Both the position numbers and the translations under genes were made by a program. From Candidatus Berkelbacteria bacterium (GTDB taxonomy: Bacteria > Patescibacteriota > UBA1384 > 2-12-FULL-50-11), in NCBI GenBank assembly GCA_030650195.1, contig JAUSEP010000051.1:1-32742 (forward strand): 32,742 nucleotides of DNA. Reading direction: 5' to 3'. Below the pieces are notes generated by a model, which saw only the letters and a list, made by a program, of their open reading frames with translations, was not told the origin of the DNA and made no database searches. Shown here piece by piece: positions 1-32,742 of the stretch. Position 1 is the stretch's first letter, and each line of letters opens with the position of its first letter.

Positions 1-1806
1 ATCCATTGCTTTAGTGCCTCTCTTCTCATCTGCCACTCCGGAGAGGACGGCCCAAGTTTGAGCGTTAATATCTATTTTTTGGTAGCGATTCTTTTTTGAT
101 CCAAGTGCCGAACCAGAGTTTGTTGTGGAGCGGATATACCACGATCCGTCCCAGAAATACTTATTTATAGAATCTTTAATTCTTTCGTAAGTATGTTGGT
201 ACTTTGTAACCAAATCATGTTCACCCGCACCTTCCAAAATTGGTGCCATCTCTCGTAAGTTGTAACAGATCTGACAGGCAACCATTTGTGACTCGCCTCC
301 GCCTTGCCTTTCAGGATTAAATGCATCGTTCCAGTCTGCTGTTAAGCGGTACGGCAGATGTCTCGGTGAAAGGTGTTTGAGACTGTATTCGATGGCTCGT
401 ATCAAATGCTGCAAGACCGTTCCCGAACCAGAGTCGTAGTACGGAATATTTTCTTTTAAAAATCCTAGATCTCCCGTTTCTTTCAAAAAGAAGATTGCTG
501 ATAGAACCAACCATTGCGGGTCATCTGAATGATTTGTAATTTTTCCTTCAAGAGTTAATTTATCCCAGTTGTGAACTGTTCGTCCTTCCTTTAGCTGAAA
601 GCCAAGCAATTTTTTTAGTTGCTGTTTAGCTAGTGCAATATCGTTCGGAAGAACACCGATGATGTGTTGGCACATATCCCGAAAACCAATCGTTGCTGAC
701 CCACCACCTATATAGTAAGAATCCATTAACGACCAATTTGCCGTGACCCATGATTGGTACTTGTTCCAGTAGTTAAAAGAGATATCAAATGCTTCCTCGG
801 GAGATCTGACGATAGTTTTAGCATTGTAAGATTTCCAGAAGTCCTTTACGGCTGCTAACGCCGTATCTATCTCACCAGGCTTTTTATATTTATCAATAAT
901 CGCTTTTGCGCGGCGTTCGCCAGTCGCCATCGCCTGATTGAAGCTTTTTGATTCAGGATTAGTCTCAACTGCTCCAAGAATCGCGTTGAGGCTGATTGAC
1001 GCCGAAGCACCAAGAATAATATTTTTTTGCAAAACTCCTACGGCACGATGACCCAGCCCCTGGCTACGTGAGCACTTTCCCTCAACTACCGCTTGGGGCT
1101 GGATAATGTCTCCATAAACCCCAGTGAATTTGTCTTTTTGACAATCAAAACTATCAACAGCACGATCTAGAGCAAAGTAAGCAACTTTATCCCAGAACAA
1201 TCCGGTTTCGCTGGCTGTTTCCCAATGGCGCTTACCAGCAAAAATAATATTGTTTTTGAAAACAGTGTAATTAAATAAATCATTGAAACTTGCCTCTAGT
1301 GAATTACTCATTTGTTGGCCCAAGCTCCATTCAACAAAGAAGAAGACACTAAGATTTCTCCTTTTAGACTCGGAATTCGTTAATTTAACTTGCCAAATTT
1401 CGCAGTTATCGGCTTGAGGAACAAAGAATAGGACTGACCCATCGATATTATTATTAGCTGACTCAATAGCGGTGTAGCCAATGCCGTGCCGAGCTTCGAA
1501 GCGATCTGGTTTTTTCATTACTGGTTGCCATCCTAAACTCCAGAATTCACCGGTATCGTTATCGCGAATATAAATATAACGTCCTGGTCGGTCTTCGATC
1601 ACAACATCACCCGGAATTTTACGAGTGATGTGGTTATATCCCGCGTCACCAACAAAAGAGTAGCCACCACCTGTTTGGGAAATTTGGGCAACGTACTGCC
1701 CGTTGGTCACAAAGTTTACCCACGGCCGTGGTGTATCAGGCCGATGAATAATAAACTCATCACCAGTTTTCGAAAATTCGCCGTAGCTATTATCGATCCC
1801 CCCCAT
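1..1806 (-). CDS. GH94-family glycoside phosphorylase (partial, C-terminus outside window)
   Basis: Family GH94 enzymes cleave beta-linked disaccharides (cellobiose, chitobiose, laminaribiose and others) with phosphate, giving an alpha-sugar 1-phosphate and a free sugar in the cytoplasm. The reading frame is open for 602 codons from the ATG at 1806 to the window edge. The N-terminus reads MGGIDNSYGEF followed by a RPDTPRPWVN segment, as in GH94. An IGFRDMCQ segment lies near residue 372 and a TADWNDAFNP segment near residue 488; the Asp of this DWND region is where the family's general acid is found. Families run to about 800 residues, so roughly 200 are missing beyond the edge. It is the last visible gene of the minus-strand sugar operon, 32 nt after the kinase gene. 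No good Shine-Dalgarno is seen. The substrate cannot be read from sequence. Confidence 0.85.
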   Translation of the reverse strand, partial: MGGIDNSYGEFSKTGDEFIIHRPDTPRPWVNFVTNGQYVAQISQTGGGYSFVGDAGYNHITRKIPGDVVIEDRPGRYIYIRDNDTGEFWSLGWQPVMKKPDRFEARHGIGYTAIESANNNIDGSVLFFVPQADNCEIWQVKLTNSESKRRNLSVFFFVEWSLGQQMSNSLEASFNDLFNYTVFKNNIIFAGKRHWETASETGLFWDKVAYFALDRAVDSFDCQKDKFTGVYGDIIQPQAVVEGKCSRSQGLGHRAVGVLQKNIILGASASISLNAILGAVETNPESKSFNQAMATGERRAKAIIDKYKKPGEIDTALAAVKDFWKSYNAKTIVRSPEEAFDISFNYWNKYQSWVTANWSLMDSYYIGGGSATIGFRDMCQHIIGVLPNDIALAKQQLKKLLGFQLKEGRTVHNWDKLTLEGKITNHSDDPQWLVLSAIFFLKETGDLGFLKENIPYYDSGSGTVLQHLIRAIEYSLKHLSPRHLPYRLTADWNDAFNPERQGGGESQMVACQICYNLREMAPILEGAGEHDLVTKYQHTYERIKDSINKYFWDGSWYIRSTTNSGSALGSKKNRYQKIDINAQTWAVLSGVADEKRGTKAMD

Positions 1807-1838
1807 AATTTCATCTTAACGGCTTTTGGTGGCCGAAG

Positions 1839-2870
1839 CTAACTAACGCTGTCGAGTAAACTATTGTTAAGTGCCGCTTCTACCGTGTGGACGTGGACTT
1901 TGAGCGCTCGGTCAGCGTAGTTGGTATAGATACTACTCTTATCGTTACTAGTTTTTACCCCGTGCCAGAAAGCAATTTCATCGAGAATCTTATGTAGTAC
2001 AACGTAATGGAAGATTTGTCTTGATTCCTTAGAAGCAAGATCGTGTCTTGACTCATGAATCAGTAAGTCTCGTTGAGGAAAGTTCCATAATCGCAACCAA
2101 ATTGAGACAAGATCGTAAGCGTGATTATCCCAATGGACATTCTCCCAATCAATCAACGTCGTATCGTCACCATCAATTATAATGTTGGCTGGATGCAAGT
2201 CTCCGTGCGTCAAATATCTGCAGTAGGCATCCATTTGATGACTAATTTTCTTATTAAGTCGCTTAATTGAGTCGGTAATTTCAGTTGATAGATACTTACC
2301 AATCGGGTCTCCTTGGACTTTCAATATTGCGTGCAGTTGAGCGTGATAAAACTTAGCGTCATGTCGGCGTAGTTCCATACCTTTAGCAACGTGATGTGTT
2401 GATAGCTCTCGTATAGCTGGCGTTAATCCGGCTAGTCGATGGAGGACTGTGCCAGCCTCTGTTAAGTGACTCGCCCCAAGAACCGAACCCTCGGCGTATT
2501 TATAGGTGAGCCACCGCAATTCCCCGTGCTTCCCATGGCTTATATATTTTGGGATAAATTCGAATAACCCTGATGTCGACTGATAAAATTTTTGCTCAGT
2601 TCCGAAATCTTTTTCCATTATCGAACGGAATATATCATTCGTGTCGACGAGAAGGTTGTCTAGTTTTATCTTAATTACCTGGCGTGTAACACCGTCCGTA
2701 ACTTCGGCTAAAAAGTAGTGATGCCCAGTTTCGTATCCGGCCTGTGGCCCGTATTTAACTAAAACTTTCCCTTCCGAATCACAAAGAACTTCAATAACTT
2801 TAAGGCCTTTCGACTTAAGTAGGCTTTCTATCTCAGAACGAACTTTTTTGATTCGAATGTATCTAGACAT
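1839..2870 (-). CDS. APH-family small-molecule phosphotransferase
   Basis: Protein of 343 residues with the aminoglycoside/choline kinase fold. The Brenner motif HGDLHPAN is at residues 222-229, and the Mg-binding LIDWE at 239-243 is followed by a YDLVSIWLR segment; an N-terminal nucleotide-binding region with a K-rich beta strand lies around residues 50-75. The family phosphorylates sugars, choline, homoserine or antibiotics, so resistance should not be assumed. The ATG at 2870 is chosen because it overlaps the upstream gene's stop by 8 nt; a longer frame to 3023 would run deep into that gene and adds a non-homologous looking, Pro/Thr-rich stretch. Its place between a glycosidase-like gene and a GH94 phosphorylase suggests a sugar kinase that re-phosphorylates the free sugar released by phosphorolysis. 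That role is an inference. Confidence 0.75.
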   Translation of the reverse strand: MSRYIRIKKVRSEIESLLKSKGLKVIEVLCDSEGKVLVKYGPQAGYETGHHYFLAEVTDGVTRQVIKIKLDNLLVDTNDIFRSIMEKDFGTEQKFYQSTSGLFEFIPKYISHGKHGELRWLTYKYAEGSVLGASHLTEAGTVLHRLAGLTPAIRELSTHHVAKGMELRRHDAKFYHAQLHAILKVQGDPIGKYLSTEITDSIKRLNKKISHQMDAYCRYLTHGDLHPANIIIDGDDTTLIDWENVHWDNHAYDLVSIWLRLWNFPQRDLLIHESRHDLASKESRQIFHYVVLHKILDEIAFWHGVKTSNDKSSIYTNYADRALKVHVHTVEAALNNSLLDSVS

Positions 2871-3894
2871 TTTTGGCGTATTGACCAAGAGAGAGAAAAG
2901 CCAACAAGTACGTAACGATGGACTCCGCCCCTTGATTCTTATTAACCCCACCTGGGGTGACAGCGTCGTAAATTCCGTTGGTCGAGTCGCAAACAACGGA
3001 TATGGACTGACTGTTGTTACCATAATACCAATTCATCCACTCCACAGATTTATCGAGATACTTTTTCTCACCAGTGGCTTGGCGAAGAGCAGCAAACGCC
3101 AAAACCATGTCGGAGGTATCTAGTGGTTGTTGGTCGTATGTGGCCTTTGCCCCGTCTTTAAAGTACCATCCAGCCTGGCCGATAGGTGCGGGTTTACCAT
3201 CTATTCGGCTAATAGAATCGAGCCAAGTGAGAGATTCTCTCGAAACGTCTATGTAGTCTTGATTCTCTAGTATGCGCCCAGCTTCAGCTAGGGCATATGG
3301 TAGTGTGGCGTTGGCGTAGCTTAGGTAATTTTCAAACCAGGGCCAGTCGCTCGTAACGTTTTTTTTGTAGACCTCGACTAATTTATCGGCCCAACGTTTT
3401 GCTTCCTCTCGTTGGTCGGCGGCAAGTAGTCCAAGAAGTATATAAGCCTTGGTTCGGATATGTGGATGGTCGAGGTGATGGTGGATACTTGCCTTTTCGA
3501 GAATTGCTTTAGCTTCCTTGCGCATTGCTTCATCGGGACACGTTTTTGCCATCTCGCCAAGAGCCCAAATTGTTCGGCCGATTGAGTCTTCCGAACCTTC
3601 GGCATCAAGTATCTGTTCGGTGAAACTTAAGAAATTGTGAAAACTACCACCTTCTTTTTCCACTCTTTTAACGTAGCTAAAATATATTTCTAACAAACGT
3701 AAGACCGACGGATCTTGGAAGGTGCTGTAATACCACAAGGTTGCGATAATTGCTCGAGCGTTATCGTCCAAGGAGTAGCCATGACTAGGATCTGGTACAT
3801 CCATGTCGGCATGCTGAATCAAACCCTCTCGCGTTGTTAAACGCTTTAAGTGGGTTAAGGGAGGTGGGTTTCGAAAGTCTTCTAGCTTTGCCAT
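2863..3894 (-). CDS. alpha/alpha-barrel (six-hairpin glycosidase-like) protein
   Basis: Protein of 343 residues made of repeated helical hairpins, with an HGYSLDDNARAI motif near residue 40, a GRTIWALGEMA segment and a QPLDTSDMVLAFAAL segment. These are typical of six-hairpin glycosidase-like proteins found beside, or fused to, GT4 glycosyltransferases. The reaction is unknown; it may trim or bind an oligosaccharide made by the neighbouring transferase. The ATG at 3894 (MAKLEDF) is preferred over the one at 3918 because AAAAGGA lies just upstream and it leaves a 7-nt gap after the GT4 stop, while 3918 would overlap it. It overlaps the kinase gene by 8 nt, so the two are probably translationally coupled. 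Confidence 0.65.
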   Translation of the reverse strand: MAKLEDFRNPPPLTHLKRLTTREGLIQHADMDVPDPSHGYSLDDNARAIIATLWYYSTFQDPSVLRLLEIYFSYVKRVEKEGGSFHNFLSFTEQILDAEGSEDSIGRTIWALGEMAKTCPDEAMRKEAKAILEKASIHHHLDHPHIRTKAYILLGLLAADQREEAKRWADKLVEVYKKNVTSDWPWFENYLSYANATLPYALAEAGRILENQDYIDVSRESLTWLDSISRIDGKPAPIGQAGWYFKDGAKATYDQQPLDTSDMVLAFAALRQATGEKKYLDKSVEWMNWYYGNNSQSISVVCDSTNGIYDAVTPGGVNKNQGAESIVTYLLAFLSLGQYAKNV

Positions 3895-3901
3895 GTTCCT
3901 T

Positions 3902-5104
3902 TTAAGAAACAATATCAAAAAGTTCTAGGTATTTAAGGGCAACGCTTGGCCAGATCATATTGCGAGCGTAAGCATAGGCGCTACGAGCCATATCCAGACG
4001 CTTACGAGGATGGTCTAGCAGAAAGTTAATTTTTTCTGCCAGATCTTTAGCGTTATCTGGCTCGGTTAGGAGTCCTCGATCGTTGGCGAGAACTTCTTTA
4101 GCAAATAAATAAGGTGTAGATACACAGGCCTTTCCAGCTCCAATGGCATAAGCTAACGTCCCAGAAGTAATCTGGTCGAGTCCTGGAAATGGAGTGATAT
4201 ATATATCAGTCGCCTGCAGATATCTAACAATTTCCGGTAGAGATAGATAGCGGTTAACGAACTCGACATTCTTCTCTAGTCCCAGTTTTTTCACCAAGCG
4301 CTTTAAAGACTGTCGGTATTTTTCGCCTTCGTTTCGTAATACAACAGGGTGAGTCTGCCCAAGTAGTAGTAAGTGAGCCTTAGGGTGTTTAGCAACGACT
4401 TCTTTCATTGCCAAGATTGCGTGCTCGTAACCCTTACCGCGCCCTAGCAATCCGAATCCTGAGATTAGTGTTTTAGAAGAGTGGCCTAAGGTAGTCTTGT
4501 GTGGTTGCGTGGGTCCGAAGGTAATGTCTGGAATTCCATGAGGAATAACAACAATCTTTTTTGGACTAACCCCGTAAACATCTACTAACCGATCGGCAGC
4601 GGTTTGGACCATTACCACAATTGCCTTAGCTCTAGTACTAATCCGTTCAATGATGTCTTTTTGTTGCTCGTTCGGTGTTGGTAGGACAGTGTGGTAAGTA
4701 ACAACAACAGGTTTTTTAATAGCCTCTATAAACGGAACGGCGTACTCACCATGTTTACCACCAAAGATTCCAAACTCATGTTGGATACTTACGACTTCTG
4801 CCCCGGACTGGTTGATGTAATCAGCTGCATCTAAGAAACTCTTTAAACTCTTTTGGTCAATCTTGTACTTAACCTCCCAGGGGTAATCTAGGTGTTCGCC
4901 ACCAAGAGACTCATCGTCAAGTGCCACGATGTCGGCTAGACGATGTGGATTCAAAACGTTAATCGCGTTTGTTAAATCTTTTGTAAAAGTAGCAATACCG
5001 CACTCACGTGGAATATAGGTTGCAACATAAATCGCTCGAACTTTTGGTTCGGTTGCAGCTAGCTGAGCAGATAGTTTTTGTAATCTCAATAATGCGGGTG
5101 TCAT
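3902..5104 (-). CDS. GT4-family glycosyltransferase
   Basis: A 400-residue GT-B fold enzyme of family 4, which transfers a sugar from a nucleotide donor with retention. The N-terminal Rossmann domain carries TYIPRECGIATFTKDL (about residues 29-44), the acceptor-side glycine-rich loop region. QHEFGIFGGKHGEY follows, and the C-terminal donor domain holds GFGLLGRGKGYEHAI, a typical GT4 phosphate-binding loop. The region ITPFPGLDQITSGTLAYAIGAGKACVSTPY corresponds to the E-x7-E part of the family, although the first Glu is not obvious (it reads DQITS). No membrane segment is seen, so it is cytoplasmic or peripheral. It sits between the GalT-like gene (49 nt upstream) and the alpha/alpha-barrel gene (7 nt downstream). 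The likely job is synthesis of the glycoside that the GH94 enzyme degrades or remodels. Acceptor and donor are unknown. Confidence 0.85.
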   Translation of the reverse strand: MTPALLRLQKLSAQLAATEPKVRAIYVATYIPRECGIATFTKDLTNAINVLNPHRLADIVALDDESLGGEHLDYPWEVKYKIDQKSLKSFLDAADYINQSGAEVVSIQHEFGIFGGKHGEYAVPFIEAIKKPVVVTYHTVLPTPNEQQKDIIERISTRAKAIVVMVQTAADRLVDVYGVSPKKIVVIPHGIPDITFGPTQPHKTTLGHSSKTLISGFGLLGRGKGYEHAILAMKEVVAKHPKAHLLLLGQTHPVVLRNEGEKYRQSLKRLVKKLGLEKNVEFVNRYLSLPEIVRYLQATDIYITPFPGLDQITSGTLAYAIGAGKACVSTPYLFAKEVLANDRGLLTEPDNAKDLAEKINFLLDHPRKRLDMARSAYAYARNMIWPSVALKYLELFDIVS

Positions 5105-5153
5105 ATCTCAATGGTTAGTTGTGCCCATAGTGTAGAGCAATGAGGACGCCTAA

Positions 5154-6149
5154 TCAATCGATCTGACGCTTACCGTTAAGATATTCGGCGGCGACTTCCG
5201 GACTAAAGACATCAATTATTACACCGCTACCCATCTCGTAGCCTCCGAAGTTACCTAAGCGAGGGGCTATTTCGAGATGCCAGCGGTAAAACTCAGCTTC
5301 CTCAAGCGAGTTAGGTGCAGAGTGAATATAAAAGTTAAGGGCTGGCTCGTTTAGTGTAACGTTTATCTTACTCATTGCTTTAACTAATACTGGAATTAAG
5401 GCGGCCAACTGAGAGGCGGAGATTTTATCAAAACGGCTCGCTTGGTATTTCGGTAAAATCCAAGTTTCAAAAGGGAAGCGAGCGGCGTACTGAACGAAAG
5501 CAATATAGTGTTCGTTTTCCGCAACAATCCTTTTTTCAAATTTTTGTTCGTGGGAAATCGTGTCGTCAAAAGGGCTGCGACTGTTAAGCTCAAAGTAGTG
5601 CTGACATTCCGTTAACTCACGAGAGATTAAGTTGGGAATAATATTAGAAGAAAATACTTGAGCGTGTGGGTGGACAATCGATGCTCCGGCAGCAGACTTC
5701 TCGTTATAAATTGCCATGGTGTATTCGTTGTTACAAAGTTTATCGAAATGCTCGTAACGTTTTTTGATCATCACTAATAAATCTCGCCAAGTACTGTGAT
5801 CAAATTTTGGTAACGATCGGTCGTGGTCTTTTACTATTACTACATCGTGTCCACCAAGAGATGGTTTAGCTAAGAAAAAGTTATTTTCAACTTTATAAGA
5901 GCGTTCGCTGCAACGATGTGGATCTTCGACGAAAGCAGGGAATTTATTTGGAATAACATAAACAAGATCTGTCTCGTAGTGCTTTAGTCTATTCTTGGTG
6001 TAGTTATCGTTATCTACGCAAAACGGGCAATTCTCTTTGGAACCAGGGGACGGTTGGCTAGCAATAACAAACTCACTTGGTCGTTTGGCTCGCTCTGGAG
6101 CTATAACAACCCAATCCCCGGTAATAATATTCTGTCGTAGCTGTGGCAT
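5154..6149 (-). CDS. galT: galactose-1-phosphate uridylyltransferase-like protein
   Basis: A 331-residue HIT-superfamily nucleotidyltransferase of GalT type, exchanging UMP between UDP-glucose and a sugar 1-phosphate through a uridylyl-histidine intermediate. The N-terminus has LRQNIITGDWVVIAPERAKRP, zinc ligands CPFC (41-44), a GGHDVVIVKDHD segment (99-110) and the catalytic HPHAQ at 160-164, preceded by SAAGASIVH. The ETWILPK segment and the C-terminal FYRWHLEIAPR complete the second half. The length fits bacterial GalT. It lies 19 nt after ruvC and begins the run of sugar genes. With a GH94 phosphorylase in the same run it could activate the sugar 1-phosphate made by phosphorolysis into a UDP-sugar for the GT4 enzyme. 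Specificity for galactose is assumed from the family only. Confidence 0.8.
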   Translation of the reverse strand: MPQLRQNIITGDWVVIAPERAKRPSEFVIASQPSPGSKENCPFCVDNDNYTKNRLKHYETDLVYVIPNKFPAFVEDPHRCSERSYKVENNFFLAKPSLGGHDVVIVKDHDRSLPKFDHSTWRDLLVMIKKRYEHFDKLCNNEYTMAIYNEKSAAGASIVHPHAQVFSSNIIPNLISRELTECQHYFELNSRSPFDDTISHEQKFEKRIVAENEHYIAFVQYAARFPFETWILPKYQASRFDKISASQLAALIPVLVKAMSKINVTLNEPALNFYIHSAPNSLEEAEFYRWHLEIAPRLGNFGGYEMGSGVIIDVFSPEVAAEYLNGKRQID

Positions 6150-6168
6150 CCTATTTATTAGGATATCA

Positions 6169-6651
6169 CTATGGGGCGATGAAGACTTGGCTTAAAGCAA
6201 TTGCAACAGCATCGGCGGCATCGTCACCAAGTTTTTTCTTAGCATCTATATTGAAGTAATGGCGAATAAAGTTCTGGACATCTTTTTTCTTAGCGTTGCC
6301 GTTACCAAGCAAAACTTTTTTTAAACGTAACGGTGCTATCTCAACAACTTCAATATTGGCTTGAGCGGCAGCTAATAACACAACTCCGCGAGCTTGGCCA
6401 ACAGAAAAAGCCGATGAGATATTACGAGCAAAAAAAAGTGTTTCGATCGCCATTAGATCTGGTTTAATCTCGTTTAACCTCTTAACTATTTCGTAATAAA
6501 TGAAAGAAAGCTTCTGTGGTTCAGGAGAATTAGGGGTAGTAGTAATGCAGTCGTAATGGATTAGGTGCGGCTTACCTTTAATAATCTCAATTAAACCCAG
6601 CCCTAATCTTCCCGATCCCGGGTCGATCCCTAGAATTCGTTTTCCCTCCAT
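6169..6651 (-). CDS. ruvC: Holliday junction resolvase RuvC
   Basis: RuvC cuts Holliday junctions symmetrically as a dimer working with RuvAB. The 160-residue protein shows the RNase H fold: GIDPGSGRLG with catalytic Asp at residue 10, LMAIETLFFARN with the Glu in the middle, and GDDAADAVAIAL with the C-terminal acidic pair. Length is normal. The ATG at 6651 is preferred; an upstream in-frame TTG at 6660 also exists, and no Shine-Dalgarno supports either. TAGACT sits 9 nt before the ATG and could be the -10 of a nearly leaderless mRNA. It is divergent from the small membrane protein at 6746. Confidence 0.93.
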   Translation of the reverse strand: MEGKRILGIDPGSGRLGLGLIEIIKGKPHLIHYDCITTTPNSPEPQKLSFIYYEIVKRLNEIKPDLMAIETLFFARNISSAFSVGQARGVVLLAAAQANIEVVEIAPLRLKKVLLGNGNAKKKDVQNFIRHYFNIDAKKKLGDDAADAVAIALSQVFIAP

Positions 6652-6745
6652 CAGAAACAAAGTCTACACTGAGGGAATTTTATTTACCAATTTTCAGAGG
6701 CTTGCAATTGACAGAGCGAGAGTTAAATTTAGACAAAGGAGGTAG

Positions 6746-7048
6746 ATGGAAATCAAAAGAACGATTATTTGGGCGATTGTAGCTTTGGTTGTTGGTGTAG
6801 CTCTGGGCTTTGGTTTTCGAACCCCGCTTGCAAATATTCTCAATCTTGAAGCGCAGGGCACGGGATTTGCTCCTTGGGGCACCAAAGAACAATGTGTTCC
6901 GCCCAAGATTTGGACCGGAAATGGTTGTGCCGATACTAATTCATGGACAGCCGCTGACTGGCGGTACTTCTGGAACTGCTTAAGAAATGGTCAGAGCCAG
7001 GAAGTCTGTGCTGGCAAGACTGAAGCTGGCAAGGGTAGAAAGAACTAG
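6746..7048 (+). CDS. small membrane-anchored protein with four extracytoplasmic cysteines
   Basis: A 100-residue protein with one N-terminal transmembrane helix (about residues 6-24, rich in I/V/A) followed by an exported-looking domain with four cysteines (EQC, GNGC, WNC, EVC), enough for two disulfides, and a Lys-rich tail. No known family is recognised. It has a perfect Shine-Dalgarno (AAAGGAGG) ending 4 nt before the ATG, unlike most neighbours. Its stop (TAG, 7046-7048) directly abuts the stop of the convergent yebC gene at 7049 with no intergenic base. Confidence 0.7.
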   Translation: MEIKRTIIWAIVALVVGVALGFGFRTPLANILNLEAQGTGFAPWGTKEQCVPPKIWTGNGCADTNSWTAADWRYFWNCLRNGQSQEVCAGKTEAGKGRKN

Positions 7049-7765
7049 TTAGTTGTTCAATTCGAAGTTACTCGAAACTTTCGTCACGTCGTCTAAGTCA
7101 TCGAGAGCCGTAGCAAGCTTTATAATTCTTTCGGATAGCTTATCGTCTGTTATTGGGACCGTAGTAGTTGGATGGAACTCAAAGCTAACTTCGTTACTTT
7201 CAAAACCAGCCGTAGCAAGACTTCTTCGAACGTGTTCCAGTTCCTTTGGATCTGTATATATAAACACACGACTATCTTCCGTCTCAAAGTCTTCTGCCCC
7301 AGCTTCTATGGCAGCCAGCTCTGCTGTTTCAGGATCTACATTTTCTAAAACAATCTGTCCTCGCTTTTTAAATAAATAGCCGACCGAACCACTTTCAGCT
7401 AACTTAGCATCATATTTGTTCAAGACGGCTCGGATATCTCCGACAGAACGGTTACGGTTATCTGTCGCCGTTTCAATTAAAAATGCTGTTCCTCCAGGAC
7501 CGTAGGCTTCAAAGGTAATCTCTTCCATAGCAGAAGCACCACCACCTTTTACTTTATCTATGGCCCGTTCAATATTATCTTTGGGCATATTAGCTGCTCG
7601 TGCCCGATCAACTGCCAAGCGGAGCTGGAAGTTCATTTCCGGATCTGCTCCGTTTCGAGCCGCTACAGTAATAGCGTTGGCTAACTTTGAGAATACCGCG
7701 CCGCGTTTAGCGTCTGCGGCGCCCTTCTGGTGCTTTATGCTGTGCCATTTGCTATGACCTGACAT
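7049..7765 (-). CDS. yebC: YebC/PmpR/TACO1 family protein
   Basis: YebC-family proteins are conserved bacterial factors described as transcriptional regulators and, more recently, as ribosome-associated factors that help translation of proline-rich stretches. The signature N-terminus MSGHSKWHSIKHQKGAADAK is followed by RGAVFSKLANAITVAAR, PKDNIERAIDK and EAYGPGGTAFLIE, all diagnostic. Length (238 residues) is standard. The ATG at 7765 is chosen over the GTG one codon upstream because the protein begins MSGHS in the family. TAAAAT lies 9 nt before the ATG. Confidence 0.95.
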   Translation of the reverse strand: MSGHSKWHSIKHQKGAADAKRGAVFSKLANAITVAARNGADPEMNFQLRLAVDRARAANMPKDNIERAIDKVKGGGASAMEEITFEAYGPGGTAFLIETATDNRNRSVGDIRAVLNKYDAKLAESGSVGYLFKKRGQIVLENVDPETAELAAIEAGAEDFETEDSRVFIYTDPKELEHVRRSLATAGFESNEVSFEFHPTTTVPITDDKLSERIIKLATALDDLDDVTKVSSNFELNN

Positions 7766-7809
7766 CACCCTGTTATTTTACTGCTAAGAGAGTGTTTAAT
7801 AAAGCGATC

Positions 7810-8679
7810 CTATAGACCGGTTTTATAGCTATAAGCACTTTCAGTTATATCGAAACGAATCGTACCGTCTTGGTCGGTTCGTAGAACGGGGATATTTAGA
7901 ATCTTTAAGCGGTCGATAACCTCTTGATGTGGGTGGCCGTAAGAGTTTCCTTTGCCTGCCGAAATGGCCGTAATTTTAGGACTAACTATCTTAAGGAATT
8001 CTTCACTGGAAGCGGTGCGTGAGCCATGGTGAGAAATTTTTAAGATATCTGCATGGCGCAACACTCCTCTTGCGATCATTGCTTGTTCTTGTGGTATCTC
8101 AGCATCTCCAGTTAATAGAAAAGTCTCCGTTCCATACTGCCAGAACATTACGATACTAGTAGAGTTCTGTGAATCGGGTGTGATACCGTCGTAACTTTGC
8201 AGGGGAGATATAACAATTCCTTGTAATGAACCAAAACTTACAGTTGAACCAGCCATTACTTTTTCTGTAGGAATTTGTTTTTCGGCAATCAAGCTAAGGA
8301 ATGTTTGGTAAGTTTTTGTTGTTCCAACGGAGCCAGTTAACCAAACTTTGTCTACCTTGTAGTGTTTAAAAACTTCATTTAGACCTCCCATATGATCGGC
8401 ATCATCATGAGTGGAGATAACTAGATCGATCTCTTTATCTGTAATAGGCAAAGCCTTGGAGAGCTCGGAAAGAACTGATGAGCCCCTACCACCATCAACC
8501 AGTATCTGCTGATGAGCTGGTGTATCTATGAGTATTGAATCCCCTTGGCCAACATCTAATATCCAAAGGCGGAGCGAACCGTCGTTATTTTCAGCTGCTT
8601 GGTACTGAGAAGCACCAAAAGTGATTAAGAGCAAAAAAGCGATAACAATAATGAATTGAATTACCTTGTTAGACTTCAT
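7810..8679 (-). CDS. ComEC-type metallo-beta-lactamase-fold protein (stand-alone, anchored)
   Basis: A 289-residue protein with an N-terminal membrane helix or uncleaved signal (residues 6-22) and an exported metallo-beta-lactamase domain like the C-terminal domain of ComEC. Metal motifs are THDDADH (90-96), LTGDAE and SHHGS, with VDGGRG before them. In long ComEC proteins this domain is proposed to act as the nuclease that degrades one strand of incoming DNA. Here it is a separate gene whose start overlaps the 3' end of the channel gene by 11 nt, implying coupled translation and a joint function in DNA uptake. About half of a normal ComEC is thus encoded separately. Confidence 0.85.
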   Translation of the reverse strand: MKSNKVIQFIIVIAFLLLITFGASQYQAAENNDGSLRLWILDVGQGDSILIDTPAHQQILVDGGRGSSVLSELSKALPITDKEIDLVISTHDDADHMGGLNEVFKHYKVDKVWLTGSVGTTKTYQTFLSLIAEKQIPTEKVMAGSTVSFGSLQGIVISPLQSYDGITPDSQNSTSIVMFWQYGTETFLLTGDAEIPQEQAMIARGVLRHADILKISHHGSRTASSEEFLKIVSPKITAISAGKGNSYGHPHQEVIDRLKILNIPVLRTDQDGTIRFDITESAYSYKTGL

Positions 8680-9868
8680 CTTTTTTAGCTCCTAGTCGAT
8701 CAAAAAGATCATATTGCAACGGTCGTTTAATATTTAACCATTCTAAGCCACCGACAATTAGCACCATGAAGGCCGCAATAATCCAACCGGGTAGAGTTAA
8801 GTTAGTCGAAGCGAATTGCCAGGAAGCGAGTTTTTCGCTGATCCAAACTATCCAGGAAAGTAGCGGCCAGCTAGCTAACATAAGCGTGTTACCAATAATG
8901 GGAACAATCATTAGCGCCGCACCGATAATGCCGATAGCCATAGCTAATGGAATTAGCGGTAAAACAAGAACGTTAGCAAGCGGTGAGATAACCGAAAGTC
9001 GCTCAAAGTGCCCGATAATTAGCGGTGTCGTGAGAATTATCGCAGCAAAGGTTTCCGCTAGAATTTGCTGCAAAGTTACGGGTAGCTTAGTTTTGGAAAG
9101 TAATCTATTAAGATACGGAGAAAGACGAATTAAGCCGTAAGTGGCACCAACAGATAATTGGAATCCAACATCAAAAACAGTTTTTGGTTCAAACAGCACC
9201 AAGATGGCGGCAGCAAAAATTAGAACGTTGATAGCTTTGTTCGGGCGACCTAAATATTTAGCTAGTAGTACCGTCAGAGCCATTGCCGCCGCTCGCAATA
9301 TCGAAGACGGGGCACCAGTAATAATAACAAACACGACTATTAAGCCAGCCGAAACCCATAGTGCTTTGCGCCCCATAATAGGCCAGAAAATGCTTAAGGC
9401 ATTAGCGGTTAAAATAGTTAGGTTGTATCCAGAAACGGCAATAATATGGGTTAAACCAACGGCACGAAACGTATCGATCAAATCTTTATCTAACTTCACC
9501 CGGTTTCCGAGTAGTATTCCTGACATTAATGAACCTTGCGGTTCGGGCAATGCAAAAGAAATTTTATCTACTATTAAGTCACGCAAGTTTCCAAGTGAGT
9601 CTGATACTCTTCCAATAATTGCTAAGTTTAACCAGACTTCGCCGGAAGTCATTTGCCATAGGAAAGCACCGAAAGTTAAACCAAACAAACTCCAAGCTAT
9701 TGTTTCGATTGGTTCAGTCTGACCGCTGAGGGCAACTATCAGCCAAAGAGCAGTAATCCAACCTAGTACTAAGCGATCAACTTCGACATAGGAGCCAATA
9801 GCTGCTCCAGCAATAATTGCTAAGCAAGTTAAGGCGAATTTACGACTGGGTGTTAGAGAAAACTCCAT
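8669..9868 (-). CDS. comEC: ComEC/Rec2 competence channel, channel domain only
   Basis: A 399-residue polytopic membrane protein forming the inner-membrane DNA channel for transformation. The Competence domain begins near residue 90: SGILLGNRVKLDKDL then FRAVGLTHIIAVSGYNLTIL (the family signature), APSSILRAAAMA, and many hydrophobic helices to the C-terminus. The usual N-terminal OB-fold region (DUF4131) is replaced by only two or three short helices, and the metallo-beta-lactamase domain is in the next gene. The start ATG at 9868 lies 6 nt after an extended -10 (TGATATACA), so the mRNA is probably leaderless. Confidence 0.9.
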   Translation of the reverse strand: MEFSLTPSRKFALTCLAIIAGAAIGSYVEVDRLVLGWITALWLIVALSGQTEPIETIAWSLFGLTFGAFLWQMTSGEVWLNLAIIGRVSDSLGNLRDLIVDKISFALPEPQGSLMSGILLGNRVKLDKDLIDTFRAVGLTHIIAVSGYNLTILTANALSIFWPIMGRKALWVSAGLIVVFVIITGAPSSILRAAAMALTVLLAKYLGRPNKAINVLIFAAAILVLFEPKTVFDVGFQLSVGATYGLIRLSPYLNRLLSKTKLPVTLQQILAETFAAIILTTPLIIGHFERLSVISPLANVLVLPLIPLAMAIGIIGAALMIVPIIGNTLMLASWPLLSWIVWISEKLASWQFASTNLTLPGWIIAAFMVLIVGGLEWLNIKRPLQYDLFDRLGAKKDEV

Positions 9869-9874
9869 AACATC

Positions 9875-9883
9875 TGTATATCA
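9875..9883 (-). promoter_or_regulatory. extended -10 promoter of comEC, leaderless
   Basis: On the minus strand the sequence reads TGATATACA, matching TGnTATAAT at all but one position, and ends 6 nt before the ATG of comEC. Transcription would start at or next to the A of the ATG. There is no Shine-Dalgarno between. Confidence 0.6.
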
Positions 9884-9926
9884 CACTAGACCTTCGTAGG
9901 ACTAAAGAGTTAAAATACCTCTCGTA

Positions 9927-10454
9927 ATGCCCAAAAAGAAACTTCCGGAAAACAAGAAGGTGGTCGAGCTAGAGCGTAAGCTCAAGGAAGAGACAGACGC
10001 CAAACTACGTCTAGCGGCTGAGCTTGCTAATGTACAAAAGCGAGCTGAGGCTGAACGCGGCAATTTAATGAAACATGCTACTGCTGGGTTACTAGAGAAG
10101 CTAGTACCGGTTCTTAATAACTTCTACCGTGCCTCCACCCATGCTCCGGAAGTAAGTCTGGAGGATCTACCAAATCTAACGGAAGAAGATTTTAAAAAGA
10201 TTTTTAACTACTTTTCTGGTATCCGGATGATTGAGAGACAGATGGAAGAAGCGCTGTCAGAAGCTGGGCTTAAACGAATACAGACTAGTGGAGTAACATT
10301 TGACCACAATCTTCACGAAGCGATCTCATATGAAGAGAGTGATTTACCAGCAGATATAATCATCGGTGAAATAGAATCCGGCTGGATGATTGACGAATCG
10401 GTCATCCAGCCGGCAAAGGTAAGGGTATCTAAAGGACAAAGGCAGGTTTCCTGA
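9927..10454 (+). CDS. grpE: nucleotide exchange factor GrpE
   Basis: GrpE releases ADP from DnaK. The 175-residue protein has a Lys/Glu-rich N-terminal coiled coil (residues 5-60), AAELANVQKRAEAER, the four-helix segment LLEKLVPVLNNFYRA, and the C-terminal beta domain with GVTFDHNLHEAISYEES and the final WMIDESVIQPAKVRVSKG. TAAAAT lies 10 nt before the ATG, suggesting a very short leader. The 3' end overlaps the last 26 bp of a convergent accessory gene, and two such minus-strand genes separate it from dnaK, breaking the usual grpE-dnaK arrangement. Confidence 0.93.
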   Translation: MPKKKLPENKKVVELERKLKEETDAKLRLAAELANVQKRAEAERGNLMKHATAGLLEKLVPVLNNFYRASTHAPEVSLEDLPNLTEEDFKKIFNYFSGIRMIERQMEEALSEAGLKRIQTSGVTFDHNLHEAISYEESDLPADIIIGEIESGWMIDESVIQPAKVRVSKGQRQVS

Positions 10455-10686
10455 CGGCGCTACCCATCACATCGGGTGTGAACACCCTGCGAAAACGGCA
10501 GTTGATACATAGGCAAGCAATGCCATGTAGCCTTGCCGGGTAAACTTGCCGTTCTTCCTGCGCCAGTCGTAGCATTGCCTGGCGATCCTCCGAACCTATG
10601 TCTTGGTCGTCAGGGATCTCGAGGATGTCCCTGATCTCGACAGCTCTCTGCTGCCTCTCCGACATGTGCATGGAGCGATGGTTCAC
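10429..10686 (-). CDS. hypothetical small Cys-containing protein, GTG start
   Basis: An 85-residue protein of unknown function. Its start is a GTG with a strong Shine-Dalgarno (AGGAGGTG) about 4-5 nt upstream, which supports it as a real gene. It has an acidic, helical middle (ILEIPDDQDIGSEDRQAMLRLAQEE) and a CLCINC segment near residue 59 that might bind metal. GC content is visibly higher than grpE. It lies antisense to the last 26 bp of grpE and seems to have been inserted between grpE and dnaK together with the next minus-strand gene. Confidence 0.55.
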   Translation of the reverse strand: MNHRSMHMSERQQRAVEIRDILEIPDDQDIGSEDRQAMLRLAQEERQVYPARLHGIACLCINCRFRRVFTPDVMGSAVRKPAFVL

Positions 10687-10730
10687 GATCCACCTCCTAT
10701 TACCTCCATGCTAGTACTTTTTAAACAAAG

Positions 10731-10758
10731 AAAAAGCCGCGACCTCCATGTCGCGGCT
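10731..10758 (-). terminator. intrinsic terminator after the 10777-11109 gene
   Basis: On the minus strand a 9-bp stem (AGCCGCGAC with GTCGCGGCT, loop of 6) is followed by TTTTTCTTTG. It lies 20 nt beyond the stop of the 110-residue protein. Confidence 0.8.
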
Positions 10759-10776
10759 GAATACCAATATTCCTAT

Positions 10777-11109
10777 TCAGGCCCTTCGTGCTGGCAACCC
10801 CTTCAGTTGCAGTACTTCAGGGAAATACTTCCAGTACTGATCCTGGAGATCCTGTCCCCAAGAACGCCTGTAGCGAAAGGGTGTGTTGATGTAACGTACC
10901 TCAAACTCGTCCAGTGTCATTCCCCTCGAAACCAATTTCCAGGGACACTCTGGCGTTCCGAATCCAAGAAGAACGTAGCGGAGCCCATCGGGCCCGATCG
11001 CGTAGTAAACGTGACTTGAGAAACATCCAGTCTCGATTGCGACGCCGAGCTCAGACTTGAGTTGTGATAGTAGAAGCTGTGCTTCAATCTGGGGACTAAT
11101 TTCTTGCAT
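10777..11109 (-). CDS. hypothetical protein between grpE and dnaK
   Basis: A 110-residue protein with no recognised family. Start at MQEISPQIEAQ (11109) is preferred to the frame's first codon at 11148, since CAGAGG lies a few bases upstream and the longer version would reach into the dnaK promoter region. The sequence mixes a helical N-terminus with a compact aromatic-rich C-terminus (RYRRSWGQDLQDQYWKYFP). A clear terminator follows. It is transcribed divergently from dnaK, and its codon use is more GC-rich than dnaK. Real but functionally unknown. Confidence 0.55.
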   Translation of the reverse strand: MQEISPQIEAQLLLSQLKSELGVAIETGCFSSHVYYAIGPDGLRYVLLGFGTPECPWKLVSRGMTLDEFEVRYINTPFRYRRSWGQDLQDQYWKYFPEVLQLKGLPARRA

Positions 11110-11157
11110 AACGGCCTCTGTTATTAAGGTATGACCACACAATAGCACAAATGGTTC

Positions 11158-11186
11158 TTGACAAAATGTAAAGGAAACTTTACATT
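11158..11186 (+). promoter_or_regulatory. dnaK promoter with embedded inverted-repeat operator
   Basis: TTGACA at 11158-11163 and TACATT at 11181-11186 are spaced 17 bp. A perfect inverted repeat AATGTAAAG-GAAA-CTTTACATT (11165-11186) fills the spacer and overlaps the -10, an ideal place for a repressor. It is not CIRCE (TTAGCACTC-N9-GAGTGCTAA). The same core occurs at 26024-26041 before the phosphoesterase-dnaJ operon. A Shine-Dalgarno AAGGAGG follows at about 11205-11211. Confidence 0.75.
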
Positions 11187-11221
11187 AGTAACATAACTAA
11201 ATATAAGGAGGCTCAATTAAT

Positions 11222-13132
11222 ATGGGTAAAATAATTGGAATTGATCTAGGTACAACTAACTCGGCTTCAGCTGTTATTGAAGGCGGCAAAGCTAAAATGA
11301 TCCCAACTGCTGAAGGCGGTAACTTAGTGCCGTCTATTGTTGCGATAAATAAAAAAGGTGAAAGACTTGTAGGTACTCTTGCTAAACGTCAGTCCGTTAC
11401 TAATCCAGAAAATACAGTTTATTCCGTTAAGCGTCTAATGGGTCGTAATTTCTCTGATGAGGAAGTTCAAAGAGATATTAAACTAATGCCGTACAAGATC
11501 GTTAAAAGTGGTGATGGCGTTAAAGTAACTATTGGAGATAAAGACCAAACTCCACAAGAGATCTCCTCTATGATTCTCTCTAAGATCAAGTCTGATGCCG
11601 AGGCCTACCTTGGTGAAAAAGTTGATGGTGCTGTTATTACCGTTCCGGCCTACTTCAACGACTCCCAGCGCCAAGCTACTAAAGACGCTGGTGTAATCGC
11701 TGGCTTAGATGTTAAACGCATAATTAACGAACCAACCGCTGCCGCCCTGGCCTACGGTATTAATAAAGAAGATAAAAAAGATCAAAAAGTTGCAGTTTAT
11801 GACTTTGGTGGTGGAACCTTTGATATCACCATTATCGAAATAGGTGAAGATAAAGGTGAATCCAGCTTCGAAGTCCTCTCCACTAATGGCGATACCCACT
11901 TAGGTGGAGATGATATCGACATTCAAGTAATGAACTGGATTGTTGAAGAATTTAAAAACAAAGAAGGAGTAGATATTACTGGGGATGCCATGGCGATGCA
12001 GCGAGTAAAAGAAGCGGCTGAAAAAGCTAAAATCGAACTCTCTCAAACCCAGGAAGCCGAGATTAACCTGCCGTTTATTACCGCTGACGCTGATGGTCCA
12101 AAGAATCTGCAGATGAACTTATCTCGTGCAAAATTAGAAAGTTTGGTTGGGGATTTGGTTAAAAAAACCAGCAATATTTCTGAAGCCGCCCTCAAAGACG
12201 CAAAACTCACTAAATCTGATATCGACGAAGTAATTCTTGTTGGTGGGATGACCCGCATGCCGTTAATCCAATCTGTTGTTAAAGAAGTTTTTGGCAAAGA
12301 ACCTTCCAAAGGTGTGAACCCTGATGAAGCTGTTGCCCTGGGGGCGGCTATTAACGGCGGCGTTCTATCTGGTGAAGTTAAGGATATTCTTCTGCTTGAT
12401 GTCACCCCGCTGACACTCGGCTTGGAAACGCTTGGTGGAGTAATGACGCCGTTAATTGAGCGTAACACCACTATCCCTGCCTCTAAAACTGAAACCTTCT
12501 CAACTGCTAGCGACAACCAGCCGTCAGTGGAAATTCATGTTTTGCAAGGCGAACGACCAATGGCCAGCGACAACCGCACTCTCGGTAAATTCCATCTCGA
12601 TGGTATTCCACCGGCTCCGCGTGGTGTCCCGCAAGTGGAAGTCACCTTTGATTTGGACGCTAACGGTATTTTAAATGTTAAAGCCAAAGACAAGGCCACC
12701 TCCAAAGAGCAGCACATCACCATTACCGCTAGCTCCGGTCTTTCCAAAGAAGAGATTGAAAAAATGAAAACCGAGGCCGAGGCTCACGCCGCCGACGACG
12801 CTAAGAAAAAAGAACTCGTCGAAGAGCGTAACGGCGCCGAAAACCTCATTCACTTGAGTGAAAAAACCCTCAAAGATGCAGGCGATAAGGTCAAACCAGA
12901 CGACAAACGCGAGGTTGAAGACGCCGTCACCGCCGTCAAAGCTGTTATCCACAACGACGACAAAGATAAAATTAAAGAGGAAGCGGAGAAACTTTCCGCC
13001 GCCCTCCAAAAAGTCGGCGCCGCGATGTATGAGCAGAACGCTGCTGACGCACCGAAGCCGGAAGAAGAACTGCCAAAAGACGACGGCACTCCGGACACCA
13101 ATGTGCCGGAAGACCCAAAGGAAACGAAGTAA
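11222..13132 (+). CDS. dnaK: chaperone DnaK (Hsp70)
   Basis: ATP-driven chaperone working with DnaJ and GrpE. The 636-residue protein starts [15 protein letters not shown] (phosphate-binding loop 1) and shows [55 protein letters not shown], the linker [11 protein letters not shown], and a normal substrate-binding domain and lid. The C-terminal tail is acidic and Pro-rich ([16 protein letters not shown]..., ending PKETK) and lacks the usual EEVD-like end. A nearly identical tail ends the unrelated protein at 13870-15231. Expressed from its own promoter with the palindromic operator and a good Shine-Dalgarno, in contrast to the many leaderless genes nearby. A strong terminator follows at 13153-13184. 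Confidence 0.97.
13058..13122 (+). repeat. 65-bp repeat, copy 1 (dnaK 3' end)
   Basis: Encodes the DnaK tail ending [18 protein letters not shown]. It matches 15145-15209 at 61 of 65 positions by hand alignment with no gaps, in the same reading frame. Confidence 0.9.
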
Positions 13133-13152
13133 AAACGCAAAATGCTAGCGCG

Positions 13153-13184
13153 AAAAGAGGCGGGCCAGTCGGCCCGCCTCTTTT
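13153..13184 (+). terminator. dnaK terminator (repeat family copy 1)
   Basis: A 14-bp stem (AAAAGAGGCGGGCC with GGCCCGCCTCTTTT) and loop AGTC. The stem is almost the same as those at 13808-13838 and 17402-17429. Confidence 0.92.
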
Positions 13185-13242
13185 GGTAAACCTTGACAGT
13201 TTATCGGGTAAGGTGTGAAGTGGGGAAAAGAAAGGAGAACTA

Positions 13243-13788
13243 ATGAGCGAGCAAGAGAGATTTACACCGGCGGAGTCCGAAGAATTTAAGAATCCGATTG
13301 ATAAAGAGACCATGACGAGACGCATTAAGAATCATATCACAGAACTGTATTCGGCTAAGAAAGAGCTGGGAGATATTCTTGATAAGGCAAATGACGCCAT
13401 GAAGCCACCTCGTGAATACGAACAGAGAGATACGATAGATAGCGCACTTCTGCTAGAAAAATGCAAAGAACAGTACGACCACTTTTTACCACAATTCCAA
13501 GACGTAGAGGAGCAGCTAAACGCTCTTTTGGAGCCTACCTCAGAGGACGAGACTGCTTTTGAGGACAGTGATGCAGAGAAGCACTACCGACAACTGCTAG
13601 AAGAATCGGATGAGCTGAAGCATCGTGTAAGAGACTTGACAGAAAGGTACTGGAGCTCTGGGGATTCTGATGGCCGAGGCGGCGATCAGTCATATAAGGA
13701 CCAGGCAGAAGCCGATGAAGCCAAAAAGAAACTTATCGACGAAGAGATATCTGCTGCAGACGACGAACCAAAAGAAGAAACAAAATAA
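13243..13788 (+). CDS. hypothetical acidic helical protein
   Basis: A 181-residue, strongly acidic, mostly helical protein without a recognised domain. Heptad-like helices cover about residues 22-60 and 65-130, and the C-terminus is a charged tail ending DDEPKEETK, similar in style to the DnaK tail. A TTGACA at 13193-13198 is likely its -35; the -10 is weak. The Shine-Dalgarno AAAGGAG lies 7 nt before the ATG. It is followed by a terminator nearly identical to that of dnaK, and the bases around its stop (about 13766-13800) resemble those around the dnaK stop, so its 3' end may derive from dnaK. Confidence 0.65.
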   Translation: MSEQERFTPAESEEFKNPIDKETMTRRIKNHITELYSAKKELGDILDKANDAMKPPREYEQRDTIDSALLLEKCKEQYDHFLPQFQDVEEQLNALLEPTSEDETAFEDSDAEKHYRQLLEESDELKHRVRDLTERYWSSGDSDGRGGDQSYKDQAEADEAKKKLIDEEISAADDEPKEETK

Positions 13789-13807
13789 AATCGCGAAAGT
13801 GTGCGAG

Positions 13808-13838
13808 AAAGCGGCGGGCCAGTTGGCCCGCCGCTTTT
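13808..13838 (+). terminator. terminator (repeat family copy 2)
   Basis: Stem GCGGCGGGCC with GGCCCGCCGC, loop AGTT, extended by AAA/TTT, then TTTTG. It closes the 13243-13788 gene. Confidence 0.9.
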
Positions 13839-13869
13839 GTATCTCTCGGGCTTTCTGTATAAATGAGCT

Positions 13870-15231
13870 ATGGATGAAATAGATAAGCAGATTCCAGAGG
13901 GCGCAGAGAGGTTCGTAGCTCCTGAAATAGGCGATAACAGTGGAATAGAGCTTGCTCCCGAAATCGAGGCAAGTAACACGGGGAAAGTACAAGATCTTGA
14001 GAAGAATTCAGAGAATGAGCAATCGCAAGAACTGCAAGATTTGCATTCTAAAAAAACGTTATATGACAGCGAAATTGAAGAGTTAGAGCAACAGAAGAGG
14101 ATACTTACAGACGCAATCGACCGGACGAAAGAAATTGCTGTTAAATGGGGAGGATCTCAAAATTTGAGTGATAACTATATAATTGAAATGCCTAGGGACT
14201 ACGGAAGTTTACATATGATCAAAAAGGACATTGATGAAAAACTAAGGTCAATCAATAGACAGTTATCACCCAAGTATATTTGGAGAATAAATGTAGATCG
14301 AAGAATTGGCCAATTAGAAAGAACGCCTGAAGATATAGAAAGAATCTCTAATGCCGCAATGGAAAGAGTACAAGACATCACTCAATTTGGTATCTGTTAT
14401 CACGAAAGTATGCTTCTTGAATCTCAAATTAAAGACATCGTTGAGAATGGCTTTTCATCAAGATCTCAACTTGAAATCGAGGGCAGAACAAATTATTTAA
14501 GGGGTATAAATATTTTCCCTGAAATGATATCTTTCAGCATGAAATCTGACCCCGAAAAACCTATCAAACTCGAATATGGTCATGCAGGTAATATTGAACC
14601 AAGAATTCAAGATTATGGTTTATATTACCAGGTGAGTCTTCTATTAAATAGCAAATTTATAGACGAATTAGTCGTTAAAGGAGAGAAGCCGATTTTATTT
14701 ACAGGAGAGTACTTCAAAGAACAAGAGGGACAAGCGCGAGCGGTAGAGTATCTGAAGGCTAAGGGGTGGTACGAGCGCTTACAGAACTGCCTGCCCCCTA
14801 TTGGTAAGGAAGAAGATACATACGATCATCGAGGAATAAAGAATGCTAAACCTTGGCGTTTTGAGATATTAATGTATCCAGAAGACCAAAGCACAGCAGT
14901 TGAAAATCCAATCGGTGGGTTAGTAATGGGTCGGCTATATGATGAGTTGCCAGAACTAATCATTGACGCTTCAGTCAAGTCCCTTAGAAACGCCATACCA
15001 ATTTACGATCCAAGAGGTAATCTTTTATGGCCCAAGCGAATGAATTACAAAGAGGTGAAGAAGATGGTGACTGAGAGAGACGAGCAACAGCTAGCGGCTG
15101 AGCAACCTAAGGATGGCGAAGCCAACAGCTCTACTGAATTAGAACCGGAAAAAGAACTGCCGAAAGACGACGGCACTCCGGACACCAATGTGCCGGAAGA
15201 ACCAAAAGATGCCGGGGATAAAAAGGACTAA
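13870..15231 (+). CDS. hypothetical coiled-coil protein with a DnaK-like C-terminal tail
   Basis: A 453-residue protein of unknown function. Residues 40-130 are predicted coiled coil, rich in E, K, Q and L. The middle part (about 160-400) looks globular, with segments GRTNYLRGINIFPEMISFSM and ENPIGGLVMGRLYDELPELII; I recognise no family. The last 30 residues are an acidic tail containing [15 protein letters not shown], identical to the DnaK tail and encoded by nearly the same DNA. The start ATG lies 6 nt after TATAAA (extended as TGTATAAAT), so the mRNA is probably leaderless. A perfect 28-bp palindrome follows the gene. Confidence 0.75.
   Translation: MDEIDKQIPEGAERFVAPEIGDNSGIELAPEIEASNTGKVQDLEKNSENEQSQELQDLHSKKTLYDSEIEELEQQKRILTDAIDRTKEIAVKWGGSQNLSDNYIIEMPRDYGSLHMIKKDIDEKLRSINRQLSPKYIWRINVDRRIGQLERTPEDIERISNAAMERVQDITQFGICYHESMLLESQIKDIVENGFSSRSQLEIEGRTNYLRGINIFPEMISFSMKSDPEKPIKLEYGHAGNIEPRIQDYGLYYQVSLLLNSKFIDELVVKGEKPILFTGEYFKEQEGQARAVEYLKAKGWYERLQNCLPPIGKEEDTYDHRGIKNAKPWRFEILMYPEDQSTAVENPIGGLVMGRLYDELPELIIDASVKSLRNAIPIYDPRGNLLWPKRMNYKEVKKMVTERDEQQLAAEQPKDGEANSSTELEPEKELPKDDGTPDTNVPEEPKDAGDKKD
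15145..15209 (+). repeat. 65-bp repeat, copy 2 (tail of the 453-residue protein)
   Basis: Same-frame copy of dnaK positions 13058-13122 with four substitutions and no indel. After it the sequence diverges into a short Lys/Asp-rich end. Confidence 0.9.
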
Positions 15232-15242
15232 TCGGAGAGACA

Positions 15243-15270
15243 AGAAAGAGAGCTAGCTAGCTCTCTTTCT
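15243..15270 (+). terminator. perfect 28-bp palindrome, probable terminator
   Basis: AGAAAGAGAGCTAG is followed directly by its reverse complement, so 14 bp pair with no free loop (about 12 bp in a real hairpin). The right arm is T/C-rich (CTCTCTTTCT). It sits 12 nt after a stop and 9 nt before the next ATG. It may terminate transcription or be an operator for the next gene. Confidence 0.55.
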
Positions 15271-15278
15271 GTTAACTC

Positions 15279-15875
15279 ATGACGAACTCCGAAGCATATC
15301 TCAATGTTCGCAATCGTCTTAAAGATGAGGTAGGCAACATTATCGACAATCTAGTCATACTTTACCCTGGGGCCGGAGGCGGGTATTGGGCGCTCGCTAG
15401 ACTACTTTTTCCGGTTATAGAGAGTATAGGCAGTTTGAAGTACGGGAATAGAAGTACTTCTAAGAACTTAACGGATATATTTGAGAACGAGTTGGCTTGC
15501 GTCAACCCCAAATATGCAAGTTATTCCCAAGTGATTGCACAAATGTACCGGAACTCACTCATTCACCAGGACGAACTTCGAAGCATTAGCTATGAGGGGA
15601 AGATAATACATTGGAGTGTTAAGCTTAATATTCCGAGCGAGAATCTCGTAATTACTCACAGGGAAGACGTAGGTCAGTATTGGGTCAGTCTAGACCTAAC
15701 GAGTCTATATAAAGATTTGCTTACAGTATGCAACGCCCTGGTTGACAGCCCAAACAATGAAGCTGCAGAAAGATACGAAAAGTGGAAGTTACAGAAAGTC
15801 ACCTCGCAAGACAGCAATACCTCGATGGTTAACCAGTTAGATCAAATAATCCGGCCGTTCACCGGGACGGTTTGA
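15279..15875 (+). CDS. hypothetical protein with a HEPN-like RNSLIH motif
   Basis: A 198-residue, probably helical protein. The segment MYRNSLIHQDEL near residue 89 fits the Rx4-6H active-site pattern of HEPN ribonucleases, with the polar residue expected after the Arg. HEPN domains are common in toxin-antitoxin and antiviral systems, and this gene lies in a nuclease-rich island. The motif alone is weak evidence, because RN-x-x-x-H also occurs in unrelated helical proteins. No Shine-Dalgarno is visible. Its stop is 2 nt from that of the convergent HNH gene. Confidence 0.6.
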   Translation: MTNSEAYLNVRNRLKDEVGNIIDNLVILYPGAGGGYWALARLLFPVIESIGSLKYGNRSTSKNLTDIFENELACVNPKYASYSQVIAQMYRNSLIHQDELRSISYEGKIIHWSVKLNIPSENLVITHREDVGQYWVSLDLTSLYKDLLTVCNALVDSPNNEAAERYEKWKLQKVTSQDSNTSMVNQLDQIIRPFTGTV

Positions 15876-15877
15876 TG

Positions 15878-16555
15878 TCAGACGTTTACGACTTTTGTAA
15901 TCCTTGAGATCCGAAAAGTTCTACCTTCATTTCTCAAGTGGCAGTAACTGCTTAAATAATATTGGCCGCTCTCGCAAACTATACCTTTTGGCGTAATTCG
16001 TCGATTAGTGCTTTGATTGTTCTTATCAAGATAATCAATGACTAAATCATCACCGCTCCTAAGCGAAGAGTTGATGATAGATATTTTTGAATCTTTTACT
16101 TTGTAATTAAATCCGTAGCTCCTGAGGTCGTCACGTTCAACATTATCGGAAAAAGTACGATTGTGCCGATTCTGGTGACAATCCTTACAAAGCGTTGTCA
16201 GGTTCTCCATTACGTTCTTCCCGCCCAAAGAAAGAGGTATTATATGGTGAGCTTGTAGGCTCAACTGCGTTCCGCAGTTAGTACATTTTCCACCATCTCT
16301 CTGAATTACTTTTGCTCGCAGCGAGGGCCACGGCCCCCTAACTATATCTTTCGATATTGGAGTAACAATTCTCTGCTCCATCCTCTCGGAAGGGCTGACG
16401 ATACTTTCTGTTTGGTTAAGGCTCCCACCCGTTAATAAGCGACTAGGGTCACTAATTGTTTCTTCTCGATCTGTCCCAGGATCCTTTTTAGTTCCTTCCT
16501 CCTGAATTTTGATAATCACGTAGATAGCCGCTAAGAAAATAAACACCCAAATCAT
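15878..16555 (-). CDS. membrane-anchored HNH nuclease with C-terminal WYL-like domain
   Basis: A 225-residue protein. Residues 2-20 (IWVFIFLAAIYVIIK) form a membrane helix. A linker of about 60 residues leads to an HNH domain (KVIQRDGGKCTNCG, LQAHHIIPLSLGG, LTTLCKDCHQNRHN) with both CxxC zinc pairs and the HH catalytic pair. The C-terminus resembles a WYL domain: VIDYLDKNNQSTNRRITPKG then YYLSSYCHLRNEGRTFRISRI. WYL domains bind ligands or nucleic acid and control defence genes or effectors. The combination of anchor, HNH and WYL-like part is unusual. The ATG at 16555 is preferred over an alternative TTG at 16627; AACAAT 7 nt upstream may be a -10 of a leaderless mRNA. Confidence 0.7.
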   Translation of the reverse strand: MIWVFIFLAAIYVIIKIQEEGTKKDPGTDREETISDPSRLLTGGSLNQTESIVSPSERMEQRIVTPISKDIVRGPWPSLRAKVIQRDGGKCTNCGTQLSLQAHHIIPLSLGGKNVMENLTTLCKDCHQNRHNRTFSDNVERDDLRSYGFNYKVKDSKISIINSSLRSGDDLVIDYLDKNNQSTNRRITPKGIVCESGQYYLSSYCHLRNEGRTFRISRITKVVNV

Positions 16556-16600
16556 CACTGAGATTGTTTCATAATTACGAGCACAAGATAACTTTAGGCT

Positions 16601-16620
16601 GGATTTTCGCTCAATTTTCC
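16601..16620. repeat. ATTTTCGCTCAATT element, copy A
   Basis: The 20-bp stretch contains GGATTTTCGCTCAATTTTC. Related copies are at 21462-21480 and 22068-22089. It lies 46-65 nt upstream of the HNH-WYL start and also just before the PEP-CTERM gene on the other strand. Confidence 0.6.
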
Positions 16621-16665
16621 GATACAATTTGGCGGCTGGAATTAGTTTTCAGCAAGGAGAGGGTT

Positions 16666-17382
16666 TTGAAAAAGCTCTTTACAATTTTGTTCGCACTTGC
16701 GGCTTTGGCCGCCTCGTCATTTGCCACCGACTGGACTTTCATCCAAGACAGACTCAATGACCCTGTCTACAGCGGGCCAAGCGGCTTGCAGGGCGAGATT
16801 TCCGGAGATTCGATCCACATCTTCGGTACCAACACCGAAACGCCTCCGGGTAATGGCGACCCCCTACGCTTTTGGCCTGGTCTTTCTGCCGAAAGTACGA
16901 CATAATTTACTGGATTCACCCTGGATGCCAACGCGACACTCAATGGGTCGGGATCAGGATTCATGTACGGCATCACCGTTTGGGGTGATCGGTCGCACTA
17001 TATAATGTACGGGCTCGATTTTGATGACAGCTTCCCGTACCAGCCCTCCAAGTGGACGGCCTATGGTGGGTCACCACAACCCGACATTATGCCGAGCTGG
17101 ACGAGGCTTGGAGGTCTACTTAGCAACCCTAACGATCCGCACCGAGTCAAGGTCGAGCTGATTGGTGGGTTCACCAAGTTTTGGATCGACGATATCTTGC
17201 TCGATACGACTTCGTTCTCGATGCCAAATGCCAAGCTTCGCCTCGGTGCGTTTGCCTGGACGAACGGCGACACTGTCGACGCAACCTATTCTTCAATTGT
17301 GGTTTCGCCCGTTCCCGAACCAGCGACGATCGCGATTCTCGGAATCGGCCTGGCTCTCATTGCCAAGCGCCGACGAAAATGA
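16666..17382 (+). pseudogene. PEP-CTERM sorted exoprotein interrupted by an in-frame TAA
   Basis: The frame starts at a TTG with a strong Shine-Dalgarno (AAGGAG, 6 nt spacing) and encodes a signal peptide (MKKLFTILFALAALAASSFA), then a beta-rich secreted domain. A TAA stands at codon 80 (16903-16905). The same frame then continues without a shift as FTGFTLDANATLNGSGSG, MYGITVWGD and a LamG-like region (FWIDDILLDTTSF) up to a textbook PEP-CTERM signal: VPEPATIAILGIG, further hydrophobics, then KRRRK. Such proteins are anchored or released by exosortase; no exosortase gene is in this window. The intact total would be 238 residues. Either the gene is dead by a point nonsense mutation, or a sequencing error made the TAA. 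A terminator follows. Confidence 0.8.
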
Positions 17383-17401
17383 TCACCTCTTCCATCTCGA
17401 T

Positions 17402-17429
17402 GCGGCGGGCCCACTGGCCCGCCGCTTTT
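17402..17429 (+). terminator. terminator (repeat family copy 3)
   Basis: Stem GCGGCGGGCC with GGCCCGCCGC, loop CACT, then TTTTG. The stem is identical to copy 2. It closes the PEP-CTERM gene. Confidence 0.9.
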
Positions 17430-17473
17430 GCTATGCACTGAACCTGTTTTGGGATAAAATCAACAACATATTA

Positions 17474-18169
17474 ATGAAGAAGATTCAGAACGATATATTG
17501 AGCTACCGAGAAATGTGTGAGGCCGAAAACACTCAGACATTGCAACGAGGGATGAATTTTCGAATGAATCCCGCCTACTCCGTTATTCTTATGTCACAAA
17601 GGTCAAACGCTCCTTACAAGGACAGAATCGACGAAGACGGAATGACAATTGAATACGAAGGCCATGACACTACGAAAAAATCTTACGACCACAATCCTAA
17701 GACGGAAGATCAACCGAAGAGATTGCCCAGTGGCCGCCTAACTCAAAACGGGATGTTTGTAAAAGCTGTTGAAGAGTTCAAGGGCGGGGAAGATCCGGAG
17801 TTAATAAAGGTTTACGAGAAGGTATTACCAGGGATTTGGTCCCTAAAGGGTTTTTTCGATCTTGTCGACTACAAGATACTTCGCGACGACCAACGTAGCG
17901 TCTTTCGTTATGTCTTAAGGCTTTCTAATCGAGAAGGAATGAGCAAGACGATATCAGTGAACATTGAACATACTAGATTGATTTCCTCGGAAATCAAAAA
18001 AATAGTTTGGAAACGAGATCAGGGGAAATGCGTTATCTGCGGCAGTAATAAAAATTTACATTTTGATCACGATCTGCCTTTTGCCAAAGGCGGAACTAGC
18101 CTATCAGCAAAAAATGTTCGATTGTTATGCATGACGCATAATTTACAAAAATCGGACAAGATTGAGTAA
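17474..18169 (+). CDS. SRA/YDG-like HNH endonuclease, probable modification-dependent restriction enzyme
   Basis: A 231-residue protein. Residues 30-160 resemble an SRA-type base-flipping domain: SVILMSQRSNAPYKDRI, DGMTIEYEGHD (56-65), GRLTQNGMFVKAV, then VYEKVLPGIWSLKGFFDLVD followed by FRYVLRLS. Residues 175-231 are an HNH nuclease with CVIC (186-189), HFDHD (196-200), N214, C219 and HN (222-223), missing no expected residue. SRA-HNH proteins are known type IV enzymes that cut DNA with 5-methyl- or 5-hydroxymethylcytosine. The ATG at 17474 is chosen because the frame upstream lies inside the PEP-CTERM gene and terminator. TAAAAT lies 13 nt upstream. The next gene, 50 nt downstream, is another nuclease. 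Confidence 0.7.
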   Translation: MKKIQNDILSYREMCEAENTQTLQRGMNFRMNPAYSVILMSQRSNAPYKDRIDEDGMTIEYEGHDTTKKSYDHNPKTEDQPKRLPSGRLTQNGMFVKAVEEFKGGEDPELIKVYEKVLPGIWSLKGFFDLVDYKILRDDQRSVFRYVLRLSNREGMSKTISVNIEHTRLISSEIKKIVWKRDQGKCVICGSNKNLHFDHDLPFAKGGTSLSAKNVRLLCMTHNLQKSDKIE

Positions 18170-18219
18170 ATATTTGCCTGAACTATTAGGAACAAAATAA
18201 CAGGAGTAAAATAGTAGAG

Positions 18220-19230
18220 ATGTCTACGATTGATATTTTTAAGAAAATAAACAGAAATGCTTTCAACGAAAAGCTGATCCATCGATATTTATTTGAGCAG
18301 TACTACTTTGGATCTTCACAACAACGGAAAGGACTACTCCCCGAAAGACTCCACCGATTACAGGTAAACTTAATTGTGCCCGAAGGGTCTAAGACCGAAG
18401 CCGGGTACAGGGCAGATCTGGAGATCTTCTTCAAAAACAAACTGAACGGTGTCCCAGTCGAAGTGAAATGGCATCTAGATGATTTTAGAAAAGATAACCA
18501 AAAGAAATACATCAGAGAAAATGATGGTTTTCTCGTAGTCCTGGGGGAGACAGAGGAGAAGATATTCGAAGGAATTGATGTCGTAACAATCGACCATGAT
18601 GATTTTGCAGATTGGATAGCAGATAATATTTCGCGGCTTTCGAGAGAGTCTTTGATTTATCAGGCCGAAAGTAAAAAGCTGTCGAGTAAAAATCAGTATT
18701 GGGTAGTTTTTCTCAAGGGTGGTGCGACCGGACCAGCTATGAACAACTTCCACCGAATGCTTAAGAGTAAGAAGACGAAACCCTTCTGGGCATTCAGACA
18801 GAATCCTAAGGCCCTACCCCACATCCTAGACATGCAAAGAGGAGATAGGATAATTTTCTTGTTTGGAAAAGCTGGACTCGGCATGGCAATGCAGAAGGAC
18901 CCTAAAACAGAGGTGGTACTTTGTGGATATTATTTTTGTAATATTGCAGAGCCATATTATATGGCCCTAGACAATTCTCGCGGGTTATTTTTTGAGGACG
19001 CAGAGAGGAAACCGGGGATCAATGATCGGAAATGGCCGCACTTCTTCGACTTTGACATCAAAAAAAGATCTAAAAAAGGTTGCAATATACAATTCGGAAA
19101 GCAGGGTGAGTTTGCCGAAGCATTCTCAAACTCGTTCAACTTTGGCGGCGGCACCCCTTACCCACTTTCACGATCGCAGTATGAAAAGTTAAAGGATCGT
19201 TTATATAAACTTACCGAAATAAAAGTATAG
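18220..19230 (+). CDS. PD-(D/E)XK nuclease with PUA/EVE-like C-terminal domain
   Basis: A 336-residue protein not assigned to a named family. The N-terminal part (about 15-125) fits a PD-(D/E)XK nuclease: D66 in YRADLEIFF and EVK at 81-83 in GVPVEVKW, with DGFLVVLG as the next core strand. The C-terminal part (about 158-330) resembles a PUA-fold EVE/ASCH-type domain: YWVVFLKGG, FWAFRQNPKALPHILDMQRGD, IIFLF, GYYFCNIAEPYY and KWPHFFDF. EVE-like domains read modified bases, so this may be a second modification-dependent nuclease beside the SRA-HNH gene. The ATG at 18220 lies 7 nt after TAAAAT, which suggests a leaderless transcript of its own rather than coupling. Confidence 0.6.
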   Translation: MSTIDIFKKINRNAFNEKLIHRYLFEQYYFGSSQQRKGLLPERLHRLQVNLIVPEGSKTEAGYRADLEIFFKNKLNGVPVEVKWHLDDFRKDNQKKYIRENDGFLVVLGETEEKIFEGIDVVTIDHDDFADWIADNISRLSRESLIYQAESKKLSSKNQYWVVFLKGGATGPAMNNFHRMLKSKKTKPFWAFRQNPKALPHILDMQRGDRIIFLFGKAGLGMAMQKDPKTEVVLCGYYFCNIAEPYYMALDNSRGLFFEDAERKPGINDRKWPHFFDFDIKKRSKKGCNIQFGKQGEFAEAFSNSFNFGGGTPYPLSRSQYEKLKDRLYKLTEIKV

Positions 19231-19269
19231 GAAACTGTTCTTTTTAGCTTGCCTCTACAAGAGCCACTA

Positions 19270-19332
19270 ATGCATAAAATTTCCCGTTCAAAAATTGACT
19301 TGTTTACCGAATGCCCACGGTGTTTTTGGTTG
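19270..19332 (+). repeat. 63-bp direct repeat, left copy
   Basis: Matches 20098-20160 at 62 of 63 positions. The two copies are 828 bp apart start to start and bracket the RHH/PIN module and its promoter. Confidence 0.92.
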
Positions 19333-19338
19333 AATTAA
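19270..19338 (+). pseudogene. truncated 5' copy of the Cas4/RecB-like nuclease gene
   Basis: The first 63 bp match the start of the intact gene at 20098 with a single mismatch. The encoded peptide runs MHKISRSKIDLFT then CPRCFWLN and ends at a TAA after 22 codons. The copy and the intact start flank the toxin-antitoxin module as direct repeats. Confidence 0.9.
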
Positions 19339-19413
19339 TAGCTTATTCTCACTTTCTAAAACCCAACCAATAACCAACCAGTAACTATTCACATACCAAC
19401 ATACATCTAGACA

Positions 19414-19467
19414 GTGTTATTAATAATTAATAACACTCTTGACAACGTTATTAACATTTAATAAACT
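19414..19467 (+). promoter_or_regulatory. toxin-antitoxin promoter and operator
   Basis: A perfect 23-bp palindrome (19414-19436, arms GTGTTATTAAT, central A) ends 2 nt before TTGACA (19439-19444). A second, imperfect copy of the motif (GTTATTAAC...TTTAATAAAC) lies in the spacer. The -10 is TAAACT at 19462-19467 with 17-bp spacing, 8 nt before the antitoxin ATG. This is the layout of an autoregulated operon bound by an RHH antitoxin. Confidence 0.75.
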
Positions 19468-19475
19468 TAGTCCAA

Positions 19476-19691
19476 ATGGCAATAGTAAGTATCTCAATCC
19501 CGAGCGAAATTAACGCCAAGGCCAGCGATCTGGCCAAGAAGCAACGGCTTTCAAAAAGTCAGGTTTTTGCTGAGGCGTTGGAAAGTTATGAGATTAGAAA
19601 GTCTTGGCAGGAGCTTCGAGTAATCGGTGATAAGTATGCTAAGCTCTTCGGCATTGAAACCGATGACGATGTCGAAAAATTCTTCGGCTAA
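19476..19691 (+). CDS. RHH-type antitoxin
   Basis: A 71-residue protein. Residues 1-45 form a ribbon-helix-helix: strand VSISIPSEI, then helices NAKASDLAKKQR and SKSQVFAEALESY. Such proteins bind DNA as dimers and neutralise a toxin with their C-terminal part, here acidic (ETDDDVEKFFG). The gene overlaps the PIN toxin gene by 23 nt, the usual antitoxin-first order. The operator and promoter are directly upstream. Confidence 0.85.
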   Translation: MAIVSISIPSEINAKASDLAKKQRLSKSQVFAEALESYEIRKSWQELRVIGDKYAKLFGIETDDDVEKFFG

Positions 19692-20097
19692 GTTCAGAGT
19701 AGTCTTTGACACCAATATCTATATCGCTGCATTTTTGCGGCCGGGTTTGTGCGAGACTTTGCTCGAAAGGGCAAACCAGGGAGCTTTCGAACTTTATGTT
19801 ACGCAAGAAATAATGGATGAGACGCTAAACAAATTGAAAACAAAAATGAAAGTGTCAAACATCGACCTGGAAAAATTTTCTACTCATATCAAGAAAATCG
19901 CCCGGCTTGTGGAGCCGCGCCAGAAGTTGGACGTGATTAAGGATGACCCAGACGACAATAAGATCCTTGAATGTGCGGCCGAAGCAAAAGCTAATCTAAT
20001 AGTTTCGCTCGATCATCACTTGACCGATCTCAAATCGTATGGCGACGCAGGGATTGTTCACCCAAAGACCTTGAAGTGGATCGTTCCTACCGACTAA
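19669..20097 (+). CDS. PIN-domain toxin, VapC-like ribonuclease
   Basis: A 142-residue PIN-domain protein, presumed Mg-dependent RNase. VVFDTNIYIAAFL contains the first catalytic Asp (residue 14), VTQEIMDET the central Glu, and DDPDDNKILECAAEAKANLIVSLDHHL the C-terminal acidic residues. The ATG at 19669 overlaps the antitoxin; an in-frame ATG 6 nt earlier is also possible. The stop TAA at 20095-20097 is immediately followed by the ATG of the nuclease gene, because the module sits exactly at that gene's start. The family group is the PIN_3-like putative toxins rather than classical short VapC. Confidence 0.85.
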   Translation: MSKNSSAKFRVVFDTNIYIAAFLRPGLCETLLERANQGAFELYVTQEIMDETLNKLKTKMKVSNIDLEKFSTHIKKIARLVEPRQKLDVIKDDPDDNKILECAAEAKANLIVSLDHHLTDLKSYGDAGIVHPKTLKWIVPTD

Positions 20098-20160
20098 ATG
20101 CATAAAATTTCCCGTTCAAAAATTGACTTGTTTACCGACTGCCCACGGTGTTTTTGGTTG
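20098..20160 (+). repeat. 63-bp direct repeat, right copy
   Basis: The first 63 bp of the intact nuclease gene. One mismatch to 19270-19332 turns Glu in the left copy to Asp here. Confidence 0.92.
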
Positions 20161-20787
20161 GACCAAGTTAAGGGCGTTAAGCGTCCAAGCGGTCCAGCAT
20201 TTTCCTTGAATATCGCCGTAGATGAATTGTTTAAAAAAGAATTTGATGTTTATCGATCTAAAGGAACCGCTCATCCAATCATGAAGGAATACGGCATTGA
20301 GGCTGTACCATTTCAACACGAAAAAATAGATGTTTGGCGTAGTAACTTTACAGGAGTTCAATACCATCACAAATTAACAGATTTATTAGTTTTTGGTGCT
20401 CCTGATGATATTTGGGTAACACCTGAGGGAACTCTTCACGTTGTTGACTATAAGGCCACTTCTACCAAAGACGAAACAGATTTTGGCTCTAAAGAACATC
20501 ACAGCCATTACATGCGCCAAGTGGAAGTTTACCAATGGCTGTTGCGTCAAAACGGCTTCAAGGTAAGTGATACTGCCTATTTTGTTTTTGCTAATGCTCG
20601 TAAAAAAGAAGATGGTTTCCACGGCCGATTGGATTTTGAAATTAAAATATTCCCCCATGTTGGTACTGACAGTTGGATAGAACCAATACTAGAAGGTATT
20701 GCTCACTGTTTTAAAAAGAAAAAATCTCCCTCTTGTTCAAAAGGTTGTCTTTACTGCCACTACACTGCATCCGCTGGGGCGGAATAG
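20098..20787 (+). CDS. PD-(D/E)XK nuclease, Cas4/RecB C-terminal-like
   Basis: A 229-residue nuclease of the Cas4/RecB family. It has SRSKIDLFTDCPRCFWLD at the N-terminus (two Cys), GAPDDIWV with the Asp, HVVDYKATS as the DxK core strand, and QVEVYQWLL as the QxxxY motif. C-terminal cysteines C-S-K-G-C-L-Y-C complete a possible Cas4-like Fe-S or zinc site. No cas genes or CRISPR array are in the window, so it is a stand-alone enzyme, perhaps in repair or DNA uptake. Its native promoter was probably cut off by the module inserted before it; expression may now depend on the toxin-antitoxin promoter. Confidence 0.8.
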   Translation: MHKISRSKIDLFTDCPRCFWLDQVKGVKRPSGPAFSLNIAVDELFKKEFDVYRSKGTAHPIMKEYGIEAVPFQHEKIDVWRSNFTGVQYHHKLTDLLVFGAPDDIWVTPEGTLHVVDYKATSTKDETDFGSKEHHSHYMRQVEVYQWLLRQNGFKVSDTAYFVFANARKKEDGFHGRLDFEIKIFPHVGTDSWIEPILEGIAHCFKKKKSPSCSKGCLYCHYTASAGAE

Positions 20788-20807
20788 GTAGTTAGCCACT
20801 TCGGAAT

Positions 20808-20842
20808 AAAAAAAGCGGCTCGATTCAGGGGCAATCGAGCCG
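20808..20842 (-). terminator. terminator of the 20864-21391 gene
   Basis: On the minus strand a 10-bp stem (CGGCTCGATT with AATCGAGCCG, 7-nt loop) is followed by GC and T7. It may also act on the plus strand for the nuclease gene. Confidence 0.85.
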
Positions 20843-20863
20843 GTCGTGTTTGTCGAGCCGTCG

Positions 20864-21391
20864 CTACGGGTGTTTTGTTGCGAAGCCGGCTGTGAGGCTC
20901 TCGTCCTTCATCATGAGAGCCTCGTAGACGTCATTTTCGCTGATCTTGGCGATGTCGTAGGCTTCGTAGCATGTCAGCTCGCCGGTCTTGACGCAGTACG
21001 CCAGTACAAAAGCTTCGTCAGCCTTCCAGGGCAGGCCGGAGAACGAAAAGATATCGCTTTCCTTCTCTTTTCGGACTGCGCCGGGCCATTTGTTATTGGC
21101 TCCGTCGCAAGACTGGAAGCTTGAGACGTGGTCGTCGTGGAGCGATAGACGTAACGCTTTCTCGGCAGAGAAAGCGCGATACCGATCTTCTTTCTCCTTG
21201 GGCACGAGACCCACCAAGCGGCCGAACATTTCGTAGCTGGTGTGATCCGAAGTGACCGGATGGTAGATAGTGAAGTAACCACCTGTTCTCTCTTGCTCTT
21301 CCTCGGGTAGAAGTGAGAGAACTTGGCCGAGAAGCTGTCCAAGATTGGCAGAACCAATCGCTTTTGATAATAAAGATGCGCCGATATTCAA
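20864..21391 (-). CDS. hypothetical protein, TTG start
   Basis: A 175-residue protein of unknown function, soluble and mixed alpha/beta in appearance. The start is TTG with a strong Shine-Dalgarno (AAGGAGG, about 8 nt spacing). Features include a Leu-rich N-terminal helix (LGQLLGQVLSLLPEEE), FTIYHPVTSDHTSYEMFG and several Cys (SCDG, AYC, TCYEA). It is more GC-rich than nearby resident genes and has its own hairpin terminator, like the other SD-led minus-strand accessory genes. An ATTTTCGCTCAATT element lies 71-89 nt upstream. Confidence 0.6.
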   Translation of the reverse strand: MNIGASLLSKAIGSANLGQLLGQVLSLLPEEEQERTGGYFTIYHPVTSDHTSYEMFGRLVGLVPKEKEDRYRAFSAEKALRLSLHDDHVSSFQSCDGANNKWPGAVRKEKESDIFSFSGLPWKADEAFVLAYCVKTGELTCYEAYDIAKISENDVYEALMMKDESLTAGFATKHP

Positions 21392-21461
21392 CTTAGTTCC
21401 TCCTTAATCGGTAACGAGAGGATTATATACCTCCTTGGAGCGGAAGTACATAGACTAGTTC

Positions 21462-21480
21462 TGTATTTTCGCTCAATTTT
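21462..21480. repeat. ATTTTCGCTCAATT element, copy B
   Basis: TGTATTTTCGCTCAATTTT, upstream of the minus-strand 175-residue protein gene. Confidence 0.6.
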
Positions 21481-21501
21481 AGAAATTAGCTGGTGCGCGT
21501 C

Positions 21502-21590
21502 TTGACAAAAACGGACTCTTTTGGTACTCTTAGTTCAAGAAAAGTCTCCGGCCGGGGGTTTATACACCCCACATGGCAGGGGATTTTTTG
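21502..21590 (+). ncRNA. putative small RNA with promoter and terminator-like hairpin
   Basis: TTGACA (21502-21507) and TACTCT (21525-21530) are spaced 17 bp, predicting a start near 21537. The transcript would hold GGGGT-ttatac-ACCCC (21556-21571) and then CCCC-acatggca-GGGG (21568-21583) followed by ATTTTTT. The two hairpins share the CCCC and cannot form together. No reading frame with a ribosome site is seen, and the RNA would end next to the stop of the convergent gene at 21591. The second stem is short (4 bp), so termination may be weak. Confidence 0.4.
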
Positions 21591-22001
21591 TTACTCCGGT
21601 GGGAAAATGGACATAAGGAATTTTTGCTTGTTCTTTAGATCTTCTTTGATTTGGACATAAAAAACCTCTTCCTGTGGTGTTATCCCAGCAAAGCGGTGGA
21701 GAATCTCACTCTTTCTGTTTGGATTTTGTTTTGAGGTTGGCTCATGGCGTGACTTTTCTATCAGCTCGATGGCGCAAGGTAAATAGCGCAAACGTCTTCT
21801 GCGATCTGCGAACGGAGTTTGACTAAGATGTGGCCAGAAATAGTCAAAGAATATCTTTTCCTTCTTGAAGTATGCACTTCGCAGGTAAGGCCGTCTTTTA
21901 GTTTTCTTTTCGATCTGGTGATAAATTAGTCGCGCTTGTTTGTTAATGTCTGTATGGCGAGTTGCACCGATCTTTGATGTTTTCACTGTAAAAGCCTTCA
22001 T
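21591..22001 (-). CDS. hypothetical basic protein, possibly a PBECR/RelE-like nuclease
   Basis: A 136-residue basic protein. The C-terminal pattern (RRRLRYLPCAIELIEKS, then HRFAGITPQEEVFYVQIKED, then KKQKFL-type end at MSIFPPE) is reminiscent of small BECR-fold nucleases linked to phage or toxin systems. This is only a resemblance; I cannot assign the family. The ATG at 22001 lies 7 nt after TGATACAAT, an extended -10, so the mRNA is probably leaderless. There is no partner antitoxin gene beside it. Confidence 0.6.
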   Translation of the reverse strand: MKAFTVKTSKIGATRHTDINKQARLIYHQIEKKTKRRPYLRSAYFKKEKIFFDYFWPHLSQTPFADRRRRLRYLPCAIELIEKSRHEPTSKQNPNRKSEILHRFAGITPQEEVFYVQIKEDLKNKQKFLMSIFPPE

Positions 22002-22008
22002 TGTCTTA

Positions 22009-22017
22009 ATTGTATCA
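22009..22017 (-). promoter_or_regulatory. extended -10, leaderless start of the 136-residue gene
   Basis: Minus strand reads TGATACAAT, 7 nt before the ATG. No Shine-Dalgarno is present between them. Confidence 0.6.
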
Positions 22018-22067
22018 GGAAAGGAGATTGACTAGCTTCCTGCGACTCTGTATTTTCAACCCGGGCT

Positions 22068-22089
22068 CTGGATTTTCGCTCAATTCTCC
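22068..22089. repeat. ATTTTCGCTCAATT element, copy C
   Basis: Contains TGGATTTTCGCTCAATTCTC. A shorter echo (TGTATTTTCAAC) lies about 20 bp to its left at 22049-22060. It sits 67-88 nt upstream of the minus-strand 136-residue gene. Confidence 0.6.
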
Positions 22090-22180
22090 ATACTCTATCC
22101 CATATCTACGCACCAGGTTGCGTTCAGGTTTAGAGCCGCAATTCTTGCAAATGACGGGCAGGGCTACAGCGTCTTAATGT

Positions 22181-22849
22181 TTAAACCGAGGTCTTAATGA
22201 TTATAGATTCAATCGAGGCCTTGATTTTAGCGCTGTCTCGTTCCCAAGTCTTAGTTGTTGTCGAGCCAGTAGCCGCCAAGCCGACGGCATTATTAACTAC
22301 AAAGACGTACTGGATTTGATGAACATCATAAGTGTCGTTTGGAACTGTACCCTCCACAATGACAACTTCATACCCATTGACAGTCTTTGAGGAGGAGCTA
22401 ACTAAAACCATTCCAGGCGTCGAACTCGCTAAATCTTGAGCGTACTTGTTCTTGTAGTCCTCGACGGTAGAGAATCCACTCTCGTGAGCGGCAATTACTA
22501 TATTGATATTAGAAAAAAAGCCTTTCGTCTCACTAGCACGATCCGGCTTTGGTGCTGCCAGTGCGTAGTCAGCTTCTTGTAAAATGTCAGTCGGTCTTAC
22601 CCAACCGGATGGCGGATTTATAGTGAAGGACGGCTTAAGACTATTGGTGCTAGTATAGGTTTCTGGTTGAGTTTCCAGAGTTGAGCTCTCCGCTCTCTGG
22701 GTATCAAGTGTTGGTTGAGCGGTTAGATTGGTTTTTGAATTATTTTTTGATTTCGTCCAATACACTGCACCAGTTGCTACTGCGGCAACTCCGAAAACTG
22801 CGATTAAGAGGATAACAACCGGTATAAGTCCGCGACTACGACCGTACAT
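22181..22849 (-). CDS. membrane-anchored PsbP/DcrB-like protein
   Basis: A 222-residue protein with a transmembrane helix at about residues 8-31, a Thr/Ser/Gln-rich linker to about residue 70, and an extracytoplasmic domain beginning SFTINPPSGWVRP. This start and the pattern that follows resemble PsbP/DcrB-type domains, whose function in CPR bacteria is unknown. TAATAA lies 5 nt before the ATG, again a leaderless-type start. It is divergent from the peptidase-like gene at 22923. Confidence 0.65.
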   Translation of the reverse strand: MYGRSRGLIPVVILLIAVFGVAAVATGAVYWTKSKNNSKTNLTAQPTLDTQRAESSTLETQPETYTSTNSLKPSFTINPPSGWVRPTDILQEADYALAAPKPDRASETKGFFSNINIVIAAHESGFSTVEDYKNKYAQDLASSTPGMVLVSSSSKTVNGYEVVIVEGTVPNDTYDVHQIQYVFVVNNAVGLAATGSTTTKTWERDSAKIKASIESIIIKTSV

Positions 22850-22892
22850 TAGTTTTATTACGGCCTTTTACTAGTAGACTGTCAAGTCGTTG

Positions 22893-22915
22893 ACAACTAA
22901 TAGTTGTGGTAAGAT
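22893..22915 (+). promoter_or_regulatory. promoter with palindrome, metallopeptidase-like gene
   Basis: The perfect palindrome ACAACTA-A-TAGTTGT (22893-22907) is followed by the extended -10 TGGTAAGAT (TAAGAT at 22910-22915), which ends 7 nt before the ATG at 22923. The palindrome covers the place where a repressor or activator would sit. Confidence 0.5.
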
Positions 22916-22922
22916 TTTGTTA

Positions 22923-23882
22923 ATGAGTGAACATCCAGCAGATAGTCCTACGGTACCGCCAGTCAAGAAAAAACGTCACGGTTGTCTTAAAGGATGTTTG
23001 ATCTTCGTGGGTTTGTTTGTGGTTGTGATCGTTGGGAATGCTCTAGTTACGGGCTTCCGAGATTCAGAAGCTAATATTTTAAAAAATTATCAGCCAACTG
23101 AAATCATTGCCGATATCGCACTAAAAGACACCTTCACAGATAAGGGTAAGGCGATGCTCTACCGCACCAAGCCAGAGTTTGTTGGAGGAGAAGCATTCAG
23201 AGCTGCTTGTGCTTCTGATGGAATTGAAGGGTTAGCCTGTACTAACACCCAAAAAACCACTTTCTTGCAAATAGATGATCCGGAGTTTAGCGACCACAAG
23301 TACTCGGCTGCGGCTCACGAAATGCTACATGTTGCCTACCACAAATTAACAGACACCGAGAAAACCCAAGTTAACGCCTTACTTGATCAAGAGCAGCCCA
23401 AACATAAAGATGATTACCACCTTGCTGGTATCCTCGACATGCTGAAACAGAAAAAATCAGGAGATACTGAAACGATGTATAGCGAACTTCATTCAAAGTT
23501 CGGTGTTGAGTATGCAGATCTAATCCCGGGGTTAGAGGAGCACTATAAACTTTACTTTACCGACCGCTCTGAAGTTGTACGACTTTACCAAGAGGGTGGC
23601 TTTAACAGCCGAGTCCGCCGAATCGATCAATTGAACCAAGAAGGTTTGGCTTTAGAGACAAAGATTAACACCCTAGATAGTGCGCTACGTTCGCTTCAAG
23701 CAGCAGGGGTTGCCAACGAAGATGTTGATGCGTTTAATGCTAAGGTAAATCAAATTAACAGTTTGATCAGGCAGTACAACGCCAAAGCCGCCGAATCGCA
23801 AAAACTATTCGCCGAAGTGGAAACTTTTTATCGCTACTTTAACCCCAATTACAAATCTCCCGCGGCTAAAACCGAGCAGTAA
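22923..23882 (+). CDS. membrane-anchored HExxH zinc-peptidase-like protein
   Basis: A 319-residue protein. It has a Lys-rich cytoplasmic end, a membrane helix at about residues 25-43, and an extracytoplasmic domain with AAHEMLHVAYHKL (HExxH at 132-136), the zinc-binding motif of many metallopeptidases. Two Cys (96 and 106) may form a disulfide. Residues 225-305 are coiled coil. The third metal ligand cannot be identified. The start at 22923 (MSEHP) rather than 22890 is chosen from the -10 position 7 nt upstream. Likely acts on the cell surface or on partner envelope proteins; substrate unknown. Confidence 0.7.
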   Translation: MSEHPADSPTVPPVKKKRHGCLKGCLIFVGLFVVVIVGNALVTGFRDSEANILKNYQPTEIIADIALKDTFTDKGKAMLYRTKPEFVGGEAFRAACASDGIEGLACTNTQKTTFLQIDDPEFSDHKYSAAAHEMLHVAYHKLTDTEKTQVNALLDQEQPKHKDDYHLAGILDMLKQKKSGDTETMYSELHSKFGVEYADLIPGLEEHYKLYFTDRSEVVRLYQEGGFNSRVRRIDQLNQEGLALETKINTLDSALRSLQAAGVANEDVDAFNAKVNQINSLIRQYNAKAAESQKLFAEVETFYRYFNPNYKSPAAKTEQ

Positions 23883-23922
23883 AAGTCCGTAGCGCATTAG
23901 GAGCAAATCACACTATAGTTGG

Positions 23923-23931
23923 TGCTATAAT
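23923..23931 (+). promoter_or_regulatory. consensus extended -10, leaderless start of the 118-residue gene
   Basis: TGCTATAAT matches the extended -10 consensus exactly and ends 6 nt before the ATG at 23938. It is the clearest leaderless-type promoter in the window. Confidence 0.75.
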
Positions 23932-23937
23932 CATCTT

Positions 23938-24294
23938 ATGAGCTGGAAGTTTGAAAACTCATTTCAGGGAAAAACCTGGCAAGCGATTGTCGATCACCCT
24001 TGGGTTTACCTGGCACTTGGTGCGGCGATAGTTATCGGTATCGTCTTTAATTCTCGCTGGTGGGGAACACTTCCATTCATTCTAGCCATCTTCGCCTTTG
24101 TTATTTACGGTAGTTTTTACGTTATTAAACTAATACTTTTACCAGGAGAAGGGACACACTGGCTAGTATTCCGTATTTTACTTTTATTGATTATGATTCT
24201 TTCTCTTGGTGCCTGTTCTCTGCTAGGTAAGGCCTATGTCAAAGAGAAAATACTCCCAGCACTGAAAGATACTACGAGTCAAGAAAGTAGGTAA
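23938..24294 (+). CDS. small membrane protein with three helices
   Basis: A 118-residue protein with three hydrophobic segments (about 22-38, 43-66 and 74-96) and a short charged C-terminus (KEKILPALKDTTSQESR). No family is recognised. It is transcribed from its own consensus extended -10 promoter, not read from the peptidase-like gene 55 nt upstream only. Confidence 0.7.
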   Translation: MSWKFENSFQGKTWQAIVDHPWVYLALGAAIVIGIVFNSRWWGTLPFILAIFAFVIYGSFYVIKLILLPGEGTHWLVFRILLLLIMILSLGACSLLGKAYVKEKILPALKDTTSQESR

Positions 24295-24344
24295 CCTACC
24301 TAGAGAGGGGATGGTCTTTAAGCCCCGAGAGGCTCAGAGCTTTG

Positions 24345-25091
24345 TCACTTTTGGGCGTCGAAGGTAGTATTGGTAAGAATCTTATCTGCCGTGTCAGAAT
24401 TCAGATCGTCATCTCTAAGGTAGTAGGTAATTTCAACAGCAAGATTTTTAGTGGTATTAATGTAATAAACTCTTTTCAATAGAGAGCTACCTAGATCACC
24501 ACCAGTAATCATCGTTGCTTTCCCTCCACCATCAATACTAAGTTCGGAGACGGTATAATCGCTAGGAATAACATTATTGAAACGACCGTAAGCTAGCTCT
24601 TTACTGGAAATGTATGTTTTACTATCCTGCGTTTCGAGATCTTTAAGAGATGAGAGATAGATATCGATCGAACAATCACTAAGGGATTCTAAGAGCACAT
24701 CATTTTTGACTGCTAACATCGCGTCTTTCACAGAGGTGTATTTTTCAATCGGAGCACTTAATGTAAACCCACGATCCGGGTATTTTAGGTGAATTCCAAA
24801 AATCGTATTGTCGTATATCTTCCAGTCATTTATTGGATATTTGGCTAATTCTTGGCCACAAACAGACTCGCTTACGCTAAGCGGTGTTTCAACTTTTCCA
24901 GTATCAGGATCGATAGTCACCCCCTGATTGTTTAGGTTAACGATATACCAAGCCAATCCAATTCCGCCAATCAGAGCCACTGCTATCAAGAGTATTTTCG
25001 GTAGTTTACTTTTTACCGGTGGTTGACTAGGAGGAACAGCAGATACTGTAGCGGGTACTGAAGGTTGGCTTGTTCCGGAGATATCTTCCAT
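24345..25091 (-). CDS. membrane-anchored extracytoplasmic protein
   Basis: A 248-residue protein with a Pro/Ser/Val-rich cytoplasmic N-terminus (about 1-28), a membrane helix (30-50) and an exported domain. GIHLKYPDRGFTL in this domain recalls the Y-P-x-x-W/F entry of PsbP-like domains in the next gene. Two Cys (in ESVCGQE and SDCSID) could pair. Function unknown. It is the second of two like-oriented surface protein genes; TAAGCT 6 nt before its ATG may give it its own leaderless promoter. Confidence 0.65.
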   Translation of the reverse strand: MEDISGTSQPSVPATVSAVPPSQPPVKSKLPKILLIAVALIGGIGLAWYIVNLNNQGVTIDPDTGKVETPLSVSESVCGQELAKYPINDWKIYDNTIFGIHLKYPDRGFTLSAPIEKYTSVKDAMLAVKNDVLLESLSDCSIDIYLSSLKDLETQDSKTYISSKELAYGRFNNVIPSDYTVSELSIDGGGKATMITGGDLGSSLLKRVYYINTTKNLAVEITYYLRDDDLNSDTADKILTNTTFDAQK

Positions 25092-25141
25092 ACTAACAGC
25101 TTACAGGCGAGTGTTTAGGCTGTCAAAGAATAGTCAATTAT

Positions 25142-25954
25142 TTAGTTATTGAGTTTAAGTTTACTAGCAAATAAGTTCAGATAATTTTTAGCGTCATCAG
25201 TACTAGAAGATAAAGGTTGGATTCCGAGCGAGATAATCTTGCCCTCGCTTTTGACGGAGTATCGAAAGTCTGGCACGTCACAACAACTTATATCTGAAAA
25301 GTAGGCTTCTCGATCAGCTAATCCACTAGTCGCCTTGACTGGTGCAAAGTCTTCAATCTCGTTAACCCCACTTCCGTAACCCCGAAATTGTTTTATAAGC
25401 CAATCTTTAAGACCAAGGTTAGTGGGGTTTTCCGAAACAACGAGATAGATGATGTGGAACTGGAAATCATGATAATTTATTTTAGAAAGTTCTTCCTGCT
25501 CAAAGTCGGTTAAGAGGCTATATGATTGGTCGCATTGCAACTTCTCGCTATCGGTCAGATTAATGTCGTCTTTGTTGGAGGACTGCCAGCTATAGCAGTC
25601 AAAGAAGCTGTCACTCTTGGGGTCGCTGAAAAACACTTCTATGGCGTCAGGTTTACCATCAAGAACCTGTCTCTGAGCGACCCAATTAGAGGGGTAATCA
25701 AGGGTTATATTGTAGCCCTTATCAGATAGCTCATATGTCTTCCACGATTCAGTATTTAGTGCGGCGATGTTGGTCGAGCTGGAAGCCAGCCAGCTTAGCT
25801 GGTCGTTAATTAATGGTAGTGACTTGACTCGGTCATTAGCGATCTGAATAGTATCCTGTTGAGGTTTAATAATTTTTTGGTAACCAAAGTAGCCACCGGT
25901 GATTAGAATTGTCAATGCTAGCAGAGTAAGTAGAAATGGTTTAGTTTTTGGCAT
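25142..25954 (-). CDS. membrane-anchored PsbP-like protein
   Basis: A 270-residue protein with an N-terminal helix (6-24) and an exported domain containing KGYNITLDYPSNWVAQ, the characteristic opening of PsbP/DcrB-like domains. Four Cys (FDCYSW, LQCDQ and DISCCD) suggest disulfides. TACAAT lies 13 nt before the ATG. With the genes at 22181 and 24345 it makes a local group of similar anchored proteins. Function unknown. Confidence 0.65.
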   Translation of the reverse strand: MPKTKPFLLTLLALTILITGGYFGYQKIIKPQQDTIQIANDRVKSLPLINDQLSWLASSSTNIAALNTESWKTYELSDKGYNITLDYPSNWVAQRQVLDGKPDAIEVFFSDPKSDSFFDCYSWQSSNKDDINLTDSEKLQCDQSYSLLTDFEQEELSKINYHDFQFHIIYLVVSENPTNLGLKDWLIKQFRGYGSGVNEIEDFAPVKATSGLADREAYFSDISCCDVPDFRYSVKSEGKIISLGIQPLSSSTDDAKNYLNLFASKLKLNN

Positions 25955-26023
25955 TAATACACTCTCTATTGTACTTATCTGAGCCCTTTTTTATAGCCAC
26001 AATACGAAAAAATGGAGTGGACT

Positions 26024-26056
26024 TGTAAAGCAAACTTTACATTTTTGGGGTAAAAT
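26024..26056 (+). promoter_or_regulatory. phosphoesterase-dnaJ promoter with dnaK-type operator
   Basis: TGTAAAG-CAAA-CTTTACA (26024-26041) is the same inverted repeat found in the dnaK promoter, differing in one loop base. A -10 TAAAAT (26051-26056) follows, 8 nt before the ATG at 26065, so the repeat covers the -35 region and the mRNA is nearly leaderless. Confidence 0.7.
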
Positions 26057-26064
26057 AACTACAC

Positions 26065-26709
26065 ATGTCTTCAGAAAAAGTCTTGATAATTTCCGATCTT
26101 CATCTGACGAAAAAATTTTCGCCGGCGAAGTTTGATTTAATCAAAAAAGTAATCTCTGATTGTGACCAGCTAATTATAAATGGTGATCTCTGGGAGGGAT
26201 TTGGTATGTCACTGAAAGATTTTATGAGTTCAGGGTGGAGGCAACTCTTCCCGTCACTAAAAGAGAAAAATACGGTGTATCTATTCGGAAACCATGATCC
26301 AAAAGAAAATGCTAGGTATGAGCAATTTAGCACTCTGGCAACAAAAACATACGAATTCTCTCAAAATAATGTGGACTTTTATGTAGTCCATGGTGATTAT
26401 TTCGATCCAACACTAGACATGAGACATCCAAATCTTCCAAAACCATTGTTATTTATTGGAGTTATCGTAGAAAGCTGGCTGATTAGTACTATTGGCCGCG
26501 GTTACTTGAACATTTATCGAGCGAGTAACGAAAAAATGAAAAAATGGCATAGAAGCAACATCTCAAACAAGTGGTTAGTCTGTGGTCATAGTCATTTAGC
26601 CGAGCTAGATTTAGAGACTAAATTTGCAAATTCTGGAATCTTTTTGCGGCCTGGTCTGGCAAGTTACCTGAAGATAGAAAAAGGGGAAATAGAGCTTAAG
26701 TATGTCTAA
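26065..26709 (+). CDS. calcineurin-like metallophosphoesterase (LpxH-like)
   Basis: A 214-residue metallophosphoesterase with all five family motifs in order: [23 protein letters not shown] and CGHSH. These bind two metal ions. The nearest named relatives are UDP-2,3-diacylglucosamine hydrolase (LpxH)-like and YfcE-like enzymes. A lipid A role is unlikely here because no other lipid A gene is visible and CPR bacteria usually lack that pathway. Its stop TAA overlaps the dnaJ ATG (TAATG), so it is co-expressed with dnaJ from the operator-containing promoter. Confidence 0.85.
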
Positions 26710-27308
26710 TGGCTAGGGACTTCTACGATATTTTAGGTGTTTCTAGGGGAGCGAGTGAAGCTGAGATAAAAAAAGCTTACCGCTCTAAAGCCCATAAACT
26801 CCACCCAGACAAAGGTGGAGATAAAGCGGCGTTTCAGGAAATTAATGAAGCCTACCAAGTGTTGGGAGATAGAAATAAAAGATCTCAGTACGACCAATTT
26901 GGTAGTGTGGGTCGCGGTAGCCCGTCTTCGGGCGGAGGATTTGGAGGGCAGGGCTTTGGCTTTGATGGTTTCAATGTGAACTTTGGAGGTCAGAGTCAGG
27001 GTGGTTTCGGTTCAATTTTTGAAGATTTATTTGAATCTGCTTTTTCTCAGGTTCAGGTTCAGTTAGCTGTATCTATTCCCCAGGCTGTATTGGGAGATAC
27101 AGTCCGTTTTAAAACAAATTTTGGTGACGAAATAGAATTACGAATTCCACCCGCCACTCAAGAAGGACAGTCCTTCAGGTTTAGGGGCAAGGGACAGCAG
27201 ACTCGCCACGGACGGGGAGATTTGACAGTTGTGATTCATATTGAAATGCCTCGACACCTTTCCCGCGAACAGCGTGAGCTGTACGAGCAACTAAAAAATA
27301 TCAGGTAG
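26709..27308 (+). CDS. dnaJ: short J-domain co-chaperone without zinc fingers
   Basis: A 199-residue DnaJ/CbpA-like protein. The J domain (1-65) has HPD at 32-34 and the FGSVG end, then a Gly/Phe-rich linker (66-105) and a single C-terminal substrate-binding domain starting [18 protein letters not shown] and including [19 protein letters not shown]. The CxxCxGxG zinc repeats and the first C-terminal domain of full-length DnaJ are absent, so it is about half the usual size. It can be expected to stimulate DnaK through HPD. It shares a candidate operator with dnaK. Confidence 0.88.
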
Positions 27309-27374
27309 TACTCTTGATCTTTACCCTAAAATAAGGAATAATTGCCACAGTACTTTAGTACAGGGAGGTAAGCC

Positions 27375-27959
27375 ATGGGGAGAATTAGAGTCGCCCTATT
27401 AGCAAAAATGAAGCAAGCTGATCTGTGGGAAGCTCTGCAAAAACGAAACTGGTCGCAAAAGCAGGGAGCAGATTTCGTGGGAATGCGTGCCGGCAAATTT
27501 GGCGAAATGTTGAATTTAACGGCCTTCCCAAAATTCACGCCCGAGCTCGACATTAAGCTCTTTGAGCTGACCGGGAAATTTGCCGAAGAACTTTTTCCAC
27601 AGGAATTTCGCACCAGAGAATTCTTGGAGCAGAAAAAGGTTTTCACAGCGATCGGATCAGTCGGACCAGCCGCAATCTCATCGTCAGGTGTCCTCTCGTT
27701 GCCTCCTAGAGATATTCAAGAGATGCTCGAACTTCGAATTAGATTGCTTGAAGTTCTTGGAGAAGGCTTAGACACACTCACTTCTAGAGAGAGGGAGGTC
27801 TTCTCTCTGAAGTATGGTCTAAACGGGGATCTCTTAGAGGCAAATGTAGAAATCGCCACAAAGCTTGGTATTACGAAAACCAGAGTTGAGCAATTAGATA
27901 CTCAAGCTGTGAAAAAGCTTAAGGACATTGCTCGGCGGAAAAGCATTAATTGGAAATAG
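27375..27959 (+). CDS. HTH-sigma region 4 fusion regulator
   Basis: A 194-residue protein. The N-terminal 65 residues resemble a Cro/CI-type HTH (LWEALQKRNWSQKQGADFVGM...). The C-terminal 60 residues are a sigma-70 region 4: TLTSREREVFSLKYGLNG, then NVEIATKLGITKTRVEQLD and AVKKLKDIAR. Regions 1-3 of sigma are missing, so it cannot direct initiation alone in the usual way; region 4 may contact the -35 element or the RNA polymerase flap. It starts with ATG after GGGAGG (about 8 nt). Highly structured sequence and a terminator follow directly. Confidence 0.75.
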   Translation: MGRIRVALLAKMKQADLWEALQKRNWSQKQGADFVGMRAGKFGEMLNLTAFPKFTPELDIKLFELTGKFAEELFPQEFRTREFLEQKKVFTAIGSVGPAAISSSGVLSLPPRDIQEMLELRIRLLEVLGEGLDTLTSREREVFSLKYGLNGDLLEANVEIATKLGITKTRVEQLDTQAVKKLKDIARRKSINWK

Positions 27960-28124
27960 CGACAGGATCGTGTCGCAATGGTGTTTTGCTCGAACACTCG
28001 TTGAGCAAAACACCAACCTGCAAGTGCTGAAGTTCTACCAACTGCCCTTGCCCCAAGAAACTGGGCGTTACCACTACTAGCTGACCGGGCTCAACGACCA
28101 CCGTATAGCACGGTGGTCTCTTTT
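27959..28124 (+). ncRNA. structured 3' region or small RNA ending in a terminator
   Basis: Three hairpins: GCGACA/TGTCGC (27959-27976) overlapping the stop codon of the regulator; a perfect 13-bp stem TGGTGTTTTGCTC/GAGCAAAACACCA (27979-28015); and the terminator GACCACCGT/ACGGTGGTC (28096-28118) with CTTTTAT after it. The ~80 nt between holds a possible CCC/GGG stem and no ORF I would trust. It may be the 3' UTR of the regulator, an RNA processed from it, or an independent RNA. Confidence 0.45.
28096..28124 (+). terminator. terminator after the HTH-sigma4 gene region
   Basis: 9-bp stem GACCACCGT/ACGGTGGTC, 5-nt loop, then TCTTTT. Confidence 0.85.
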
Positions 28125-28200
28125 ATAAAAGCGTTTTTATTTCCTTTCGGTTTAGTGTGAAAAGGAAGGGAAGCATTACAAATAGTTGAGCCTTCACGTT

Positions 28201-28231
28201 AAAAAAGGCGCGGCCACCGTTGTGGCCGCGC
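28201..28231 (-). terminator. terminator of the nitronate monooxygenase-like gene
   Basis: On the minus strand, stem GCGCGGCCAC/GTGGCCGCGC with a 4-nt loop followed by C and T6. It lies 16 nt past the stop. Confidence 0.88.
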
Positions 28232-28246
28232 AAGGGGAAGTCATAA

Positions 28247-29743
28247 TTAGGTCGTAGTACCAAGTACGTAGTCGATCACGTCCTTAGCGCCGTAGAGGCC
28301 GTCAGGCCCGAGCGTATGCTCCAGTGAGCGAATGAAGCTAACGTCGTCTCCAGAAGTGATTAGTGGCGGTTCGCGCCGCCCTTCTTTTTTTCTGAATTGT
28401 CCCAGCCCGATGGTGGCCATCAGTCCGTTACAGACACATACGCTTCCTTCTATCTTGTCGGGACTACCATTTTTATTGCGGTAGTCATCGATTGGCTCGG
28501 AAGAACAGCGCCAACCAATGGTCTTGTTACCTTGCTTGTCCTTTTTCCAGTAGGCTTCGCGAAGATAACCGATGTCGCAGATCCGATTACGCTCGTTGTA
28601 GACCCGTAGTTCCCAAAGCGTCCCCTCACGCATGACTATCTTGAACGGATAGCCAGTTGGAGATGCCCTAAGACTTGTGTAGACATCGTACATTCCATTC
28701 AAGGCATCTTGTACGGAACGTCGCTTGATAGCGGCGATTATCCCCGATTCACGAGCGAACGAGAACGCTGTACCGATCTGAACACCACAAGCACACAGAT
28801 CAAGTGCCCGTTGGAGTGCCTCGGGACTGCACGACTCACCTGCAATCCAGAACGGGAGGCCAAGGTCACGAAAATACTTGTACCCTGGGTTGTCCTTACC
28901 TTCTAGATCATAGATTGGCTCGCCTCTTTCGTTGCGGGCAAACTCTCCTCGCGGCTCGGCATTATGCCCACCAGCTTTCGGCCCTTCGACGACAAAACCG
29001 TCGGGCGGAAGATCTTTTGTCCTTCGCATCAGAACCATAGCCGCCAGCGGCGTTGAGACGATAAACAGACAGAGCGGTTTCTCAACACCGAGTTTCTGGA
29101 AATCCTCGGGGCCAATCACCGTCTTGGGATCGAACGTCATCTCATAGGTGCCTGCATCAAAGCCGTCTCCTTTCTTGACGTCAATGTTGTACGAAGCGAT
29201 CTCTGATCGGTAAAGATCGTCGATCATCTTTGGGAACTGGTCACCCAGTCCGGCTCCGACAACGAAGAAGTCAACTCCTGCCAGGATAGCACCAAGAGAC
29301 TCGTACAAGTGAGGCGCCTGAAGTTTCTCAAGCAGGTTGATTCCGATCAACCCGTCATGCCCTTCTTTGGCCAGGTAGACGGCCGCAAAGGCGGAGAAGA
29401 TAAGGAGAGCTCGCATGAGCTCCCTCGGCTCGTGATCGGGCATTGGAATAGATTTGTACTGTTCGTTCTGGTCTATCCCGCCCTCTTCGTAGTATCGATT
29501 CCAGACCATCTGACCCAGTTTGGGGATTGGAAAATGATCGAGCGCTCGACGAATTGAACCGTCTCTATCGCCTTCCTGAAGTAGTCGGGGAATAACAAGA
29601 GCCATTCCCGTACCCGACACGATTCCGGCCTGACCACGAAGCGCTACTGCTCGGGCAAGTTCCCAGCCCGATACACCGACACCCATACCTCCTTGGAAGA
29701 TGCGGGTTTGTTTCAATCTGTAAAGTTTCGTAGGAATCACCAC
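28247..29743 (-). CDS. nitronate monooxygenase / 2-nitropropane dioxygenase-like FMN enzyme
   Basis: A 498-residue TIM-barrel flavoprotein of the NPD superfamily. FQGGMGVGVSGWELARAVA (about 17-35) with GIVSGTGM is the N-terminal glycine-rich start. VVEGPKAGGHNAE contains the active-site AGGH. FWIAGESCSPEALQRALDLC and GVQIGTAF form the FMN phosphate-binding region. Relatives include nitronate monooxygenases, FabK and PfaD-type enoyl reductases; at ~500 residues it is longer than plain nitronate monooxygenases. A C-terminal four-Cys region (WRCSS, VCVCNGLM) is extra. The start is GTG at 29743 or the adjacent GTG at 29740; GGAGG lies 4 or 7 nt upstream, and the second spacing is better. GC content is above neighbours, suggesting acquisition. 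Confidence 0.8.
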   Translation of the reverse strand: MVIPTKLYRLKQTRIFQGGMGVGVSGWELARAVALRGQAGIVSGTGMALVIPRLLQEGDRDGSIRRALDHFPIPKLGQMVWNRYYEEGGIDQNEQYKSIPMPDHEPRELMRALLIFSAFAAVYLAKEGHDGLIGINLLEKLQAPHLYESLGAILAGVDFFVVGAGLGDQFPKMIDDLYRSEIASYNIDVKKGDGFDAGTYEMTFDPKTVIGPEDFQKLGVEKPLCLFIVSTPLAAMVLMRRTKDLPPDGFVVEGPKAGGHNAEPRGEFARNERGEPIYDLEGKDNPGYKYFRDLGLPFWIAGESCSPEALQRALDLCACGVQIGTAFSFARESGIIAAIKRRSVQDALNGMYDVYTSLRASPTGYPFKIVMREGTLWELRVYNERNRICDIGYLREAYWKKDKQGNKTIGWRCSSEPIDDYRNKNGSPDKIEGSVCVCNGLMATIGLGQFRKKEGRREPPLITSGDDVSFIRSLEHTLGPDGLYGAKDVIDYVLGTTT

Positions 29744-29804
29744 ATCACCTCCTCAAGGGATGCTATGGGTATACTAGCTATTTTGGTCGATAAAAGATAT
29801 GGAT

Positions 29805-29833
29805 TTGACACCTAACCAAGTTGCTTGGATACT
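29805..29833 (+). promoter_or_regulatory. promoter of the 29854-30384 gene
   Basis: TTGACA (29805-29810) and GATACT (29828-29833) with 17-bp spacing, followed by the Shine-Dalgarno at 29841-29846. Confidence 0.65.
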
Positions 29834-29853
29834 AAACTATAGGAGGAATAAAA

Positions 29854-30384
29854 CTGCAAACCGTACCCAGTTGGGACCTATTCTTAATCATCTTTTTCAT
29901 CGTTAGCGTTGGCTATTCGTTTGTTTTGCAACGCGACAAAGTTGTAGTAACGCTACTTGCAATTTATGTTGGCATTGTTGTTGCTGCAGTCTTGGGTGGT
30001 CCAGCTCAACAGTTTTTCCAGGGAGATAAGACAGTTGGTAACCAGTTATTTATAAAAGCTAATACCTCACCGTTTACTATCCAGGCAGGGCTATTCTTTA
30101 TAACAACAATCCTTGTTTCAGTGCGTTCGGGTATTGGGAATCGTGGCTCCTCAAGTGGGGGAAAACTTTCAACATTTGAGTTGGCATTGTTTAGTTTTCT
30201 CAACTCAGCCTTAATCCTAACGGCAGTTTTCTCGTTTATGGAACCGGCCGCTCGAGCGCAGTTTGCCGAACATTCCAGAATTGCCCGAGTTTTCATTAAT
30301 CGTGAGATGTGGTGGACGGTAGCACCGCTCATTGCTTTGATAGCAACCGGTGGCTTGGGTAAGGGTCGAAGTTCTGATTATTAG
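29854..30384 (+). CDS. multi-pass membrane protein with CTG start codon
   Basis: A 176-residue protein with four hydrophobic segments (about 8-22, 27-45, 68-84 and 105-125, with another at 150-165). The start is inferred as CTG at 29854: AGGAGG (29841-29846) is 7 nt upstream, and the frame from CTG reads (M)QTVPSWDLFLIIFFIV into the rest of the protein. The next start-like codon is a TTG at 29926, which would cut the first helix and has no ribosome site. The N-terminal part is loosely CvpA-like; no family can be stated firmly. Its own promoter is visible. Confidence 0.7.
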   Translation: MQTVPSWDLFLIIFFIVSVGYSFVLQRDKVVVTLLAIYVGIVVAAVLGGPAQQFFQGDKTVGNQLFIKANTSPFTIQAGLFFITTILVSVRSGIGNRGSSSGGKLSTFELALFSFLNSALILTAVFSFMEPAARAQFAEHSRIARVFINREMWWTVAPLIALIATGGLGKGRSSDY

Positions 30385-30404
30385 AAACTAACAAGGCAAG
30401 AATA

Positions 30405-30436
30405 GAGGCCGGGTCTCCGCAAGCGGAGCCCGGCCA
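30405..30436 (-). terminator. hairpin between convergent genes
   Basis: GGCCGGG-T-CTCCG / CGGAG-C-CCGGCC with a short loop (30408-30434), followed on the minus strand by TCTATTCTTG. The T-run is poor. It could end both the 29854 gene and the small minus-strand ORF at 30456. Confidence 0.5.
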
Positions 30437-30455
30437 TTGCCGTGAGGTGCAAAAC

Positions 30456-30587
30456 CTAACGAACGTTACGCAATCGTCCGCGCCGAGACCCTCGGCAACG
30501 CGACGGTGGCAGCTTGATCCCCCAGTGCGAGGTGCGACCGATACGAATCTGACGAGTGAGAACGATCGGAAAGAGATATCGCTGCAA
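30456..30587 (-). CDS. possible 43-residue basic protein, TTG start
   Basis: The TTG at 30587 is preceded 6 nt upstream by a perfect GGAGGT, and the frame runs 43 codons to TAG at 30456. The peptide is very basic (MQRYLFPIVLTRQ then many Arg, ending RLRNVR). The hairpin at 30405 follows. It fits the pattern of SD-led accessory genes, but the length and composition make it uncertain; it could be a chance ORF in a GC-rich tract. The rest of the stretch 30385-30708 holds nothing else I can support. Confidence 0.35.
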   Translation of the reverse strand: MQRYLFPIVLTRQIRIGRTSHWGIKLPPSRCRGSRRGRLRNVR

Positions 30588-30708
30588 ATTCTGACCTCCA
30601 ATGTGCTTTAGCTACATCACGATCGATGACGCTATTGTGAATATATACAAATATCAGACTTGCCAGCAAGTCGGTGCGATTACGTGTTATTTTTGCTACC
30701 CTGAAGCC

Positions 30709-31296
30709 ATGGCAACCACCGACGAGCAACGGATAGTTGAGCTCGAGCAAGAGATAACCAAACTTAGAAGTCAGCTTACCACTGACGAACTAACAAAAAT
30801 TCTTAACCGTAAGGGGTTGATTGAAATCCTCAGGCCTTGGGCTCGAGAAGTTGCCTACCAGTTAGCCAATCCTGATCGTCGCAAGGCCCTGATCGTTCGG
30901 GCTCTTTCGCTAGTATTTGTAGATATTGATCGTTTCAAAGGCATTAATGACCGTTATGGGCACCAGGCCGGCGACCTAGCGCTAAAAACAGTCGCTAAAA
31001 TTTTAAAAGAGAATGTTAGAGAGATTGACATTGTTGGGCGATACGGAGGAGAAGAGATAGTATTAGGGCTGATTGGTGCCAATCTAGGAGATAGTAAAAA
31101 GATTTCCGAACATTTACGTAAAAAAATTGCTGATACACCAATCAAATTTCGCGATCAAATAATCAACGTTACAGCTAGTTTCGGAGTAGCGGCTCTGTCA
31201 GCGGATTTGAACCTAGACGAGCTCATTAAACGAGCCGACGAAGCGTTGTACCGAGCAAAGGAAACTGGCCGCAACAAGGTTGTTACGGCTTCGTAG
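30709..31296 (+). CDS. GGDEF diguanylate cyclase
   Basis: A 195-residue protein producing c-di-GMP from two GTP. A short coiled coil (about 5-25) precedes the GGDEF domain: TDELTKILNRKGL, LVFVDIDRFKGINDRYGHQAGD, then GRYGGEEIV, the active GGEE form. The inhibitory I-site RxxD (REID) is exactly 5 residues before GGEE, so product feedback is likely. DEALYRAKETGRNKV closes the domain. There is no sensor or membrane segment. TGCTACCCT, an extended -10, ends 6 nt before the ATG. A longer frame back to 30601 has no support. Confidence 0.9.
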   Translation: MATTDEQRIVELEQEITKLRSQLTTDELTKILNRKGLIEILRPWAREVAYQLANPDRRKALIVRALSLVFVDIDRFKGINDRYGHQAGDLALKTVAKILKENVREIDIVGRYGGEEIVLGLIGANLGDSKKISEHLRKKIADTPIKFRDQIINVTASFGVAALSADLNLDELIKRADEALYRAKETGRNKVVTAS

Positions 31297-31322
31297 CCCC
31301 GGGTAGATGGTTGCCTTATTTG

Positions 31323-31889
31323 TTACCGAGGAGGCAACACTTTCCAGTCACCAGAATCGTTTGACAAGCTAATAAATTCGCAATCACCGATATTTTCTAA
31401 CTCCCCCTTATGTAGAATTTCTCTGTAAATACACCTAATTGATCCAGCATGAGCAACCAAGGCTACGATTTTGTATGGGGCGGTGGTCATCTGATTCCAA
31501 GCAGCCTTGATTCGTTTGGAGAACTCTGTGTAAGATTCTCCGTTCGGTAGGGTATTGTTTCGGTCTTCCAACAGTTCTACCAAATCCGGAAACCTATCCA
31601 CTGCCTCGTCCTTCTTCATGCCGGTTAACGAGCCGTAATAATTACGCTCCCTGAAGTTGGGCATAATGACTATTTTATCCTTACTTTGACTGAAGAGCTT
31701 CTGAGCTGTTGAAAGGGCGCGGATTCGCGGGCTGGAGTAGACTACCTCAATACCCTCATCCTCCAATTCTTTGGCGAGTTTCTTTGCCTGATCCTCGCCC
31801 TTTTCTGTCAGCGCGTCATCGTAGTCACCCCCGTACCGATTTTCTATATCACTCGTAGACTCGCCGTGACGGATAAGGAAGATCTTCAT
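31323..31889 (-). CDS. histidine phosphatase family protein (phosphoglycerate mutase-like)
   Basis: A 188-residue enzyme of the branch-1 histidine phosphatase clan. FLIRHGEST holds the phospho-accepting His (residue 8). SSPRIRALSTAQ supplies the second Arg, FRERNYYGSLTG the Glu region and ALVAHAGSIR the second His. It could be a phosphatase for metabolites or a mutase; length and the absence of the long mutase insertions favour phosphatase. It lies immediately downstream of tRNA-Lys on the same strand, 6 nt apart, and may be cotranscribed. Confidence 0.88.
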   Translation of the reverse strand: MKIFLIRHGESTSDIENRYGGDYDDALTEKGEDQAKKLAKELEDEGIEVVYSSPRIRALSTAQKLFSQSKDKIVIMPNFRERNYYGSLTGMKKDEAVDRFPDLVELLEDRNNTLPNGESYTEFSKRIKAAWNQMTTAPYKIVALVAHAGSIRCIYREILHKGELENIGDCEFISLSNDSGDWKVLPPR

Positions 31890-31895
31890 GTGTTG

Positions 31896-31967
31896 TAGGC
31901 CCGGCGGGAATCGAACCCGCTACGCTCTCCTTAAAAGGGAGACGCTCTACCAATGAGCTACGAGCCT
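31896..31967 (-). tRNA. tRNA-Lys (UUU)
   Basis: On the minus strand a full cloverleaf is visible. The acceptor stem is AGGCTCG/CGGGCCT (one G-U), the D arm GCTC/GAGC and the anticodon stem TCTCC/GGAGA with loop CTTTTAA, giving anticodon TTT. The T arm is GCGGG-TTCGATT-CCCGC and the discriminator is A. CCA is not encoded. Confidence 0.95.
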
Positions 31968-32027
31968 GTAAAAATAGCGCAATATACCCTAATATTTTAG
32001 ATTAATTTACTCTAAAACTCAATTGCT

Positions 32028-32741
32028 CTACGGGGTTTTCTGTAGGTAATTAAATGCGCTCGTTGCAGCGACGGCCCCCATAGCGGCTGCCGTGACATCT
32101 TGTTTAAAATGTCCAAAGAAGTTTGTAGCATCACCAGCGGCAAAAACGCCTTCAATATTCGTTTCCATCATATTGTCTACTGCAACATAACCGTGTGAGT
32201 CGAGTTTAATTTCTAGAGATTCAACTAGCTCCATTTCTGGGACAGCACCTATCTCAACAAATAATCCATCGAGTTTTAGTTCTTTGTCGTTAGAAAGTCT
32301 AACGCCAGTTAGACGATCCTCGCCAAGAATCTCTTTAACCTGGGAATTTGGTAAGACTTCTACTTTTTGACCAAGATATGGTTTAAGTCGCTCGGCGTTA
32401 ATAGGCTCAGGATGCAACTTGCCTCCACGGACGATCATATAAATTTTTGATGCGTACTGTACGGCCAGAAGCGCTCCTTTAACGGAAGCATCTCCGCTCC
32501 CAACGATAGCAATGGTTTTTCCTTTATAAAGCGGTCCGTCGCAAGTAGTACAGTAATGGACGCCCTTCCCAAGAGAAAACTCATCTTCTTTTGGTAGATT
32601 AAGCTTGCGTCTGGCGGCACCGTGAGTAAAGATAACCGACTTTGCAAGATATTCCTCTCCCGCTTCCCCAGTTAATTTAAATCCACCGTCAGACTTGGTT
32701 ATTTTTTGAATTTTATCGGCGACAACCTTGGCACCTAGTGC
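32028..32741 (-). CDS. trxB: thioredoxin reductase (partial, N-terminus outside window)
   Basis: The last 237 residues of an FAD/NADPH-dependent thioredoxin reductase, which keeps thioredoxin reduced. The redox disulfide is in VHYCTTCDGPLYKGK. The NADPH site follows as IAIVGSGDAS and the C-terminal FAD site is GVFAAGDAT, with QDVTAAAMGAVAA. The frame is open to the window edge at 32741, so roughly 70-80 N-terminal residues lie outside. Smaller frames at 32028-32438 and 32435-32647 are pieces or shadows of this one. Confidence 0.93.
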   Translation of the reverse strand, partial: ALGAKVVADKIQKITKSDGGFKLTGEAGEEYLAKSVIFTHGAARRKLNLPKEDEFSLGKGVHYCTTCDGPLYKGKTIAIVGSGDASVKGALLAVQYASKIYMIVRGGKLHPEPINAERLKPYLGQKVEVLPNSQVKEILGEDRLTGVRLSNDKELKLDGLFVEIGAVPEMELVESLEIKLDSHGYVAVDNMMETNIEGVFAAGDATNFFGHFKQDVTAAAMGAVAATSAFNYLQKTP

Positions 32742-32742
32742 C

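Follow-up and report, generated by a model that had tools for sequence, protein, structure and literature searches.

Two candidate modification-dependent nucleases encoded side by side in a Patescibacteria genome

Do two neighboring genes, each of which appears to join a reader of modified DNA to a nuclease, encode one restriction system or two enzymes that merely share a locus? The question is raised by p1 and p2, two genes located in a 32,742-nucleotide stretch of DNA (hereafter the window) that constitutes one complete contig in the assembly of a Patescibacteria genome (G000; 787 kb). The original prediction described them as a probable two-nuclease modification-dependent restriction system and suggested that they may represent a new type IV defence pair. 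Modification-dependent nucleases serve as tools to map modified cytosines, and p1 and p2 are compact candidates for such enzymes from uncultured Patescibacteria.

We confirmed both open reading frames, which are intact and lie on the same strand: p1 at 17474-18169 (+; 231 aa) and p2 at 18220-19230 (+; 336 aa). The predicted 50-nt gap was also found (18170-18219, +); it contains an AGGAG purine stretch and lacks a plus-strand terminator. The p1 reading frame stays open in the 5' direction as far as a TTG at 17162. However, its start is likely the ATG at 17474 because alignments with homologues begin only at residue 1-8. An intrinsic-terminator-like hairpin upstream of p1 (17402-17428, +) divides this gene from a PEP-CTERM-like ORF. 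Given that this hairpin is strong and that no plus-strand terminator lies between the two genes, co-transcription is likely, and p1 and p2 probably share one transcript.

A compact SRA reader joined to an HNH nuclease

The first gene had been predicted to combine an SRA/YDG-like reader with a complete HNH site. Direct Pfam matches of p1 were weak (HNH_5, E = 1.4e-3; SAD_SRA, E = 0.01). Among 380 Patescibacteria genomes, full-length relatives with 62-67% identity were detected in four, and a remnant with a match of 45 residues was detected in a further genome (G278). The SAD_SRA profile gave sub-threshold matches to p1 and to three of its four full-length homologues, hence to four of five family members. 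When reader fragments of the homologues were searched, this profile matched three of them with E values of 1.2e-4 to 9.3e-3 and covered up to positions 14-147 of its 148; matches spanning nearly all of it had E values of 1.2e-4 to 1.1e-3. The HNH profile exceeded the Pfam cut-off in three homologues, whereas every SRA score for p1, like every EVE score for p2, fell below the curated cut-off. The AlphaFold model of p1, generated from five sequences, is of low confidence (mean pLDDT 48). A Foldseek comparison of this model with the PDB ranked TagI first (6ghs; E = 1.3e-3, probability 1.00) and the SRA domain of SUVH5 second, with MspJI at rank 12 and the UHRF1 SRA domain also present.

The HNH core of p1 (18028-18166, +) comprises C186-x2-C189, D198-H199, N214, C219-x2-H222, and N223. 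D198-H199, N214, and N223 make up an HNH core of the H-N-N form, and C186, C189, C219, and H222 constitute a probable zinc site. All of these residues are invariant across the five homologues save H222, which is replaced by Cys in three. Tyr48, Asp50, Asp55, and Tyr61 of the reader are likewise invariant. The base-flipping pocket of TagI is formed by Y55, D58, and Y67 (PMC6212794), and the Tyr-Tyr spacing is 13 in p1, compared to 12 in the TagI pocket, so that any assignment of the p1 residues to such a pocket is tentative. Because the profile matches and the structure comparison converge, p1 is best read as an SRA-HNH protein, in line with the prediction.

SRA-HNH modification-dependent endonucleases have been established experimentally (TagI, ScoA3IV, and TbiR51I; PMC6212794). 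Like TagI, p1 places the SRA domain before the HNH domain in a single polypeptide (predicted at residues ~9-155 and ~170-231, respectively) and possesses the His and Asn of the HNH core. In contrast, p1 has 231 aa versus the 285 residues of the TagI structure, and it scores below the Pfam SRA cut-off. Two HNH residues also differ: the residue before the first HNH His is Asp198 in p1 but Ala228 in TagI, and the third HNH position is Asn in p1 but His254 in TagI (PMC6212794). By analogy with TagI, 5mC or 5hmC would be flipped out of the helix by the SRA domain of p1, and dimerised HNH domains would then cleave or nick the DNA, with a variable distance between the two sites. The significance of p1 lies in its membership of an SRA-HNH family of 231 aa that is overlooked when the Pfam SRA cut-off is applied.

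The prediction had also remarked on the absence of a methyltransferase, and this observation extends to the genome: none of PF00145, PF01555, and PF02384 (C5, N4/N6, and N6 methyltransferases) was found in the whole assembly, which is ~93% complete. A single sub-threshold Eco57I match occurs on contig 77. If p1 and p2 act on modified DNA, they could operate without a partner methyltransferase because the unmodified DNA of the host would not be a substrate. A C5 methyltransferase is present in 93 of the 380 sampled genomes and in none of the six that carry p1 or its remnant (G000 included). Since the chance of obtaining zero of six from this background is about 0.18, the difference is not significant; we rejected it as proof and regard it only as consistent.

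An EVE reader and a candidate PD-(D/E)XK nuclease

The p2 family gave no significant match in Pfam, PADLOC, NCBIfam, or PHROGs. We identified one homologue with 74% identity in a Ca. Liptonbacteria genome (L002) and reached a second, with 38-39% identity, in a prophage (L033) by profile search. The EVE Pfam profile matched the Ca. Liptonbacteria homologue below threshold (E = 0.032 for the whole protein and 0.0072 for its C-terminal half). The AlphaFold model of p2, generated from three sequences, is of low confidence (mean pLDDT 54), with a better resolved C-terminal half. In Foldseek, the best twelve PDB matches of this model consisted of EVE proteins, among them THYN1 with 5mC DNA, and of the T. 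gammatolerans McrB reader, which is EVE/YTH-like; five YTH domains followed. Foldseek searches of viral structures returned only EVE-like and unnamed matches, and profile searches against PDB sequences returned no reader match. As judged from the sub-threshold profile matches and the model, the p2 reader (residues ~158-336) is an EVE domain, with a PUA-superfamily fold, as had been proposed. The Foldseek matches to SRA for p1 and EVE for p2 are also in line with the proposal that both readers belong to folds that bind modified cytosines.

The proposed PD-(D/E)XK core of p2 fared less evenly. Its putative active site, D66 ... E81-V-K83 (18415-18468, +), lies within the N-terminal region (residues ~1-150), and Asp66, Glu81, and Lys83, together with Glu17, Asn93, and Gln94, are invariant across three homologous sequences, with identities of 74% and 38-39%. 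On its own, the D...ExK pattern is present in 69% of shuffled p2 sequences, and a stricter form with hydrophobic neighbors in 6.6%; given the weakness of the bare pattern against shuffles, the weight of the motif lies in its conservation. The predicted residues are thus conserved, but no match to the fold was obtained: none of the PD-(D/E)XK Pfam families matched fragments from the N-terminal part of p2, and the model, with N-terminal pLDDT values mostly of 27-60, matched no PD-(D/E)XK structure in the PDB. Conservation of the motif makes a PD-(D/E)XK fold the best reading of the N-terminal half. During catalysis, the EVE domain would flip a modified base into an aromatic pocket, and the N-terminal domain would cut near the flipped base.

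Bell et al. 2020 listed EVE-PD(D/E)XK among the core architectures that they predicted for putative type IV endonucleases (PMC7641849). p2 resembles this class at the two-domain level, in its pairing of an EVE reader with a predicted PD-(D/E)XK nuclease and in its defence contexts, but its family is not recognized by the four libraries named above. VcaM4I, an EVE-HNH endonuclease whose EVE reader flips 5mC/5hmC (PMC7897488), also fuses an EVE reader to a nuclease. However, its EVE domain is N-terminal and accompanied by HNH, whereas that of p2 is C-terminal and preceded by a PD-(D/E)XK-like region. PvuRts1I/AbaSI and MspJI, which link PD-(D/E)XK nucleases to SRA-like readers, share with p1 and p2 the combination of a nuclease and a modified-cytosine reader; they differ in that the p2 reader is EVE and the p1 nuclease is HNH. 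Both proposed architectures are already known, SRA-HNH by experiment and EVE-PD(D/E)XK by prediction. The interest of p2 is that it belongs to a rare candidate nuclease-EVE family outside every profile library used.

One system or two enzymes

Overall, with a probability of roughly 0.7, we favor the reading that the neighboring genes p1 and p2 encode separate restriction endonucleases, both of them NTP-independent and modification-dependent (type IV-like). The predicted two-nuclease modification-dependent restriction thus survives in part: each protein is best read as a type IV nuclease, but the two do not appear to make up a joint system. Catalysis, the bases recognized, and an anti-phage role are what we infer for both proteins.

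Relatives of p1 and p2 are located in defence neighborhoods. One p1 relative adjoins a TdeIII-type restriction-modification pair. The prophage relative of p2 sits inside a prophage hotspot, 5' of a lysozyme gene and 3' of an FRG-domain PDC-S15 gene. In Ca. Liptonbacteria, the gene order is the p2 homologue, a C5 methyltransferase, PADLOC mREase_II, a Vsr nuclease, and PDC-M33A/B/C. The homologue lies directly upstream of the C5 methyltransferase, on the same strand and 80 bp away. This arrangement is the most informative detail of the analysis since it limits what p2 can recognize: with a C5 methyltransferase encoded next door, generic cutting at 5mC would be dangerous, and an attack by p2 on 5mC in every context is accordingly less likely. 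It also makes the modification read by the homologue directly testable.

One possible consequence, which we consider a minority reading, is that the EVE domain of p2 senses a base other than 5mC, such as 5hmC, a glucosylated or hypermodified phage base, or, through a YTH-like pocket, N6-methyladenine. The hazard posed by the neighboring methyltransferase and the YTH domains among the weaker structural matches of p2 are consistent with this proposal. However, the top matches are EVE proteins, one of them solved with 5mC DNA, and the conflict with the methyltransferase could also be resolved by differences in sequence context.

The same arrangement could instead suggest that p2 is the restriction enzyme of a restriction-modification system whose methyltransferase was lost in G000 and persists beside it in Ca. 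Liptonbacteria. We consider this improbable. There, another restriction-enzyme candidate follows the methyltransferase immediately (mREase_II; PADLOC E = 1e-60, faintly similar to Eco15I of the BisI family), and no methyltransferase was recognized in the 10.9 kb examined at the locus of the prophage relative. As none of the searched methyltransferases occurs in G000, an active orthodox enzyme would be lethal to its host, and the EVE reader points to modified targets. We rejected the reading of p2 as an orthodox restriction enzyme.

Somewhat less probable still is a single type IV system with p1 and p2 as its two components, whose readers and nucleases would work together on one modified DNA target. 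The shared strand, the 50-nt gap, the likely common transcript with no plus-strand terminator between the genes, and the binding of cytosine modifications by both reader folds are all compatible with such a system. However, neither protein needs the other, since a reader and a nuclease are present in both, and the distribution of relatives offers no sign of a partnership. We examined co-occurrence in the 380 Patescibacteria genomes (G000 included) and in one genome-contig scan with p2 patterns. p1 matches were present in 5 of the 379 other genomes (four full-length, one remnant) and p2 in none of the 379, hence in none of the five p1 carriers. Conversely, neither relative of p2 has p1 alongside, and no p1 was found in the whole Ca. 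Liptonbacteria genome or in the viral record containing the prophage. Searches for close relatives gave none of p1 or p2 in viral contigs and none of p2 in phages and plasmids; p1 matched only HNH domains in plasmids, and an iterated p2 search of viral contigs recovered only the one prophage. Across 55 genomes of the class, a profile search yielded a single further match (66 residues within a 1722-codon open frame in G383), which we did not count as a relative. Co-occurrence outside G000 had been named beforehand as the test of a new type IV defence pair, and within the sample searched we found none; no relative found carries both genes, and we therefore do not uphold that proposal. Because the relatives found carry one gene or the other, the evidence favors independent inheritance, with adjacency reflecting a small defence cluster and not a joint machine.

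In E. coli K-12, the mcrBC, mrr, and hsd genes are kept together, and adjacency of type IV enzymes is unsurprising in itself. The locus looks like ordinary anti-phage genes side by side and establishes no new defence system.

We consider it very unlikely that the region is decaying defence DNA and that p1, p2, or both have lost activity: the start of a PDDEXK_1 gene is duplicated over 64 nt just 3' of p2 and p1 has shrunk to a 45-residue match in G278, but both ORFs are intact and retain their candidate active-site residues. Equally improbable is a co-expressed unit in which p1 and p2, with an SRA and an EVE reader and a different nuclease each, would cooperate against hypermodified phage DNA; p2 would then sense a non-5mC base and so coexist with C5 methyltransferases.

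Other features of the window and related loci

Five nuclease-like ORFs are clustered within 5 kb (15878-20787). Besides p1 and p2, they include an HNH-WYL ORF (15878-16627, -), a PIN toxin-like gene (19666-20097), and the PDDEXK_1 (Cas4/RecB-like) gene (20098-20787). The first 22 codons of the last gene are copied just 3' of p2, forming a 64-nt direct repeat (19269-19332 and 20097-20160; 98% identical). The repeats flank a 764-bp stretch with the PIN-domain gene, an arrangement suggestive of a scar left by a recent rearrangement or insertion. When window genes were tested for synteny with the loci of family members, only the downstream PDDEXK_1 gene matched, so the insertion is undatable by this comparison. 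In the p1 carrier G285, a PDDEXK_1 gene homologous to that of the window (51%; L029, 12762-13514) lies ~2.7 kb 3' of p1.

In the Ca. Liptonbacteria locus, the C5 methyltransferase, the 'methyl-directed' mREase_II, and the Vsr gene occupy 7092-9029 in that order; it would be paradoxical for a nuclease that depends on methylation to adjoin its own methyltransferase.

Upstream of p1, the ORF at 16660-17382 lies in a G+C-richer stretch and ends with a PEP-CTERM-like sorting motif (VPEPATIAILGIGLALIAKRRRK), which is unexpected in Patescibacteria. Near-identical GC-rich terminator hairpins (GGCGGGCC...GGCCCGCC) follow three different genes, at 13153-13183, 13808-13838, and 17402-17428. Finally, the acidic C-terminal tail of DnaK (13058-13122) is duplicated at 15145-15209 with 94% identity at the DNA level; the copy ends the ORF at 13870-15231, and similar tails match in two other genomes (G359 and G381).
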